From positions 62,001 to 126,000 of the forward strand of contig NZ_BHZE01000005.1 in NCBI RefSeq assembly GCF_003851885.1: 64,000 nucleotides of DNA, in the 5' to 3' direction. The notes below the pieces were generated by a model. It was not told the origin of the DNA. It saw nothing but the letters and a program-made list of their open reading frames with translations, and searched no databases. Within the stretch, counting starts at the first letter, position 1. Each line of letters opens with the position of its first letter. Both the position numbers and the translations under genes were made by a program. Positions 1 through 64,000 of this stretch are shown here, piece by piece. This stretch comes from Thermaurantimonas aggregans (lineage in GTDB: Bacteria; Bacteroidota; Bacteroidia; Flavobacteriales; Schleiferiaceae).

Positions 1-77
1 GCTCGGGTATCGGCTGCCGGCCGGTGCAACAATTCTGACCACTGACTGAATTCGGGATTTCGGTAAATCTTCATCAT
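1..77 (-). CDS. hisD: Histidinol dehydrogenase, N-terminal fragment cut by window edge
   Basis: Reading leftward just after hisG, an open frame begins M-M-K-I-Y-R-N-P-E-F and continues to the edge with R-P-A-A-D-T-R. That is the usual HisD opening (a short basic start, then an RPxxDT segment). HisD would carry out the last two steps of histidine synthesis, L-histidinol to L-histidine, with NAD and zinc. Only about 25 codons are visible, so the assignment rests on this N-terminal match and on the position directly behind hisG. In-frame ATGs lie at 90-92, 75-77 and 72-74; the inner pair agrees best with the family start. Confidence 0.75.
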   Translation of the reverse strand, partial: MMKIYRNPEFSQWSELLHRPAADTR

Positions 78-97
78 TAAGCTGAAATTCATGTAGG

Positions 98-955
98 TTA
101 CACAATCATCTTTTCAATCGGAACCACCAATATACCTTGAGCGCCAAGGGCTTTGAGCTGCTCGATCACTTCCCAGAAGGTGTCTTCTTCCACTACCGAG
201 TGCAGCGAGCTCCAGCCTTCGGTAGCCAAAGGCAGTATGGTAGGGCTTTTCATGCCCGGCAGCACCCGGGCAATTTCGGGTATGCGTTCGTTGGGTGCAT
301 TGAGCAAGATGTATTTGTGGTTTCGCGCCTTGCGCACAGCTTGTAGGCGGAAGACCAGCTTGTCGAGCAATTCAGCCTTTTCACGGCTTAGGTCAGGTCG
401 AGCTACCAGTACGGCCTCAGAGTGCATCACTGTGACTACTTCGCGAAGGCCATTGGTAAGCAATGTGCTGCCGGTGCTAACAAGGTCGCAAATGGCATCC
501 GCCAATCCAATACCCGGTGCAATCTCTACTGAGCCGCTGATTTCGTGAATTTCGGCCGAAATTCCCTGCTCTTTCAGGTAGCGGCTCACAATGCGCGAAT
601 AGCTGGTAGCAATGCGCTTACCATTTAGATCGGCAATGCCACTAAAAGGCTCATTTTTAGGTACTGCGATCGACAGGCGACACTTACCAAAGCCCAGCCG
701 TTCGGCCACTTTGAGATTTTTATCCTTTTCAGCCACCACATTCAGGCCCACAATACCCACATCGGCCACTCCATCGGCCACGTACTGCGGAATGTCGTCG
801 TCGCGCAGCAGGTAGATTTCCAGCGGAAAGTTCGATGCCTCCGTACGCAGCTTGCTGCCGTCGTTTGGGAAGTGAATGCCGGCTTCTCGAAGGAGCTCAG
901 CCGACTTGTCGCTCAGGCGACCCGATTTCTGTAGAGCAATTTTCAATTTGGTCAT
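98..955 (-). CDS. hisG: ATP phosphoribosyltransferase, long regulatory form
   Basis: This enzyme catalyses the first step of histidine synthesis, joining ATP and PRPP to give phosphoribosyl-ATP. The product has 285 residues, the length of the long form with a C-terminal ACT-like domain (about residues 210-285) that binds histidine for feedback inhibition. The family signature around residues 143-170 (EIAPGIGLAD, then STGSTLLTNGL) is intact, as is the N-terminal QKSGRL motif. The frame is open upstream into the terminator hairpin, but homologues begin at the MTKLK methionine chosen here. It lies behind a histidine-rich leader and a Rho-independent hairpin, so attenuation by histidine supply is expected. 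hisD follows after a few bases. Confidence 0.96.
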   Translation of the reverse strand: MTKLKIALQKSGRLSDKSAELLREAGIHFPNDGSKLRTEASNFPLEIYLLRDDDIPQYVADGVADVGIVGLNVVAEKDKNLKVAERLGFGKCRLSIAVPKNEPFSGIADLNGKRIATSYSRIVSRYLKEQGISAEIHEISGSVEIAPGIGLADAICDLVSTGSTLLTNGLREVVTVMHSEAVLVARPDLSREKAELLDKLVFRLQAVRKARNHKYILLNAPNERIPEIARVLPGMKSPTILPLATEGWSSLHSVVEEDTFWEVIEQLKALGAQGILVVPIEKMIV

Positions 956-971
956 ACTTTTCAAGGGATTT

Positions 972-1005
972 AAAAACAAAAAGGGCTTACCGGTTGGCAA
1001 GCCCT
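972..1005 (-). terminator. his operon attenuator terminator
   Basis: On the minus strand a GC-containing stem (arms at 999-1005 and 982-988, seven perfect pairs) is followed by a T-rich run with one G at 972-982. It lies between the leader peptide stop and the hisG start, which is where an attenuator terminator belongs. Its upstream arm is also complementary to leader bases 1063-1070, so it can be disrupted by the alternative pairing. Confidence 0.88.
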
Positions 1006-1123
1006 GAAAATTATACGGATATTATCGTGCTTACTGATAGGGATGATGCACTACACATCCTCGGCTTGCCCGGTGGTGGGAAGCGTGGTGATGATGAAGA
1101 TGGATGTGTACGCGCTGCATCAT
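996..1123 (-). promoter_or_regulatory. his attenuator: leader hairpin and antiterminator pairing
   Basis: Three pairings are visible by eye. (1) The leader's own 5' end, 1116-1123 and 1102-1110, is complementary to 1043-1050 and 1052-1060 (8 + 9 pairs), forming a long hairpin that encloses the His codons. (2) Bases 1063-1070 are perfectly complementary over 8 nt to 996-1003, the upstream arm of the terminator, giving an antiterminator. (3) The terminator itself (982-1005). A ribosome stalled on the His codons would open pairing 1, freeing 1063-1070 to form pairing 2 and block termination. Free translation favours pairing 3. The sequence complementarity is seen directly; the switching is inferred from known his attenuators. 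Confidence 0.85.
1031..1123 (-). CDS. hisL: His operon leader peptide, 30 residues, ten histidines
   Basis: A short frame runs from tandem ATGs at 1121-1123 and 1118-1120 to a TAA at 1031-1033. It encodes 30 residues of which ten are histidine, including a run of four (codons at 1085-1096) and a later pair (1073-1078). It sits about 75 bp upstream of hisG, before the attenuator hairpin. A shortage of charged histidyl-tRNA should stall the ribosome on these codons and permit readthrough into hisG. The peptide itself probably has no other role. The match in size, position and His content is close to enteric hisL, although the sequence is otherwise different. Confidence 0.9.
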   Translation of the reverse strand: MMQRVHIHLHHHHASHHRASRGCVVHHPYQ

Positions 1124-1128
1124 GGCCG

Positions 1129-1136
1129 CAAATATA
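1129..1136 (-). promoter_or_regulatory. -7 promoter element of the his operon
   Basis: On the minus strand TATATTTG matches the Bacteroidota -7 consensus TAnnTTTG exactly. It ends only 5 nt before the first ATG of the leader peptide, so the transcript may start at or within a base or two of that ATG. No convincing -33 TTTG is at the usual 19-nt distance (a TTTTG lies about 15 nt upstream). Confidence 0.55.
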
Positions 1137-1195
1137 GACGAAAACCTTTAACAAAAGCTCCGAAATGTAGCTTTAGAATTTTTTTATTTTTTGAG

Positions 1196-1352
1196 TTTGG
1201 GCGTGCCCCCGGCGAAGGTGCTCGCAAGCACCTTGCCGGGGTCGGTCCCTTCCTGGCTCGCTCTTCGCTCGGTGCTACGCTGCGCTACGCACTGCCGGCT
1301 TCGCCGTCACCCTCCAGGCACCTCACGCGGCAGCAGCCTTCGGCCGCTTTTA
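1196..1352 (+). repeat. GC-rich hairpin repeat element, copy 1
   Basis: This is a non-coding GC-rich block starting GGGCGTGCCCCCGGC. It contains a long hairpin at 1207-1241 (CCCCGGC arm, variable inner arm, GCCGGGG arm), then GTCGG, several short self-complementary runs, and ends with CTCACGCGGCAGCAGC. The same order of blocks occurs in reverse orientation at 5325-5490. The inner hairpin arms differ in sequence between the copies but remain complementary. It resembles dispersed intergenic repeats common in Bacteroidota genomes (recalled, not checked). No transposase is adjacent. Confidence 0.7.
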
Positions 1353-1469
1353 ATTACTTTTACTAAAACCAGTTATTGAAAGACTGATTTGTGCAGATTA
1401 TGCTGCGAATTTTTGCCGATAAATTTTTACTCACCCCAAATCCCTCTTTGTTGCCAAAGGCAACAGAGA

Positions 1470-2769
1470 TCCACAGATCCCGACAAATCTCCTCTGAGCT
1501 TTCGTCGGTAGGCAGATGGAGGTGGTAAGTAGAAAAAAGCCCTTAAAACATTTTCGCCCTACGACACAAGGCAGGCATTCCCTGCTGTGGGGCAAGGGAA
1601 GAAGCCGGCGAGGCCGCCATAAACACCAACTATCAGGTACACATACGTCTGCCGGCCGACATTCCGGCTTCGCTGCAAAGAATGCCGGCCGTAGCTGTCG
1701 TGGCGAAAAGGATTTCAGGCTTGACCTTTTTGGTTCCTTTTTGTGTCAAGACAAAAAGGAACGCCCGCGCGGCAGCGCATTCATATAGTCCAAAACGATA
1801 AACCTAACGAAAACCCACACCCCTTCAACACCCATTAGCGAGTCCTGCAGGCAATAATTCCCCCCTAATAAATCCAATGGAAATAGAGCCGCAGATCCCG
1901 ACAAATCTCCCCTGAGCTTTCGTCGGTAGGCAGATGGAGGTGGTAAGTAGAAAAAAGCCCTTAAAACATTTTCGCCCTGCGACACAAGGCAGGCATTCCC
2001 CGCTGTGGGGCAAAGAAAGAAGCCGGCGAGGCCGCCATAAACACTAGCTATCAGGTACACATACGTCTGCCGGCCGACATTCCGGCTTCGCTGCAAAGAA
2101 TGCCGGCCGTAGCTGTCGTGGCGAAAAGGATTTCAGGCTTGACCTTTTTGGTTCCTTTTTGTGTCAAGACAAAAAGGAACGCCCGCGCGGCAGCGCATTC
2201 ACATAGTCCAAAACGATAAACCTAACGAAAACCCACACCCCTTTAACACCCATTAGTGAGTCCTGCAGGCAATAATTCCCCCCTAATAAATCCAATGGAA
2301 ATAGAGCCGCAGATCCCGACAAATCTCCACTGAGCTTTCGTCGGTAGGCAGATGGAGGTGGTAAGTAGAAAAAAGCCCTTAAAACATTTTCGCCCTACGA
2401 CACAAGGCAGGCATTCCCCGCTGTGGGGCAAGGGAAGAAGCCGGCGAGGCTGCCAGAAACACTGGCTATGAGGTACACACACGTCAGCCGGCCGACATTC
2501 CGGCTTCGCTGCAAAGAATACCGGCCGTAGCTGTCGTGGCGAAAAGGATTTCAGGCTTGACCTTTTTGGTTCCTTTTTGTGTCAAGACAAAAAGGAACGC
2601 CCGTGCGGCAGCGCATTCACATAGTCGTAAACATTAAACCTATCCAAAACCCACACCCCTTCAACACCCATTAGCGAGTCCTGCAGGCAATAACTCCCCC
2701 CCCCAAATAAATCCAATGGAAATAGATCCACAGATCCCAACAAATCTCCCCTGAGCTTTCGTCGGTAGT
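1470..2769. repeat. Tandem array of a 418-bp direct repeat, three full copies plus a partial
   Basis: The phrase CAGATCCCGACAAATCTCC recurs at 1474, 1892, 2310 and (slightly altered) 2731, giving periods of 418, 418 and 421 bp. Units are about 1470-1887, 1888-2305 and 2306-2726; a fourth stops after some 40 bp at about 2769. The copies are nearly identical, with scattered substitutions and a longer C run before the fourth. Each unit holds a perfect 12-bp hairpin (1733-1762 in the first) and an imperfect GGCCGG-containing inverted repeat. Open frames inside the units (for example 2243-2482 minus) look like accidents of the repeat: low similarity to anything recognisable and no promoter. This array, with the element before it, fills the 1.7 kb between the his leader and the next genes. 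Confidence 0.9.
1733..1762. repeat. Perfect 12-bp hairpin within each 418-bp unit
   Basis: Arms GTTCCTTTTTGT and ACAAAAAGGAAC are separated by GTCAAG. The same hairpin recurs 418 and 836 bp further right, within the second and third units. It could act as a weak terminator or as a structural part of the repeat; nothing nearby is obviously terminated by it. Confidence 0.7.
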
Positions 2770-2869
2770 GGGGCCGGGGAGTCAGTATAAAAAAGCTTTA
2801 GAAAAACACATTTTGCACACATTTACACCTACTTACCCTGAAATTTTTCACAGAAACTGTTAAAAAAAT

Positions 2870-2899
2870 TTTGCCATTTTAAAATTTCGTTTAGATTTG
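2870..2899 (+). promoter_or_regulatory. Promoter upstream of the T9SS-domain genes
   Basis: TTTG at 2870-2873, an 18-nt spacer, then TAGATTTG at 2892-2899 match both boxes of the Bacteroidota promoter. It sits just right of the repeat array and points at the gene at 3002. A 19-codon frame beginning at 2928 lies between. Confidence 0.6.
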
Positions 2900-3001
2900 A
2901 CTAGCTGAATGTAAAACTCCCATCATTATGAAAACAACTACTACTCCGGCATCAGCTCACCAGCTCACTGCATACTGGCTAAGGTAAAAGTCTTATAGGC
3001 C

Positions 3002-3535
3002 ATGAAAACAAAGCCGTATGACCATCAAGCAAAAACTAACTACTTCCACCAGATAAACATCGGCTCCCCCGGCCAAACGGCCAACAATAGGTGGATAAAC
3101 AATATAGTGCAGAATAAAATAAATGGGTTTTTATCAAACCCAAGTCCAGTTCCAAATTATTATTGGAACATTAGTCAAGGGATTGATTATGATCCAAGTC
3201 CAAATCCCAATATTATAAATTCAATTAATACAGCTACAATATACTCCTGCATTTCAGCCCCAGCGTATCGCCCGCTTGATGCTGCAGAAATACCTACGCC
3301 TGAAATACAGCTTTATCCAAATCCTTTTACAGACCTACTGAATATTCAAGGCAATGGTCTTCACCTGGTAGATATAGTCTTATACACTCTACACGGTCAG
3401 TTAGTGATTCAAAAAAATCAGATGAGCTTAAGCGAACAGGTTACACTTGACCTGCATGAGTTGCCGGCAGGTATTTATATGCTTTCTGTGCATCAAGGTG
3501 GCCATCAAAATGTGTATAAAGTTGTAAAACAATAA
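3002..3535 (+). pseudogene. T9SS type A sorting-domain protein, probably a C-terminal remnant
   Basis: The 177-residue frame ends with a recognisable T9SS type A C-terminal domain of about 80 residues: the QLYPNPF motif near residue 103, a LYTLHGQLV strand, and the LPAGIYMLSV then YKVVKQ ending. Such domains direct proteins across the outer membrane by the type IX system. The N-terminus, however, shows no signal peptide (MKTKPYDHQAK...), and the middle is Asn/Pro-rich without a recognisable domain. A T9SS cargo without a Sec signal cannot be secreted, so this is most likely the tail of a once larger gene, perhaps fused to the promoter at 2870 by rearrangement next to the repeat array. A short functional protein with an unseen upstream start is the alternative. 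Confidence 0.6.
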
Positions 3536-3580
3536 ATAAAAAAAGCCGAGTGAAATCCTTTATCCGGCTTTCAAAAATCA

Positions 3581-5215
3581 ATGCTGATGAGAAAGTATGT
3601 TCTACTTCTATTGTTAAGCATTTATGGTTGTGCAAATGCACAAAATCTGATACAGAATCCTTCTTTTGAAGAGTGGAGTCAACCGTGCAACTACTCATAT
3701 GATTGTCCTTATATTAGATTGTCCTTAAAACAATCTCATAGTGGTTCGTGGGTTAATAATTGGTATCTTAATAATGATTTTAGACATCATGGAAGATCTT
3801 ATTATTCAACCGTCATGCGCAATGGCAAAACTTATGTACATAATACTACCTATCCAAATTTGTTATTACATACTTCCAACAATATACCTATACCACAGTC
3901 AAGAGGCGGAATTACCCATCTTGCATTTTTTGTTCTCCAAAATTTTTATCCGGTTACAGCTAGTGGAATTTGCACCACACTTCATAAAGACATATGGGTT
4001 GATTTAATTGGTAATAAATTAAAAGACACAGTCAAAACAGGTGATTATTGCGGTTTTTTTTATGCTCGTGCCGACAGCAGAAATACCTTTCGATTTAAAA
4101 GTATTGGCATCTTTTTGAAAGAGGATTCGTTGTATCAGCCCTTTGGCCCCAATGTCAATTACACCAATGCTGATCTCCCCTCGATTGGCCATGTAGTGTT
4201 GATCAACGATTCGGCTTCCATAAATCAGTCTGCAGAATGGAAGAAGATTTCCTTTAAAACGACCATAACAAACGGTAACTATACTATGCTCTATTTAGGT
4301 TGGTTAGAGCCGAACATAAATGATAACTTCAGTTCCATTGTTGATTCTACAGGTGCTTTAGTATTGATTCGATGTGGAATAAATCAAATACCAATAAGTT
4401 TCGCTTCCATATTTTACATCGACGACGTACATTTTTTCCGATGCAGCGATACGGTCTTCAGCGTGCATCTACCGGCTGATACGGTGCTGTGCGACGGCGA
4501 CTCTTTAGTGCTCACTCCTACGGTAATCGACAGCCTCTACGCCTTAGAAAACGAGACCCGCAGCTATCTGTGGAGCACAGGCGATACCACCCCTACCATC
4601 ACCGTCACCCAGCCGGGCAGCTACTGGGTGCGGGTGACCATCGACGGGGAGTTTACAGCCTGGAGTGACACCATCCATGTCGGCTTTATCAGCGACTTTG
4701 TCACTACAGCCTTGCCGCACCCCGATACCATCTGCGAGGGGCTGTCAGCACAGTTGGCCGTGCAAGTACCCGCCGGCATGCCGGGCATCACTACGGTGTG
4801 GAGCACCGGCGATACGGCCTATGCCATCACGGTACAAGAGCCTGGTACCTACACGGCCTATACGTACAACGAGTGCTTTGCCCACACCGATACCTTTACG
4901 CTATATACCCGTTTCTGCTGGGACAAGGAGCAGGCCTTCACCACCCTGTACATACCGAATGCTTTCACACCCAACGGCGACGGGCGTAATGACTGCTTTC
5001 AGGTAGTGGGCGACAATCTGAGCAGCTATCAGATACAGATCTTCAGCCGCTGGGGAGAATTGGTGTACCAGAGCGACGACGTGAGCCAGTGTTGGGATGG
5101 CACACACCGGGGTCGTCCGGTGCCCGACGGGGTTTACTTGTATGTAATCCGCCACACTGACCGCCACGGCAATCCCATGCCCGTTCGAAGAGGAGAGATA
5201 CGGCTGTATCGGTAA
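3581..5215 (+). CDS. Secreted T9SS cargo with CHU_C (type B) C-terminal domain
   Basis: This 544-residue protein has a signal peptide of about 20 residues (MRKYVLLLLLSIYGCANA, cleavage likely before Gln; ATG at 3581 or 3587). The N-terminal half starts LIQNPSFEEW, as in many exported carbohydrate-binding-like modules. Residues about 300-440 hold two Ig-like repeats with the phrases LWSTGDT and WSTGDT followed by PGSYWV / PGTYTAY. The last 90 residues are the gliding-motility-type C-terminal domain: IPNAFTPNGDGRND, then IFSRWGELVYQS, W-D-G-T and DGVYLYVI. It should be exported by the T9SS and stay at the cell surface. Base composition changes sharply near 4440: AT-rich before, GC-rich after. 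The ligand is unknown. Confidence 0.85.
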   Translation: MLMRKYVLLLLLSIYGCANAQNLIQNPSFEEWSQPCNYSYDCPYIRLSLKQSHSGSWVNNWYLNNDFRHHGRSYYSTVMRNGKTYVHNTTYPNLLLHTSNNIPIPQSRGGITHLAFFVLQNFYPVTASGICTTLHKDIWVDLIGNKLKDTVKTGDYCGFFYARADSRNTFRFKSIGIFLKEDSLYQPFGPNVNYTNADLPSIGHVVLINDSASINQSAEWKKISFKTTITNGNYTMLYLGWLEPNINDNFSSIVDSTGALVLIRCGINQIPISFASIFYIDDVHFFRCSDTVFSVHLPADTVLCDGDSLVLTPTVIDSLYALENETRSYLWSTGDTTPTITVTQPGSYWVRVTIDGEFTAWSDTIHVGFISDFVTTALPHPDTICEGLSAQLAVQVPAGMPGITTVWSTGDTAYAITVQEPGTYTAYTYNECFAHTDTFTLYTRFCWDKEQAFTTLYIPNAFTPNGDGRNDCFQVVGDNLSSYQIQIFSRWGELVYQSDDVSQCWDGTHRGRPVPDGVYLYVIRHTDRHGNPMPVRRGEIRLYR

Positions 5216-5324
5216 TTAAGTAGGTTAAGAATTAAAGGTAAAAGATAAACTTTAGTCAATGTTGATGCCAAAATAACGTTGACTATTTATTGACTTAGTA
5301 GGGGTTTCAGCAGTAGTAAAATTT

Positions 5325-5490
5325 TTAGCGGCTGAAAGCTGCTGCCGCGTGAGGGATACGGCGGGCGCGCAGCAGCGCGGTGCGAAGGCGAAGCGATGCT
5401 GAGCCGAAGCACGGGAGCGAAGCGGACCCCAAAGTAGCCCGACCCCGGCGAAAGCGCTATCAGCGTTTTGCCGGGGGCACGCCCAAAAAA
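5325..5490 (-). repeat. GC-rich hairpin repeat element, copy 2 (inverted)
   Basis: Read on the minus strand, this block starts TTTGGGCGTGCCCCCGGC, has a hairpin (5443-5476), GTCGG, then CTCACGCGGCAGCAGC, the same order as at 1196-1352. The inner hairpin arms are different in sequence from copy 1 yet complementary apart from one position that would be a G-U pair in RNA. With copy 1 it brackets the repeat array and the two T9SS genes in inverted orientation. It lies between the stop of the gene at 5215 and the stop of ruvB, so it might also act as a transcription barrier. Confidence 0.7.
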
Positions 5491-5514
5491 AGAAAAAAGA
5501 AAAATTTTTCTTAT

Positions 5515-6552
5515 TCAGTCTTCGATATCGAAGAGTAGGGGGAGGCTACTGCCAGGAGGCTTCTTTCCCAGATGCCGGTAGGCCTTATCCATAGCCACGC
5601 GACCTCGGCTCGTACGAGCAATGAAACCTTCTTGAATGAGGTAGGGCTCATAGACTTCTTCGATGGTGCCGGCCTGCTCGCCCACAGCAGTGGCTAGGGT
5701 ATTGATGCCGACGGGCCCGCCGTTGAACTTCTCGACAATGGCGGTAAGAATGCGATTGTCCATTTCGTCGAGGCCATTTTCATCGACCTGGAGAGCGGTG
5801 AGGGCAAAGCGGGTGATGTCGAGGGTGATGGTGCCGTCGCCTTTGATCTGGGCAAAGTCGCGTACGCGTCGCAAGAGGGCATTGGCGATGCGGGGTGTGC
5901 CACGGGAGCGACGTGCGATTTCGACGGCGGCATCGGGATGGATGGGCACACCGAGAATGTGTGCGCTCCGCTCGACGATGGACGAGAGTAGCTCGGTGGT
6001 GTAGTACTGCAAGCGGGCATTGATACCGAAGCGGGCGCGAAGCGGACTGGTGAGCAGGCCGCTGCGGGTAGTAGCACCAATAAGGGTAAAGGGATGAATC
6101 TGAATCTGAATGCTGCGGGCTGCCGGTCCGGAGTCGATCATGATGTCGATTTTGAAGTCTTCCATAGCCGAATAGAGATACTCTTCGACAACGGGGGAGA
6201 GGCGGTGAATCTCGTCGATGAAGAGTACATCGCGCTCTTCGAGTCCGGTGAGCAGTCCGGCCAGGTCGCCAGGCTTGTCGAGTACCGGGCCAGAAGTAAC
6301 TTTTATATTGACTTTCAATTCATTGGCGATGATATTGGCCAGGGTGGTTTTACCTAAGCCCGGAGGGCCGTGCAGCAGGACGTGATCGAGTGCTTCCCCA
6401 CGCTGATTGGCAGCAGCAACGAAGACTTTGAGGTTTTCGACCACAGATTCCTGGCCGGCAAAATCGTCAAATGTGGCCGGGCGAAGTTTTCGCTCGATTT
6501 CAATTTCTTCAGGTGCGAGGCGATTTTTATCGGGATTGAGGTTCGGATTCAT
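5515..6552 (-). CDS. ruvB: Holliday junction branch migration ATPase
   Basis: RuvB is the hexameric AAA+ motor that, with RuvA, drives branch migration of Holliday junctions. At 345 residues it has full family length. Visible are Walker [11 protein letters not shown] (61-70), Walker B FIDEIH (111-116), the sensor region [18 protein letters not shown], and the C-terminal winged helix ending with [16 protein letters not shown]. The ATG at 6550-6552 overlaps the stop of the upstream M16 peptidase gene by 4 nt, so the two are probably cotranscribed and translationally coupled. The copy 2 repeat element lies directly downstream. Confidence 0.97.
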
Positions 6553-7808
6553 ACCGATTCAAAGATAAGCGTGGATAGACCGTCAGGATTGAGGTATTTG
6601 CTAACTATTTCCTGGATATGGTGAGGGGTGATGCCGCTGATTTTTTCCCAGATTTGGGAAGTGTCTTCAATTTTTTGGAAGAGCTCCCAGGAGCGGGCTG
6701 CATTAATTATTTGATTGAGGGCATGTTCCTGCTGTATGAGGTAATGACCCATAAATTGCACTTTGGCCTTCATGAGTCGACGCTCGGTCAGTGGGGTATC
6801 GATGAGTTTTTGTAACTCTTGATGAATGAGTTTCAGCACTTTTTTCAGCGACTCCTTATCGGTGCCGAAGTAGATTCCTAAAAACCCGCAATCAGAGTAC
6901 ACATTGAAGAAGGATTCTAGCTCATAAGTGAGGCCAAATTTTTCACGGATGTTGAGGATCAATATGTTGTTCAACCCCGGTCCGCCAAGCATGTGATTTA
7001 ATAATGCAAGGGTAGGGTAGTCAGCATGGTGTACACCAGGAGTCAATATGCCCAAAGCTGCATTGCACTGATGATTGAGATGCTGACGAACGATGTTAAA
7101 ATGGTGGAAGGTAGGCGCCTCGCTGCGTTCGCGAGCAGGGCCTTTTGGCTGATATCCAGCTGTGATGGATTCAGCCCATTGTGCGATGGATTCTGGTTTG
7201 ATCTGTCCGCTGAAAAAGAGCAGAATACGCTCGGGACGGTAAAGCTCAGAGGTAAAACCAATAAAATGTTCACGCCGGAAAGAACTCACACTTTCAAGGG
7301 TTCCAAGAATGTTTCTCCCGATAGGATGACCCCCCGTGAGCAACTCATCGAATTCATCGAGCAAGGCATCAGAAGGAGAGTCTTTGTACGACAAAATTTC
7401 GTCGCGAATGACCTCAGCTTCTTTTCGGATTTCGCGTTCGGGAAAGGTGGATTCAAATGCAATTTCAAAAAGCAATTCAATGGCTTCCCTGGCGTGTTGG
7501 CGAAAACAGGTTGCATGAAGGATTGTATTTTCTCGAGAGGTGTATGCATTCAGTTCACCACCTCTGTCGTCGAGCTTTGAGAGGATGTAGCGAGCTGTAT
7601 GACGTGTTGTACCTTTGAAGAGCATGTGCTCTGTAAAGTGTGCCAGGCCTCCTTCGTGTGGCAGTTCATCGCGTGTGCCTGCTTTAATGAGCAGTCCACA
7701 ATATGCAATAGGCGACTTTGTGTATCGATGTACTATAGTAAGCCCATTGGGAAGGACATGAATGTGTATGTCTTGTTTTTTCTTTTTTACAACGTTTAGT
7801 AATACCAT
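6549..7808 (-). CDS. M16 family zinc metallopeptidase
   Basis: This is a 419-residue pitrilysin/processing-peptidase-type enzyme. The inverted zinc motif HFTEH is at residues 57-61, and an acidic segment about 75 residues later ([12 protein letters not shown]) supplies the third ligand, so the N-terminal catalytic half is intact. The C-terminal half (about 190-419) is the usual second M16 domain. No signal peptide is seen, so it is probably cytoplasmic, degrading peptides. Its 3' end overlaps ruvB by 4 nt; a cyclase-like gene lies 15 bp upstream on the same strand. Confidence 0.9.
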
Positions 7809-7823
7809 TTTTCAAACAACATT

Positions 7824-8552
7824 TTACAAATAGGGAATGAGGAATATACGCGCCGGCACTGCATCGGTGTTCATAGCCGGATGCTGAATATGTAGGGCGT
7901 ATGGCCCATCGGGCACAGTATGGGGAATGTAGAGAAATTCGCCGATAAGAGCGGGCTTTGGGCTATGGGGCAATTGGTGCTCCCAAAAGCTGCGATGGGC
8001 AGCGAGGGCTCCATTGTCTCTCTCCGGGTCTACGGAGGGGAGGTCGATGAGCAGAATGAAAATACCCTTCCTGGCCAATCGCTCGGCATCGGCAGCCATA
8101 ATGTACGGCGGATGTGTGTTTGAATAGCTCTTGTGAGCTTTATCGTGGGTATTTGGCAAAGTGCGAATGACAATGGCCTGTACATCAGAGGGTATGGAAG
8201 GCCATAGCTCTGAGAAGGAGAGAGCGCCGGATTCGCCAGCAGAGGCAGTATACAAAAAGGCTTTGAAAAATAAGAGGCCTACTGACGGAGAAACAGTATA
8301 TGTGTGGTCGATATGACCGGCTGTTTCGATATGGGTGCCGTGGGCGTGGGGGTTGATGGTGAGGTTGTAAAAGTTGACGCTGCCGCCTTCACGTGTAGAG
8401 CCTACCCAGTCGCCGAGTCGCACTGGTTCGCGACGTGGTGGACCGATGTACCAGGCCCTTTCTTTTGACATCGAAAAATCGATTGGCAGGCTGATTTCGA
8501 GCATATTGGCCAGGTCAAGGCGACGGCCGTCGAGTTCTACTGTAATGTTCAT
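7824..8552 (-). CDS. Cyclase / kynurenine-formamidase-like metal-dependent hydrolase
   Basis: The 242-residue protein carries the family's metal-binding signature HAHGTHIETAGHI (residues 69-81; usual form HxGTHxDxPxH). Members hydrolyse N-formylkynurenine, isatin or related amides and lactones, and the substrate here cannot be read from sequence. An ACMSD-like kynurenine-pathway gene occurs at 39.1-40.1 kb, which makes a role in tryptophan degradation conceivable, but the two are 31 kb apart. A TACCTTTG -7 element lies 13 bp before the ATG, so this gene may head the cyclase-M16-ruvB unit. Confidence 0.8.
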   Translation of the reverse strand: MNITVELDGRRLDLANMLEISLPIDFSMSKERAWYIGPPRREPVRLGDWVGSTREGGSVNFYNLTINPHAHGTHIETAGHIDHTYTVSPSVGLLFFKAFLYTASAGESGALSFSELWPSIPSDVQAIVIRTLPNTHDKAHKSYSNTHPPYIMAADAERLARKGIFILLIDLPSVDPERDNGALAAHRSFWEHQLPHSPKPALIGEFLYIPHTVPDGPYALHIQHPAMNTDAVPARIFLIPYL

Positions 8553-8565
8553 ACAAGTTAACGTG

Positions 8566-8573
8566 CAAAGGTA
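8566..8573 (-). promoter_or_regulatory. -7 promoter element before the cyclase gene
   Basis: TACCTTTG on the minus strand matches TAnnTTTG and ends 13 bp before the ATG at 8550-8552, which predicts a very short untranslated leader. No clear -33 TTTG. Confidence 0.5.
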
Positions 8574-8633
8574 CAGTTTAGAAAACTGGAATTGCCTCTT
8601 GTGAGGCTGCTTACTTGATGAAAGTATAACATA

Positions 8634-8666
8634 AAGCCGAAAATTTTAAAAATTCATTTTCGGCTT
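8634..8666. terminator. Possible terminator hairpin after murF
   Basis: An inverted repeat AGCCGAAAAT ... ATTTTCGGCT with an 11-nt loop lies 25 bp downstream of the murF stop. The T run is better on the plus strand (CTTTTGTTTTA) than in the murF direction, so its strength as a murF terminator is doubtful. Confidence 0.5.
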
Positions 8667-8689
8667 TTGTTTTATCCCTAAAAATCAGT

Positions 8690-9979
8690 TTATGCTTCAA
8701 TTCCTAAAATAGGATACAATCGCTCCAAAGCCATTGATCGCGAAGCTTTTACCAAAATGGTTTTATCATTGGGATCGTAGGATTTAAAAAACTCAACGGC
8801 TTCTTCAGTAGTAGACAATTTTTTCCACTTATCAGTTTTTACCCTTCCAAAATATTCGCCTATTAGATACACTTCTTCTATTCTGAGTTTTTCACAGAGA
8901 TCGGCGATGTATTGGTGTGCTTCGTCGGTGTAATCGCCAAGTTCGTACATATCGCCAAGTATGGCGACACGCACCCCATCAAACTCTGCCAGATTGCTAA
9001 CTGCTCCCTCCATACTGCTGGGGTTTGCGTTGTAGGCATCGCAGATGATGCGGGCCTTTCTGGTATTCACGAGTTGAGAGCGGTTGTTGTCAGGTGTATA
9101 TGCAGCAATGCCTTGAGCGATTTCATCAATCGATAGCCCAAAGTGTGCTCCGAGAGCTATGGCCGCTGCAATATTGCTAAAGTTGTATCCACCGCTTAGA
9201 CGGCTCTCTATGATGTGGTCGCGGAATTTAACAGATACAAAAGGCTTTGTCGCGTTGAGTGTGATTTGATAATCAGCCCTGTCGCTGGTGCCAAAGGTGA
9301 TGATGCGACTAATGCCGACCGATTTTTCGACTTGCTTGGCGTCGTCAATGTTTACAAGGGCGGTTTTACCGTTTTGTCGGGCATATTCGTAGATTTCACT
9401 CTTGCCTTTGATGATGCCTTCTACACCTCCAAAACCTTCTAGATGTGCCAATCCGTAGTTAGTGATATAGACGTAATCGGGCATTGAAATAGTACAAAGA
9501 AATTCGATTTCCTTTTGGTGATTCGCGCCCATTTCAATCACGGCGATCTGATGATCAGGCTTGATTTCAAGCACCGATACCGGCACGCCAATGTGGTTGT
9601 TGTAATTGCCACGAGTGGCATACGCATTATAACGTGTGGCAAACACGGAACGGAAGAGTTCCTTGGAAGTAGTCTTGCCGTTACTACCTGTAAGGCCGAT
9701 GACCGGAATAGTAAGTTGGCGACGGTGATGGCGAGCTAAATCTTGTAGTGCGGTAAGAGCATCATCTACTACAAAGACACGGTCGGTGCCCTCAAGAGTT
9801 GGATCGTCAGCAATAGCATAAAGAGCGCCGGTATCTAAGGCTTGTTTGACAAAAGCGTTTCCATCTGTTTTTGTGCCCTTTAGGGCCACAAAAAGCGACT
9901 TTCCGGAAAGCTTCCGGCTGTCGAAGCTCACGCTATCGCACTGAAGGTAGGCTTTATAAATGTCTTCTACACGATTCAT
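8690..9979 (-). CDS. murF: UDP-MurNAc-tripeptide:D-Ala-D-Ala ligase
   Basis: MurF adds D-alanyl-D-alanine to UDP-N-acetylmuramyl-tripeptide, the last cytoplasmic amino-acid addition in peptidoglycan precursor synthesis. At 429 residues it is of normal length. The ATP loop GLTGSNGKTT is at 95-104, followed by TRGNYNNHIGVP, EMGANHQKEIEFL and the C-terminal DAYNANPSSM and LGDMYELGD motifs, all intact. It lies outside the usual dcw cluster: the start is one base from the stop of the DUF4249 gene, at the end of a polA-TonB receptor-DUF4249-murF run. Confidence 0.95.
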   Translation of the reverse strand: MNRVEDIYKAYLQCDSVSFDSRKLSGKSLFVALKGTKTDGNAFVKQALDTGALYAIADDPTLEGTDRVFVVDDALTALQDLARHHRRQLTIPVIGLTGSNGKTTSKELFRSVFATRYNAYATRGNYNNHIGVPVSVLEIKPDHQIAVIEMGANHQKEIEFLCTISMPDYVYITNYGLAHLEGFGGVEGIIKGKSEIYEYARQNGKTALVNIDDAKQVEKSVGISRIITFGTSDRADYQITLNATKPFVSVKFRDHIIESRLSGGYNFSNIAAAIALGAHFGLSIDEIAQGIAAYTPDNNRSQLVNTRKARIICDAYNANPSSMEGAVSNLAEFDGVRVAILGDMYELGDYTDEAHQYIADLCEKLRIEEVYLIGEYFGRVKTDKWKKLSTTEEAVEFFKSYDPNDKTILVKASRSMALERLYPILGIEA

Positions 9980-9980
9980 T

Positions 9981-10916
9981 TTAAGGTTGAATATTGAATT
10001 TGCCGGTACTTAATCCTATGGAAACTCCTATTCCATTTGAGGAATTGCCAAAAATAGGCTCTGGTGTGGAGAAGAAGGAATCTTCAGAAAAGTAGTAGGC
10101 GAAATAGGAAGCCACATAGCGTGGAAAACTTTCAGAGACAACTCCAAATTCGATCTGAATTTTTTGAAGCAAGGAGGAATCAAAGTTTCTGATATTAAGT
10201 TTAATCGTTTGGTTTTGAATGGCTTGAGAAGAGTTGTCGACATAAAATCCAAATCGGGTGTAAAAGCCTGAAGAATCTGGTTCAAATGGATCGAAACCTG
10301 AAAACGAGTAGGCCTGAAAGTTTGGATCGAGACAAGAGAACTCAACCCACTCCCAGGTGGCCGGATTTTGGCTTTTGGCTGTGATGGATATGAGATATGT
10401 CTGAATGCCTTCAGGATTGTTAAAGGTTATGGTTACTTCTCCGGTTGAAGGATTGGTCAGTTTTACAGAAGTCGGAATTACTCTAGGAACATGTGTGTAG
10501 GTATGCGAAACTTCCTTTTTGCCAGGATGATTTGCTACCACTTTGTACGTATTTCCCGGTATCAGAGGTCTTGTCGATTTAAAGTACCCTGAAAGTAGAG
10601 TATCTGTCCTTCCCGTAACCCAGTCAAAATCAATGCGAATTTGTTCTACTTTTTGAAGATTTTCTACAAATTGTCCATTTTCAAACAAGGCCACAGTTGT
10701 CCCGTCGGTAAGGTATTTGTTAATTCTGCGTTTAGACAGAGGGTGCAGCACATCGCTTACCCACACAATCACAGAGCTGTCTCCTGGTACACGCTGATCG
10801 CAGAAAACGGCATTCACGGCCATTTGTGTTTCATCGAAATCAATATCTAAATCGATGATAGTTTCGCAACTGAATAGAGTGGTCAAAGCCAGTATTGCAA
10901 TCAAATTTTTTTTCAT
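9981..10916 (-). CDS. DUF4249-family outer-membrane-associated lipoprotein
   Basis: This 311-residue protein begins with a lipoprotein signal (MKKNLIAILALTTLFSC, lipidated Cys at 17) followed by ETIIDLDID, the typical opening of DUF4249 proteins. These are found in Bacteroidota directly next to TonB-dependent receptors with a carboxypeptidase-like N-terminal domain, as here, and are thought to be their surface-exposed partners in uptake. Function is not experimentally defined to my knowledge. The start lies 6 bp after the receptor stop, implying cotranscription. Confidence 0.88.
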   Translation of the reverse strand: MKKNLIAILALTTLFSCETIIDLDIDFDETQMAVNAVFCDQRVPGDSSVIVWVSDVLHPLSKRRINKYLTDGTTVALFENGQFVENLQKVEQIRIDFDWVTGRTDTLLSGYFKSTRPLIPGNTYKVVANHPGKKEVSHTYTHVPRVIPTSVKLTNPSTGEVTITFNNPEGIQTYLISITAKSQNPATWEWVEFSCLDPNFQAYSFSGFDPFEPDSSGFYTRFGFYVDNSSQAIQNQTIKLNIRNFDSSLLQKIQIEFGVVSESFPRYVASYFAYYFSEDSFFSTPEPIFGNSSNGIGVSIGLSTGKFNIQP

Positions 10917-10922
10917 GGCATT

Positions 10923-13295
10923 TTAAAATTTTAGGTTGTAACTAACAGAAGGTATAATCGGGAAAAGGCTGACCAATTTGTACACACCTCTGTCGGGATT
11001 ATTGTTGTTGTAATAATCGATGTAGATGAAGAATGGATTCCTGCGACTGTAGAGGTTGTAGAGGCTTATGTTCCAGGTGCGCTCGATTCCGATAGTCAAT
11101 TTTTTATGAAAATTAAAACCTATGTCAGCTCTATGATAGGCTGGCATACGGAAGCTGTTGCGAGGTCCGAAATAGAAGACTGCCGTCAGTTGATCGGGAT
11201 TGATGTACACCGGGCTGTAGCCACTCCAAAAATCTATGGGCAAAGTAGCAAATTGGCCCATTGGAATGTTGGTAGCGATGCCGGTGCCATATACCCAGGT
11301 AAAGCCAATGTCAAAACGTTCGCTGAATTTGTGGTTTAACACGATAGAGATATCGTGACGGCGATCAAATCGAAAAGGGTAGGGGAGTCCGTTATTCAGC
11401 TCCTTAAATTGTCGCCAGCTCCAGCTTAAGGTGTAGCCTATCCAGCCGGTGGTATTTCCCAGCTTTTTTTCAGCAAAAAGTTCAAGTCCGTAACTCCAAC
11501 CACGTCCGCCGGTATGTACTTGCGATTGCCAATCGACGGTAGAGTAGTAGCTGGCTCCGTTTTTATATTCGATCAGATTGCTCATGTGTTTGTAATAAGC
11601 CTCTGCCGAAAATTCGTACGTACTGTTCATGCTGTAAGTTGCTCCCACTGCGCCTTGATGAGCGATTTGAGGTTTTACTTTATCGGTGGCCGGTACCCAA
11701 AGGTCAGTAGGTAGTCCTATACCAGTATTGCTGAGCAAATGGATGAACTGCTGCATTAGTACATACGATGCTTTTAAAGACGTTTTGTCGCTGAGCATGT
11801 ACCGGCCGCTGAGGCGGGGTTGGAGGCCTTGATAGGTGACCCCTTTTACAAAATTTTGGGCATAATGAAGCCCTATGTTGACTTTTGTTCGGTTATTTAA
11901 TGAAATTTCGTCTTCTACATACAAACCATTTTCTACAGATTGAATGCGTTTCGAAAAGTCTACCAAACTGTCAATATTGGCCTGATTGTCTTTTACTTGT
12001 AAGGCACCAGGTCTGAAATCGTGCAAAATGCTGCTCACACCAAAGCGCAGATAGTGGTTAGGATTCAGGGCATACTCCCAATCAGAGCGAAGAGAAAAAT
12101 CCTGGATGTAAGAAAAAAATCGAGCCAATAGGTTTTGTGAGGGATCTGTACTGTGCGTTTGAGAGAGGTAAGTAGTGAATCTGTATCGAGTGTAGTTAAA
12201 AGTGGTGTTTACAAACATTTTGTTGTTAAATAGGTGATTCCAGCGTAGTGAACCGGTATTGTTGCCCCATTGCAGACCGCCTTCCACCGTTTCAGTATGT
12301 GTTCCGAAATTGGATCTATCCCGGAAAAAAAACTTGTCGATACCCCCATAATAGCTCAAATAGAGCCGATTTTTTGAATTAATTACATAGTTGATCTTCC
12401 CATTAAAATCACCGAAGTAATAGCCACCAGTTGCATCATCGGTTTGAACTGAAATCAAGGGTTGAGAAAGTACATCGAGATAGGTACGACGCCCACTGAA
12501 GATGAATGAAGCTTTGTCTTTGATGATTGGCCCTTCAACAGTAAGTCGAGAAGCAATAAGGCCTACTGAACCCTCACCGCCAAATTTCCGCATGTTGCCC
12601 TCTTTCATCGTAATGTCGATAACCGAACTGAGTCTTCCGGCAAATCGGGCTGGAAATCCCCCTTTGTAGAGCTGCACACTCTTTATGGCATCGCTGTTAA
12701 AAACAGAGAAAAACCCAAAAAGGTGTGATGCATTGTACACTGGTACACCATCGAGTAAAATAAGGTTTTGATCAGGGCTGCCACCGCGTACATAAATACC
12801 TGTAAAGCCTTCGTTTCCGCTTTGAACTCCAGGCAAATATTGAATGGCGCGGAGCAAATCCGTTTCTCCAAAGAGCATTGGAATCTTCTTAACGGTCTTA
12901 AGAGGCAGATCGATGGAACTCATCTGAACATTTTCAGCTTGCTTTTTATCTGCTATTATAACTACCTCCTCAAGCTCAGCAATTTCTTCTTGAATTTCAA
13001 CGTTGATGATGGTATCTCGCTTAAGGTCAATTTCAAATTGCTGTGTTGCAAAACCTAGCATAGAGAAGACAAGCGTATGCTTACCGCGAGGTAAGCTCAG
13101 CGAGTAGTACCCGTAGTTGTTTGTTATGGTTCCAATTTTAAGTTTTGGCACATACACATTTACGCCTACCATGCGCTCAGCCGAGCGCTTTTCGGAGACG
13201 AATCCTGAAACTGTAACTCTGGTAGCTCTTTGAGCATAAGAAGTCATTGCCCCTAAAGCCAGGAGCACACTGATTAAAATTCGGTGTATTTTCAT
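10923..13295 (-). CDS. TonB-dependent receptor with carboxypeptidase-regulatory-like domain
   Basis: At 790 residues, this has a signal peptide (1-21, ending SYAQ), a CarboxypepD_reg-like beta-sandwich domain (about 25-110, with NNYGYYSLSLPRGKH), a plug domain (about 120-230; GIYVRGGSPDQNLILLDGVPVYN) and a 22-stranded-type barrel ending in aromatic SVSYNLKF. It would be an outer-membrane active transporter energised by TonB. The substrate is unknown. The downstream DUF4249 lipoprotein is the usual partner. The gene begins 10 bp after polA ends, so it may be read from the polA promoter or from one inside polA. Confidence 0.93.
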   Translation of the reverse strand: MKIHRILISVLLALGAMTSYAQRATRVTVSGFVSEKRSAERMVGVNVYVPKLKIGTITNNYGYYSLSLPRGKHTLVFSMLGFATQQFEIDLKRDTIINVEIQEEIAELEEVVIIADKKQAENVQMSSIDLPLKTVKKIPMLFGETDLLRAIQYLPGVQSGNEGFTGIYVRGGSPDQNLILLDGVPVYNASHLFGFFSVFNSDAIKSVQLYKGGFPARFAGRLSSVIDITMKEGNMRKFGGEGSVGLIASRLTVEGPIIKDKASFIFSGRRTYLDVLSQPLISVQTDDATGGYYFGDFNGKINYVINSKNRLYLSYYGGIDKFFFRDRSNFGTHTETVEGGLQWGNNTGSLRWNHLFNNKMFVNTTFNYTRYRFTTYLSQTHSTDPSQNLLARFFSYIQDFSLRSDWEYALNPNHYLRFGVSSILHDFRPGALQVKDNQANIDSLVDFSKRIQSVENGLYVEDEISLNNRTKVNIGLHYAQNFVKGVTYQGLQPRLSGRYMLSDKTSLKASYVLMQQFIHLLSNTGIGLPTDLWVPATDKVKPQIAHQGAVGATYSMNSTYEFSAEAYYKHMSNLIEYKNGASYYSTVDWQSQVHTGGRGWSYGLELFAEKKLGNTTGWIGYTLSWSWRQFKELNNGLPYPFRFDRRHDISIVLNHKFSERFDIGFTWVYGTGIATNIPMGQFATLPIDFWSGYSPVYINPDQLTAVFYFGPRNSFRMPAYHRADIGFNFHKKLTIGIERTWNISLYNLYSRRNPFFIYIDYYNNNNPDRGVYKLVSLFPIIPSVSYNLKF

Positions 13296-13305
13296 GGGAA
13301 TTTGG

Positions 13306-16116
13306 TTAATGTGCTTGAAGCCAATTATCGCCTATACCTGTATCTGCTACTAATGGCACTGCAAAATGCCAGGCGTTTTCCATACGGCGTTTGATCTCTT
13401 CGCGCAGATGGAGCTCATCCTGGTGAATCTCAAACACCAATTCGTCGTGCACTTGCAGTAGCATGCGTGTTTTGTAAGCCTTTTCTACAAGGAAGCGGTG
13501 GATATCGATCATGGCAAGCTTTATAATATCTGCAGCACTGCCCTGTATGGGCGCGTTTATGGCAATGCGTTCTGCCTGACCGCGCACTACCTGATTGCGG
13601 CTCTCGATATCTGGCAAATACCGGCGTCGGCCGAGTATGGTTTCTACATAGCCTGTTTCTCGTGCCTTTTTTACTTGATTTTCCATGTATGCTTTGATAC
13701 CGGGGTAAGTTTTAAAATAAGCCTCTATCACTGCAGAAGCCTCCTGCCTTGTCAACGTACTTTGTTGGCTAAGTCCAAATGCACTAACGCCATAAATGAT
13801 TCCGAAGTTAACTGTTTTTGCATTCGAACGCATCTCTTTTGTCACTTTTTCGAGAGGAACGCCGAATACTTTGGCTGCTGTAGCAGCGTGAATGTCTTCG
13901 CCATTTCGAAAAGCTTGAATCATTGCTTCATCTCCACTGATAGCCGCAATGATGCGTAGTTCGATCTGTGAGTAGTCGGCCGATAGAATTTTATACCCAT
14001 CTTCTGCTATAAAGGCTTCTCTGATTTTTCGACCGCGCTCGGTGCGTATGGGAATGTTCTGCAGGTTGGGATTGTTACTGCTCAGTCGCCCGGTAGCAGC
14101 TACAGCTTGGTTAAAGCTTGTGTGTATTCGACCCGTTTTTGGGTGAATCATTTGGGGGAGTGTGTCGATATAGGTGTTTTTTAGTTTCGTCAGTTGGCGG
14201 TACTCTAAGATGAGAGGCACAATCGGGTGCTCTTTAGCAAGTGATTGAAGGACATCTTCACCCGTGGCATATTGGCCGGTTTTGGTTTTTTTTGGTTTTG
14301 AGCCTCCTACTTTTAGTTTTTCAAAAAGAATTTCACCTAACTGTTTGGGCGAAGCAATGTTAAATTTTTCGCCGGCCAATGAGGTTATTTCATTTTCGAT
14401 TTGCCCGATTTCTTCCTCAATGTCTTTGCTTTGATTTTTTAGGTTGGTTATATCAATTTTGACCCCAATCATTTCCATATCGGCCAATACAGGCACCAGC
14501 GGTACTTCAACATTGTAAAAAACTTTTTCCCCACCTCGCTCAGTTAACATGGGTTTAAACACCTGAGCCAACTGAAAAGTGATATCGGCATCTTCGGCTG
14601 AATATTCGGCTACAAGATGAATGTCCACATCCTTCATATTTCCCTGTCCGGCACCTTTTTTTCCGATGAGTGACTCAATTGAAATGGGTGCATAATTGAG
14701 ATAATTTTCTGAGAGAACATCCATGTTGTGCCGTGCATCCGGATTGATAACATAATGCGCCAGCATAGTGTCAAAAACCTTAACAGGCAAATGAATACCG
14801 TACTTTTTTAATACGGCATAATCGTATTTCCAATTCTGAGCGATCCAGGTTTTTGAAGTATCTCCAAATAAAGGCTCAAATAAGGTTAGCCAGTTTTTTA
14901 TTTCATCTTCTTTTTCTGGAAGTTGAATATAGTAACCTGTGTGAGCTCTATAGCTGATCGCAATGCCAATGAGCTGAGCGTCGAGCACATCGAGCGAAGT
15001 AGTTTCGGTGTCGATGCAGATTTCTGCGTGGTTTTCAAGTACTTTTAAAAGCTGTTTAAATCCTTGAATGTCTGAAATCAGCGTGTATAAATGATCAGTA
15101 TCGCGAATAGTTTTTCGCCCGAGGGGGTTAGATGCTGTGGCATCGATCTGATCAAAGAGATTGAGCTGTATGGGTTCACTAGACGAAGTGGGGGAGTTGC
15201 TGCCTGGCATATCATCAGCAGATTTAACACCATAGAGCTCTTTAAATCTCCTTGTCAAGGTTCTGAATTCCAGCTCTTTGAACACTTCTTCCACCGCATT
15301 CAAATCTGGTGGATCTAGCTGAAAGCGCTTTTCGTCGAATTCTATGGGAGCATCCGTCAAAATGGTAGCCAATCGCTTGCTCAGCAAGGCTTGCTCTTTG
15401 GCAGCAGCGATTTTCTCACCGAGCTTTCCTTTGATGGATGAAGCATTTTCGAGCACATTTTCGAGAGTTCCGTATTCTTTGAGCAGTTTGGCGGCCGTTT
15501 TTTCGCCAACGCCAGGTATGCCTGGTATGTTATCCACGGCATCGCCCATCATGCCAAGCATGTCAATAACCTGCTCTACGCGTTCAATATCAAATTTTTC
15601 ACACACTTCTTTTACACCCCAAACTTCATTCGGATTGCCCATTCGTCCGGGTCTGTAAATCAAAATATTATCTGTTACAAGCTGCCCAAAATCTTTGTCA
15701 GGCGTCACCATGTAGACGGTATAACCCTCTTTTTCAGCTTTCTGAGCCAGTGTACCGATCACATCGTCGGCCTCGTAACCATCTACGCCCAAAACGGGAA
15801 TGTGCATGGCTTCCAAAATCCTTTTAATATATGGAACAGCAATTTTTATCGCTTCTGGCGTTTCATCGCGATGAGCCTTGTATTCTGTAAAATCGATGTG
15901 GCGTTGAGTAGGCGCATCAGTATCGAATACTACGGCTAAGTGCGATGGCTTTTCAGATTGAATTAAATCGAGCAGAGTAGTGATAAAGCCAAAAATGGCC
16001 GATGTATCCATCCCAGTGCTCGTAACACGAGGATTTTTTGCAAAAGCAAAATAAGATCTGAATATTAAGGCGTAAGCGTCAAGCAGAAAGAGCTTTTTGT
16101 CACCGGGAGCCGTCAT
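13306..16116 (-). CDS. polA: DNA polymerase I
   Basis: The 936-residue enzyme fills gaps in DNA repair and removes RNA primers. It has three domains: a 5' nuclease (about 1-290, with DTDAPTQRH, GYEADDVIG and GVGEKTAAKLL), a 3'-5' proofreading exonuclease (about 345-540), and the polymerase (about 560-936). Polymerase motifs A (DYSQIELRIIAAISGD), B (RSNAKTVNFGIIYG) and C (QVHDELVFE) are intact. The exonuclease residues D-T-E, the N...D of NWKYDYAVL and YSAEDADITF are also present, so proofreading should be active, unlike in several other phyla. The ATG at 16114-16116 is used; a TTG two codons earlier is possible. Confidence 0.97.
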   Translation of the reverse strand: MTAPGDKKLFLLDAYALIFRSYFAFAKNPRVTSTGMDTSAIFGFITTLLDLIQSEKPSHLAVVFDTDAPTQRHIDFTEYKAHRDETPEAIKIAVPYIKRILEAMHIPVLGVDGYEADDVIGTLAQKAEKEGYTVYMVTPDKDFGQLVTDNILIYRPGRMGNPNEVWGVKEVCEKFDIERVEQVIDMLGMMGDAVDNIPGIPGVGEKTAAKLLKEYGTLENVLENASSIKGKLGEKIAAAKEQALLSKRLATILTDAPIEFDEKRFQLDPPDLNAVEEVFKELEFRTLTRRFKELYGVKSADDMPGSNSPTSSSEPIQLNLFDQIDATASNPLGRKTIRDTDHLYTLISDIQGFKQLLKVLENHAEICIDTETTSLDVLDAQLIGIAISYRAHTGYYIQLPEKEDEIKNWLTLFEPLFGDTSKTWIAQNWKYDYAVLKKYGIHLPVKVFDTMLAHYVINPDARHNMDVLSENYLNYAPISIESLIGKKGAGQGNMKDVDIHLVAEYSAEDADITFQLAQVFKPMLTERGGEKVFYNVEVPLVPVLADMEMIGVKIDITNLKNQSKDIEEEIGQIENEITSLAGEKFNIASPKQLGEILFEKLKVGGSKPKKTKTGQYATGEDVLQSLAKEHPIVPLILEYRQLTKLKNTYIDTLPQMIHPKTGRIHTSFNQAVAATGRLSSNNPNLQNIPIRTERGRKIREAFIAEDGYKILSADYSQIELRIIAAISGDEAMIQAFRNGEDIHAATAAKVFGVPLEKVTKEMRSNAKTVNFGIIYGVSAFGLSQQSTLTRQEASAVIEAYFKTYPGIKAYMENQVKKARETGYVETILGRRRYLPDIESRNQVVRGQAERIAINAPIQGSAADIIKLAMIDIHRFLVEKAYKTRMLLQVHDELVFEIHQDELHLREEIKRRMENAWHFAVPLVADTGIGDNWLQAH

Positions 16117-16215
16117 TTGCAATTATTTTAGGCGAAAATAGACCAACGGCTCCTAACACATTGCTTTAAGAAAACGAATTGACAAAAAGATATTCGACTG
16201 TTGTATAAAAAATAA

Positions 16216-16497
16216 TTAATCGAGATGGTGTATGCGTCTAATCGGCAGAGTAACGCCTTTTTTTAAAATGACTCTTTCTTCCGTTAACCCCCAAATGGTG
16301 GTCTCTACTTTAAACTTGTTAGATTCATCTTCGAAATAAATATTGAATTTTGTTTTTTCTGTATTGCCAAGCATCAGTGCTTTTTCAAGGTTCAATTTTC
16401 TTAATTTCTTTTGTACATCGTCAGTCAAAACATCTGATTTTGGAAATTTTAGATTTGTAATTAGATCTTTATCAATAGATTGAAAATTTTCTTTCAT
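16216..16497 (-). CDS. Small conserved hypothetical protein
   Basis: The product has 93 residues with no signal peptide. Its C-terminal half (YFEDESNKFKVETTIWGLTEERVILKKGVTLPIRRI) resembles a small family I recall in Bacteroidota, where an ETT[VI]W...VIL...G..IP..RI pattern predicts a little beta-barrel. Function is unknown. It is read after the cold-shock gene and terminator and before polA. The ATG at 16495-16497 is preferred over a TTG three codons upstream. Confidence 0.7.
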   Translation of the reverse strand: MKENFQSIDKDLITNLKFPKSDVLTDDVQKKLRKLNLEKALMLGNTEKTKFNIYFEDESNKFKVETTIWGLTEERVILKKGVTLPIRRIHHLD

Positions 16498-16572
16498 GGC
16501 AAACAACGTTTATTTTGATTAGTACCAAATATCATAAATATGTGTGACCTAAATCAAATTACATTCCAAAAA

Positions 16573-16600
16573 TAAAAAAACCGCCTTTCTTAAAAGGCGG
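16573..16600 (-). terminator. Terminator of the cold-shock gene
   Basis: An eight-pair stem CCGCCTTT/AAAGGCGG (16581-16588 with 16593-16600) has a run of seven A on its left, i.e. seven T in the direction of the cold-shock gene, whose stop is 33 bp upstream. Confidence 0.85.
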
Positions 16601-16632
16601 CTTTTGTAACCTCAATGAACAGAAAATCAGAT

Positions 16633-16830
16633 CTATTGGGAGATTTTTGTTACATTGACAGCCTGCGGACCCCGACGATTGGATTCAACTTCGTATTGCA
16701 CGCGGTCGTCTTGACTGATTTTTTCATTCAGTCCGGTGGCGTGAACAAAGATTTCGCCTGATTGATCGTCGGCAACAATGAAACCATAACCTTTTGTCTC
16801 ATTGTAAAATTTAACCTTACCAGTTTTCAT
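16633..16830 (-). CDS. Cold-shock-domain RNA/DNA-binding protein
   Basis: This single cold-shock domain of 65 residues binds single-stranded nucleic acid. RNP1 (KGYGFIV, 14-20) and RNP2 (EIFVHAT, 26-32) are complete, and the opening MKTGKVKFYNETKGYGFI is canonical. It is followed by a strong terminator and preceded by roughly 200 bp of AT-rich DNA, consistent with the long 5' leaders of csp genes. I found no exact TAnnTTTG box there. Confidence 0.95.
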   Translation of the reverse strand: MKTGKVKFYNETKGYGFIVADDQSGEIFVHATGLNEKISQDDRVQYEVESNRRGPQAVNVTKISQ

Positions 16831-17030
16831 AATAAAAAAGTATTCAAAATCAGTTTACAAATAACGGCTACGCAGTGATACGACCAACATTTTTAGAAAA
16901 ATAAATTTAAAACATAATTTATATTATGTTAAATAAAGTTTTTTGACATCCTTAATTTCGATGCTTTATGTCCTAAACTCGTCCTGGAAACAATACCCTA
17001 AAAGGATGGACATTGCGCAAATTTTCTGAT

Positions 17031-17447
17031 TTACCTTCTCGTTTCTAAAAAATCCTGTAGAATTATGGCTGCACTTACTTGATCGAGAATTTCTTTTTTT
17101 TGACGGTCTTTCTTTTTCATTCCAGACTCAACAAGAGCTCTTTGGGCCAACTTCGAAGTAAAGCGTTCATCGATGCGATGTATGGCCACAGATGGAAATT
17201 TTCTCTGAATAAAACGTATAATTTTTTGATAAATTCCCTCCACATCTTCGTTGACGTTTCCGTCAGATTTGGCTGGATAGCCTAAAACGACGGCTTCCAC
17301 TGGTTCTTGTTGAAGGAATTTTTCTAGAAATTTTTCTATTTGACTTGTTTCTACCGTTTCCCGCGGTGAGGCAATCATTTGCAGTACATCGGTCTCTGCT
17401 ATACCACAGCGTTTCAGTCCGGCGTCTATAGCTATGATCTTTTTGAT
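17031..17447 (-). CDS. ruvX: Holliday junction resolvase-like nuclease of the YqgF family, start codon unusual
   Basis: The coding frame, once extended upstream of its first ATG (17376-17378), gives KKIIAIDAGLKRCGIAETD, which is the invariant YqgF N-terminus with the first catalytic aspartate. It is therefore needed, making about 138 residues, the normal length. Later motifs are intact: VLGYP, IDERFTS and DQVSAAIILQDFL. YqgF proteins process 16S rRNA ends and may act on branched DNA. No ATG, GTG or TTG exists in this frame upstream of the KKIIAID segment; the end given is an ATC. A GTG at 17450-17452 lies one base out of frame, separated by a run of five A. The region overlaps the end of the upstream glycosyltransferase-like gene. 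Confidence 0.85.
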   Translation of the reverse strand: MKKIIAIDAGLKRCGIAETDVLQMIASPRETVETSQIEKFLEKFLQQEPVEAVVLGYPAKSDGNVNEDVEGIYQKIIRFIQRKFPSVAIHRIDERFTSKLAQRALVESGMKKKDRQKKEILDQVSAAIILQDFLETRR

Positions 17448-18499
17448 GGCACTAAAGTTTTTAAAAGTTCTGAAATTTCTAAACGTTTGTTTTTTATGAA
17501 GTTGAGAGCGTGAATGTTTTTTAATTCTTGTAAAGCTTTAGCTAAGTTAAAATTTTCTTCCTCCTGTGCTATTGCCAAGCGATTTAGCGCCATGTGATGC
17601 GCATTTGCCTCTTGTTCAGGTTGGCCATTTGTAGGAACTACTATTGCTTTTATATCAAGCCCTACCATCATGCTAATGCCACTAAAGCCACTTCTGCCTA
17701 CATAGATTTCAGACTCAGAGAGCATTTCGGCCACACCTTCCAATGGTAAAAAGTCGAATATCAACGTATGTGACTCATAGTAAGGCATTGAGCTACCCCC
17801 AGCCACTCCCCTAACGAGCACGGTGGGTTTGTCAATTTTTTTAAAAGCTTGTATTACAAGACTTTCCATTTTTGTTCGGGCGGGTTCTGGACCGCTAAGT
17901 ATGGCAGCTATGTAGTACTTTTTGACTTTTTTTTCAATCGTAAAATCCTGATAATTTGGTATATATCCGATGTAATGCGTCTTTTTTTTCAGATTTCCAA
18001 AAACTTTTGTGGTAAATCCGCCAATAGGGTCGCCTTCTATGGCGGGTATCCACACTTGGTCAAACCTTTTTATTTGTAAGCGATGAATGAATCCGAGTGT
18101 AAAGGGCCTGATTTCGACCTGATTGGTAATATAAATAGTTGGAACTTTTGAACTGTGGCAATAGGGTCTCGTATCTGAGATTAATACATCGGGCTTATAT
18201 CGCTCAACTGCTCTTTGAATGACCATCCACTCTTTCACGAAAGTGGGAATCATTTTTAAAAACGTGAAGATCATTTTAAGAATCAACCATTTACCTGATT
18301 TTGAATAGCGTATTTTGTACTCAGGCAAAGGAATGAACGTGCACTCTGGGAGGTGTTTTTGTAAAAATTTTAGGGCGTCGCCATCGGAGGCCAGGTAAAT
18401 CTTATGGCCGCTGCTGAGTAATTGCCGTGCTATGATGGTACATCTGGCTGCATGTCCGTAGCCCCAATTGAGCACACATATCAGCACCGATGGATTCAT
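17432..18499 (-). CDS. Glycosyltransferase-like protein (GT-B, MurG-type fold)
   Basis: The product has about 355 residues and starts MNPSVLICVLNWGYGHAARC, a nucleotide-sugar transferase opening with a Gly-rich GYGHA turn as in MurG-like and UDP-glucuronosyl-type enzymes. The C-terminal half has LPLEGVAEMLSESEIYVGRSGFSGISMM and VPTNGQPEQEANAHHMA, a typical donor-binding region. The acceptor is unknown. An ATG at 18497-18499 is 16 bp after the ftsY stop; a TTG at 18524-18526 would overlap ftsY. Its last codons overlap the 5' end of ruvX in another frame, and a single added A in the run at 17440-17444 would join it to ruvX. Confidence 0.75.
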   Translation of the reverse strand: MNPSVLICVLNWGYGHAARCTIIARQLLSSGHKIYLASDGDALKFLQKHLPECTFIPLPEYKIRYSKSGKWLILKMIFTFLKMIPTFVKEWMVIQRAVERYKPDVLISDTRPYCHSSKVPTIYITNQVEIRPFTLGFIHRLQIKRFDQVWIPAIEGDPIGGFTTKVFGNLKKKTHYIGYIPNYQDFTIEKKVKKYYIAAILSGPEPARTKMESLVIQAFKKIDKPTVLVRGVAGGSSMPYYESHTLIFDFLPLEGVAEMLSESEIYVGRSGFSGISMMVGLDIKAIVVPTNGQPEQEANAHHMALNRLAIAQEEENFNLAKALQELKNIHALNFIKNKRLEISELLKTLVPSKRS

Positions 18500-18515
18500 T
18501 GGGTGCGTCTTGATT

Positions 18516-19466
18516 TCACTTTCCAAAAAAGCTCTCTACGAAAGCCATTTTATCAAAAGGCTGAAGGTGATCAATGCCCTCCCCTACTCCTATGTATCGC
18601 ACGGGAATATTGAGTTGATCGCTTACGCCTATTACAACACCTCCTTTCGCAGTTCCGTCTAATTTAGTGACAATTAATGAAGTGACTTGTGTGGCTTGGC
18701 TGAATTGTTTTGCTTGCTCAAAGGCATTTTGACCAGTGGAAGCATCAATCACGAGCATAACTTCGTGCGGAGCCTCAGGAATGAGTTTTTGAATGACTCG
18801 CCGAATTTTGGCCAGCTCGTTCATCAGATGCGTTTTGTTGTGCAGTCGTCCGGCTGTATCGATGATGGCCACATCGGCCCCTCTTGAAATGGCTGATTGC
18901 ACGGTATCGTATGCCACTGAAGCTGGGTCGCTGCCCATCTGTTGCTTGATCACAGGCACACCAGCTCTTTCGCCCCAAGTAACGAGTTGATCGACAGCAG
19001 CAGCTCTAAAGGTGTCGCCGGCACCAAGCACTACTTCCTTGCCCATTTTTTTGTATCGAGAAGCTAATTTTCCTATGGTTGTGGTTTTACCTACTCCATT
19101 TACACCTACTACAAGAATTACATAAGGCTTAATGCCTTCGGGTATTTCACTCTGCTGAGCATCTTCTTTCTCAGCCAATAAGCCTGCAATTTCCTCTTGT
19201 AAGATACGATTTAATTCATTCGCCCCCAGATATTTGTCTTTTGCTACGCGGTTTTGAATGCGCTCTATAATCTTTAAAGTAGTTTGTACTCCTACATCAG
19301 CTGTTAAAAGTATTTCTTCAAGCTCATCTAAAACTTCATCGTCTATAGTAGAGCGACCAGCGATGGCCTTGCCTAGGTTATGGAGAAAGGAGTTTCGGGT
19401 TTTTTCAAGTCCTCTATCGAGGGTTTGTTTCTCTTCTTTTCCAAAGATTTTTTTAAAAAAATTCAT
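18516..19466 (-). CDS. ftsY: Signal recognition particle receptor GTPase
   Basis: FtsY docks the SRP-ribosome complex at the membrane for co-translational insertion. This 316-residue protein consists of the NG domain, without the long acidic A domain of enteric FtsY. G motifs are GVNGVGKTTTIGKLA, GAGDTFRAAA, DTAGR and TKLDGTAKGG. The gene sits 4 bp after the NlpC/P60 gene stop, within a leftward run. Confidence 0.96.
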   Translation of the reverse strand: MNFFKKIFGKEEKQTLDRGLEKTRNSFLHNLGKAIAGRSTIDDEVLDELEEILLTADVGVQTTLKIIERIQNRVAKDKYLGANELNRILQEEIAGLLAEKEDAQQSEIPEGIKPYVILVVGVNGVGKTTTIGKLASRYKKMGKEVVLGAGDTFRAAAVDQLVTWGERAGVPVIKQQMGSDPASVAYDTVQSAISRGADVAIIDTAGRLHNKTHLMNELAKIRRVIQKLIPEAPHEVMLVIDASTGQNAFEQAKQFSQATQVTSLIVTKLDGTAKGGVVIGVSDQLNIPVRYIGVGEGIDHLQPFDKMAFVESFFGK

Positions 19467-19470
19467 GGCA

Positions 19471-20091
19471 TTACTGGATTGAGGAGCTTTCGTTTTTCGA
19501 TGGTTGTTTTACCCTGCCTCCCATATAAAAGCGTTGGTCGTAATACGGCTCGGTTAGTCGCGAAAAAATTACGCCCTTTCGCACAGAAGCATGAGCAAAA
19601 ACGCCATCGCCTATGTAAACGCCTACGTGATCGATTCGACGTCCGTAAATTTTGAAAAATACGAGGTCGCCAGGTTTAAGGTCTTTTCTAGGCACGGGAT
19701 CGACCTCAGTAAACAGATCTGCTGAACGACGGGAGGTGAATTTGTGATCAAACAACTCTTTGTACATCAGAACCGTAAAACCACTGCAGTCGATACCCTC
19801 GCGACTCATACCACCGATTCGATGAGGCGTACCTTCCCATTGCAATGTGAAATCCGTAATCGCTTTTGCCTTGTCGTCAGCATTTTCAAATTGCCGAGCG
19901 GAGATTTTTATGGGAGCTGGCTCAGGGGTTTCGTTTAGCGTTTTATCTAATGGTTTAGTCGGTGTTTTAGCTGTCGCTTGCTCAGTCCATTCGAAGCGCA
20001 GCTCGTCAGTGTGAGAGGTTGTTTTTTGTTTTACAGTACATCCAATCAGCGCGAGTGAAAGTACACTGAAGAAAATTTTATTGCTTTTCAC
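19471..20091 (-). CDS. NlpC/P60 (C40) peptidoglycan endopeptidase lipoprotein
   Basis: At 206 residues, it has a lipoprotein signal (SLALIGC, Cys18), a Thr/Pro-rich linker (about 40-65) and a C40 cysteine peptidase domain with the catalytic Cys102 in GIDCSGF and His155 in RIDHVGVYIG. Such enzymes cut cell-wall peptides between D-Glu and the diamino acid. The start is a GTG whose last bases overlap the TGA of the upstream M1 peptidase gene (GTGA), which suggests coupled translation. Confidence 0.92.
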   Translation of the reverse strand: MKSNKIFFSVLSLALIGCTVKQKTTSHTDELRFEWTEQATAKTPTKPLDKTLNETPEPAPIKISARQFENADDKAKAITDFTLQWEGTPHRIGGMSREGIDCSGFTVLMYKELFDHKFTSRRSADLFTEVDPVPRKDLKPGDLVFFKIYGRRIDHVGVYIGDGVFAHASVRKGVIFSRLTEPYYDQRFYMGGRVKQPSKNESSSIQ

Positions 20092-22235
20092 TGAGCCTGA
20101 TTTTTAAAGGTAAAAATATAGAAGGTATTCGAACGGGAAATATCTACCTGATTGTTTGATATATCGATATCAGCTGTTTCAAGATCAGGATCTAATATTA
20201 CATGTACAGGTTTTTTGTCAAGTGGAAAAACTTTGGAAAATTCTTTCTCATTTTTTAGCCAAACTTCAGCTGGTAGTCTAACGATATGAGAGGTGTTGTC
20301 TTCGAAGGTAAATTTTACAATTACAGGCATGATGAGACCACCCTTGTTTTCTACCGATATCTCAAGAAAGTAAGGCGTCTGCATCAAGTCTTTTTCGTTT
20401 TGGCTCAATCGATTTTTAACTTCATCAGGCAGATTTTCAAAGGATTCAATTTTTTCAAACGCATTTTCTTTTCTGTGCACGATCTGTGGTACGTAAAGCT
20501 TGACCGATTTTAAGTTTTGGTCGCAAGCATCAGTAGTGTAAAACCATCCTCTCCAAAACCAGGCAAGATCTTGACCTACAGCATCTTCAATGGTGCGGAA
20601 GAAATCTTCAGGTGTCGGGTGTTTGAATTTCCAGCGGTTTGCGTATTGGCGAAAAGCATGGTCAAAGAGTTCTCTTCCCAGGATGGTCTCACGCAGTATA
20701 TTAAGGCCAGTAGCAGGTTTTCCGTAGGCGTTGTTTCCGAATTGAAGAATCGACTCTGACTGCGTCATGATGGGCACTAAGGTCGATGGGTCGCTTTTCA
20801 TGTAATCCACTATGTTGCGCGCAGCGCCTCGCCTTGATGGGTAATTTTCTTCCCACTCTTGTTCTGCAAGATATTGCAAATACGTATTAAGTCCTTCGTC
20901 CATCCAAGTCCATTGGCGCTCATCGCTGTTTACGATCATCGGGAACCAATTGTGCCCAACTTCGTGAATGATCACGCTGATCATGCCGTATTTGGTGGCT
21001 TTACTGTACGTGCCGTCAGGTCTCGGCCGACCACCATTGAAGCAAATCATCGGATATTCCATTCCAATGCGATCGGTGTGTACCGATATGGCCACAGGAT
21101 AGGGGTAGTCGAAAGTGTACTTCGAATAAACCTTTAGTGTGTGAGCCACCACTCGAGTTGAATATTCTTCCCAAAGCGGATTTCCTTCTTTAGGATAAAA
21201 TGACATGGCCAGCGGAGTAGTCGAGCCCAACTTTACCGCCATCGCGTCCCAGATAAACTTGCGGCTGGCCGCAAAGGCAAAGTCGCGCACATTCTTAGCT
21301 CTGAAGTGCCAGGTTTTAGTACTTGTAGAGCGCGATTTCTCGTTTTCTAAAGCTTCTTTAGGTGTTACAATAAACACAGGTTTATCAAAAGTGCGCTTGG
21401 CCTCACTAAATCGCTTAAGTTGCTCTTTTGTAAGTACTTGAGAAGCATTTTGCAGTTCACCTGTGGCACCCACCACAAAGTCGGCCGGAACAGTAATGCG
21501 CACATCGAAATCACCAAACGGCAATGTAAACTCTCCCTGACCGAGGAATTGTTGCGTTTGCCAACCGCGGTCGTCGTTGTACACAGCCATTCGGGGAAAG
21601 AATTGAGCAATGGTGTACAGATAATTGTCATCAGCTGGAAAGTATTCGTAGCCTGAGCGGCCTCCGTATTTCAAACGATCGTTGATCGAATAAGACCATT
21701 TGATTTTGAATGTGTACTTTTTCCCTGGTTTTAAAGGTCTTTTTAAATCAAGGCGCATCATGGTGCCGTTCACGAAGTACTTTTCATTGCTGCCTGATTT
21801 GTCCACCACTTCTGAAATGGTGAAGCCACCTTTAAAATCAGGGAAATAATACGACATTTCTTCTACGCTGATGGTGTCTTTCATGCGCATTTTCGAGATG
21901 AGGCGGGCTGTGCTGTTTTCGCGGCTTATGTTTTGGTCGAGTTGTATCCACAAGTGCGTTAGGACATCAGGTGAAAGGTTGTGATACGTGATTTCTTCTT
22001 CGCCCGCGATTGATTGTGTTTTGTCGTCTAAAACGATGGAAATTTTGTAATCAGCCCTCTGTTGGAAATACTTAAATCCAGGAGCACCAGAAGCAGTTCG
22101 ATACGCATTGGGCGTATTCCACTCTTCAATGCGACGAAACTTCGATGTGTTTACTCGCTCTTGAGCATTTGTATAATTAGCCGATAAAAAATTGATTATC
22201 AACCATAAAATAATTACTTGCTTTCTTTTCATCAT
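20088..22235 (-). CDS. M1 family aminopeptidase-type metallopeptidase, exported
   Basis: This 715-residue protein has a signal peptide (1-24, ...NYTNAQ). The zinc motif HEVGHNWFPM, followed by the glutamate in WMDEGLNTYLQ, and the exopeptidase motif in variant form (GMEYP) mark it as an M1 enzyme. The N-terminal beta domain precedes the thermolysin-like domain, and a C-terminal beta region follows. It is probably periplasmic and clips N-terminal residues from peptides. Its first 59 bases lie inside the 3' end of rsmD in a different frame, so the signal peptide is encoded in dual-coding DNA. Confidence 0.92.
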   Translation of the reverse strand: MMKRKQVIILWLIINFLSANYTNAQERVNTSKFRRIEEWNTPNAYRTASGAPGFKYFQQRADYKISIVLDDKTQSIAGEEEITYHNLSPDVLTHLWIQLDQNISRENSTARLISKMRMKDTISVEEMSYYFPDFKGGFTISEVVDKSGSNEKYFVNGTMMRLDLKRPLKPGKKYTFKIKWSYSINDRLKYGGRSGYEYFPADDNYLYTIAQFFPRMAVYNDDRGWQTQQFLGQGEFTLPFGDFDVRITVPADFVVGATGELQNASQVLTKEQLKRFSEAKRTFDKPVFIVTPKEALENEKSRSTSTKTWHFRAKNVRDFAFAASRKFIWDAMAVKLGSTTPLAMSFYPKEGNPLWEEYSTRVVAHTLKVYSKYTFDYPYPVAISVHTDRIGMEYPMICFNGGRPRPDGTYSKATKYGMISVIIHEVGHNWFPMIVNSDERQWTWMDEGLNTYLQYLAEQEWEENYPSRRGAARNIVDYMKSDPSTLVPIMTQSESILQFGNNAYGKPATGLNILRETILGRELFDHAFRQYANRWKFKHPTPEDFFRTIEDAVGQDLAWFWRGWFYTTDACDQNLKSVKLYVPQIVHRKENAFEKIESFENLPDEVKNRLSQNEKDLMQTPYFLEISVENKGGLIMPVIVKFTFEDNTSHIVRLPAEVWLKNEKEFSKVFPLDKKPVHVILDPDLETADIDISNNQVDISRSNTFYIFTFKNQAQ

Positions 22236-22782
22236 CGTCTTCTACTTCGTCAGATTTAAAAAATGAGAAATGAACACTTCCGTATTTGCGATGGTCGTAA
22301 AAATAGGGAGAATTCACAAAGTCTTTGCGTTCAGAATGCTCAATTATTAACATGCCATCGTTTGTCAACAGGTTTCGATTAAAAACTTTTTCAATGATTT
22401 CTTCATAATGTTCAAACTCAAAAGGCGGATCGGCAAAAATCAAATCATATTTTTGATAAGCTTTTGACAAAAATTCTAAGGCATTTTGATGAACTACTTT
22501 TACGTTTTTAAATCCCAGTTTTTGTGTCGTTTCATAAATGAATTTTGTACATAGGCCATTGATATCTACGGATGTAATATCGTTACACCCTCTGGAGGCC
22601 AATTCATACGTAATATTTCCTGTTCCAGAAAATAAATCAAGGGCTTTAACGTCTTCAAAATAAAAGTGATTAGCCAAAATATTGAAGAGCGATTCCTTTG
22701 CCATATCTGTAGTAGGTCTTACCGGCAGATGTGCAGGAGCAATGATGCGTTTTGATTTAAATTTTCCGCTGATGATTCGCAT
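22177..22782 (-). CDS. rsmD: 16S rRNA (guanine-966-N2)-methyltransferase
   Basis: RsmD methylates G966 of 16S rRNA in the small ribosomal subunit. The 201-residue protein begins MRIISGKFKSKRI and has the SAM-binding motif LDLFSGTGNITYELASRG and the catalytic DPPF tetrapeptide. Upstream of the ATG at 22780-22782 the frame stays open from a TTG, but homologues begin MRIISG. It follows the DUF3822 gene by one base, a pairing common in Bacteroidota, and overlaps the M1 peptidase gene by 59 nt at its end. Confidence 0.94.
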   Translation of the reverse strand: MRIISGKFKSKRIIAPAHLPVRPTTDMAKESLFNILANHFYFEDVKALDLFSGTGNITYELASRGCNDITSVDINGLCTKFIYETTQKLGFKNVKVVHQNALEFLSKAYQKYDLIFADPPFEFEHYEEIIEKVFNRNLLTNDGMLIIEHSERKDFVNSPYFYDHRKYGSVHFSFFKSDEVEDDDEKKASNYFMVDNQFFIG

Positions 22783-22783
22783 A

Positions 22784-23644
22784 TCATAGAAGTTCAATAA
22801 TTTGGGTAAAGGCTATATGATGTAAACTTTTGTCACCGGCTAGTGGATGAAAATCCACACCTTTTGGCAATGCTGAAAATTCACAGTTTTTGATGAATTT
22901 CGACAGTATTTTGTGATTTGGATCTCCTTCAGAAACGTATCCACTTAAATACACTGGAATTTTTTCTGGATTCAATCCAAATTGTTCCATACAAAATAGG
23001 ACGTGATAGGCAACATCTTCTGGAGTTTCCTTTTTAAAAAAATTGTAAAGCATCAATCTTCCTTTATTGCCAATCAGTATAAAAAATCCATCTTTTAACA
23101 GATCTACATATACCCCTAGTCCTGTAATTTCTTGCATTCTCAAAAGTCTATCAGCTACCGTTACGTTTGCCAGCTTAAATCTTGTAGGGCTGTATTTAGT
23201 AATAAATTCATTCAATTGATTGTCGATTCCAAAGACAAAATATGCCTTAACTACATCTGAATATACAGCTGCAATTAGTTCATTTTCTTTTACATCACAT
23301 GTGTAATTCAGATAGTAATAATTCAGTTTAGCATCATACAAACTTTCAGGAACTATTGTGAATTGCTCTGCATAAAACGACCATTTTATTGCCTCTGCAT
23401 ATAGCAAATAAGGCTGTTCGTTTAAAATAGCTTTTTCGAGCAATTTTATCTTTACAGGAGTATTGTCAACGGCGAAATTTCTATAATAAAGAACTTTTCG
23501 CTGCGAATGTGATACCGTTAAAAAAGAAATGCCATCAGGTTTTATTCTGATGGACATTTGCAATGCTGGATGTGTTGAAAAAAGCTCCTGGACTTTTAAA
23601 GAATCTGTTTCTTGAAGAATCTGTAAACCTGATGCTATTTCCAA
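22784..23644 (-). CDS. DUF3822 family protein
   Basis: This 286-residue cytoplasmic protein of the DUF3822 family has an ASKHA/actin-like look (MSIRIKPDGISFLTV...VLYYRNF, later a G-KGRLMLYNFF segment). The family is confined to Bacteroidota and is characteristically encoded next to rsmD, as here. Function is not known to me. The only start codon compatible with the full family length is TTG at 23642-23644; the next methionine is about 30 codons in. Confidence 0.8.
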   Translation of the reverse strand: MEIASGLQILQETDSLKVQELFSTHPALQMSIRIKPDGISFLTVSHSQRKVLYYRNFAVDNTPVKIKLLEKAILNEQPYLLYAEAIKWSFYAEQFTIVPESLYDAKLNYYYLNYTCDVKENELIAAVYSDVVKAYFVFGIDNQLNEFITKYSPTRFKLANVTVADRLLRMQEITGLGVYVDLLKDGFFILIGNKGRLMLYNFFKKETPEDVAYHVLFCMEQFGLNPEKIPVYLSGYVSEGDPNHKILSKFIKNCEFSALPKGVDFHPLAGDKSLHHIAFTQIIELL

Positions 23645-23675
23645 CGACTTTTTACATGTTTAAGTTAAGTTTATA

Positions 23676-24287
23676 TTACCAGTTTCCACTTACTATAGGC
23701 TCAGTAAGACTGCCAAGTATCAGAGCTTTTTCTTTTGAAATAAATTGTCCATACTCTTCTTTCAGATCTTCAAAAATAACGGTATCAGCGGCTGATACCT
23801 CAAATGTAGGAAGCACTATCCCATTTCTTTCGACAGAGGAAGCAGCTATTTTGAATTCTTTTCTATCGGTAAATGGAATATAACGCAATTCGTTCACATC
23901 TTTAATACCTTTTCCATCTAATAGAGCTTCGCGAACGCTGCGGTATCCTAAAACACGAATAATAACTGTATCTACGACTACATCGGTTTGATAAACTTTG
24001 TCGTATCTCATAAAAGAGGAATCCTTGCGCTCTTCGATAGCGATTTTGCCAGTATCAGCAAAAGCGAGAAGGGCATCGAAATCGTTTGCATAAGAACCGT
24101 TAACTTTTCGGTATTCGATTTGCAAATCGCGCAACAAATTGAGTCTATCAATTATTTTTTCGTATCTCTTTTTTCTAATTTCATTAAATTCAATGGGTTT
24201 GCGAATGGAAGCATAAATCTTGTAGGCAAAAAATACAGAACCTATTACCAGAAGGAGGTTTACTGCGAATTTTACTTTTGGATTCAT
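23676..24287 (-). CDS. Membrane-anchored protein of unknown function
   Basis: The product has 203 residues with one N-terminal membrane segment (about 7-29, VNLLLVIGSVFFAYKIYASI) followed by a charged helix (FNEIRKKRYEKIIDRLNLLRDLQIEYRKVNGSYANDFDALLAF). This arrangement resembles pseudopilin-like or related bitopic proteins, and the soluble part is probably periplasmic. I do not recognise a family with certainty. The ATG at 24285-24287 sits directly before the membrane segment. The gene is divergent from the helicase gene, with 81 bp between. Confidence 0.7.
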   Translation of the reverse strand: MNPKVKFAVNLLLVIGSVFFAYKIYASIRKPIEFNEIRKKRYEKIIDRLNLLRDLQIEYRKVNGSYANDFDALLAFADTGKIAIEERKDSSFMRYDKVYQTDVVVDTVIIRVLGYRSVREALLDGKGIKDVNELRYIPFTDRKEFKIAASSVERNGIVLPTFEVSAADTVIFEDLKEEYGQFISKEKALILGSLTEPIVSGNW

Positions 24288-24368
24288 AATAGCTTTTTGA
24301 AAAACTTTGCACAAAGCTACACCAAAATTCAAAAAATCAAATTCTGGCAAGGGAGGCTCTGTTAAACT

Positions 24369-25766
24369 ATGATTAATATTGACAATATTTTTAAAGTACT
24401 CAATAATGAACCAACACTCGACCAAAAAGTTGCTGCTCAAAAACTTATTGATTTCCTTTCAGATTCAAATGCGCAGATATTCATATTAAGAGGCTCAGCT
24501 GGTACTGGTAAGACCTCTCTGATTACGGCCCTAGTTAAGTGCCTTCCGAAGCGAATTCGATTTTTTCTGTTGGCACCTACCGGTAGAGCTGCTAAAGTAA
24601 TGAGTCAATATGCATCCTTACCTGCCTCTACCATCCATAGGCACATTTATTACACTTCGTCTAAGTCAGGGAAATTCATATTCAGACTGAAAATCAATCA
24701 AAACAACGATACTTTATATTTAATAGACGAAGCTTCCATGCTTGGTTTGCAATCAGAAGATTCGGAAATAAGTCTGCTCGAAGATCTCATTGAATACGTC
24801 TTTACCGGACAGCGCAATAAATTGATTTTGATTGGCGACCATGCACAGTTACCACCCGTAAAACAATCTGAAAGCCCGGCTCTAAACGAAGAACTGCTGA
24901 AAAACTACTTTTTTGTAAACACCTATTCAGCCCAACTCAACGAAGTAGTGCGTCAAAAAGACAGCTCGAAAATTTTGCTTAATGCTACAAGATTGAGGGA
25001 TTCCATGAATTCCGAAACGCTATACTTACCCCCATTCCATCGTGGAATAGATTTCAGAGATCTAAAAGATAAGGCTGAGATTTTCGAATATTTATCTGAT
25101 GCCTTTAGTGCAAAAAACTTGGATAACAGCGTAATTCTCGTTCGCTCAAACAAGCGGGCGAATATGTATAACGCGCAGATTAGGCAGAGAATACTTTTCA
25201 AAGAGTCAGAGTTAGATGCCGGCGACCGACTTATGGTAGTAAAAAACAATTATTTTTGGTTAGATGAAAATTCACCTGCCGGGTTTTTGGCTAATGGCGA
25301 CATTCTTGAAATATTGAGAGTTTATAAAATTGAAGAAAAGTACGGATTTCGATTTGCAAAAGTGCGCGCTCGCATGCCTGATATCGATGACCAACCGCCT
25401 TTTGATGCCATTTTGCTTTTACATACTTTATACAGCGAGTCAGCCTCTATGAGTTACGAGGAATATGCACTCTTACTAAAAAACATTTCAGAAGAAAAAT
25501 ACGCAGATTCAGCTCGTAAATATTACAAAAAAATAGTATCAGAAAATGATTATGCCAACGCAATTCAAGTAAAATTTTCGTACGCAATTACAGTACACAA
25601 AGCTCAGGGCGGCCAGTGGGATACTGTATTCGTAGAAAAGCCTTTTTTACCTTCAGAACAATCAATAGAACTAGAGTATTTGCGCTGGCTCTATACTGCA
25701 TTTACGAGAGGAAGGAGAAGTGTTTTTTTACTCGGATTCCCAGAAAATTATTTTTTTGACTATTAA
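24369..25766 (+). CDS. RecD-like superfamily 1 ATP-dependent DNA helicase
   Basis: This 465-residue AAA/UvrD-like helicase has Walker A GSAGTGKTS (42-50), motif Ia LLAPTGRAAKVMS, Walker B LYLIDEAS (116-123) and the C-terminal UvrD_C_2 segment SYAITVHKAQGGQWDTVFVE with TAFTRGRRSVFLLG. It is shorter than RecD2 and lacks its N-terminal helix-hairpin region. It probably unwinds DNA 5' to 3' in repair. Its stop overlaps by 4 nt, tail to tail, the stop of the nucleotidyltransferase gene on the other strand. Confidence 0.9.
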   Translation: MINIDNIFKVLNNEPTLDQKVAAQKLIDFLSDSNAQIFILRGSAGTGKTSLITALVKCLPKRIRFFLLAPTGRAAKVMSQYASLPASTIHRHIYYTSSKSGKFIFRLKINQNNDTLYLIDEASMLGLQSEDSEISLLEDLIEYVFTGQRNKLILIGDHAQLPPVKQSESPALNEELLKNYFFVNTYSAQLNEVVRQKDSSKILLNATRLRDSMNSETLYLPPFHRGIDFRDLKDKAEIFEYLSDAFSAKNLDNSVILVRSNKRANMYNAQIRQRILFKESELDAGDRLMVVKNNYFWLDENSPAGFLANGDILEILRVYKIEEKYGFRFAKVRARMPDIDDQPPFDAILLLHTLYSESASMSYEEYALLLKNISEEKYADSARKYYKKIVSENDYANAIQVKFSYAITVHKAQGGQWDTVFVEKPFLPSEQSIELEYLRWLYTAFTRGRRSVFLLGFPENYFFDY

Positions 25767-26131
25767 TTCTTTTGGTACAACAATATACTTGTAGTATCTC
25801 CTTTTTTGATCAAGTCTTCTGTTAAATATTTTACATCGTATAGATCGATATCTTGATTTAAAATTTCCATAAGACTTGTTTTAAAAGAAACGAATTTTTC
25901 ATTGCGCTCTAGATGTTCATCTGTCAAGAAGTCAATTAAAAAATCCAAGTCATCACCTTCTTTAAACTGTCCTCTTGCAGCTGATCCGATCAAATAAAGT
26001 TCTTTCACATTGTGAAAAGCACAAAGATGTTGTATCTCAGGATACTTGAATACAAAATTTTCAAGAGGCTCACATCGGTAATACAACTTTACTAACGATT
26101 GAGGAATGGGATAGGAAATGCCGAGTATCAT
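25763..26131 (-). CDS. Nucleotidyltransferase-domain (MNT-like) protein
   Basis: This is a small pol-beta-fold nucleotidyltransferase with the active-site pattern GSAARG then DDLDFLIDF, and a later aspartate in DIDLYDV. About 122 residues from the ATG at 26129-26131; a longer form from TTG at 26207-26209 is possible. MNT proteins often pair with a HEPN partner as toxin-antitoxin modules, but no HEPN gene is adjacent here, so this may be an orphan with another role. Confidence 0.75.
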   Translation of the reverse strand: MILGISYPIPQSLVKLYYRCEPLENFVFKYPEIQHLCAFHNVKELYLIGSAARGQFKEGDDLDFLIDFLTDEHLERNEKFVSFKTSLMEILNQDIDLYDVKYLTEDLIKKGDTTSILLYQKN

Positions 26132-26341
26132 AACCTTGAAATTTTTTGTTAAAATTCTCTGATATTCTGCATTTAAAAAATGATAAAAATCAAGAATTCT
26201 TAAAAGCAAATTATACCGAGGAGCTTGAAAATGTTATTCAATAAAGATTTTCACTTTATTAAGCTAAAAAAACTCATGAAAGTCATAATTAGCTTTAGCT
26301 ATTGATAAATATGTTTGTGATGAATTAATTCTTTTGTAAAA

Positions 26342-27568
26342 ATGTCTCTTCGCCTACCCTCACAAAATTTTGTGATTTTCGGTCAGCAGCCATGGGATAC
26401 TCCTATTGGCAGTAATTGCAAAAACATTGCGCTCGAATTGAGTAAAAACTTTAATGTTCTGTATGTAAATATTCCTTTAGACAGATTTACAATACTGAGA
26501 AACTCTCCGAACGACCGCAAGCACATCGAGTATCGCAAAAGCGTGCTGAAGGGGAAGATCAAACCTTTTGAAAACATTAATAATCGACTCATTACGTTTA
26601 CGCCTCGGGTCGTACTCGAAAGCATCAATTGGCTGCCCGATGGAGCATTGTTTGACTTCTTTAACAAGATAAATAACCGCCGACAGGCCAAAGAAGTACA
26701 ATTTGCTCTGAAACACGTTGGATTCAAAGACTTTATCCTCTTTAATGACAGCGATATGTTTCGCAGTTTTTACATGAAAGAACTTTTGAATCCTGTTTTT
26801 AGCATTTATTACTCACGCGACAATCTGATTTCAATCGATTACTTCAAAAAGCACGGCACGCGCATAGAGCCCCTTCTTATTGCAAAGAGCGATATGGCCG
26901 CTGCTAATAGCATTTATCTGAAAAATTACTGCGCCAAGTACAATCCAAACAGCTACTACATCGGTCAAGGCTGTGAACTCGACCTCTTTGACCCGGAGAA
27001 ATCGTACGAAAAGCCTGTCGAAATGCAGCACATTCAGAGACCGATCATCGGCTATATAGGCGCACTGCTCAAGCTGAGACTCGACCTTGCTCTCTTGGAA
27101 AAAATCGCTAAAGATCGACCTAATTGGCAATTTGTATTTGTAGGTCCTGAAGATGAGCACTTTAAAGCCTCGCCTCTACATCAGATGCCAAATGTTCACT
27201 TCCTCGGTCCGCGAAAGCCAGAAGAACTGCCCAGGTATTTATACTTCTTCGATGTGGCCATTAACCCACAAGAAATCAATCCAATGACCATCGGCAACTA
27301 TCCGCGCAAAATCGACGAGTACCTCGCAATGGGTAAACCTACTGTGGCTACACGCACCGAGGCGATGGAGGCTTTTGATGGCTATGTGCACTTAGCTACT
27401 ACGGCTGAGGAATATTTAACGTTGATCGAAAAGGCCCTTTTAGAAAAAGACGATAATGATCTAAAAGCACGCAGAATAGCCTTTGCCCACAGCCACAGCT
27501 GGGAAAACTCAGTAAACGACATGCTGAGTGGAATAGAAGAAACTTTAAAGAAGAAAAAATTAAAATAA
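26342..27568 (+). CDS. Glycosyltransferase, GT-B fold
   Basis: The product has 408 residues. It opens NFVIFGQQPWDTPIGSNCKNIALELSKN, like TuaH/teichuronic-acid-type and exopolysaccharide transferases. The donor-binding C-terminal half has IGYIGALLKLRLDLALLEKIA, FVGPED, NVHFLGPRKPEELPRYL and the GT4-like acidic region INPMTIGNYPRKIDEYLAMGKPTVAT. It probably adds a sugar to a surface polysaccharide or lipid. No other polysaccharide genes lie near. Stop codons of this gene and pnuC face each other with 2 bp between. Confidence 0.85.
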   Translation: MSLRLPSQNFVIFGQQPWDTPIGSNCKNIALELSKNFNVLYVNIPLDRFTILRNSPNDRKHIEYRKSVLKGKIKPFENINNRLITFTPRVVLESINWLPDGALFDFFNKINNRRQAKEVQFALKHVGFKDFILFNDSDMFRSFYMKELLNPVFSIYYSRDNLISIDYFKKHGTRIEPLLIAKSDMAAANSIYLKNYCAKYNPNSYYIGQGCELDLFDPEKSYEKPVEMQHIQRPIIGYIGALLKLRLDLALLEKIAKDRPNWQFVFVGPEDEHFKASPLHQMPNVHFLGPRKPEELPRYLYFFDVAINPQEINPMTIGNYPRKIDEYLAMGKPTVATRTEAMEAFDGYVHLATTAEEYLTLIEKALLEKDDNDLKARRIAFAHSHSWENSVNDMLSGIEETLKKKKLK

Positions 27569-27570
27569 TC

Positions 27571-28140
27571 CTAGGTCCAGAGCAGCCAGCCTCTGATAGC
27601 TAGCAAGGTGTAGAAGAAAAAGAGTAAGGCAGACAAATACAACCTTCTACTGAGGTACAAGACCACTGAAGCTGCATCTATACCGATCCAATATAACCAA
27701 TTTTCCGGATAAAAATTTACCATCAACCAGGTAGCCCAAAAGCTAAACAAGGTAGTAAAGGAATCAAGGTAAGTGACTGCTGCACCTTTTATTTTATGGA
27801 GCAAGTTACCTGAAATCCAGGTAAGTATTCCCAAAAGGGCTATAGATAATGCATGTGTAGCAGCTGATAGCGAAGAGTGTACCCCCTCCTCTACCCAACT
27901 GCCGCGATTAAACAGTCCATAAAAAGCCATGAGCAAATAAAAGAAATGAAGCACTGCCTCGGCTATTAAACCCATTGAAAAAGTGATAAATACGTAAATT
28001 ATTGACCCTACTATGGCAAACCACCAGCAGGCCATATTGCCATCAGCCAATAGCCAGGTGTACAACAAGCTGCAGCAAACTGCCACAGCTTCCAATAGTT
28101 TTAATTTCAAACCGGAAATATTTTGAAAATCAGGGAACAT
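27571..28140 (-). CDS. pnuC: Nicotinamide riboside transporter, PnuC family
   Basis: At about 189 residues with six to seven membrane segments, it is Trp-rich in the PnuC manner (WWFAIVGSIIYVFITF, FYGLFNRGSWVEEG, FWATWLMVNFYPENWLYWIGIDAASVVLYL). PnuC proteins import vitamin B3 compounds for NAD synthesis by facilitated diffusion. The ATG at 28138-28140 overlaps the end of the XRE/S24 regulator gene by 11 nt, so the two are expressed as a unit and pnuC is likely controlled by the regulator's operator at 28946-28970. Confidence 0.88.
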   Translation of the reverse strand: MFPDFQNISGLKLKLLEAVAVCCSLLYTWLLADGNMACWWFAIVGSIIYVFITFSMGLIAEAVLHFFYLLMAFYGLFNRGSWVEEGVHSSLSAATHALSIALLGILTWISGNLLHKIKGAAVTYLDSFTTLFSFWATWLMVNFYPENWLYWIGIDAASVVLYLSRRLYLSALLFFFYTLLAIRGWLLWT

Positions 28141-28936
28141 GTAAATGTCGCTTGATGCTCGACAAGTCCTCTTGTATTGTTCTGAGCGATTTAGCAATAG
28201 CCTCTTTGGAGGGTTCAGTAGTAGCTAATTCTGAACTGATAAAATAGCGAAACTTCCAGATTTCAAGTACTTCCTCAGCCAAAATGTAATAGGGACTGTA
28301 AGCTACATTAGTAGAAATCAAAAGGAAATTGCCCGATTCATTCAGTAGATTTTTCACGATTTTGAAAACAATTCCCTCATTTCTCGTCACAAGTACGTAA
28401 GGAAGGTTCGATTTCATATTCAGCCAATCATCGACATACTCGCCGATTACAATATCTCCATTGCCTACAGGTGGCATACTGTCGCCTGAAATGGTAAAAG
28501 CTCTAAATTTTCGGTTTTTTGACAAGAAGGGAAGCTGAATTATAGGCAGTTCTTTGATAAACTCAGGGTCAGAGTATCCAGTTGTATAGCCCGCTTTTGC
28601 CTTTTCAGGAACTAATTCGGTGAGGGTATCGCTGTTTGTATCTATTGCGGTGGTCAAGATGCGAAGCCTTCGGCCTAATACATCCAGATCAATTCCGCGC
28701 TCAATTTCACAAAGCTCTGATTCGCGCAGTTTAGACAAGTCTTGTCGTACCAATCGGTCAATGCTGACTTTAAAAAATTCAGCCAATCGCACTAAGACCG
28801 GAAGAGGTGGATCTGCCAATTTATTTTCATAGGAATTAATTGCAGATCGAGTAATTCCAACGGCTGAGGCCAATTCTTCTTGCGATAACCGTCTGCGCTT
28901 GCGCAAAAGGCGAATATTAGCGGCAAGAATCTCCAT
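28130..28936 (-). CDS. XRE helix-turn-helix repressor with S24 (LexA/CI-like) peptidase domain
   Basis: The 268-residue regulator has an HTH at about 5-60 (LRKRRRLSQEELASAVGITRSAINSYENKLADPPL). A C-terminal S24 domain has ISGDSMPPVGNGD with the nucleophile Ser and a Lys in the segment after YVLVTRNEGIVFK. An Ala-Gly pair upstream (EKAKAGYTTGY) is a plausible self-cleavage site. This is the layout of phage CI and LexA-type repressors that inactivate themselves on DNA damage. A perfect palindrome covers its own promoter, so autoregulation is expected. It overlaps pnuC. No prophage genes surround it. Confidence 0.9.
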   Translation of the reverse strand: MEILAANIRLLRKRRRLSQEELASAVGITRSAINSYENKLADPPLPVLVRLAEFFKVSIDRLVRQDLSKLRESELCEIERGIDLDVLGRRLRILTTAIDTNSDTLTELVPEKAKAGYTTGYSDPEFIKELPIIQLPFLSKNRKFRAFTISGDSMPPVGNGDIVIGEYVDDWLNMKSNLPYVLVTRNEGIVFKIVKNLLNESGNFLLISTNVAYSPYYILAEEVLEIWKFRYFISSELATTEPSKEAIAKSLRTIQEDLSSIKRHLHVP

Positions 28937-28945
28937 GTAAAATAC

Positions 28946-28970
28946 TTTTTGACAAAAATACTGTCAAAAA
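28946..28970. promoter_or_regulatory. Palindromic operator over the promoter of the XRE/S24 gene
   Basis: TTTTTGACA and TGTCAAAAA are perfect 9-bp inverted arms separated by 7 bp, 10 bp upstream of the repressor ATG. On the minus strand the left arm and spacer contain TATTTTTG (28953-28960), an exact TAnnTTTG -7 box reading into the repressor gene. A dimer bound here would block that promoter. The palindrome and box are seen directly; binding by the adjacent gene product is inferred. Confidence 0.75.
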
Positions 28971-28979
28971 TCTGATTAT

Positions 28980-29903
28980 TTAAATGTCTTTTTTGGGAAA
29001 AGTAACTTTTTTATGTGACCTGGGATGGTAGATATTGATCATATCTCTCAGATGTTTTTGACTCAAATGTGTGTATATTTCTGTCGTCAATATGCTCTCG
29101 TGCCCAAGTAAATCTTGAACAGCTCTAAGATCAGCTCCTGCTTCTACTAAATGAGTAGCAAAACTATGTCGAAAGGTGTGGGGTGAAATTTTCTTTTTAA
29201 TACCGGCATCTTTCGCGTATTTTTTTATAAAAGTGAATACCATAACACGAGTGAGAGGTGCACCTCTCCTATTTAAAAAAACGTAATTTTTACTCTTTTT
29301 ATCATGTATGACTTTGCTTCGTATTTCTTTAATGTAAATGTTTAATAGATGTAAAGCGTTATGATGGATTGGAACAAAGCGTTGTTTGTTGCCTTTTCCT
29401 GTCACTTTTATCATTTGTTCTTCATAATATATATCGCTTAATTTTAGCGATACTAATTCGCTTACTCGTATGCCAGTGGCATAGAGTACTTCTATGATTA
29501 CTTTATTTCTAAATCCCTCATCGGTAGAAACATCTATAGCCTCAATAATTTGATTGATTTCATCAATACTCAATACATTAGGCAGATATTTTTCCAGCTT
29601 AGGAAGTTCGAGTAATTCGGCTGGATTTTCTTGAAGGTATTCTTCGATTTGTAAGAACTTGTAGAATTGTCGGATGGCAGATATTTGACGAGCTATTGAA
29701 CGCGATTTTAAACCTGTAGTAGATTCTCGAATGAAGGTTTCTAAATCGTTTAATGTAATGGTTAAAACATCTTTATCTGCCTTTTCAGCCCATGCTAAAA
29801 ACTTTTGAATATCAGTATTATAAGACTTTTCAGTATTCTGTGATAAGCCTTTTTCCAGTTTTAGGTATTCAATAAAATCGCTTAGAAGATCTTTGGGTTT
29901 CAT
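28980..29903 (-). CDS. xerD: Tyrosine site-specific recombinase XerD
   Basis: XerD resolves chromosome dimers at dif together with XerC. The 307-residue protein has the N-terminal SAM-like core-binding domain (1-100) and the catalytic set Arg146 (GIRVSEL), Lys170, His242/Arg245 (HTFRH), His268 (LGHES) and Tyr277 (IYTHL). A mobile-element integrase is possible, but the length, the neighbours (unbroken housekeeping genes) and the close fit to XerD favour the housekeeping role. Confidence 0.92.
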   Translation of the reverse strand: MKPKDLLSDFIEYLKLEKGLSQNTEKSYNTDIQKFLAWAEKADKDVLTITLNDLETFIRESTTGLKSRSIARQISAIRQFYKFLQIEEYLQENPAELLELPKLEKYLPNVLSIDEINQIIEAIDVSTDEGFRNKVIIEVLYATGIRVSELVSLKLSDIYYEEQMIKVTGKGNKQRFVPIHHNALHLLNIYIKEIRSKVIHDKKSKNYVFLNRRGAPLTRVMVFTFIKKYAKDAGIKKKISPHTFRHSFATHLVEAGADLRAVQDLLGHESILTTEIYTHLSQKHLRDMINIYHPRSHKKVTFPKKDI

Positions 29904-29921
29904 TTACTCTCTTTGTTTATT

Positions 29922-30500
29922 TCATACCTTATTTTGAGCGCGAAACCAATACAACAAAAAAACTTGAATAAATAAAAATATTCCAATAAAAATCCACTTT
30001 ATATTTCCGGGTATGCTCAATAGTAAAACAACGAGTAAAGCGGAGGTTATAACGATAATAAAAAGTAAGATATAGTTGTGAGTGTTTTTGCTGGCGTCAA
30101 GACTTCTAATAAATACTTCATCACGAATATTAGAATCTACTTTGCTATGTGTCGAGACATCTTTAATGATATGTAATTCATTCATCAATATGGAGTCTAT
30201 TTTCCATTTAAATCTTCGCCTAAATGAGTAATACGAAACGATAAGTTCTACTTCAGTTTGATTTTCACTTTTCTTGAAAAAATTTATATCCATATACCTC
30301 TCAGGAATCCACTTAAGACGGTATAGACCAAAGGCTGATGGTCCAGCGATTTCCCATTTATTACCAGTTACAAATCTATATCCCATTTCATGTAGTAAGA
30401 CATGTAGAATGCGGTCAACTTCTTGCTGATTTTTCGATACAATGAATTTAATAGATAACGTCTGTTTCGAATATCTCTTAAGAGCCAATAATGGTATCAC
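29922..30500 (-). CDS. Unrecognised protein with two C-terminal membrane segments
   Basis: The frame has 192 codons. The first 130 residues are soluble and Arg/Lys-rich (YSKQTLSIKFIVSKNQQEVDRILHVLLHEMGYR, YRLKWIPERYMDINFFK). The end has two adjacent membrane segments (about 140-160 and 167-187). The start is a GTG at 30498-30500 and therefore uncertain. I do not recognise a family. It follows the small membrane protein and its terminator, and precedes xerD by 18 bp. Confidence 0.6.
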   Translation of the reverse strand: MIPLLALKRYSKQTLSIKFIVSKNQQEVDRILHVLLHEMGYRFVTGNKWEIAGPSAFGLYRLKWIPERYMDINFFKKSENQTEVELIVSYYSFRRRFKWKIDSILMNELHIIKDVSTHSKVDSNIRDEVFIRSLDASKNTHNYILLFIIVITSALLVVLLLSIPGNIKWIFIGIFLFIQVFLLYWFRAQNKV

Positions 30501-30533
30501 AAAAACTGAAATTTAAATCAATAAGTATATAAC

Positions 30534-30557
30534 AAAAAAGAGGCACGTAGGCCTCTT
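30534..30557 (-). terminator. Terminator of the small membrane protein gene
   Basis: A seven-pair stem AAGAGGC/GCCTCTT with a six-base loop is followed, in the minus direction, by a T-rich run. It lies 27 bp after the stop of the 56-residue gene. Confidence 0.8.
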
Positions 30558-30583
30558 CTTAATTTGAATATGTCGATGTAGGA

Positions 30584-30754
30584 TTATTCTTTTTCTTTGT
30601 GGCCGATGATCTTGTGAGCGAGCTTCGGATTGATTTGTTCAATAGAAACGAGCGTCAGCCAGTATCCGATGAACAAAGAAAGGAAAATGAGCATTCCAAA
30701 GCCCATTAAAAAAACAATCAAAAATAAAAACCAGCCGAGTGTGTATGTAATCAT
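30584..30754 (-). CDS. Small membrane protein of 56 residues
   Basis: The frame runs from ATG at 30752-30754 to TAA at 30584-30586. The product opens MITYTLGWFLFLIVFLMGFG and continues hydrophobically to about residue 37, giving one long or two short membrane segments. A basic, charged cytoplasmic-type tail follows (NPKLAHKIIGHKEKE). A good terminator follows directly, which supports a real, independently transcribed gene. Family unknown. Confidence 0.65.
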   Translation of the reverse strand: MITYTLGWFLFLIVFLMGFGMLIFLSLFIGYWLTLVSIEQINPKLAHKIIGHKEKE

Positions 30755-31023
30755 GACTTTTATTATTTACCCCACAAAGATATTTTTAATTACAAAGTTT
30801 CCAAATAATGTATATAAATTCTTTTTTACACGATTATGTTAAATTTCTCACTTTCAAACGGAAATCTCTCTGTTTAAAAACAATTTTTTTTAAACACAAA
30901 GAAATGTAGCTACATCTAAAATTTGTGATATATGATTCTATTTTTAAGCTGCTTATTTAAAGTATTGTTATTTAAATAGATACAGTTTAAAAGTAAAAAC
31001 AATAATTAATAACTGAAACTAAT

Positions 31024-31824
31024 TTAAAATTCATATTTGGAGGCAGCGGCTGCAGCGGCTTCTTCAAAGTCATCGTTAGAAGAGGCATATAAAATTTCGC
31101 GGCTTGAATTGATTAAGACTCCGGCTCCCGAGGCATTCAAAGCGTTACTAAGTGTAGTAAGATAGTCAGCTCCTTGTGCTCCCACACCGGGTATCAATAG
31201 GTAATAATCAGGCACCAAGCTTCTTACTGATTTAAGCATCGGGCTGTGCGTGGCACCGGTTACAAACATTATTTCATCTCGACCAAACTTTTCAGAAAAT
31301 TTTTCAATTACCTTTTGATATAAAGGTTTGCCATCGTCCATTGGTTGTAATTGAAAATCAGATGCACCGGTATTGGATGTAAGAGCAAGCACAATGGCAA
31401 ATTTTCCGCGTCGGATAAAGGGAGCCACGGTGTCAATGCCCATGTAGGGCGAGAGTGTAATTGCATCGAAAGGCATTTCGTCATAAAAGGCTTTCGCGTA
31501 GCGTTCAGCTGTGTTACCAATATCACCACGCTTAGCGTCAGCTATCAGAAAGTGCTGAGGATAATGGGACTTAATGTATTCTGCAGTATGAAATAAAATT
31601 TGCCAACCCTCCATACCCAAGGCTTCATAAAAGGCTACGTTGATTTTGTAGGCGACGCAGTATTTGTGAGTTGCTTTTATGATGGATGTGTTGAATTCCA
31701 TCACTTTTTGCTTTGTCGTTCCTGTAATGTGGGCCGGAATTTTTGCAGGATCTGTATCGAGGCCCACACACAGTACTGTGCGCTTTGACAGGATCAGGTT
31801 GTCGAGTGACTCTTTGGAAAACAT
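31024..31824 (-). CDS. pyrF: Orotidine 5'-phosphate decarboxylase (type 2)
   Basis: PyrF decarboxylates OMP to UMP, the last step of de novo pyrimidine synthesis. The 266-residue length and the LIADAKRGDIGNTAERYA catalytic segment fit the longer bacterial type 2 subfamily. VCVGLDTDPAKIP near the N-terminus and IPGVGAQG further on are the phosphate and PRPP-side loops. The ATG at 31822-31824 is chosen over a TTG two codons earlier; prfA ends 11 bp upstream. Confidence 0.95.
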   Translation of the reverse strand: MFSKESLDNLILSKRTVLCVGLDTDPAKIPAHITGTTKQKVMEFNTSIIKATHKYCVAYKINVAFYEALGMEGWQILFHTAEYIKSHYPQHFLIADAKRGDIGNTAERYAKAFYDEMPFDAITLSPYMGIDTVAPFIRRGKFAIVLALTSNTGASDFQLQPMDDGKPLYQKVIEKFSEKFGRDEIMFVTGATHSPMLKSVRSLVPDYYLLIPGVGAQGADYLTTLSNALNASGAGVLINSSREILYASSNDDFEEAAAAAASKYEF

Positions 31825-31835
31825 AACCAATAAAG

Positions 31836-32918
31836 TTATACTTCAGCACTTTCTTTCAAACGCTCAGCATTTTCAGCCAATTCGAGTTCTTCAGAAAATT
31901 TGAACAGATCACCGTTCATGATTTCATCTAGATTATATACTGTGAGACCAATTCGATGATCTGTCACCCGGCTTTGGGGATAATTGTATGTTCTAATTTT
32001 AGCCGATCGGTCGCCAGTACTTACCATTGTTTTGCGCTTTGAGGCTACTTCTTCCATTCGCTTGGTGTATTCGATTTCGAAGAGCTTGTCGCGAAGCATC
32101 TGCATAGCACGCTCGCGGTTGGCGTGTTGCGACCGCTCTACCTGGCAGGTAACTACTATACCTGTAGGCCTATGGGTAAGCATCACTTTGGTTTCGACCT
32201 TGTTAACGTTCTGACCTCCTGCACCCCCTGAACGGGCTGTTTGCATTTCTACGTCTGCCGGATTGAGCTCGAAGGAAATTTCATCGGCTTCTGGCAGTAC
32301 TGCCACAGTAGCTGCAGAGGTATGTATACGGCCTTGCGTTTCAGTTTGTGGTACGCGTTGAACTCGGTGCACTCCTGATTCATATTTTAATACGCCATAC
32401 GCACCTTCTCCATTTACTTTGAAGATGATTTCTTTATACCCTCCTGATGTGCCTTCGTTGTAATCGAGTACTTCTACCTTCCAGCCACGTTTTTCGCAAT
32501 ACTTTGAATACATACGAAACAGATCGCCAGCAAAAATGGCGGCCTCGTCACCACCGGTACCGGCGCGAATTTCCATCGTACATCCGCGAGCGTCCTCCGG
32601 ATCTTTAGGCAAAAGAAGTAGTCGAATCTCTTCGCGCAGCTGTTCAAGACGAGGTTCCCCCTCTTCTATTTCAGCCAGTGCGATTTCGCGCAGTTCGGGG
32701 TCTTTCTCTGTTTTTAGAATTTCCTTTGCCTCCTGAATAGAATTGTAGAGATTTTTGAATTGTTTGCCCTTTTCCACAATGGCTTCCAGCTCTTTGTACT
32801 CTCGATTGAGTGCAACGTATTTTTTTTGATCGGCTATAATGTGTGGTTGTACTATTTGATCGGCAACATCTTGAAACTTTAGTTCAAGCGCTTCAATTTT
32901 TTCAATCAGCGAATCCAT
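31836..32918 (-). CDS. prfA: Peptide chain release factor 1
   Basis: RF1 recognises UAA and UAG stop codons and triggers peptide release. The 360-residue protein has the PxT-type codon-recognition segment ([14 protein letters not shown]), the catalytic GGQ in [16 protein letters not shown], and the N-terminal helical domain. The family start [11 protein letters not shown] corresponds to the ATG at 32916-32918. It lies between purM and pyrF, an ordinary Bacteroidota arrangement of translation and nucleotide genes. Confidence 0.97.
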
Positions 32919-32930
32919 TTCTTTTAGCAA

Positions 32931-34109
32931 TTAATATTCAAAAATCCCGAAATTGCTTTTGATGGTCAACTTTTTACCTTCAACTGGGGCCTCTACTCTA
33001 CCTATGACCTGGGCTTCGAGTTGAAAATCTTTGCAAATTTCGATAATTCTGTCAGCTACCTGAGGGTCGCAGTAGATTTCCATGCGATGTCCCATATTAT
33101 ATATGGTGTACATTTCGCGCCAAGGGGTTCCGGATGCGCGCTGTAGCTCTGCAAATAAAGGCGGTAGTTCGAGGAGATTGTCTTTTACGATGTGCACATT
33201 TTCTACAAAATGCAATACTTTGGTTTGTCCACCTCCACTGCAGTGTATCATGCCGTGAATGCTTTTGCGCAATTCTTTTAATATTTGCTGTACCACAGGT
33301 GCATAGGTGCGAGTTGGGCTCAGTATGGCTTTGCCCATATCTAAAGGTGTTCCAGGCAGTGGCGTCGTAAGTGTGTAGGGTCCGGTATATACCACTGAGG
33401 GGTCTAAACCGGAATCATATGTTTCGGGATATTTAGATGCTATTTCTTTTGAAAACAGATCGTGACGAGCAGCAGTAAGGCCGTTGCTACCGATTCCTGA
33501 GTTATAAATGGTTTCATAACTCGTTTTTCCATAAGATGCAAGACCTACAATTACATCACCAATTTGAATATTGGAGTTATCGATTACTTCAGAGCGTTTT
33601 AAACGGGTGATTACAGTAGAATCTACTATTATGGTTCGCACCAGATCACCGACATCAGCTGTTTCACCTCCTGTCAGAACTGCTTCAATACCGAAATCAC
33701 TCAACAATTGACAAAACTCTATGTTAGCCTCAATGAGGGTTTTAATGACTTCGCCCGGTATCAGATGTTTATTTCTGCCAATCGTGCTGCTTATCAAATA
33801 CGGACCAGTGGATCCAATACAGAGCAAGTCGTCGATGTTCATCACCAGGGCGTCAATTGCGATCCCTTTCCAAACATTTAGATCACCTGTTTCTCGCCAG
33901 TAGGCATAGGCCAGCGATGATTTGGTGCCGGCTCCGTCTGCATGCATTGCAAGACAATAATTTGAATCGCCAGTAAGCAGATCAGGAATGATTTTACAAA
34001 ATGCTTTTGGAAAAAGGCCTTTATCTACGTTTTTAATAGCTTCGTGTACATCGGATTTACTGGCTGATACCCCTCTTTTGAGGTAATGAGATGAATCGCT
34101 AGAAAACAT
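32931..34109 (-). CDS. purM: Phosphoribosylformylglycinamidine cyclo-ligase (AIR synthetase)
   Basis: PurM closes the imidazole ring of FGAM to AIR in purine synthesis. At 392 residues it is longer than the enteric enzyme (about 345) but normal for Bacteroidota. Visible are YLKRGVSASKSDVHEA, AMHADGAGTKSSLAY (metal/ATP loop), GGETADVGDLV and the C-terminal IHCSGGGQTKVLHF and NMGHRMEIYC. A TACCTTTG -7 box ends 5 bp before its ATG. Confidence 0.95.
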   Translation of the reverse strand: MFSSDSSHYLKRGVSASKSDVHEAIKNVDKGLFPKAFCKIIPDLLTGDSNYCLAMHADGAGTKSSLAYAYWRETGDLNVWKGIAIDALVMNIDDLLCIGSTGPYLISSTIGRNKHLIPGEVIKTLIEANIEFCQLLSDFGIEAVLTGGETADVGDLVRTIIVDSTVITRLKRSEVIDNSNIQIGDVIVGLASYGKTSYETIYNSGIGSNGLTAARHDLFSKEIASKYPETYDSGLDPSVVYTGPYTLTTPLPGTPLDMGKAILSPTRTYAPVVQQILKELRKSIHGMIHCSGGGQTKVLHFVENVHIVKDNLLELPPLFAELQRASGTPWREMYTIYNMGHRMEIYCDPQVADRIIEICKDFQLEAQVIGRVEAPVEGKKLTIKSNFGIFEY

Positions 34110-34114
34110 ACCTG

Positions 34115-34122
34115 CAAAGGTA
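34115..34122 (-). promoter_or_regulatory. -7 promoter element of purM
   Basis: TACCTTTG on the minus strand is an exact TAnnTTTG match and ends 5 bp before the purM ATG (34107-34109). The spacing implies a leaderless or nearly leaderless transcript. No -33 TTTG is at the standard distance. Confidence 0.45.
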
Positions 34123-34177
34123 TTTCACCTCTCATTCAAAATTCCCCAAAAAGATGTATAATTATTCGAAGAGATTT

Positions 34178-34888
34178 TTAAATCAACATTTTTTGAAAAA
34201 ATTTTTGATTTAAAAGTTTTATTTTGTTTCCGTTTCTTTTAATAATTCCCTTTTCTTCAAAGTTTTTCAGCCAACGGTACGTAGAGGTACGCGACGAACC
34301 GCTGAGCAGTGCAAGATCATCACTGTTTAATTCCACAGGAATGCTGTTGTCTTCATTCAAACCATATTTTGTAATCAAATATTTAAGCACTTGAAGTAAT
34401 CTACCTTCAGAGTCGGCTTGCATTATTTTAACGCCATTCTGTTCAGTGAGTTCTGCTTTCTTAAAAATTACCTGCATTATTGGGAAAACGGCTTGTGGCT
34501 GACTAACTAGAAGCTCTTTTAATTTTTGAGTTGATAATTCCAGTAATATCGCAATTTCTGAAATACAAGAATAATCATACAATATTGGCAAATCTTGTAT
34601 GGCGGCAGAAATACCTAAAAAGTCGCCATTTTTATGAAGAATTAATTCTCCATTTCTGTAGCTTTTTACACCACCTTCGATCAACCAGTAAAATTTATCT
34701 GATGATTCACCTCTTCTGAGAATTTCATCTCCTACTTTAAAAATTTTTAAATCACCAGAAGTAATAAAATATTGTAAAAGCACTTGAGAACCTTCGGGAA
34801 TTAGTTTTGTGAAATTTTCTTTAATGAACTGCTCTTTATCCTTCATCACACTACTTGCAAACAAGGCAAATAAAAAGTCTTCTTTCAT
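34178..34888 (-). CDS. Crp/Fnr-family transcription regulator
   Basis: The 236-residue protein has an N-terminal cyclic-nucleotide-binding-type beta barrel (about 30-145; KVGDEILRRGESSDKFYWLIEGGVKSYRNGELILHKNGDFLG), a long dimerisation helix, and a C-terminal winged HTH (about 185-228; LNSDDLALLSGSSRTSTYRWLKNFEEKGII). It has no cysteine cluster for an iron-sulfur centre. The signal and targets are unknown. It lies between purM and rseP, both in the same direction. Confidence 0.88.
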   Translation of the reverse strand: MKEDFLFALFASSVMKDKEQFIKENFTKLIPEGSQVLLQYFITSGDLKIFKVGDEILRRGESSDKFYWLIEGGVKSYRNGELILHKNGDFLGISAAIQDLPILYDYSCISEIAILLELSTQKLKELLVSQPQAVFPIMQVIFKKAELTEQNGVKIMQADSEGRLLQVLKYLITKYGLNEDNSIPVELNSDDLALLSGSSRTSTYRWLKNFEEKGIIKRNGNKIKLLNQKFFQKMLI

Positions 34889-34932
34889 AGTATGATATGA
34901 TTTTAATCAAAGCATATATTGATATTTGGGAA

Positions 34933-36249
34933 CTAAAAGAGTTTAATAATATCGTTTGAATTAGCCAATATTAAAAGTCCTAAAAGTATGAAAAATCCTG
35001 CAAGTTGAGCATATTCTAAAACCTTTTGCGAAGCGGGTTTGCCAGTGAGAATTTCCCAGAGCAGAAATACCACATGGCCACCGTCGAGTGCTGGTATGGG
35101 CAGAATATTTAAAAAGGCCAGCATAATGGATAGAAAGGCAGTGAACGACCAAAACTTTTCCCAATTCCATGTCGTATCAAACTGCTTGGCGATCATGATA
35201 AATCCGCCGACTTCTTTGTATGCTTCTGTTTTGGGATTGAATATGATCTTAAACTGGCGGATGTAATCGCTTAGCATAGTTGCAGCCTTCGAGAAGGCCG
35301 CACCGATACTTTCTAAAAAGCCATATTTAATCACTTTGGTTTCAAAAAACTGCGAGGGATTCTGAGCAAAGACGCCAATTTTTCCACTCTCAGGTACATA
35401 GACCGGGATGGAGAGAATGTTGCTCGCTCTGTTTACTCGCAAGATTACAGTGTCGCCTTTGTGCTTGGGAATTTCCTCCAGATACTGATCAAAAAACTGC
35501 AGTTGTAGGTCATTTATTCCCACTAATTGATCACCTTCTTGTAGCCCGGCTTTTTTCGCTTCACTGTCTTCCACAAATCCACCGACGTAATACGGAAATC
35601 GGAGGCCAAAGAGGGTGCTTTTGGATTTTATAATGTCTGAAATTTTTTCTTCTGTGATAGTGATTCGCACAGGCTTTCCACTGCGCTCTACTTCCACATA
35701 TCCTCCGCCTGAAAGAAGAATTTCTAGAGGAATCTGATGAAAGCGCTCGGGATATTTTCCATTGACGGATAGAATTTTATCTCCGTTTTTAAATCCTAAG
35801 GCAGTACCAATGCTATCGGTTACGATTCCGTATTTTACATTTTGGGTGGGGATGTATTCTTCGCCGTAGTACATTAGCATACCCATGTAGATGACTATGG
35901 CTAATAGCACATTCACGGTAACACCGCCTACCATGATAATCAACCTTTGCCAAGCTGGTTTTGAGCGAAATTCGTAGGGCTGTGGCGGTTGTTTCATCTG
36001 TTCGGTGTCCATACTTTCATCGATCATTCCAGAAATTTTCACATATCCGCCCAACGGAAGCCAGCCTATGCCGTATTCCGTCTCTCCGATTTTTTTCTTA
36101 AAAAGTGAAAACCAAGGATTGAAAAAGAGATAAAACTTTTCGACACGGGTTTTAAAAAGCTTTGCTGGAATAAAGTGTCCTAACTCATGCAAAATAATTA
36201 GTATGGAGAGGCTTAATAAAAATTGGCTAATTCGAACCAGAAGATCCAT
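34933..36249 (-). CDS. rseP: Site-2 intramembrane zinc protease RseP (M50)
   Basis: RseP cleaves anti-sigma factors and leftover signal peptides within the inner membrane. The 438-residue protein has HELGH (21-25) in the first membrane segment, a short RxGxK-like positive loop, at least one PDZ domain (about 190-290), and LDGGHVVFLLWEI in the third core segment carrying the third zinc ligand. Three to four further hydrophobic segments follow the family topology. Confidence 0.94.
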   Translation of the reverse strand: MDLLVRISQFLLSLSILIILHELGHFIPAKLFKTRVEKFYLFFNPWFSLFKKKIGETEYGIGWLPLGGYVKISGMIDESMDTEQMKQPPQPYEFRSKPAWQRLIIMVGGVTVNVLLAIVIYMGMLMYYGEEYIPTQNVKYGIVTDSIGTALGFKNGDKILSVNGKYPERFHQIPLEILLSGGGYVEVERSGKPVRITITEEKISDIIKSKSTLFGLRFPYYVGGFVEDSEAKKAGLQEGDQLVGINDLQLQFFDQYLEEIPKHKGDTVILRVNRASNILSIPVYVPESGKIGVFAQNPSQFFETKVIKYGFLESIGAAFSKAATMLSDYIRQFKIIFNPKTEAYKEVGGFIMIAKQFDTTWNWEKFWSFTAFLSIMLAFLNILPIPALDGGHVVFLLWEILTGKPASQKVLEYAQLAGFFILLGLLILANSNDIIKLF

Positions 36250-36301
36250 ATTTGAATTACAAACATTTAAACAATTTACAAAAAACCAAAAAGTTCATCG
36301 T

Positions 36302-38569
36302 TTAATTGGTGAAAGATGCTTTAAAAAGTTGGATGTTAATTTCAAGATTTTTCCACAACATTTCAACTTCTGTCGCCTTCATACCGGCATTGAACAATTT
36401 CTGTGAGATGTATTCTTTATTCATTAAATCCAAACGATTTGATTCTTGTTTAAAGTTAAATATAAGCGCCTGATAAACAATACTTATTCTTTTAAAAGCC
36501 TCATCAAATGGTATGCCTCTCACGAAGGTAAGCAGGAGGTCGAGAATTTCTCTTTCACCTGTTTCAGCTAAAAACCAAATAAGTCCAGGGTCCGTGTTGC
36601 CCTCAATAAAACTTTCCAATGCCATTTCTGTGGCCTTGAGACCTTCGAATTGCTTCATGACCAAGAGATCTGAGTACAAATCTTGATCTTTTTGATTGCT
36701 GATAGCAGGTCTTTTTACCGGCAGTTGGAAGCGTTCGGCATTGCGATAGGCAATGGGCCGTGTAAAGGCGTCGGTTAGAGCAATTCCTTTTAAAATACCG
36801 TCATTTACTTTTCGGATTTGATAATCGGGTACTTCGTCGAGGCGTTCAAATCCAAAGTTTCGGATTTCCGGAAGAGAATCATCGAGTGCAAGCGATACTG
36901 CCGTGGCGAGTAGGTTGGGATTGCCAGTCGCAATCATGGTGCGAAAGGCTCTGTATCGATTTAAAGGAGTATATCCATAATTGAGCTCGAGCAGTGCCTG
37001 GTATTCAGGCCTTATTTCGTGTGTAGGGATCATTAGATATTCTTCCCATTGCGGATACAAAAAGAGAATTTCTGAGGATGTCGTTATATCGAAATTCATG
37101 ATTTTTTCACCTGTGGTAGGTGTAATAATTGTATCTATTTTTTGGTCTTTGTTATAAGCTATCCATTGGAGAAATGTACCTTTTTTAACAATGAGGTTTT
37201 CATCATTCATTTGAATCTTTATGACATTTGATTTCGATGAAAATTTAATCTCGTAGGATATATAAAGTTTCTTCATATTAGTTTTGTTAATTACAAGGTG
37301 ATTTATATCTGTATGAATTTTTTTCCTTTGAAGTATTTCGTGTATCTTTTTCTGAGCATAAATTTTACTGTATTCATCAAGTACATTTTTTAAAACATCA
37401 AATCCATTATAGAAATAAACATTGTAGAATAGTAGGATGTAATAAAGTCGAATATCGTTTGTATAATTACTGTTTTTTGTATAATTATCAACAACATTTC
37501 GGAGCTTTAATGCATGAATGCTTTGATTTGATGTTTCAATTATTTCTTTTACTATTTCAAAGGCATTAAGAACATCTAAAATTTCAGTACTGTTATCACA
37601 TTGCATCAAGGCTGCTTGAATACACTTTTGTTCATTTGAAATTTTTTGAGGCATTAGGTAATAATAGGGATTTTTTGGTAAATAATAAATACCGGGATAT
37701 AGTGTTGAATCAAATTGACATTTAATGTGATTTTCTGCTAAAAACGTATAACAAGGCTGAAATTTACTTGAAGGTTGCTGAAAGGTATTCGATGTGATTT
37801 TTGTTTCACTACTCATCGAAGGTTGTGATGGATTAGCTGCAATAGTCTGCTGTTGATTATTGGTATCCTCAGGATGAAGATCCGGTTCTACACGTTGGTT
37901 TCTAACAGCTGAAGAAGCAGGAGTAGGTGTTGGTTTTTTCGCTTGATTCTCGCTGGTAGAAGCTATAATGATTGGTCTTTCAAATACCACATTTATTTTT
38001 TGTATATCATCTGGAGATAAATTTGTTTTAAAAATACACATAGTATTCGATTTTTTATCGACAAAGCTGTAAAATTTTAAGCCATTAACCTTAAAATTTA
38101 CTGCACTGCATATAGACAAAGAAATTAAGTAATTTTTATCATGAGGTTTGGGAATAATTTTCTTGAAAGTTTGTTCATTAAAATGAAATATTAATGTATT
38201 TTTACTATCTGTTACTATCAGATGATCCTGTAGATAGGACAGTGGAATTTCTACATCGAAGTAATATTTTAAAAATTTCTTATCAGTGTGTTTAAAAGTG
38301 AGTTTTTTTCCATCGTATTGATATGCTGTTTCGTCCAGTGGTTTTAAAAGGTATTTTTTAAAGTTATTTATAGATTGTGTTGGTGTTTCTATTGAATATT
38401 CTGCAGTGTAATTGCCCGGTGGTGGAGAGAGTAAGTAGGAAATTTTAACTGAATTATTGTTGAAATCCAAACTTATATTAACTTCAATATTTTGATTTTC
38501 AATTTGTTGTAATCTTAAATTGCCATTTACAACAAAGACTAAAAAAGCTAAAAAGAGAAATCGAATCAC
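36302..38569 (-). CDS. Large exported protein of unknown function with helical-repeat C-terminus
   Basis: The 755-residue product starts from GTG with a signal peptide (1-17, FLFLAFLVFVVNG). Residues 20-200 look like beta domains; about 205-265 is a low-complexity Pro/Ser/Thr/Gln linker; 330-420 is Asn/Tyr/Lys-rich. The last 220 residues are helical in a HEAT-like manner (RYRAFRTMIATGNPNLLATAVSLALDDSLPEIRNFGFERL; ALESFIEGNTDPGLIWFLAETGEREILDLLLTFV). It is AT-rich compared with its neighbours. No catalytic motif was seen, and I do not recognise a family. It is divergent from the biotin-carrier gene, with 40 bp between. Confidence 0.7.
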   Translation of the reverse strand: MIRFLFLAFLVFVVNGNLRLQQIENQNIEVNISLDFNNNSVKISYLLSPPPGNYTAEYSIETPTQSINNFKKYLLKPLDETAYQYDGKKLTFKHTDKKFLKYYFDVEIPLSYLQDHLIVTDSKNTLIFHFNEQTFKKIIPKPHDKNYLISLSICSAVNFKVNGLKFYSFVDKKSNTMCIFKTNLSPDDIQKINVVFERPIIIASTSENQAKKPTPTPASSAVRNQRVEPDLHPEDTNNQQQTIAANPSQPSMSSETKITSNTFQQPSSKFQPCYTFLAENHIKCQFDSTLYPGIYYLPKNPYYYLMPQKISNEQKCIQAALMQCDNSTEILDVLNAFEIVKEIIETSNQSIHALKLRNVVDNYTKNSNYTNDIRLYYILLFYNVYFYNGFDVLKNVLDEYSKIYAQKKIHEILQRKKIHTDINHLVINKTNMKKLYISYEIKFSSKSNVIKIQMNDENLIVKKGTFLQWIAYNKDQKIDTIITPTTGEKIMNFDITTSSEILFLYPQWEEYLMIPTHEIRPEYQALLELNYGYTPLNRYRAFRTMIATGNPNLLATAVSLALDDSLPEIRNFGFERLDEVPDYQIRKVNDGILKGIALTDAFTRPIAYRNAERFQLPVKRPAISNQKDQDLYSDLLVMKQFEGLKATEMALESFIEGNTDPGLIWFLAETGEREILDLLLTFVRGIPFDEAFKRISIVYQALIFNFKQESNRLDLMNKEYISQKLFNAGMKATEVEMLWKNLEINIQLFKASFTN

Positions 38570-38609
38570 GGATATTGTGTTTACTTTTGGCTGTTGATTT
38601 CTACAGATT

Positions 38610-39110
38610 ATGCAAATAAAATACGCAGATCAGGTTTTTGACGTAAAGCCGGGAAAAAACAACCGATTAAAAGGCGAAATAAATGGTGAGCTTTATGAAA
38701 TAGAGCTGAAATCAGTAGCTGAAAATGAGTACATTCTGCACTACAAAGGTCGTAAGTACAAAGTATTAAAACCTTTTCAGATACCTGAAAGTGGATCAGC
38801 CAGAATTATAATCAATGGTAAGGATGTAGAATTTGATATAACTAGCGACCAGGAGCTCGTCATGAAGCAGATGGGACTCGGCGGTGGCGCGTCGTCAAAA
38901 GTCAGCGAGCTGAAAGCTCCTATGCCAGGTCTTGTTACTCGTATTTTGGTCGTTGAAGGACAAGCAGTTACAAAAGGTACTCCCCTACTCGCTCTTGAGG
39001 CTATGAAAATGGAAAACGTGATTAAAGCCTCAGCAGAGGGCACAGTGTCTGCTATCTTAGTGAAACAAGGCGATGCAGTTGAGAAGAATCAAATTTTGAT
39101 ACGCTTTTAA
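38610..39110 (+). CDS. Biotin carboxyl carrier-type protein
   Basis: This 166-residue protein ends in a complete biotinyl domain (about 98-166): APMPGLVTRILVVEGQAVTKGTPLLALEAMKMEN with the biotinylated Lys133, then GDAVEKNQILIRF. An N-terminal domain of about 90 residues resembles the extension seen in Bacteroidota acyl-CoA carboxylase carriers (often annotated as acetyl- or propionyl-CoA carboxylase subunit). No carboxylase alpha or beta gene is adjacent. Its stop overlaps, tail to tail by 4 nt, the stop of the ACMSD-like gene. Confidence 0.9.
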   Translation: MQIKYADQVFDVKPGKNNRLKGEINGELYEIELKSVAENEYILHYKGRKYKVLKPFQIPESGSARIIINGKDVEFDITSDQELVMKQMGLGGGASSKVSELKAPMPGLVTRILVVEGQAVTKGTPLLALEAMKMENVIKASAEGTVSAILVKQGDAVEKNQILIRF

Positions 39111-40141
39111 TCAGCCAAAAAGAGTGATTTATCTATGTTGAGCCACTGAAGGGCTGCGCCATGTAGCAACTTTGCTTTTAGTTCCTCGTCATCAGTGTAT
39201 TGATGGATTAATTCTCCTGGGGTTAACTCACCTAGAGGAAAGGGATAATCTGTGCCAAGTGCCACTCGATCAGCGCCAAACATGCGTATAATAAAATCGA
39301 GCATATTGATGTCGTGCACGAGGCTATCTACCCAAAATCTGCCTAGATATCTACTTGGATGATACGGATTGTCGATGGCACATAGATCGGGTCTTACATC
39401 AAATCCATGGGCGATTCTGCCAAAAGTGGCAGCAAATGACCCTCCGCCATGTGCTACAGCTACCCTTAAATTCGGCAGTCGCTCAAAGACTCCTCCAAAA
39501 ATCAAGGAACAAATGGCCAAGGAACTTTCGGCGGGCATACCTACAAGCCAAGGGAGCCAATACTTAGGCATTTTTTCTTTGCCCATCATATCCCAAGGGT
39601 GCACAAAGACTGCCATCCCAAGGTCTTGACACGCCTCGAAGAAGGGAAACAACTGTGGAGCATCGAGGTTGAGATCGTTTACGTGTGTGCCAATTTCAAC
39701 TCCAGCTAAACCAATGGATTTACAGCGTTCTAATTCACTGATTGCTAATTCTGTATCTTGCAGCGGAACGGTTCCAAGCCCTATAAATCGCTTGGGATAT
39801 CGATGTACCACTTCGGCTATGTGGTCATTTAAGAACTTGGAAATATACAGGGTGTGCTCTGGCTTTGCCCAATAGCTAAACATGACTGGTACTGTGCTCA
39901 GTACTTGTACATCTACATGATGCACACCACATTCGCGAAGGCGAGTATTTGCATCCCAGCAGTTGTCTTCTATTTCGCGGAAGAATCGGCCATCTTGCAT
40001 CATGCGGGCTCGGCATGGAGCGTGATGCTCGAGAAAGATGAAACCTCCGTAGCCAAATTTTTTCTTGAAGTCTGGTAAATGTTCGGGTAATATATGTGTA
40101 TGAATATCAATGGTGAAGGTGTGGTGGTGATGAGCACACAT
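39107..40141 (-). CDS. ACMSD-like amidohydrolase (aminocarboxymuconate-semialdehyde decarboxylase)
   Basis: A 344-residue amidohydrolase-2 family enzyme. The metal motif DIHTHILPEHLPDF near the N-terminus, the CRARMMQDG segment, FVHPWDMMG and HGGGSFAATFGRI, and ALGTDYPFPLGE near the end all fit ACMSD. That enzyme decarboxylates 2-amino-3-carboxymuconate 6-semialdehyde in tryptophan (kynurenine pathway) breakdown. Other members act on related carboxylates. The four histidines after the start (MCAHHHH) are native sequence. A TACTTTTG -7 match lies at 40177-40184. Confidence 0.85.
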   Translation of the reverse strand: MCAHHHHTFTIDIHTHILPEHLPDFKKKFGYGGFIFLEHHAPCRARMMQDGRFFREIEDNCWDANTRLRECGVHHVDVQVLSTVPVMFSYWAKPEHTLYISKFLNDHIAEVVHRYPKRFIGLGTVPLQDTELAISELERCKSIGLAGVEIGTHVNDLNLDAPQLFPFFEACQDLGMAVFVHPWDMMGKEKMPKYWLPWLVGMPAESSLAICSLIFGGVFERLPNLRVAVAHGGGSFAATFGRIAHGFDVRPDLCAIDNPYHPSRYLGRFWVDSLVHDINMLDFIIRMFGADRVALGTDYPFPLGELTPGELIHQYTDDEELKAKLLHGAALQWLNIDKSLFLAD

Positions 40142-40224
40142 TTGAGCAGGTAGATTATTGAGGCTTTGATTTGCGTCAAAAGTAAGATGTAAATAGGTCT
40201 TTTTGGTTTTAATCCAGTTATACA

Positions 40225-40875
40225 GTGGTAAGATGGAATTTTTTTCTGAAGAGTTATATAGTTACTTTGTACCTCAATTTTTTGCTTGTGTTTGCGGTAG
40301 AAATCGATGGCGCTGTAGTGGCCGAAGATGTAATGGCCAAAGAATTTGTGTGCAATTTGGCGCGCTGTAAAGGTGCTTGTTGTGTACATGGCGATGCGGG
40401 CGCACCTTTAGAGGAAGAAGAAACTCGGATTCTCGAGAAAGAATTTGAAAACATAAAGCCATTTTTGAGGCCTGAGGGCATACGAGCTATTGAAGAGCAA
40501 GGCACCTGGTTGAAAGATCCGCGCGATGGTGATCCAGTTACTCCTCTGGTTGAAGGTAAAGAGTGCGCTTACGTCGTTTTTGATGCTGACGGAATAGCTA
40601 AGTGCGGTATTGAATTGGCTTGGAAAGCAGGGGCAACTACCTTCCAAAAGCCTATTTCTTGTCACTTATACCCCATTCGAATTACGAAATACAAAACATT
40701 TGAAGCGGTGAACTATCATCGCTGGGAAATTTGTAGCCCGGCTTGTGAATTAGGTGCTCAACTGAAAGTGCCTGTGTACGTCTTCTTAAAAAGTGCCATT
40801 ATCAGAAAATACGGGAAGGAATGGTACCAAAAACTCGATGAGGCAGCTAAACAGCTTGAAAATGAGAGGTTTTAA
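40225..40875 (+). CDS. DUF3109 family cysteine-rich protein
   Basis: It has the family signature FVCNLARCKGACCVHGDAGAPLEEEE and a later C-x-H-LYPIRI segment, a cysteine pattern that suggests metal or iron-sulfur binding. Family homologues start just before IDGAVVAEDV. The GTG at 40225 would add about 25 residues, so the true start is probably the in-frame TTG at 40282-40284 or GTG at 40288-40290. A near-consensus -7 box (TTACTTTG, 40261-40268) between the two supports this. Function is unknown. The gene overlaps the PAP2 gene by 14 nt. Confidence 0.82.
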   Translation: MVRWNFFLKSYIVTLYLNFLLVFAVEIDGAVVAEDVMAKEFVCNLARCKGACCVHGDAGAPLEEEETRILEKEFENIKPFLRPEGIRAIEEQGTWLKDPRDGDPVTPLVEGKECAYVVFDADGIAKCGIELAWKAGATTFQKPISCHLYPIRITKYKTFEAVNYHRWEICSPACELGAQLKVPVYVFLKSAIIRKYGKEWYQKLDEAAKQLENERF

Positions 40876-41665
40876 CTTCTATGTTTTGTTGATCTTTTTG
40901 CTGACTGTTACAGTTTGCGCTCAACCCTCAAACTTTCCTTTTCGACTGACATATTCTATAGATGTCTCAATTGTAGCTGGAAATATTGCATTAATTGGAG
41001 CAAATACAGCTTTAAAAGCTCATCTAAATGTACCCACAGACGCTGAAATTTTGCAACTCGACCGCGAACGATTGTTTTATCTCGATCGAATTACTTTCCG
41101 AACATTTAATACCACAACTGAGCGCGCAAGCCACTACGCGATGTTAAGTACTATTGCTTTACCCGTTTTGTTAGCGCCTTATTCGAAATCATTCTCTCAA
41201 CTATCGACAATGGCAGTCATGGGCATTGAGACCTACTCCACTACCCTATTGGTAGTTCAAACGCTGAAAACTCTCACGCGAAGACCAAGACCTGAAATGT
41301 TCACTAATGCATACGACATTTCAAGATATAGAGGCATCGAGAGTTTAAATTCCTTTCCTTCGGGACATACGGCTATGGCTTTCGCAGCTGCAGGGTTTGT
41401 ACACGCATGCCAGGAAGTATATAAACAGCAGAATTCCTTGGCTACTTTTTTAATGTATAGCACATATGCCGCTGCGATTACCTCTGGATTTTTGAGATAT
41501 TACTCCGGGGTTCATCATCTGACTGATGTAATAACAGGGGCTGCCTTGGGATGGTCGATTGGTTACTTCATCCCAAAACTTCATCTTCATATTAGGCGCT
41601 CTAATCAATCTTTTCTACTAACACCCTCGCCTAGTGGCGTGATTCATTGTGCTATTAAGTTTTGA
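40862..41665 (+). CDS. PAP2-superfamily membrane phosphatase
   Basis: From the ATG at 40862-40864, which lies inside the end of the DUF3109 gene, the 267-residue product has a signal peptide (...LTVTVCAQ). The three PAP2 motifs are KTLTRRPRP, FPSGHTAMA and YYSGVHHLTDVITGA. Enzymes of this type dephosphorylate lipid phosphates such as undecaprenyl pyrophosphate or phosphatidic acid at the membrane or in the periplasm. The substrate is not predictable. It is coupled to the DUF3109 gene by overlap. Confidence 0.9.
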   Translation: MRGFNFYVLLIFLLTVTVCAQPSNFPFRLTYSIDVSIVAGNIALIGANTALKAHLNVPTDAEILQLDRERLFYLDRITFRTFNTTTERASHYAMLSTIALPVLLAPYSKSFSQLSTMAVMGIETYSTTLLVVQTLKTLTRRPRPEMFTNAYDISRYRGIESLNSFPSGHTAMAFAAAGFVHACQEVYKQQNSLATFLMYSTYAAAITSGFLRYYSGVHHLTDVITGAALGWSIGYFIPKLHLHIRRSNQSFLLTPSPSGVIHCAIKF

Positions 41666-41701
41666 TGAAAAACATTTTAGTTGAATTTCCGTTAAAGTTG
41701 C

Positions 41702-42112
41702 ATGTTCGGAGAAAAGCGTTATCGGCTCAGAATTGATGATAAAATCGTAGGCTACAAGCGCGTAATGAGCGAATCGTATGAATTTTATTCGCGCAATGGC
41801 TTATGGTGGTCAGGCCATCAGCTGTATTACAAGCAAATTGATGAATATTCGGGGTTAAAAGATCGAAACAACCAGCATCTGTACGAACTCGACATTGTAG
41901 AGTATCGCATTGATACTGGTATAGAGCGCAAAGGAGTAATCCTTTGGAATACAAAAGACAAGTGTTTTTGCATCAAAGATTTAGAAGATACTGGTTATTT
42001 GCCAATTTGTGTAGATGACGTTTACTTGTTCAGTTCAAAAGATTTGAAATTTCACTCCTATCTCTTTATCAATCCAGAGATCATGGAGCGACTGGGTATA
42101 AAAGATGAATAA
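41702..42112 (+). CDS. YopX-like domain protein
   Basis: The 136-residue protein has the YopX hallmark IDEYSGLKDRNNQHLYELDIVEYR followed by KGVILWN...CFCIKDL. YopX domains are common in phages and integrated elements of Firmicutes and Bacteroidota; function is unclear. Here it stands alone between a PAP2 gene and HU, in the same direction as the former, with no other phage-like gene in sight. Its stop lies 1 bp before the bidirectional-looking hairpin that terminates HU. Confidence 0.75.
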   Translation: MFGEKRYRLRIDDKIVGYKRVMSESYEFYSRNGLWWSGHQLYYKQIDEYSGLKDRNNQHLYELDIVEYRIDTGIERKGVILWNTKDKCFCIKDLEDTGYLPICVDDVYLFSSKDLKFHSYLFINPEIMERLGIKDE

Positions 42113-42135
42113 AAAACCGGCCACGTGTAGGCCGG
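42111..42135 (-). terminator. Terminator of the HU gene
   Basis: CCGGCC/GGCCGG arms (42117-42122, 42130-42135) with a seven-base loop are followed on the minus strand by a run of six T. HU ends 40 bp upstream. It may also stall transcription from the YopX-like gene, although the T run is missing in that direction. Confidence 0.82.
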
Positions 42136-42174
42136 CGTAATCTTTTCAGAGTAGAGTTGCTGATGTAAGTATTG

Positions 42175-42447
42175 TTATGCAATGCTATCAGCAAGCTCTT
42201 TTCCCGGCTTGAACTTGGCAACTTTCTTAGCAGGAATGCTAATGGTCTGACCATTTGAGGGATTTCTTCCTTCGCGCGCTGATCTTTCAGCCACTGAAAA
42301 GGTTCCAAAACCAGTGAGGATCACTTTGTCACCATTCTTAAGTGCCTCATTTACAGTACTGATGAAAGCATCAACTGCAGCTTTGGCGCTGACCTTGCTC
42401 ATTCCAGCCTTAGATGCTACTGCATCGATGAATTCTGTTTTGTTCAT
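42175..42447 (-). CDS. hup: HU-type histone-like DNA-binding protein
   Basis: At 90 residues it has the canonical HU start (MNKTEFIDAVASKAGMSKVSAKAAVDAF), the saddle GFGTFSVAERSAREGRNPSNGQ with the DNA-intercalating Pro region, and KPGKELADSIA at the end. It compacts and bends DNA as a dimer. It is expressed alone: a consensus promoter lies upstream and a hairpin terminator downstream. Confidence 0.96.
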   Translation of the reverse strand: MNKTEFIDAVASKAGMSKVSAKAAVDAFISTVNEALKNGDKVILTGFGTFSVAERSAREGRNPSNGQTISIPAKKVAKFKPGKELADSIA

Positions 42448-42484
42448 GAGAGTAAATTTTATGTTAATTTTTTCTTTACAACGA

Positions 42485-42514
42485 CAAAAGTAACTGATAG
42501 ATGAAATTATGCAA
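42485..42514 (-). promoter_or_regulatory. Consensus promoter of the HU gene
   Basis: On the minus strand TTG (42512-42514), a 19-nt spacer and TACTTTTG (42485-42492) match both boxes of the Bacteroidota promoter. The predicted start leaves an untranslated leader of about 30 nt. Confidence 0.7.
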
Positions 42515-42551
42515 GAGATTAAGAAAAAAAATTGAGGTAAATTTTTAACGT

Positions 42552-43511
42552 TTAACTGTTAATCTTTATCAGATTTGTTTTATTCAATACACCATTTAAA
42601 AATTCACTTGCTGTCATTTCTTTTTTACCTTCGGGCATAAGTTTTTCAATGCTCAGAGCCCCGTCTGCGCATCCTACGATGAGTTGTTTTTTATTTTCGA
42701 CATGTAGTGTTTTAGGAGGAATTTTAATGGAGTTTCCGAGAATTTTTGTTCTTAATATTTTTAAAATGATCGGTTTATTTTGAATTTCTAAGACTGTGTA
42801 TGCTCCAGGATTTGGGCTCAGACCTCTTATAAAATTATGAACCTCTAAAACTCCTTTTGTCCAGTCAATCAAGCAGTTCTCCTTAAAAATCTTAGGTGCT
42901 GTTTTAAGATTTTCATGAATTTCTTGTTTTTTTGGAACAATGGAATTGTTCAGAATTCCTTCTAAAGTTTTGAGAATCAATTCAGCGCCGGGCTCAAGCA
43001 TGGCATCGTGTAATTCGCCTGCCGTCATGTCAGGTGTGATGGGTATTTTGGTTTGGAGTAAAAGGTTTCCCTCGTCAATTTTGTCGTTGATAAAAAAAGT
43101 GGTAAGGCCGGTTTCCTGTTCACCGTTGATGATGGCCCAGTTGATCGGTGCCGCCCCCCTGTATTGCGGTAGTAAAGAAGCGTGAAGATTAAATGTGCCA
43201 AGCGGTGGTAGTTGCCATACGCGATCGGGTAACTTTTTAAAGGCTACTACTATTTGAATATCAGGATTATACGATTTCAGTGCTTCAAAAAAATCGTCTG
43301 ATTTTAAGCTAAAAGGCTCTAAAACGGGTATTCCTAATTCGATGGCCGCTTGTTTTACCGGACTCGATTGCATTTTAAGGCCTCGTCCGGCCGGTTTGTC
43401 GGGCGTAGTAACTACGGTTACCACATTGTAATTGTTTTCGATTAACTTCTTCAAACCGGGCACGGCAAAATAGGGTGTGCCCATGTACACAATGCGCGGA
43501 TATGGCTTCAT
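42552..43511 (-). CDS. fmt: Methionyl-tRNA formyltransferase
   Basis: Fmt formylates initiator Met-tRNA. The 319-residue protein has [18 protein letters not shown] at the start, the formyl-folate site [20 protein letters not shown] with catalytic Asn/His/Asp, and a C-terminal OB-like domain. Its ATG overlaps the parE stop by 4 nt. Confidence 0.96.
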
Positions 43512-45406
43512 AGCTGTTCTTCGATGAGTTCTACGGACTGATGGTCGTTCAAATCAAGAGGATTTTCGCCCTTTTCAATTTTTAGATTTCCAATAATAAA
43601 CTCTTGTCGAGCTGGGGTATTCTTGCCCATGTAGAACTCAAGAATTTCGTCGATGGTTTGGTCTTTGCCAATAAGAACCGGCTCTAGCCGGATGTCTTTG
43701 CCTATAAAATGGCGGAATTCATCGGGACTAATTTCACCCAGACCCTTAAATCGAGTGATTTCAGCTTTGTTGCCGAGCTTTCGAAGGGCTTCAAATTTTT
43801 CTTCTTCGCTGTAGCAATAGATGGTTTCTTTTCTGTTTCGCACTCTAAAAAGAGGTGTTTGCAAAATGTAGAGGTGATTTTCGCGAACCAGCTCAGGGAA
43901 GAATTGCAAAAAGAAGGTAATGAGCAGCAAACGGATGTGCATGCCATCTACATCGGCATCGGTGGCAATCACTACGCGGTTGTAGCGAAGGTTTTCGATA
44001 GACTCTTCGATATCGAGGGCGGCTTGAAGTAAGTTAAATTCTTCGTTTTCGTACACCACTTTTTTGGTGAGGCCATAACAATTAAGAGGTTTTCCTTTCA
44101 GGGAAAATACAGCTTGAGTATTTACATCGCGCGCTTTGGTAATGCTGCCGGAGGCTGAGTCGCCCTCAGTGATAAATAGGGTGGATTCGAAGCAGCGCTC
44201 ATCCTTTACATCGGTGAGGTGAATGCGGCAATCGCGCAACTTTTTGTTGTGCAAACTGACTTTTTTAGCGCGCTCGCGGGCTAATTTTTGGATACCGGCC
44301 AGTTCTTTGCGCTCTTTTTCAGCCGCAACGATTTTTCGCAAGATGGCATCAGCCACTTCCGGGTTTCTGTGCAAGTAGTTGTCAAGTTCTTTTTTAACGA
44401 AGTCGTTCACATAAGCTCTGATACTTGGCATACCGGGACCCATTTCGGTAGATCCGAGCTTGGTTTTCGTCTGAGATTCGAAGACTGGCTCAATTACTTT
44501 GAGCGAAATGGCGGCAATAACCGATTGGCGGATATCGGCCGTGTCGAAATTTTTGTTGTAAAACTCCCGAATGGTTTTAATCATCGCTTCGCGAAGGGCA
44601 GCTTGGTGTGTGCCCCCCTGTGTGGTGTGCTGTCCATTAACAAAAGAGTGATAAATCTCTGACTGTGAACGCTCGCTGTGCGTGATGGCTATTTCAATAT
44701 CATCGCCTTTCAGGTGAATGATTTCGTGTAAGATAGGCGAGTCGATAGTATGGGTTAGTAAGTCTTTCAGTCCGTTTTCGCTTCGGATGGTTTGTCCGTT
44801 GTAGATGATGGTGAGGCCGGCATTCAGGTAGGCGTAATTCCACATCATGCGCTCAACGTACTCATCTACAAACTTGAAGTTTTTGAAAATGGTATCATCT
44901 GGGGTAAAAATGATGCGAGTACCTCGCCTGAGGGTAGTATCTTCGATTTGAGATTCAAATTTGAGGTTACCTCGCTCAAATTCAGCCCACTTGGTTTTTC
45001 CATCGCGAATGCTTTGCACTTTAAAGAACGACGAAAGCGCATTCACGGCTTTAGCACCCACGCCATTCAGACCGACGGATTTTTTAAAGGCTTGGCTGTC
45101 GTATTTAGCTCCGGTGTTAATCTTACTTACAACATCCACAGTCTTGCCTAATGGAATGCCACGGCCATAGTCGCGCACCGTCACTGTGCGGTCGTTTATG
45201 GTAACTTCGATCGTTTTGCCGGCTCCCATCACAAATTCGTCGATGGAGTTATCGATGATTTCTTTTAGCAAGATGTAGATCCCGTCGTCAGGTGAGCTTC
45301 CATCACCTAGCTTACCGATATACATACCCGGCCGCAGGCGAATGTGCTCCTTCCATTCGAGGGTTTTGATGTTCTCTTCGGTATATTTAATTTGATTTTC
45401 AGACAT
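43508..45406 (-). CDS. parE: DNA topoisomerase IV subunit B
   Basis: The 632-residue type IIA topoisomerase ATPase subunit has the GHKL set ([36 protein letters not shown]), the transducer domain, and the TOPRIM catalytic residues in [13 protein letters not shown] and [15 protein letters not shown]. The length and the RPGMYIG opening without a large insert suit ParE rather than GyrB, but telling the two apart would need a tree. It decatenates daughter chromosomes with ParC, which is not in the window. Confidence 0.9.
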
Positions 45407-45536
45407 TTAAATGAATCGATTTGCCCTTTTTTCTCAACTTTCAAGTTTAAAAACTATCGTCATATCGCTGTATGTAAAGTGAATTGAGTTATTAACACTG
45501 GCGTTTTATTATTGGATTTAATGTTTTTTTATACAT

Positions 45537-45570
45537 AAAAAACGGAGAACCGACTGCTCCCCGTTTTTCT
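45537..45570 (-). terminator. Terminator of the five-module secreted protein gene
   Basis: On the minus strand AAAAACGG(GG)AG and CTCCGTTTTT form a stem with a small bulge and a loop of about nine bases, running into six T. The gene at 45589-47580 stops 18 bp upstream. Confidence 0.65.
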
Positions 45571-45588
45571 TGAATATTGTTTTAAAAA

Positions 45589-47580
45589 TCAATAAAAAGC
45601 CACTGGAAGTTTAAGGATTTTAATTTGTCCATCTATTTGTAAGACAATAAAATAAACTCCTGATATTAACTCTAAGGGAGAGGTGAAAGTACCGGTAGAA
45701 TGAAAATCAACAGAATAAATCAATTTGCCTGATACATCTATTATTTTTAGTTTGGATGGTACACCACCTACAGGTAATCCTGAAATGCTAAGAACTCTAT
45801 TGCGATAGGCAGCCTTCAAAGAAGAATAGGCAGTTTCGTCAATAGAAAAGGAGGTACATACCAAGTCGCATCGATTAAAACACACATCGGGCAGTGTGGT
45901 GTCTGCCGTTGGAACAGTCAGATTTCTTGAACCTAGAAATCCACAAGAGCCGGTGATAAGCTCTTGACCGGCAGGGCTATTTGTGGTCGAAAATCGATAC
46001 AAAACTTGTTCGCCCTTTGGCAGATCTAAGGTGATGCTGTACTTGTTTGGGCTCACTAGGTTCATTTGGTGTTGTGTAAAATTCCAACCGTTGAAAGTAC
46101 CGGCTACGTACATACCTTGTGGCGATACCTGAATTCCTTGGGTGAGCACTGAAATGGTAACCTTAGAAGTAGGCAACTGTGCCGGACAGGTATCGCACAT
46201 CGAAAAGCAAACAGCCGAAAGTATTGTATCGTTTGTGACATTAAAGACTCTGTTGTAGCCACCAAAACCATCGCTTACACCACAGGCTGGTGGCACAGCC
46301 TCAGCACCTGTGAAAGTAGAATCGTTCAAAAACTTATACTGAACTGTCGTACCTGAATTAATTACTACAGTGGCTGAATAAATAGTACCGTTAGCTGTCA
46401 TTGGCGTAGCCTTTGGTGACCAATTGTTAAAACTACCGGCCAGATAAACTCCATTGGGTGAGATGGTTTGATTTTTCATATCCACTCTAAAGGTGACATT
46501 TCGCGGCTGAGGCACCGGACATGGCCCACACATGCCAAAACATACGACTGGAAGAATGGTATCGGTATTAGGCATCACAAACCAACGATTAGGCGAGGGT
46601 ATACCTAATCCACAGGCTGCAGGTACTGTTTCGTCCTGTCCCCAAGCATTTCCGTTTATGAACTTGTAAAACACTGTATCTCCTATGCTGGCTGAATCTA
46701 AGCGCACGTACAAACCAGAAGCGGTATCTAAAGTCATGGTCGAACCGGCAGGATTCCAACCTTGAAAATTTCCTGCTACATGTACCCCATTAGAACTTAC
46801 CGATTGTTGGCTCATATCAACGCGAAAAGTCACTGCTTTTTTGGGCGTTGGTGGGATTACTGGGCAATTTGTATTGCATGTACCGAAACAAACTGCAGGA
46901 AGTACCGTATCGCTGTTTGGCACGGTGAGGAATCGGTTCACTGGATTTCCCATACCGCAAGCAGCTGGTACAGTTTCATCTTGCCCCCACGCATTTCCAT
47001 TGATGAATTTGAATTGTACTGTCTGTCCTACAGGTAATGCCACGGTGTAACTCCAAATGCTTCCGCTTTTGATCATAGGTGTGGAGGCTGGATTCCAACC
47101 TTGAAAGCTACCTGCTATATGAACTCCCATTTGACTTACGTTGGCAACATTCGACATATTCACCTGAAAGGTCACAAGCTTGGTTGGTGGCAAGGGTTGG
47201 CAGGTTGTACAGGAGCTAAAACAAACAACAGGCAACACTGTGTCTTGTGTAACTGTAAGCGATCGATTGAATCCTCCAAATCCATTTGATACTCCGCATG
47301 CTGATGGCACCTGCTCCTCCCCTGCCCACGTGTTTCCGTTGATGAATTTGTATTGAATGGCAGTTCCTTGAGCTATTTGTGCACTAAAAGAGTACACCCC
47401 ATTGCCAACAGCTGTCATTTGAGAGGTCGCAGGATTCCAATTTTGAAAACTTCCTGCTACGTGTACGCCAGCAGTAGATACTGTTTGTTGGCTCATATCC
47501 ACGCGAAAGGTTACTGTGCGTAACTGTCCGTAAAGAGAGGATGTACCAAAAAGAATGGCAATAAGTATTGTATTTTTCAT
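45589..47580 (-). CDS. Secreted protein with five tandem CBM/E-set-like modules and T9SS sorting domain
   Basis: At 663 residues, it has a signal peptide (MKNTILIAILFGTSSLYGQ) and five tandem modules of about 115 residues, each starting like VTFRVDMSQQ then GVHVAGSFQGWNPA and ending with a Cys-containing stretch (VPAACG...TVLPAVCFG.C). The VAGSFxxWNP core and the YKFINGN strand resemble starch- or glycogen-binding early-set domains (CBM20/48-like). The last 80 residues form a T9SS type A sorting domain (LKIIDVSGKLIYSV, SGVYFIVLQIDG). It should be a surface-attached glycan-binding protein; no catalytic domain was seen. It is divergent from a sugar dehydrogenase gene. The ATG at 47578-47580 precedes the signal peptide directly. 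Confidence 0.87.
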   Translation of the reverse strand: MKNTILIAILFGTSSLYGQLRTVTFRVDMSQQTVSTAGVHVAGSFQNWNPATSQMTAVGNGVYSFSAQIAQGTAIQYKFINGNTWAGEEQVPSACGVSNGFGGFNRSLTVTQDTVLPVVCFSSCTTCQPLPPTKLVTFQVNMSNVANVSQMGVHIAGSFQGWNPASTPMIKSGSIWSYTVALPVGQTVQFKFINGNAWGQDETVPAACGMGNPVNRFLTVPNSDTVLPAVCFGTCNTNCPVIPPTPKKAVTFRVDMSQQSVSSNGVHVAGNFQGWNPAGSTMTLDTASGLYVRLDSASIGDTVFYKFINGNAWGQDETVPAACGLGIPSPNRWFVMPNTDTILPVVCFGMCGPCPVPQPRNVTFRVDMKNQTISPNGVYLAGSFNNWSPKATPMTANGTIYSATVVINSGTTVQYKFLNDSTFTGAEAVPPACGVSDGFGGYNRVFNVTNDTILSAVCFSMCDTCPAQLPTSKVTISVLTQGIQVSPQGMYVAGTFNGWNFTQHQMNLVSPNKYSITLDLPKGEQVLYRFSTTNSPAGQELITGSCGFLGSRNLTVPTADTTLPDVCFNRCDLVCTSFSIDETAYSSLKAAYRNRVLSISGLPVGGVPSKLKIIDVSGKLIYSVDFHSTGTFTSPLELISGVYFIVLQIDGQIKILKLPVAFY

Positions 47581-47673
47581 TAAATCAAGTCTTTGCCACA
47601 AAGAAAGTGTATTTAATACACTTTAGCAAGATTTCGAAAAAACAAAAAAGAGTATTACTTTTGTTTAAGAGTG

Positions 47674-48798
47674 ATGAGAATATTCTTTTTATACTTTATC
47701 TCTATTACAGTATCCTCTTTCGGTTGTGAAAAAATAAGTTCGGAAAAACAACCTAACAATGACACTATTCCCTCGTTTGAGGTGCAAAAAATCCCTGTGA
47801 TTACGGGGCTGAATATCCCATGGGGAATGGTCTTTATAAACGACAGTTTGGTGCTTATAGCTGAAAAAAGTGGCGATGTGATACTAGGAAATGTGTATAC
47901 TGGTTCAAAAGAGGTGCTTTTCAAGGTTCCAAATGCTGTCGTTTATGGTCAAGGAGGTTTAATGGATATACGTCTGCATCCATTTTTTAATCAAAACAAA
48001 TTAGTATATTTCACATACACAAAACAGGTCAGCGGGCTTTATACTACCGCAGTGGGCAGAGCCATCTATGAAAACAAGTCTTTTAAAAACTTTCAGGAAA
48101 TTTTTGTGGCTGAAATGCTAAGCAACTCAGGAGTGCATTTCGGCAGCAGATTGATTTTCGACGGCAAGGGGCATTTTTACCTGGGTCTTGGTGACCGTGG
48201 TAATATGCAACAGTCACAAAACACAAAAAATCACATGGGTTGTATCTTAAGGTTACAAGAGGATGGCAGTGTGCCTTCCGATAATCCATTTGTTACTAAT
48301 CCCGACTTTTTGCCAGAAATCTGGACAAATGGTCATCGCAACATACAAGGAATGGCCATTAACCCTATCACTGGTGAACTTTGGGCACATGAACATGGTC
48401 CGCAAGGAGGTGATGAAATTAATGTGATTAAAAAAGGATTGAATTACGGGTGGCCTCTTGCTACTTATGGACAACAATATGGAGGAGGCAAAATTGCCGA
48501 TCCCAGCTATCCGGGTACTGAGCAACCAATTCACTACTGGACACCAAGCATAGCACCGTGTGGAATGGCTTTTATAACGTCCAACCGATATCCGGGGTGG
48601 TCAGGTCATCTTTTAATCGGGGCTCTCGCTGGCCAGCATTTAAACAAAACATCCTTCCAAGGTTCAACGCTCAGCTCTGAATGGCGGTATTTTCAGGGTG
48701 AAGGGCGAATTCGCAACGTAGTAGAATCCACTGATGGCTGGATTTATTTTTCTGATGAATCTAATGGCATACTCTACAAGTTAGTGCCAAAAATTTGA
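47674..48798 (+). CDS. PQQ-dependent sugar dehydrogenase-type lipoprotein
   Basis: This 374-residue six-bladed beta-propeller belongs to the soluble glucose/sorbosone dehydrogenase family. It has a lipoprotein-type signal (MRIFFLYFISITVSSFGC), the opening GLNIPWGMVFIN, HFGSRLIFDGKGHFYLGLGDRG, and the cofactor-side segment IWTNGHRNIQGMAINPITGELWAHEHGPQGGDEIN with NYGWPLATYG. It would oxidise an aldose with PQQ in the periplasm or at the outer membrane; the substrate is unknown. The ATG at 47674 is chosen over an adjacent GTG. Confidence 0.9.
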   Translation: MRIFFLYFISITVSSFGCEKISSEKQPNNDTIPSFEVQKIPVITGLNIPWGMVFINDSLVLIAEKSGDVILGNVYTGSKEVLFKVPNAVVYGQGGLMDIRLHPFFNQNKLVYFTYTKQVSGLYTTAVGRAIYENKSFKNFQEIFVAEMLSNSGVHFGSRLIFDGKGHFYLGLGDRGNMQQSQNTKNHMGCILRLQEDGSVPSDNPFVTNPDFLPEIWTNGHRNIQGMAINPITGELWAHEHGPQGGDEINVIKKGLNYGWPLATYGQQYGGGKIADPSYPGTEQPIHYWTPSIAPCGMAFITSNRYPGWSGHLLIGALAGQHLNKTSFQGSTLSSEWRYFQGEGRIRNVVESTDGWIYFSDESNGILYKLVPKI

Positions 48799-49143
48799 AT
48801 TGAATACAGCAAGTCATTCGTAGAATCTCTTGCGTTTTTTTTTAAAATTCAGAAACGAACGATCATCAAAAAATTAGGCCGCTTGAATACCATTTTCTGA
48901 TTATGGTTACGAAAATGGATATCCTTGATGAGTAATAATAGGTTTTCAGAAATTTTTTAAAAAACTTTCATTGCTTTTAAAAATATTCAGTTTTTAATCC
49001 AAAACCTACCCTGATTGTGATGAATTGTGTTACATTTTAGCATTAGTGTGAAAAAGTCGATTACTTTTTTCTATTATTGAAAACCACACTCTTATTGCAG
49101 TAGGATTGTTTAATGAAGCTACCTTGCCGTGAAAATACAAGAA
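48799..49143. other. Intergenic AT-rich stretch, nothing recognised
   Basis: About 345 bp between two rightward genes. It is AT-rich with homopolymer runs. I saw no frame with a protein-like sequence, no strong hairpin and no consensus promoter pair. Confidence 0.6.
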
Positions 49144-51123
49144 ATGATGAATCGCCTTATAAATGCAGCAAGCCCCTATTTACTACAGCATGCACACAAT
49201 CCAGTAGATTGGTATCCTTGGGGAGAAGAAGCCTTTCAAGCAGCTAAAAGGCACAACAAATTATTGGTGATCAGTATAGGCTACTCAGCCTGCCACTGGT
49301 GTCATGTAATGGAACGCGAGTGCTTTGAAGACCGAGAGGTAGCTCGCCTGATGAATACATACTACATCTCTATAAAAGTAGATCGCGAAGAGCATCCAGA
49401 TGTGGATCAAATTTACATGGACGCCCTGCAGCTGATGACCGGCCGCGGAGGCTGGCCACTAAACATCGTAGCCTTGCCTGACGGGAGGCCCATATGGGGT
49501 GTGACGTATTTGCCCAAGAAAAGTTGGATGAGCGCACTAGAGCAAATAGCTGAATTACAAAAGAATAATCCAAATCAGCTGTACGATTATGCCAATAAGC
49601 TCAGCCATGGAATTAGTATTCTTCACACTACACCCGATTTTAAAGGGTTTCATAAGCCCGAGCGTTCTGAAATTAAAAAGGCACTCGATAAATATCTGCA
49701 GCATCGCGATTTTGAAACGGGTGGCCCCTCACGTGCACCGAAGTTTATGATGCCCACGCAGTTGCTCGATATACTTCGGTTAGGCGTTTGGGTAGAGCAT
49801 AAAAAAGCCGTTGAATTTGTGCATCTTACTTTGCAACAAATGGCTCGGCGAGGCATTTTTGACCAAACGGTCGGCGGCTTTTACCGCTATTCGACCGATG
49901 CGGAGTGGAAAATCCCGCACTTTGAGAAAATGCTTTACGACAACGCACTGCTCATCGAGCTCTATGCCGAAGCCTTCAAACAATCGGGCGATCAATCCTA
50001 TTTAGATGTCCTTCAAAAAACATTTGATTGGCTTGAAGCCGAGATGAAAAGCAACGATGGTGGTTATTACGCGGCACTCGATGCCGACGCTGAGGGTGAA
50101 GAAGGAAAAACCTACACCTTTACAACGCGCGAAATAGAAAAGATGCTCGAAGGCTTACCGGCTGATTTTCTGCGCGATGTATATGCCCTGCATCCCGGCG
50201 AACAGTGGGAAGGACAATATGTGTTGCATCAGAAAGAACCGCTTGAATCGTATGCTGAAAAGCATCACTTGAGCTTGGACGAAGCCAAACTAAACCTCGA
50301 CAAATTTTTGAAAAGGGCTAAAGGCACAAGAGCTAAAAAACCCCGTCCGGGTATAGACGATAAAGTAATTGCCTCATGGAATCTCATGCTTGTAAGTGCC
50401 TTGGTTACCGTGTTTGAAGCTACCGGTAAAACACATTGGCTTGAGAAAGCCATTCGTTTGGCCAATTTTATCCACAAAATCATCGATCATAAAGCTCACT
50501 ATTATAAAAATGGACAATATCTATCGCGCTGCTTGCTCGATGACTTGTCTCAAATCATTAGAGCCTCCATTCGACTTTTTGCGGCTACCGGCGATGAAAT
50601 ATACCTTACAAGGGCTCAAAAAAGTTTAGATCGAGTTTTTGAAGTTCATGACACGCGAGATAAAATACTCTTTACAAATACTCCTGCACATGACAATTTG
50701 CTTTTTCAAAGAGCAGTCGAAACGGAGGACAATGTAATTCCTTCGTCTAATGCAGTTATGGCTGAAAACCTGATGCTCCTGGGTCATATACTTGGCAAGC
50801 ATGACTACACCGAACGGTCGCTGGCTATGCTCAATGCAATGCAACAGCGTGCTACTGAGCATCCGGAGGCATACTACCACTGGTGGTATGTGTACCTTAT
50901 GCACGCATCAGAATGGAAAATGTACGTAATCACGGGCCCTTCAGCACATACCAAAGCATTGGAGTACAGACAAAAATTTCTACCTGACGGCATGGTTATT
51001 TCCGCTCAAAATCCATCAGAGGTTGACGTTTTAAAAAATCGTTTTTCGCTTGAGGTCGATCGCTTGTATTTGTGCGAAGGAGAGTCATGCCGGCCACCGG
51101 TAGAATTGAAAAAAGCCGAATAA
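49144..51123 (+). CDS. DUF255 thioredoxin-fold / six-hairpin protein (YyaL type)
   Basis: The product has about 659 residues. The N-terminal thioredoxin-like DUF255 domain (1-165) opens [30 protein letters not shown] with the CxxC in [13 protein letters not shown]. The remainder is an (alpha/alpha)6 barrel as in N-acylglucosamine epimerase-like proteins ([49 protein letters not shown]). The family is widespread from bacteria to human SPATA20; its activity is not established. The start is ATG at 49144 or 49147, as in homologues, rather than the GTG five codons earlier. Confidence 0.92.
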
Positions 51124-51562
51124 TCTTTACGGATCAATTTATTTAGGGCTTTTTAGGAGAAAGTTTATCAGTGATCTATAGACAAATCCCCCACTCGATT
51201 CTCTCGAATTCTGTAGAAAATCTCTTTGGAAAATCATCTATTTTTTTGGTTTTTATACATACTTAAAAAACAGATGAAATGGTAATGATCAAATATTTTT
51301 TTCTGTTAATTTTACAAAGTTTATGTACTTATATGTTCAAACTTATATTTAGAAAAAAGCCCTTCCTTTTCAAGTTTATCGATGATTTTTAAATTACACA
51401 TTCAGAAACACTTATATAGTTTAGAAAGTTTATTCATCGCAGAAAATAGCATTTGAAAGACTTTACGAAATATTATATTTATATTTAGCAAAAAAGACTT
51501 GATAGAGTAGCTAAAGTAATGCAAAAGTCTGTGTAAAATATTACTTTTTCACTCTCTTGATG
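51124..51562. other. Intergenic AT-rich stretch, nothing recognised
   Basis: About 440 bp between converging genes (the DUF255 gene and the glycosylase-like gene). It is very AT-rich. I saw no convincing coding frame, RNA gene or terminator. Confidence 0.6.
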
Positions 51563-52093
51563 CTACATTAATATATTTTTTTGCCAGATATTTAGTTTTT
51601 TATCCGAATAAATTCTCGCTGGCGTGGGTAATAATGAAAATTTTATGTCTGATTGAACACAAAAAGAATGAACTTCTTCGATTCGCTTTCGGATGTTTGG
51701 TATGTCCTTGAAACTCTTACGTGTAAATAAGACTTGTTCAACTGTTTTAATATTCGAAAGTAGCGAAAAAACATCGTTCCATTCCGCCACTTTGTTGTCG
51801 ATAAAAGCATCTTCGTAGGTGCATTCGCTTCCGATAGGTACTTCAACGGAGCGAATGAGATCGATAAAACCAACCTTCTTATGCCTCGAAAAGGCTATTT
51901 TTTCCTTATACGAGGCATTTTTCAGCGAGGGCATTCCAAAAACTTCCGGTAATAGCCGCCAAAAGTGGTTCTGAGGTCGGCTATAATAAAAGTGCGCCGG
52001 GTTGCACGATGCTTCTGGATTAAAGGTACCCATAAAGATCCATCGAACACCCGGCGGCAAAAACTCGCCAAACCTGTGCCTTACCACGGGCAT
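51563..52093 (-). CDS. Uracil-DNA-glycosylase-superfamily protein
   Basis: The 176-residue protein starts MPVVRHRFGEFLPPGVRWIFMGTFNPEASCNPAHFYYSRPQNHFWRLLPEVFG. The GTFNP and RPQNHFWRLL motifs are those of the Mug/UDG-like superfamily (the first corresponds to the GxNPS/GxDPY catalytic motif 1). The second motif near the C-terminus is weak (LLPTPARIYSDKK), so activity is uncertain. The gene starts 5 bp after the DUF6952 gene, forming a thioredoxin-DUF6952-glycosylase run. Confidence 0.75.
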   Translation of the reverse strand: MPVVRHRFGEFLPPGVRWIFMGTFNPEASCNPAHFYYSRPQNHFWRLLPEVFGMPSLKNASYKEKIAFSRHKKVGFIDLIRSVEVPIGSECTYEDAFIDNKVAEWNDVFSLLSNIKTVEQVLFTRKSFKDIPNIRKRIEEVHSFCVQSDIKFSLLPTPARIYSDKKLNIWQKNILM

Positions 52094-52098
52094 TGGCG

Positions 52099-52335
52099 TT
52101 ATGTGATGGAGTTGCGTACGCGCTGCGTATAGGCCCTTATGGCTTCGGTTTCACTCATTCCGGCCTGAATTTGCTCTTTGATCCAAATGGCGGCCAGTAC
52201 GTGGGTGAGCTGTTCGCCCTCGTCTTCACCTTCGATGGCAACTTCAGGCGTGCGCTCTTCATAGAGGTCTTGCTCTGCTTTGCGAAGGGCTTCAATATCT
52301 ACAGGTAAAAGCTTTTTAATGGCGGGTATTTTCAT
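52099..52335 (-). CDS. DUF6952 family small protein
   Basis: This 78-residue soluble protein (MKIPAIKKLLPVDIEALRKAEQDLYEE, VEGEDEGEQLTHVLAAIWI-type centre, YTQRVRNSIT end) matches the DUF6952 family of Bacteroidota as I recall it. It is regularly encoded next to a small thioredoxin, and here overlaps the thioredoxin gene by 4 nt. Function is unknown; a partner or substrate of the thioredoxin is a reasonable guess. Confidence 0.78.
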   Translation of the reverse strand: MKIPAIKKLLPVDIEALRKAEQDLYEERTPEVAIEGEDEGEQLTHVLAAIWIKEQIQAGMSETEAIRAYTQRVRNSIT

Positions 52336-52655
52336 GCCTGTTGGAGTTTTTCAAGGAGTTTTCTCAAGTATTCTTCTTTACCAGAGGCACTGCCCTCAAT
52401 GAGCTGTCCATTTTTAAAAATAGCTAAAAAAGGCAAATTATCTACTCCGGCTGCATGGCGAGCATCGGGGTTTTCTTCAGCATTTACATCTAAGAATACA
52501 ATGTCTTTGTACTGCTCCTCGTCGCTTACACGGCGATATTTTGGGGCAAACATCTTGCATGCGCCACACCAGTCAGCATAGTATTTGACGACTACTTTTT
52601 CGTTTTCTGAAATCAGTTGTTTGAATGTCTGATCATTAGTTACAATTACGGCCAT
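52332..52655 (-). CDS. Thioredoxin-family protein
   Basis: The 107-residue single thioredoxin fold has the active site WCGACKMF (about 29-36) and the cis-Pro region in VDNLPFLAIFKNGQ. The central GA in place of the classical GP lowers confidence that it is the main thioredoxin. It is cytoplasmic, without a signal peptide. It heads a three-gene run with DUF6952 and the glycosylase-like gene. Confidence 0.93.
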   Translation of the reverse strand: MAVIVTNDQTFKQLISENEKVVVKYYADWCGACKMFAPKYRRVSDEEQYKDIVFLDVNAEENPDARHAAGVDNLPFLAIFKNGQLIEGSASGKEEYLRKLLEKLQQA

Positions 52656-52733
52656 TTTTTCTCTTTTTCGTGCAAAAATAACGGGTTTAAAATATCATAT
52701 ATTTCAATTGAACTTATATTTTGATAATTAAAA

Positions 52734-55553
52734 TCAATTATTAAGTTCTTTAATTTCGCTTAGATATTGATTTTCAATGGTATGAATATCGAGCATTTCT
52801 TCAATCAAACGAATGACTATGTTTCTGTAGGTCTCTAAATCTTCTGCTTTAAAGGTAAAGTTATCAAAATTGTCAAAAGAATACCAGTTGTTGGTTTTTG
52901 TTTTAAACAAAAATTTCTCTTGCTCTTTTTTGTATTTAATAAAATGAAGGGCGGCTGAATAGGAACTTTCATTTTTACCTAAAGAATCCGCTACCATCAA
53001 CAGATAGCATAGTAGTTGAAGGGGCTTGCCGGCGTTTATTCGCTTTTTCTTGTCAAAAAAGTCAATATTTTCGAGATCAAAATGTTTGTTACTGGGTGCC
53101 GATCCGGTTTTGTAATCGATATTGTGAAAGTGATTACCAGCTCTTTCGAGTCGGTCTAAGGTACCGTATAATTTAATTTCGCCAAGATGGGGCACGAGTA
53201 AAGTCGTTTCAAATGATTTTTCTAAATGCGCGATGGATAGATTATTGGTGTCGAGGGTTTGATCGGTAAGTCGATTTCTATCAATCTGTAATTGATTTAA
53301 AATCATTTGTTTAATGAGAAATTTTTCGAGAAAATTTCTACCAGTATTCCAATCTGCGTTGGGAAGCTCGCGGTGAAGTTCTTCATCGAGTATTTGGTCT
53401 ACTTGAGCTTCTAAAACTTTTAAAGCTTCGACATTTGGGAATGTGGAATTTAGAAAGGGTTCATATAAGCGCTTCAAGGTATTGTGCACAGCCACGCCTT
53501 TGATTCGGGCGTCGGCCTGCTCTGCTACATCCTCTTCTACATCTTGAATGCCGAGCATGTACTTTGTATAGAAGTCCCTTGGACGCTCTATGTAATTTGC
53601 CAAATGTGTTGGAGAAATTCCTTTGGATTTGAGCCTATCTGACAAATCACGCACAAAGGCTTCATCTTTTTTCAGATGAAATTCTGACGAATAATTTCCA
53701 ATTTTCGGAGTGAGGATGTGTGCGATGTAGTTGAATTCTATTTTTCGATTTTCAGCGGCAAGTTCCCATTCGATTTGATAAATAAAACGGGAAGGAATGG
53801 CCTGTTCGTTTCCAATAGCTGGCGCGTATGAAATCAAATGAATCTCTTTGGCATTTCTAATGAGTTGATAAAAGTGATAAGAATAAATAGCCAGCTGATG
53901 GCGATGCTCCGGCAAACCATGTGCTACTGCAATATCGTAGGGTATGATTGACTGATGAAAGGCAGATTTTGGCAAAATACCGTCATTAGCCGATAGAATT
54001 ATGATGGTATCAAAATCGAGCAGTCGCGTCTCAAGCATTCCCATGATTTGGAGGCCTTGTACAGGCTCTCCACGCAAGCTGATGCCGTAAGATCGGGCGA
54101 TAGCCTCTAAAAAGAGCACTAAATCCTGCAACTTGAGAAAGTCTTGAGGCCAGGCGGCTGTTACATCTTTCAATTCAGCGAGCACTTCGCGCATCATGAA
54201 CAGCTGCTCTCTTTCGAGCATATCTCGTTCAGGTGATTTCGCAATACCTATTTCGAGCAGCGCTTTTGCTGCATCGATGAGTTGTTGCGGTGTTTCTGCG
54301 GGCGAAAAAAGAAGTTGATCGCCATCACAAAGGGTTTCATTGACTTTTTTATGATCAACAAAGATCAAATTGTTGTCGATGATGTCTTGCAAAAGTTTTT
54401 TAATGCGTTCAGGCTCAAAAAAGGAATATGCTAAAGCATTTGACAGCACTTCTTTGAGCTGACGGTGATAAAATTTCCCTTTTGACTCATCACGGCTTGC
54501 ATATTCTACCGATTTTATAAAAGATAGTATCCATTGATAAACTGGTAGCTGTTCTAATGGCAATTGCATGGTCACATTAATGCCTTCAGGTACTACCGGC
54601 AGATGGTGCAAAACGGGAAAGAGCATGTTTTCATCGGGCAGAACCACGGCTACGCGTTTAAAATCCCCATAGCCTTGTTCCTTAAGTTGCTCTATCACTT
54701 GGGCTACGATCTTTGTTTGTTGTACTCGGCCCGAAACGCGGTGGTGGGTAATTCTCTTTTGTTGCGTCAAAAGGTCATCGGTAAACTGACTTTTCGGTGA
54801 TAAAAGGTTTTTTTCTTTCCATTTTCGGTAAAAAGTTCCAGCTTCATGATTTGGAAAATGGATGCAGTAATATGTGTCATAATGGCCAATAAACTCACCT
54901 TTACCCGATGTTACCAGCGCATTTATCACCTCAAACTCAGCTTTGGTTAGCGCATTAAAACCGATAAAGTACACTTTTTTGGAGGTTAATTCGAGTGTAT
55001 TGATGCTCTCAGCTGCCTTTCGGTAGAGGAGACCTCGTGTGCTGTACTTTTTCTTTTTGAGCTGGCTGATAAATTCATCGTACAATTTTGGAAGTGATTC
55101 GTAGAATTTTTCAAATTTTTTTTCAAGCTCGCCTTTTTCTCGATCATTATGCAACTGCCATTGCTCTAGTATTTTGGCACGAGCAGTATTTGTGAGAATC
55201 GATATTGGTTCAATCAATTGTTCATCCAGGGAATTAAAATCGTTGAGTACTATGGGCCCCCACGACATAAACTCGCCCAATGTGCTGCAGCGCTCAGGTA
55301 TGTGCTTACGGGCGACTTCTATGAAGGCGAGCAGCAATTTGGAGTATTCCGTAGGCTCCTGATGGGCAATGCTCGCAATGAACTGGTCCATCGTAAGTAC
55401 ATCAGGAGCGATGACGACTGATTCGGACCGGTCAGCTAAATACCTCAAAAAAAAGATGCACGACCGCTGGGAGGGCAACACCACAGTGATGTCGTGCAGG
55501 TTGTCTTTATGTTCTTCAAAAATTTGGTTTGCGACGGAATGCAAAAAACTCAT
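52734..55553 (-). CDS. AddB-like PD-(D/E)XK nuclease/inactive helicase
   Basis: The 939-residue protein opens with a helicase-like fold lacking a Walker A motif (ITVVLPSQRSCIFFLRYLADRSE). The C-terminal third contains the RecB-family nuclease core, with LANYIERPRDFYTKYMLGI, VHNTLKRLYEPF, and the D-x-K of HNIDYKTGS. This is the layout of AddB, the partner of AddA in double-strand-break end resection. In Bacteroidota the addA gene is often adjacent; here the neighbours are thioredoxin and an aldo/keto reductase, so the partner must lie elsewhere. The cysteine cluster of Bacillus AddB was not seen. Confidence 0.85.
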   Translation of the reverse strand: MSFLHSVANQIFEEHKDNLHDITVVLPSQRSCIFFLRYLADRSESVVIAPDVLTMDQFIASIAHQEPTEYSKLLLAFIEVARKHIPERCSTLGEFMSWGPIVLNDFNSLDEQLIEPISILTNTARAKILEQWQLHNDREKGELEKKFEKFYESLPKLYDEFISQLKKKKYSTRGLLYRKAAESINTLELTSKKVYFIGFNALTKAEFEVINALVTSGKGEFIGHYDTYYCIHFPNHEAGTFYRKWKEKNLLSPKSQFTDDLLTQQKRITHHRVSGRVQQTKIVAQVIEQLKEQGYGDFKRVAVVLPDENMLFPVLHHLPVVPEGINVTMQLPLEQLPVYQWILSFIKSVEYASRDESKGKFYHRQLKEVLSNALAYSFFEPERIKKLLQDIIDNNLIFVDHKKVNETLCDGDQLLFSPAETPQQLIDAAKALLEIGIAKSPERDMLEREQLFMMREVLAELKDVTAAWPQDFLKLQDLVLFLEAIARSYGISLRGEPVQGLQIMGMLETRLLDFDTIIILSANDGILPKSAFHQSIIPYDIAVAHGLPEHRHQLAIYSYHFYQLIRNAKEIHLISYAPAIGNEQAIPSRFIYQIEWELAAENRKIEFNYIAHILTPKIGNYSSEFHLKKDEAFVRDLSDRLKSKGISPTHLANYIERPRDFYTKYMLGIQDVEEDVAEQADARIKGVAVHNTLKRLYEPFLNSTFPNVEALKVLEAQVDQILDEELHRELPNADWNTGRNFLEKFLIKQMILNQLQIDRNRLTDQTLDTNNLSIAHLEKSFETTLLVPHLGEIKLYGTLDRLERAGNHFHNIDYKTGSAPSNKHFDLENIDFFDKKKRINAGKPLQLLCYLLMVADSLGKNESSYSAALHFIKYKKEQEKFLFKTKTNNWYSFDNFDNFTFKAEDLETYRNIVIRLIEEMLDIHTIENQYLSEIKELNN

Positions 55554-55563
55554 TTATGAGCTT

Positions 55564-56547
55564 TTAGAAAGGTGGGTGCTGAGGCTTGTTATTCAGAATT
55601 GATTCGATGCGCTCCATCATATCGTCAGTCAGTAGGGGCACTACCTCGAGGGCTGTAAGGTTGTGTTTGAGTTGTTCAGGCTTGCTGGCTCCCAAAAGCA
55701 CTGTGCTTACATTCGGATTTTTCAAACACCACGCAATGGCCAGTCTTGTGACATCTGTGCCGATTTCTTTAGCAAATTCCATTAACTGAGCAACTTTTTT
55801 CAGATTTTCCTCAATGAGATTTCGCTCGGCAAGCCAAGCGAGTTCATCACGCTTGAGTCGATAGTCGTCTGATATTCCAGCGTTGTACTTACCTGTAAGC
55901 AAGCCACTCGCCAATGGCGACCAAATAGTGAGTCCTAAACCAACGGTTTTATAGATCTGGGCAAATTCGACTTCTACCTTATGGCGATAGAGCATGTTGT
56001 ATTGAGGTTGCTCAACCACAGGGCCTATCAGATTGTATCGGGCAGCGACCATATGTGCTTCCATGATTTCTTGTGCACTCCATTCGCTTGTACCCCAATA
56101 GAGCACTTTTCCAGCCATGATGAGCTGGTGCATACTCCATACAGTCTCTTCAATCGGTGTAGATTTATCGGGTCGGTGGCAAAAGTAGAGATCGAGGTAA
56201 TCCACTTGAAGGCGCTTCAAAGCGGCATCACAGGCCTCACGGATGTGTTTGCGGTGCAAGCCCCTTTGGGTTGGAAGCTTTCCCCCTGCCCCAAAGAAAA
56301 CCTTGCTCGATACAGTGTAAGAATCTCTTGACCATCCGGTTTCCTTGAGGATGCGTCCCATCACTTCCTCTGATCGGCCATGGGCATACACTTCGGCGTT
56401 GTCAAAAAAATTAACTCCGGCATCGTAGGCAATCACCATCAACTCTTTAGCTGTGTCATATCCGATTTGATTGCCAAAGGTGATCCACGTACCAAAAGAA
56501 AGTCTACTAACAGGCAGACCTGACTTACCTAATTTGCTGTATTCCAT
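55564..56547 (-). CDS. Aldo/keto reductase (Kv-beta-like subfamily)
   Basis: A 327-residue NADPH-dependent oxidoreductase of the TIM-barrel AKR family. It opens MEYSKLGKSGLPVSRLSFGTW, with FFDNAEVYAHGRSEEVMG containing the catalytic Asp/Tyr, the Lys in SSKVFFGAGG, and QPQYNMLYR. The C-terminal NVSTVLLGASKPEQLKHNL binds the cofactor. The subfamily resembles potassium-channel beta subunits and YghZ-type reductases. The physiological substrate is unknown. The gene is 10 bp upstream of the AddB-like gene. Confidence 0.92.
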   Translation of the reverse strand: MEYSKLGKSGLPVSRLSFGTWITFGNQIGYDTAKELMVIAYDAGVNFFDNAEVYAHGRSEEVMGRILKETGWSRDSYTVSSKVFFGAGGKLPTQRGLHRKHIREACDAALKRLQVDYLDLYFCHRPDKSTPIEETVWSMHQLIMAGKVLYWGTSEWSAQEIMEAHMVAARYNLIGPVVEQPQYNMLYRHKVEVEFAQIYKTVGLGLTIWSPLASGLLTGKYNAGISDDYRLKRDELAWLAERNLIEENLKKVAQLMEFAKEIGTDVTRLAIAWCLKNPNVSTVLLGASKPEQLKHNLTALEVVPLLTDDMMERIESILNNKPQHPPF

Positions 56548-56663
56548 TCTGTAAAATTTCTTTTAGATTTTCGATAAAGGTACTACACCTTATGAAAGTT
56601 CATACTATTCTTTGAAAAGGTGAAAAGAAGTAAAAAGTGAAAGAAGACAAAATCGCAGTAGGC

Positions 56664-57464
56664 TTACCTTTTTCTCCTGATTTTCAACAGATAAATGACC
56701 ACTAAAATCAAGATAACAAATGGCCACAGATGTACGATGCCAATTAAAAAACTCAAAAAGTTGTTCCATCCTTCATAGATGCCATCTCCTACCTTTTTAA
56801 AGAATTCCAATTCGCGCCTTGACTCTTGGTACAGACTTATGCTCAAGGTACTGTAGGCCAACTGATTGTCATAATTTTTTAGCATTTGTTCATACTGTTC
56901 GATTTCGTAACGCACTTCGTTGAGCTTTGCCTCGATTTCCAGAATTTCAGAAACGGTTTTTGCCTGCTTAAGCAATTCGCGATAGCGGTTTTCCAGCTCT
57001 TTTTTCGTTAGTATGCGAGCTTCAGTATCGCGATAGCTCTTGGTGATGTCTTCAACGCGTATATTTTTCGATTCTGGACGCCCAAAAACATCTTCTAGTG
57101 TATCGACAAAAGCATCAAAGTGCTTTGAAGGAATTTTGCAATCGAGGTAGAGATTAATGGAATTGTCGTAGCGATCAGTATTTTCGTTTTGAACAATGCC
57201 TTTGTAATGTTCAATCAATGAGAATAAAGCCTTTTTAGAAGTTTGAAAATCATTGGTCTTAAATCGGATTGAACCATTTTTAATTAACAGCCTATCTGAA
57301 TAAATCTTGTCATTATCTGTGTGAGTATTTTCGTTTGGAATGCCTGCTAAGTCTTGAGATTCAACCATTTCGTCTGAAGAAACCGATGCATCGTAGTTGT
57401 TGTTGCTTTGATTGCACGATAGTAAAAGAACAGATAAGAGTACAGTTAAAATGCTGGTTTTCAT
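56664..57464 (-). CDS. DUF4349 lipoprotein with coiled coil and C-terminal membrane anchor
   Basis: At 266 residues, it has a lipoprotein signal (VLLSVLLLSC) and the DUF4349 opening DRLLIKNGSIRFKTNDFQTSKKAL. The core has RYDNSINLYLDCKIPSKHFDAFVDTL, then a coiled coil (about 145-200, RYRELLKQAKTVSEILEIEAKLNEVRYEIEQYEQM). A membrane segment near the end (about 238-262) is followed by a basic tail. The family is widespread and uncharacterised. Confidence 0.87.
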   Translation of the reverse strand: MKTSILTVLLSVLLLSCNQSNNNYDASVSSDEMVESQDLAGIPNENTHTDNDKIYSDRLLIKNGSIRFKTNDFQTSKKALFSLIEHYKGIVQNENTDRYDNSINLYLDCKIPSKHFDAFVDTLEDVFGRPESKNIRVEDITKSYRDTEARILTKKELENRYRELLKQAKTVSEILEIEAKLNEVRYEIEQYEQMLKNYDNQLAYSTLSISLYQESRRELEFFKKVGDGIYEGWNNFLSFLIGIVHLWPFVILILVVIYLLKIRRKR

Positions 57465-57566
57465 CGAAAGAGAATTTGAATCAAAGGTATTCGAAACAAG
57501 ATCATGAGCTCTAATGTAAATGCATGAAATGATACCAAAGAATGATTAGTTTTTTGCCTTCAGACA

Positions 57567-58481
57567 TTAAAATTTTCTGCGAACAGGTGGCGGAACGGTC
57601 GGGATTTCGTCTTTGATGCCGGTATCAAATTTTATCTGCTCTTTTAGATGCCAATGGCCTTTGTTCCAATAAAGTCCATCATATGAAAAATCAGGACCAT
57701 ATACGGCATAGACACCTTTTTTTGACGCATCGGGTGGCGCTAGATGATCCATGATGATCATTTTTTCTTTTTCATTATACCGAAGTGTAGCTGAAACATT
57801 CGCCGAATAGTCATAGAAGAGTCTGAAAGGTTTTTTGAGATAACGACGGTCTGCTAAGTCCTGTATATAAAATATTTGAGCTCCGAACTGGATATTTTTA
57901 GGGCTTTTTATCACTAAGGCATCGACTATCTTTCGCTGTGTTGCTTTTCCCTGTGGGCGGTAGCCGAGCAAGGTGTAATACGTCTGATTGCCGTGTTTTA
58001 CATCAATGATTTGGTAATACAGGGCTCCGTACCAACGGGCCGGTTGAAGAGCTGTGTATTCAGGCTGTGCGATTTCCGATGCCTTATCTACAAGAGTATA
58101 CAGGTAGATGCGGTTCTTTTTGTCTTTTACTTGCAGAATACCATAAAATTCATACATATTTGGCTCGGCTAATGGCAAAAGCCAGGTGAATACATTTACA
58201 AACTTATCGCCCGACTGTAGGCGGCTGAGGTTTTTAACTTGCTCAAACGGGTAATTGAAACTTTCCGGTTGACTAAGTAAATCGTTCAGCAAAACATAAA
58301 ATTCATCCGAAGCCTGCTTTCTGGCTTGATACTCTACGGCTTTTAAAATTTTTGAACCCAAATCAGCCAAAATAGTTTCTGCCTCATGCAGCGATTGAGA
58401 GCGAATTGGATTAAAGCATGAACTTATAGTGCTGAAAATGAATAGAAAGGTAATCAAAATGTATTGCTGGCCTGATTTCAT
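57567..58481 (-). CDS. Exported protein of unknown function
   Basis: The 304-residue product has an N-terminal export signal (MKSGQQYILITFLFIFSTISSC, possibly a lipobox at SSC). The rest is predicted soluble and mainly beta (YEFYGILQVKDKKNRIYLYTLVDKASE; RWYGALYYQIIDVKHGNQTYYTLLGYRPQ; KEKMIIMDHLAPP), ending in a Pro-rich PPPVRRKF. I recall similar uncharacterised proteins in Bacteroidota but no function. The ATG at 58479-58481 fits the signal better than the TTG eight codons upstream. Confidence 0.75.
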   Translation of the reverse strand: MKSGQQYILITFLFIFSTISSCFNPIRSQSLHEAETILADLGSKILKAVEYQARKQASDEFYVLLNDLLSQPESFNYPFEQVKNLSRLQSGDKFVNVFTWLLPLAEPNMYEFYGILQVKDKKNRIYLYTLVDKASEIAQPEYTALQPARWYGALYYQIIDVKHGNQTYYTLLGYRPQGKATQRKIVDALVIKSPKNIQFGAQIFYIQDLADRRYLKKPFRLFYDYSANVSATLRYNEKEKMIIMDHLAPPDASKKGVYAVYGPDFSYDGLYWNKGHWHLKEQIKFDTGIKDEIPTVPPPVRRKF

Positions 58482-58511
58482 GACAACGTAAATCCTAAAT
58501 CTCAAGCAAAT

Positions 58512-58552
58512 AAAAAACCCTTCTGAAGCAATTTTTATTGCAAACAGAAGGG
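58512..58552 (-). terminator. Terminator of the ferredoxin gene
   Basis: CCCTTCTG/CAGAAGGG arms (58518-58525, 58545-58552) enclose a second small stem (GCAAT/ATTGC) and lead, on the minus strand, into six T. It lies 24 bp after the ferredoxin stop and before the next gene on that strand. Confidence 0.82.
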
Positions 58553-58575
58553 ATAAAATAGAAAAAACTTAATTT

Positions 58576-58923
58576 CTACAGATGTAAGAATTCTTTTTTA
58601 GCCAAAAGCTCTTCTTTAGTCTCCACGTGATTTTCATCAGGTACACAACAATCTACAGGACATACCGCAGCACACTGAGGCTCGTCATGAAAACCAACGC
58701 ACTCCGTACATTTATCTGTGACAATGTAATATACGTCGTAGCTCAAGGGCTCCTGTGGTTCATCGGCATCGTAGGTGATACCTGACTTCGGTGTGATCTT
58801 GCCTTTTAAAGAAGTTCCGTCCGAAAATCTCCATTCTCTACCGCCTTCGTAAATGGCATTATTAGGACACTCAGGCTCACATGCACCACAGTTGATGCAT
58901 TCTTCAGTTATTTTGATAGCCAT
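58576..58923 (-). CDS. Ferredoxin with two 4Fe-4S clusters
   Basis: This 115-residue bacterial-type ferredoxin has a first cluster motif CINCGACEPECP (12-23) and a second C-TECVGFHDEPQCAAVCP with an insertion, as in Bacteroidota/Chromatium-type 4Fe-4S ferredoxins. A loop of about 45 residues between them is longer than in clostridial ferredoxin. It transfers electrons at low potential; partners are unknown. It is divergent from the LuxC-type gene, with back-to-back promoter boxes. Confidence 0.93.
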   Translation of the reverse strand: MAIKITEECINCGACEPECPNNAIYEGGREWRFSDGTSLKGKITPKSGITYDADEPQEPLSYDVYYIVTDKCTECVGFHDEPQCAAVCPVDCCVPDENHVETKEELLAKKEFLHL

Positions 58924-58946
58924 AGAAACGTACGATATTCAAAAAT

Positions 58947-58962
58947 TACCTTTGCAAAGTTA
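58947..58962. promoter_or_regulatory. Back-to-back divergent -7 elements of the ferredoxin and LuxC-type genes
   Basis: TACCTTTG (58947-58954, plus strand) is directly followed by CAAAGTTA, which on the minus strand reads TAACTTTG (58955-58962). Each is an exact TAnnTTTG box, facing opposite genes in a 59-bp gap. Together they form a near-perfect 16-bp palindrome. -33 boxes are not evident on either side. Confidence 0.6.
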
Positions 58963-58982
58963 ATCACGCACTGCCACTAAAA

Positions 58983-60014
58983 ATGACTTTTGGGACAGAA
59001 ATTCAAATTTTAACCGAATTTGGAAACAAACTAAATAAGCTCGTTAAAGATTATCAGAATCAAAATTTATCCTCTGAGGTTAAAGAACTTATTCAAAAAG
59101 CTTCAGCCATAAATCCCTGGTTTACTTCAGAGAATATATGGTATGGCCTCTCGTATTGGGCTTCGATGCTCAACGAGGAAAATCTTGAACGTTGGTTAGA
59201 TAACTATCAAAAAGAGCTTACATCAATCAAAAATGTTGGCATTATCACGGCAGGCAATATACCTTTTGTAGGCATTCACGACTTGCTATGTGTTTACTTA
59301 TCAGGTCACAATGCTGTACTTAAAACTTCTTCTGACGATCCTGTATTGACAAAATGGATGATCTCCATGCTGGCAGAGATAGATCGTTCAGTGGCAGAGC
59401 GCTTTCGATTCGTCGAACGGATCGAAAGCATAGATGCCGTGATTGCCACCGGATCAAACAACAGCGCTCGCTACTTCGAATATTACTTCGGAAAATATCC
59501 CAATATCATTCGCAAAAACCGGAATTCCATAGCCATTGTCACGGTTGACACTACCGATGATCAATTAAGGCGTCTTGCCGACGACGTTTTTCAATATTTC
59601 GGCTTGGGCTGTCGCTCGGTTTCGAAACTGTACTTGCCCGAAGGATTTGATCTGCAGCGCATTTTCGGTGCTTTTTACGACTGGCGACACATTATCCAGC
59701 ACCACCGGTATGCCAGCAATTACGACTACAACCGCGTGGTATATCTTATGAGTAAGGAGCCCATTTTGGAAAATGGCTTCTTTATTCTCCGTCAAAATCA
59801 AGCTCTCGCCACTCCTGTAAGTGTAGTGCATTACGAGTATTATTCATCGTATGATGTTCTCGCTTCGACCATTCATCAGCTTCGCGAACAAATTCAATGT
59901 ATTGTAGGCGCTGAAAAATCACTTTGTACGGACGACTATGGCAGAGCTCAATGGCCGGCTATAGACAGTTATGCAGATGGTGTCGATACGATGCAGTTTT
60001 TGCTGCAACTTTAA
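58983..60014 (+). CDS. LuxC-type acyl-CoA reductase
   Basis: The 343-residue member of the LuxC/aldehyde-dehydrogenase-like superfamily has VGIITAGNIPFVGIHDLLCVYLSGHNAVLKTSSDDP (nucleotide-binding side), AVIATGSNNSARYFEYYFGKYPNIIRKNRNSIAIV, and the probable catalytic Cys in YFGLGCRSVSKLYLPEGF. Such proteins reduce acyl-CoA or acyl groups to aldehydes. It is somewhat shorter than luminous-bacteria LuxC, and no luciferase genes are present. It is divergent from a ferredoxin, whose product might or might not be related. Confidence 0.88.
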   Translation: MTFGTEIQILTEFGNKLNKLVKDYQNQNLSSEVKELIQKASAINPWFTSENIWYGLSYWASMLNEENLERWLDNYQKELTSIKNVGIITAGNIPFVGIHDLLCVYLSGHNAVLKTSSDDPVLTKWMISMLAEIDRSVAERFRFVERIESIDAVIATGSNNSARYFEYYFGKYPNIIRKNRNSIAIVTVDTTDDQLRRLADDVFQYFGLGCRSVSKLYLPEGFDLQRIFGAFYDWRHIIQHHRYASNYDYNRVVYLMSKEPILENGFFILRQNQALATPVSVVHYEYYSSYDVLASTIHQLREQIQCIVGAEKSLCTDDYGRAQWPAIDSYADGVDTMQFLLQL

Positions 60015-60506
60015 TTGCAAAACCATCCAGGATTGAGGATTATCAGAGTACGTTTTGAAAATTCGCTGAAAGTTTTTGATTCCAAATTCATTTAGTTTCT
60101 GGTTTTGAATAACTTGAAAGGAAACCAAATCGCGAGCTAAATCGCACCTGCGCAAGAAAACAGGATATGTCGATGGATGTGGAAATGCATCCTTCATAAA
60201 GTGAACCAGACAAACAGTTGATGATTCTTGGGCTGAATCTTCTATGGCTTTTGGAACTACGGATATTACCAGTTGATCTCTGAGGGTATAAATGTTGTAC
60301 GAAGGATAAAATCCCAAGTTGCCTGGAGCCTAGCGTAGGATGGCCCAAGGCTCTCCTTTGTAAAAATATGCTATCCATATTTACTTCGACTGTTCCTTAA
60401 TGGTCGAAGTACTTTTTGCCTTTAAATGTCTCTTCAGATCGCTAGGCATACCCGAACGGGCAAATGCAGCTACTGCCAGCATCAGGAATATTTCATATCT
60501 TCTCAT
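59919..60506 (-). pseudogene. Probable decayed gene behind the OsmC gene, two in-frame stops
   Basis: An ATG at 60504-60506 overlaps the OsmC stop (ATGA) and opens a 41-codon frame (MRRYEIFLMLAVAAFARSGM...) ending at TAA 60381-60383. The same frame continues with protein-like sequence (YFYKGEPWAILR), meets a TAG at 60330-60332, then goes on with PGNLGFYPSYNIYTLRDQL and about 90 further residues to SDNPQSW before running antisense into the LuxC-type gene. The shared frame and translational coupling suggest one former gene of about 170 codons with two nonsense mutations. Alternatively the 41-residue peptide is a real small protein and the rest is chance. No family recognised. Confidence 0.45.
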
Positions 60507-60913
60507 TCGAGCGTCCAGTAAAATTCGATATCTTGAACGATATCAGGATGTAAACTCTTCGCTACGGGGCAGTTAAGGCCGGCTTGCTCCAATCGAAGGC
60601 GATCGCTTTCCGGATATTGTGCAGGCAAATACACTTTTAAATGAATCTCGCTCACGCGTCTTGGGCCAGAGGCCATTACTTTAGTCACCTCAGCAAAAGC
60701 ACCTTTTAAAAGCTTTTCATTTTCGCCGGCTGCTATGCCCATGATGGTCAGCATGCAATTGGCCAGCGAAGTGCTGAGCAAATCTGTTGGCGAAAAAGCT
60801 TCACCGCGACCGTGATTGTCAGGTGGGGCGTCCGTATGTATTACTTGCTGACTTCTGGTGTGAGTCGATTCACATCTCAAACCACCTGTATATACCACTT
60901 TAGAAGTCATCAT
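60503..60913 (-). CDS. OsmC-family peroxiredoxin-like protein
   Basis: The 136-residue OsmC/Ohr-fold protein opens KVVYTGGLRCESTHTRSQQVIHTDAPPDNHG. It has an F-SPTDLLSTSLANCMLTIMGI helix with the central active-site Cys, and the second Cys near the end (AGLNCPVAKSLHP). Both peroxidatic cysteines are therefore present, so reduction of organic hydroperoxides by a thiol mechanism is plausible. The stop overlaps a following short frame (ATGA). An exact TATCTTTG -7 box lies at 60930-60937, 17 bp upstream of the tandem ATGs. Confidence 0.93.
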   Translation of the reverse strand: MMTSKVVYTGGLRCESTHTRSQQVIHTDAPPDNHGRGEAFSPTDLLSTSLANCMLTIMGIAAGENEKLLKGAFAEVTKVMASGPRRVSEIHLKVYLPAQYPESDRLRLEQAGLNCPVAKSLHPDIVQDIEFYWTLE

Positions 60914-60929
60914 TTGTAAATTTTGATGC

Positions 60930-60937
60930 CAAAGATA
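60930..60937 (-). promoter_or_regulatory. -7 promoter element of the OsmC gene
   Basis: TATCTTTG on the minus strand matches TAnnTTTG, 16-20 bp before the OsmC start. A palindrome at 60985-60998 lies about 50 bp further upstream. Confidence 0.5.
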
Positions 60938-60984
60938 TCTTCAGATCAAAAGGTAAAAGTATCTGTCTGAAGGAAACGTTTGTA

Positions 60985-60998
60985 TTTACACATGTAAA
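60985..60998. promoter_or_regulatory. Palindrome TTTACA-CA-TGTAAA, candidate operator 1
   Basis: A perfect 6-bp inverted repeat with a 2-bp centre lies between the divergent OsmC and XRE genes. The same TTACAnnTGTAA core recurs at 61050-61061, 64 bp away centre to centre (about six helical turns). Confidence 0.6.
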
Positions 60999-61027
60999 AA
61001 AGGTTTATTAATTAACATATGTGATTA

Positions 61028-61062
61028 TTTGGATGTTTATCGTTGAGATTTACATTTGTAAT
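61028..61062 (+). promoter_or_regulatory. Consensus promoter of the XRE gene with overlapping operator 2
   Basis: TTTG (61028-61031), a 19-nt spacer and TACATTTG (61051-61058) match the phylum's promoter exactly. The -7 box lies within TTACA-TT-TGTAA (61050-61061), the second copy of the palindrome seen at 60985. A protein bound there would exclude RNA polymerase. The ATG is 11 bp downstream. Confidence 0.7.
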
Positions 61063-61073
61063 AAACAGATGAA

Positions 61074-61556
61074 ATGAAAACAATTGTTGATAGAATTAAG
61101 GAATTACAACAAGCACAGGGACTTACAAACAATGAATTCGCTGAAAAACTTGGAATTAGCTCAGCTGCACTGTCTCATATTTACTGCGGTCGAAATAATC
61201 CTTCCTTGACGATTTTAGAAGCAATCTATCAAAAATTTCCAAATGTAAATTTCAATTACCTCTTAAAAGGACAAGGAAATTTGTTTGAAGCAGATCAAAA
61301 GGTAAACGAATCTAAGAAGCATATAATCAATGATTTATTTTCATCCATTGAAGAATTTCAAGCTTCAGATAAAAATGTTCAAAATCCACCCATGCACCTG
61401 ATTGACGATAAAAAATCAAGTAAAGAAAACGAACAGCGTCATTTTACAGATGTAAATATAAAGGTTAATGAATTTCAGGTGGTGAAAGTAGCGCTCTTTA
61501 CTAGCGATGGTCGCGTGTTTTTTTTCACACCTAGTGCAGAGAATCCGTTTTTGTAA
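61074..61556 (+). CDS. XRE-family transcription regulator
   Basis: The 160-residue protein has an N-terminal HTH_3 domain (about 5-65; IKELQQAQGLTNNEFAEKLGISSAALSHIYCGRNNPSLTILEAI, then FPNVNFNYLLKGQGNLF). A polar region of about 90 residues without a recognised domain follows, ending in a short beta-like stretch (FQVVKVALFTSDGRVFFFTP). There is no peptidase domain. Two matching palindromes upstream, one over its own -7 box, point to autoregulation and perhaps control of the divergent OsmC gene. Confidence 0.85.
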   Translation: MKTIVDRIKELQQAQGLTNNEFAEKLGISSAALSHIYCGRNNPSLTILEAIYQKFPNVNFNYLLKGQGNLFEADQKVNESKKHIINDLFSSIEEFQASDKNVQNPPMHLIDDKKSSKENEQRHFTDVNIKVNEFQVVKVALFTSDGRVFFFTPSAENPFL

Positions 61557-61593
61557 CTCTACTCGTGTATTTTTGCAGCAAATCCTCTATTAA

Positions 61594-62139
61594 ATGACGC
61601 GCAAAGATTGGACGTACACCTTCATTCTTTTTGTTATTGCTTTTGTTTCTCGTATCATCCCCCACTACCCTAATTTCACAGCTATAGGTGCTGTAGCTAT
61701 TGCTGGTGGAATGGCATATCGAAATTGGATACCGGCATTACTGGCTACAGTGGCTTCTATGTTTGTATCAGATTTATTGGTAAACAATCTCTTTTATGCT
61801 GAATTTTATGGTTCTTTTGTCTGGTTTACACCAGGAGCAGTTTTAATTTACAGTTCTTTCATTCTTTCAGTGTTCATTCCTCGTCTTTTAAAAAACGGCA
61901 ACTCTACCTTCAAGTGGCTGGTCTCCTCTATCGCCTCTACTGTGCTGTTTTTCCTGATCACCAATTTTGGCGTGTGGTATCAAACTTCTTTATACCCTCA
62001 AACAATCAGTGGATTGCTGGCTTGTTATGTAGCCGCTATACCTTTTGCCATCAATCAATTGCTCGGTACCCTCTTCTATGGTGCGCTCATTTTACTGGCA
62101 TTTAGCTATGTAGATAAGCGCTTAGTTCAAACAGTATGA
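61594..62139 (+). CDS. DUF6580-family integral membrane protein (ECF-like)
   Basis: The 181-residue protein has five to six membrane segments and opens YTFILFVIAFVSRIIPHYPNFTAIGAVAIAGGMAYRNWIPALLATVASMFVSDLL, the typical DUF6580 start. The family resembles substrate-binding S components of energy-coupling-factor transporters; a vitamin or metal-chelate role is often proposed. A cobalamin-related gene (cobT) lies 1.3 kb downstream on the other strand. The stop overlaps the FAD-oxidoreductase start by 4 nt. Confidence 0.82.
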   Translation: MTRKDWTYTFILFVIAFVSRIIPHYPNFTAIGAVAIAGGMAYRNWIPALLATVASMFVSDLLVNNLFYAEFYGSFVWFTPGAVLIYSSFILSVFIPRLLKNGNSTFKWLVSSIASTVLFFLITNFGVWYQTSLYPQTISGLLACYVAAIPFAINQLLGTLFYGALILLAFSYVDKRLVQTV

Positions 62140-63272
62140 GTCGTCCGCTGAGTTTTTGGGAAAAAGATGCTTTTCTGAGCGAAACAGATTTTACCATCGT
62201 TGGCAGTGGTATCACAGGGTTAATAACTGCCCTTAAGATATCAGAAAAGTATCCAAAAGCTCGTATTTCCGTCTTAGAGCGATCCTTGATACCCTTTGGT
62301 GCAAGTACCAGAAATGCAGGTTTCGCTTGTTTTGGCAGCCCTACAGAAATTCTGTATGACATCGAGACGCTCGGCGAGGAAGCTGCAGTGCGACTGATAT
62401 CTGACCGCTGGATGGGCATTAAGGAACTGCTTCACATTGTGAAGCCTTACGATATTGACTTCAAATTTCTCGGCGGTTACGAACTCTTTTTTAAAGGCGA
62501 AAAGAAAAAGTACGAAGAAACCTGTTCTAAAGTCCAATACCTCAACGATGTACTGGGCGAACTGGCAAATGAAATTTTTGTAATCGACGACGATTTAGAA
62601 GAACTTGAAGGTATCAAAGGGGCAATTGGAGCCATTTACACGCCTTATGAAGGCCAATTGCACTCTGGAAAGTTGATTTTAAAACTCATTCAAAAGGTAC
62701 AATCACAAGGTGTTGTACTTTTAAATGGCGTTGAAGTAAAACACATCGAAAAGTTAGGTAACAAACACGTTCTCCATTCCAATTTTGGCGAGCTTCACAC
62801 CCGACAGGCGATTGTGTGTACTAATGGGTTTGCCGCTACATTACTGCCTGAGCTTTCTGTAGCTCCCAAAAGGGGTCAAGTACTTGTGACTAAACCTTTG
62901 CCCCAGCCTCTGGAATGGAAAAGTAATCTGCACTGGGACGAGGGATTTTATTACGCTCGAAACATTGGGGAAAACAGAATACTGCTCGGCGGAGCTCGAA
63001 ATTTTGACTTCAAAGGAGAATCGACTGATGCTATCGAAACCAGTGATCTTATTCAGAGCGAATTAGATCGCGTGTTGAAAAAATACTTTAAAGTTCCTCA
63101 AGATGTTCAAATAGAATTTCGCTGGGCGGGCATTATGGGCTTTGGCCCTGAAAACGAAAAAGGCTATCTCGTGGGTACCACTTCATCTTCTATCGCATAT
63201 GGTGTGCGATTATCAGGTATGGGCATTGCATTGGCTACTATCATAGCTAAAAAGATTTCTGATCTGTTTTAA
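62136..63272 (+). CDS. FAD-dependent amine/amino-acid oxidase (DAO family)
   Basis: The 378-residue flavoprotein has the Rossmann motif FTIVGSGITGLITALKI near residue 16 and SVLERSLIPFGASTRNAGFACFG. The middle has a LHTRQAIVCTNGFA segment, and the end has RWAGIMGFGPENEKGYLVGTTSSSIAYGVRLSGMGIALA, typical of DadA/ThiO/glycine-oxidase-type enzymes. The substrate is unknown. It is translationally coupled to the membrane protein upstream. Confidence 0.9.
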   Translation: MSRPLSFWEKDAFLSETDFTIVGSGITGLITALKISEKYPKARISVLERSLIPFGASTRNAGFACFGSPTEILYDIETLGEEAAVRLISDRWMGIKELLHIVKPYDIDFKFLGGYELFFKGEKKKYEETCSKVQYLNDVLGELANEIFVIDDDLEELEGIKGAIGAIYTPYEGQLHSGKLILKLIQKVQSQGVVLLNGVEVKHIEKLGNKHVLHSNFGELHTRQAIVCTNGFAATLLPELSVAPKRGQVLVTKPLPQPLEWKSNLHWDEGFYYARNIGENRILLGGARNFDFKGESTDAIETSDLIQSELDRVLKKYFKVPQDVQIEFRWAGIMGFGPENEKGYLVGTTSSSIAYGVRLSGMGIALATIIAKKISDLF

Positions 63273-63491
63273 ATTTTATCTCTTGTTCTGTAAGCCTGAA
63301 TTAAAGATAATTAATGTATTGTGATTGAATATCAATTTTTTAAAAGTTTCAACTAAATTACATTTTTAAATAAAATCAACCAAAAATTGATGTTAAATAT
63401 TCTAAAAAATACAATATCAGCTTTTTAGAAATTTTTTATCATATAATTAAAAAGTTTAGTTGATTTAACATAATTCATTGATAAACAGGTT
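63273..63491. other. AT-rich intergenic stretch between converging genes
   Basis: About 220 bp, extremely AT-rich with many short T and A runs. No hairpin with a GC stem, coding frame or RNA gene was recognised. Confidence 0.55.
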
Positions 63492-64000
63492 TTAATTAAA
63501 TATTTCACATGCCATTTTCAATAACTGAAAAGCAGGCACAGCTCCCATGCCTTCTTCGGCTGAAATTTTAAAATCAAATACAGGTTGTATTTGTATTTGT
63601 CTTTGTATGTGTTGAGCGATAAGCGAAGAATTTTGCGCCAATATGGCATACTCTGCCACTTCGGGGTGTAGCTTCCAAGCTAAGTAGAGTGCAAGGAGCG
63701 CTTCTTCATCGTCCACCACGATTAAAAGCTCTTTCTCAGCAAGTTTAAGAATGGCTCCCACCATCATTGCGATTTGATACGTGCCCCAAATTGCTATTTG
63801 ATTGATCGGATCGCGCGTCTTTGGATGTTTTTTAAGGGCTAAAACCGCATTTTTTAGTAAAATTTCATCCTCAACCTTGATTAAGTGAAGAAGAGATGAC
63901 GGTTCTACCTCAAAAATCGAAGCTCCCAACGCAAGCGTTGAAATTTTACAAGACGAGCCAATATGGCCAAGCAAAAACACATTAGATCCTAAATAATAGT
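63492..64000 (-). CDS. cobT: Nicotinate-nucleotide:dimethylbenzimidazole phosphoribosyltransferase, C-terminal part
   Basis: The frame is open to the window edge, so the N-terminal half is missing. The visible 170 residues fit the second half of CobT: IAIWGTYQIAMMVGAILKLAEKELLIVVDDEEALLALYLAWKLHP (family pattern GG.EIAAM.GA...A..R.P.LVDG), then FKISAEEGMGAVPAFQLLKMAC, where the LGEGTGA motif with its catalytic Glu normally stands. CobT builds alpha-ribazole phosphate for the lower ligand of cobamides. Several family positions differ (GG to WG, LVDG to VVDD, LGEGTG to SAEEGMG), so the protein is divergent. Confidence 0.72.
   Translation of the reverse strand, partial: YYLGSNVFLLGHIGSSCKISTLALGASIFEVEPSSLLHLIKVEDEILLKNAVLALKKHPKTRDPINQIAIWGTYQIAMMVGAILKLAEKELLIVVDDEEALLALYLAWKLHPEVAEYAILAQNSSLIAQHIQRQIQIQPVFDFKISAEEGMGAVPAFQLLKMACEIFN

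Follow-up and report, generated by a model that had tools for sequence, protein, structure and literature searches.

Ribosome-mediated transcription attenuation has long been known from enteric bacteria and is a textbook mechanism. Most documented attenuators of amino-acid operons come from Proteobacteria, Actinobacteria and some Firmicutes. For the Bacteroidota, a 2021 study of Flavobacterium psychrophilum found indications that amino-acid operons are attenuated through leader peptides, and noted a structured 5' element upstream of hisG that is conserved in other Flavobacteriaceae genera (PMC9723704). This element shares phylum, gene and kind of proposed mechanism with the locus described here; the main text of that study names it without giving its pairings. 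The hisS and hisZ leaders of bacilli (Naville and Gautheret 2010, PMC2965389) likewise combine a His-codon leader with a terminator outside the Proteobacteria, but before other genes and in another phylum. The trpL leader of Sinorhizobium meliloti is leaderless, its ORF also lying at the transcript 5' end, but it carries Trp codons, precedes trpE(G) and belongs to an alphaproteobacterium (PMC7298713). In a 2021 survey covering the his genes of the superphylum, attenuation comes up for the enteric operon alone and the word "leader" does not occur (PMC8305728). In the open-access literature searched, no experimental work on a his attenuator from the Bacteroidota turned up; Lopatovskaya et al. 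2010 (cited in PMC4833913) may hold relevant predictions. The mechanism is classical, and its phylum-wide distribution was not found set out in the literature searched.

We analysed a 64,000-nt stretch of the Thermaurantimonas aggregans genome, hereafter the window, in which the region ahead of hisG is very probably a ribosome-mediated transcription attenuator of the his operon. The elements concerned all lie on the minus strand and are, in the direction of transcription:

1129..1136 (-), promoter -7 box TATATTTG, a match to the Bacteroidota sigma-A motif TAnnTTTG
1031..1123 (-), his leader peptide ORF MMQRVHIHLHHHHASHHRASRGCVVHHPYQ, 30 codons with 10 His; a His-rich leader is conserved in relatives
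1116..1123 (-), outer block, 5' strand AUGAUGCA, holding the leader start codons
1102..1110 (-), protector stem, 5' strand UACACAUCC, overlapping the first His codons
1063..1070 (-), antiterminator strand GGCAAGCC, perfect 8-bp pairing with 1003-996 GGCTTGCC
1052..1060 (-), protector stem, 3' strand GGAUGUGUA, exact 9 bp with 1110-1102
1043..1050 (-), outer block, 3' strand UGCAUCAU, exact 8 bp with 1123-1116
982..1005 (-), intrinsic terminator hairpin AGGGCUUGCC-AACC-GGUAAGCCCU, 10 bp, -17.3 kcal/mol
972..981 (-), U-tract UUUUGUUUUU, directly 3' of the terminator hairpin
98..955 (-), hisG (ATP phosphoribosyltransferase, long form), with TIGR00070 and TIGR03455 matches

Read along the minus strand, TATATTTG is followed by 5 bases, the leader ORF, a 25-nt spacer, the 10-bp hairpin, UUUUGUUUUU and hisG from 955. 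The gene hisG is the first of a complete hisGDCBHAFIE operon that runs on the same strand past the left edge of the window, where the surrounding genome sequence continues with hisD, hisC, bifunctional hisB, hisH, hisA, hisF and hisIE. As in the enterobacterial his operon, hisG lies directly downstream of the attenuator and the gene order is hisGDCBHAFIE. The locus also resembles the enterobacterial hisL in having a run of His codons in a short leader ORF and alternative protector, antiterminator and terminator pairings. Unlike hisL, it has a Bacteroidota TAnnTTTG promoter, leaves no room for a Shine-Dalgarno sequence ahead of the leader, and places its antiterminator strand within the leader ORF.

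The leader ORF, one third of whose codons encode His (10/30), stands alone among the 506 ATG ORFs of 15-60 amino acids in the window in having more than five His residues, and its His-run pattern occurs only once in the 2.67-Mb genome, without a second run. Reckoned from the -7 box alone, in the F. psychrophilum register of -12 to -5 (PMC9723704), transcription would start at about 1124, roughly one base before the leader AUG. No convincing -33 element was found, the nearest TTG, at 1154, being only 15 nt from the -7 box.

An earlier sequence-only reading of this region had proposed a 30-codon leader with ten His codons before hisG and two pairings between the ends of that leader. Both proposals were borne out: the ORF spans 1123-1031, and its nested blocks pair exactly over 8 and 9 bp, a Watson-Crick total of 17 bp equalled in none of 5,000 dinucleotide shuffles of the leader. 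In the minimum-energy fold, the outer block takes the register GAUG/GCGC with GUGC/CAUC, slightly off the proposed 8-bp version. The antiterminator segment at 1063-1070 is, as the same reading held, perfectly complementary to the terminator, its partner 1003-996 lying inside the 5' arm of the 1005-982 hairpin; it is not merely free in a loop, however, since an inner hairpin, GCUUCCC/GGGCAAGC, also holds it. The range then given for the attenuator, 996-1123, misses the promoter element (1136-1129) at one end and, at the other, the 3' arm of the terminator with the U-tract (991-972). The terminator before the first gene is a strong one with a complete U-tract, and 26 nt separate its end from the hisG start. 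As a whole, the region 1135-965 has a folding energy of -52.2 kcal/mol (z = -4.67), and none of 200 shuffles folded as well.

To see how these pairings depend on ribosome position, we folded a nascent transcript that ends with the terminator loop, so that the 3' arm is not yet made; the ribosome was represented by a footprint extending 15 nt to each side of the first base in the P site. In the ribosome-free RNA, P is 0.99 for the protector stem and 0.00 for the antiterminator. A stall that puts His codon 6, 8, 10, 11, 12 or 13 in the A site raises the antiterminator to P 0.98-1.00, while for a ribosome at His codons 16-17 the protector re-forms and the antiterminator returns to P 0.00; at the stop codon its P is 0.03. 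Since the antiterminator appears only with a stall at His codons 6-13, six of the ten His codons can act as sensors. The masked folding supports the switch logic already proposed, in which a stall on the His run frees 1063-1070, with the sensors limited to these codons. Once the RNA also contains the terminator 3' arm, the equilibrium favours the terminator in every case (P 0.98-0.99), even with a stalled ribosome, behind which the terminator state is better by 6.2 kcal/mol (-38.0 vs -31.8 kcal/mol). Antitermination must therefore be kinetic, the antiterminator having to form first, and we infer that it would win over the terminator in this way.

The observed elements, their alternative pairings and their conservation can be read as follows with regard to start site, ribosome stalling, kinetic competition and histidine response. 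Transcription would start immediately ahead of the leader AUG. With charged tRNA-His in good supply, the ribosome would reach the end of the leader, and behind it the protector stem 1110-1102:1060-1052 and the inner hairpin would re-form and hold 1070-1063, so that the hairpin 1005-982 would terminate transcription. When histidine is short, the ribosome would stall in His codons 6-13 and cover the 5' side of the protector; the freed 1070-1063 would then pair with 1003-996 before the terminator 3' arm is made, and with the antiterminator formed RNA polymerase would read into hisGDCBHAFIE.

To place the locus among its relatives, 195 hisG upstream regions were collected from the family and order, from 80 named genome contigs and from a phylum-wide draw. 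In 165 of the 195 regions, a stretch of eight codons with four or more His lies no further than 450 nt from hisG, compared with 10 of 975 shuffled ones. A conserved His-rich frame in relatives, whose absence the sequence-only reading had named as grounds for giving up its claim, is hence present. A His-rich leader together with a terminator, counted as any hairpin that has a T-rich tail and lies in the leader-hisG interval, occurs in 158/195 regions, by a finder that also admits weaker T tails and with a minority of weak, possibly chance hairpins in the phylum-wide draw. The relatives from the window's order show the same leader/antiterminator/terminator layout as the window, and this layout recurs ahead of hisG in most of the Bacteroidota sampled, a phylum for which it is barely described.

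The covariation suggested earlier as a check was also found: antiterminator strand and terminator arm coevolve. Each strand fits the terminator arm of its own genome better than those of other genomes (17.6 vs 14.3, z 14.8), a fit matched in 0/20,000 permutations overall and in 0/20,000 within each of two arm types, where shared ancestry somewhat overstates the significance of the permutation counts and the within-type tests hold. Across 140 loci, the antiterminator forms with P 0.91 when a ribosome stalls at the first His codon and P 0.08 when it is at the stop codon; with the 3' part shuffled, the same loci give 0.30 and 0.17. In computational terms, then, folding, relatives and coevolution all yield a mutually exclusive antiterminator that depends on ribosome position.

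A leader that acts on translation or on Rho access instead of intrinsic termination is improbable here, though the phylum may possess such a terminator-free mode. Members of family f22 and of the f37 group retain a leader rich in His (e.g. VHHAHHGHHHIHVQ) without a convincing intrinsic terminator, the terminator-poor loci being L113, L114, L139 and L143 and L120, L127, L128, L134, L135, L136 and L138, which suggests a different output in these groups, such as Rho or translational control. In the window, by contrast, the terminator is strong, with its full U-tract 26 nt before hisG, and the antiterminator strand targets the terminator arm itself.

It is hardly credible that the His-rich ORF arose by chance beside an ordinary intrinsic terminator or in a leader that is constitutive. 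Terminator-like hairpins do arise at random, four having been found against 2.1 expected, and the 8-nt antiterminator match was reached in 25 of 5,000 shuffles; being only moderately significant alone, this match takes its weight from the relatives: in 158 of 195 regions, leader and terminator occupy the corresponding position, and their strands coevolve. A T-box tRNA sensor or metabolite riboswitch in place of a translated leader is just as implausible, even if his genes are under T-boxes in Firmicutes and Actinobacteria (PMC9413887), for the conserved part is a His-coding frame and Rfam gave no relevant match, His_leader included, at gathering thresholds in the 64-kb window, and no His_leader or anything else meaningful at permissive E-values up to 10 in the region 900-1250.

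Within the reading as a ribosome-mediated attenuator, the window follows the Bacteroidota hisG layout while differing in its spacing. The antiterminator strand starts at a median of 46 nt after the leader start in relatives (IQR 43-48), and in the window 50 nt from the second AUG and 53 from the first, with the terminator before hisG. From the first His codon to the start of that strand there are 38 nt in the window vs a median of 30 in relatives. The leader stop usually lies about 10 nt past the start of the antiterminator strand in relatives, so that a terminating ribosome sits on this strand, whereas in the window it lies 37 nt beyond. The protector hairpin of the window would thus take over the blocking role that the terminating ribosome has in most relatives.

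As to the promoter, a TAnnTTTG box lies within 40 nt of the leader start in 102 of the 158 leaders, compared with 2.7% expected by shuffling, and within 10 nt in 52 of them, for which the 5' UTR would be 0-6 nt. Leaderless or very short 5' UTRs make up about 4-6% in two mapped species (PMC7366714; PMC9723704), and the leaderless trpL of S. meliloti (PMC7298713) provides a precedent for a near-leaderless attenuator leader. It is about as likely as not that a single his attenuator is ancestral to much of the Bacteroidota and works on phylum-specific rules, namely no Shine-Dalgarno sequence, a transcript that begins with the leader AUG or a few bases upstream of it, and an antiterminator at the leader stop that is blocked by the terminating ribosome, with the window as a variant with a longer leader and a protector hairpin.

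Conserved across the Bacteroidota and represented by more than 100 natural variants, the his attenuator gives the phylum a defined RNA regulator. It is a ready Rfam candidate, no Rfam family covering it, and offers a test bed for the translation of an attenuator leader without a Shine-Dalgarno sequence.

The terminator arms fall into two types. Most of the window's own order has CGUYUGAG-like arms, whereas the window carries GGCUUGCC, of the type GGCUUACC/GGCUUGCC found in Chitinophagaceae and neighbours. Both types occur within one family (L001, the window, vs L005, L014 and L018). In a HisG tree, the window protein does not group with the main clade of its order; it is placed, with modest support and on long branches, close to sequences from Cyclobacteriaceae and Fulvivirga, and the arm type of the window matches that part of the tree. 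Horizontal transfer of the his operon together with its attenuator is possible on these grounds. In two 600-kb genomes of the same order (L009 and L012), hisG is kept without a His-rich leader, as if attenuation had been lost in these reduced genomes.

Most sampled members of the window's family lack hisG. Prephenate dehydratase, IlvD and homoserine dehydrogenase, sought for sister attenuators, had no match in the window's own genome, which is 99.9% complete; the his operon is therefore one of the few amino-acid pathways kept, and the source organism is likely auxotrophic for several amino acids while having kept, or regained, the ability to make histidine. A simple scan for short leaders rich in Trp, Phe or His came up empty at the two chorismate-binding gene loci and the one HMGL-like gene locus.

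Upstream of the his operon promoter, positions 1467-2768 of the window consist of 3.1 tandem copies of a 418-bp unit with 95% identity and no evident gene. Immediately upstream of the promoter, positions 1200-1330 are G+C-rich with inverted repeats, between A+T-rich flanks.
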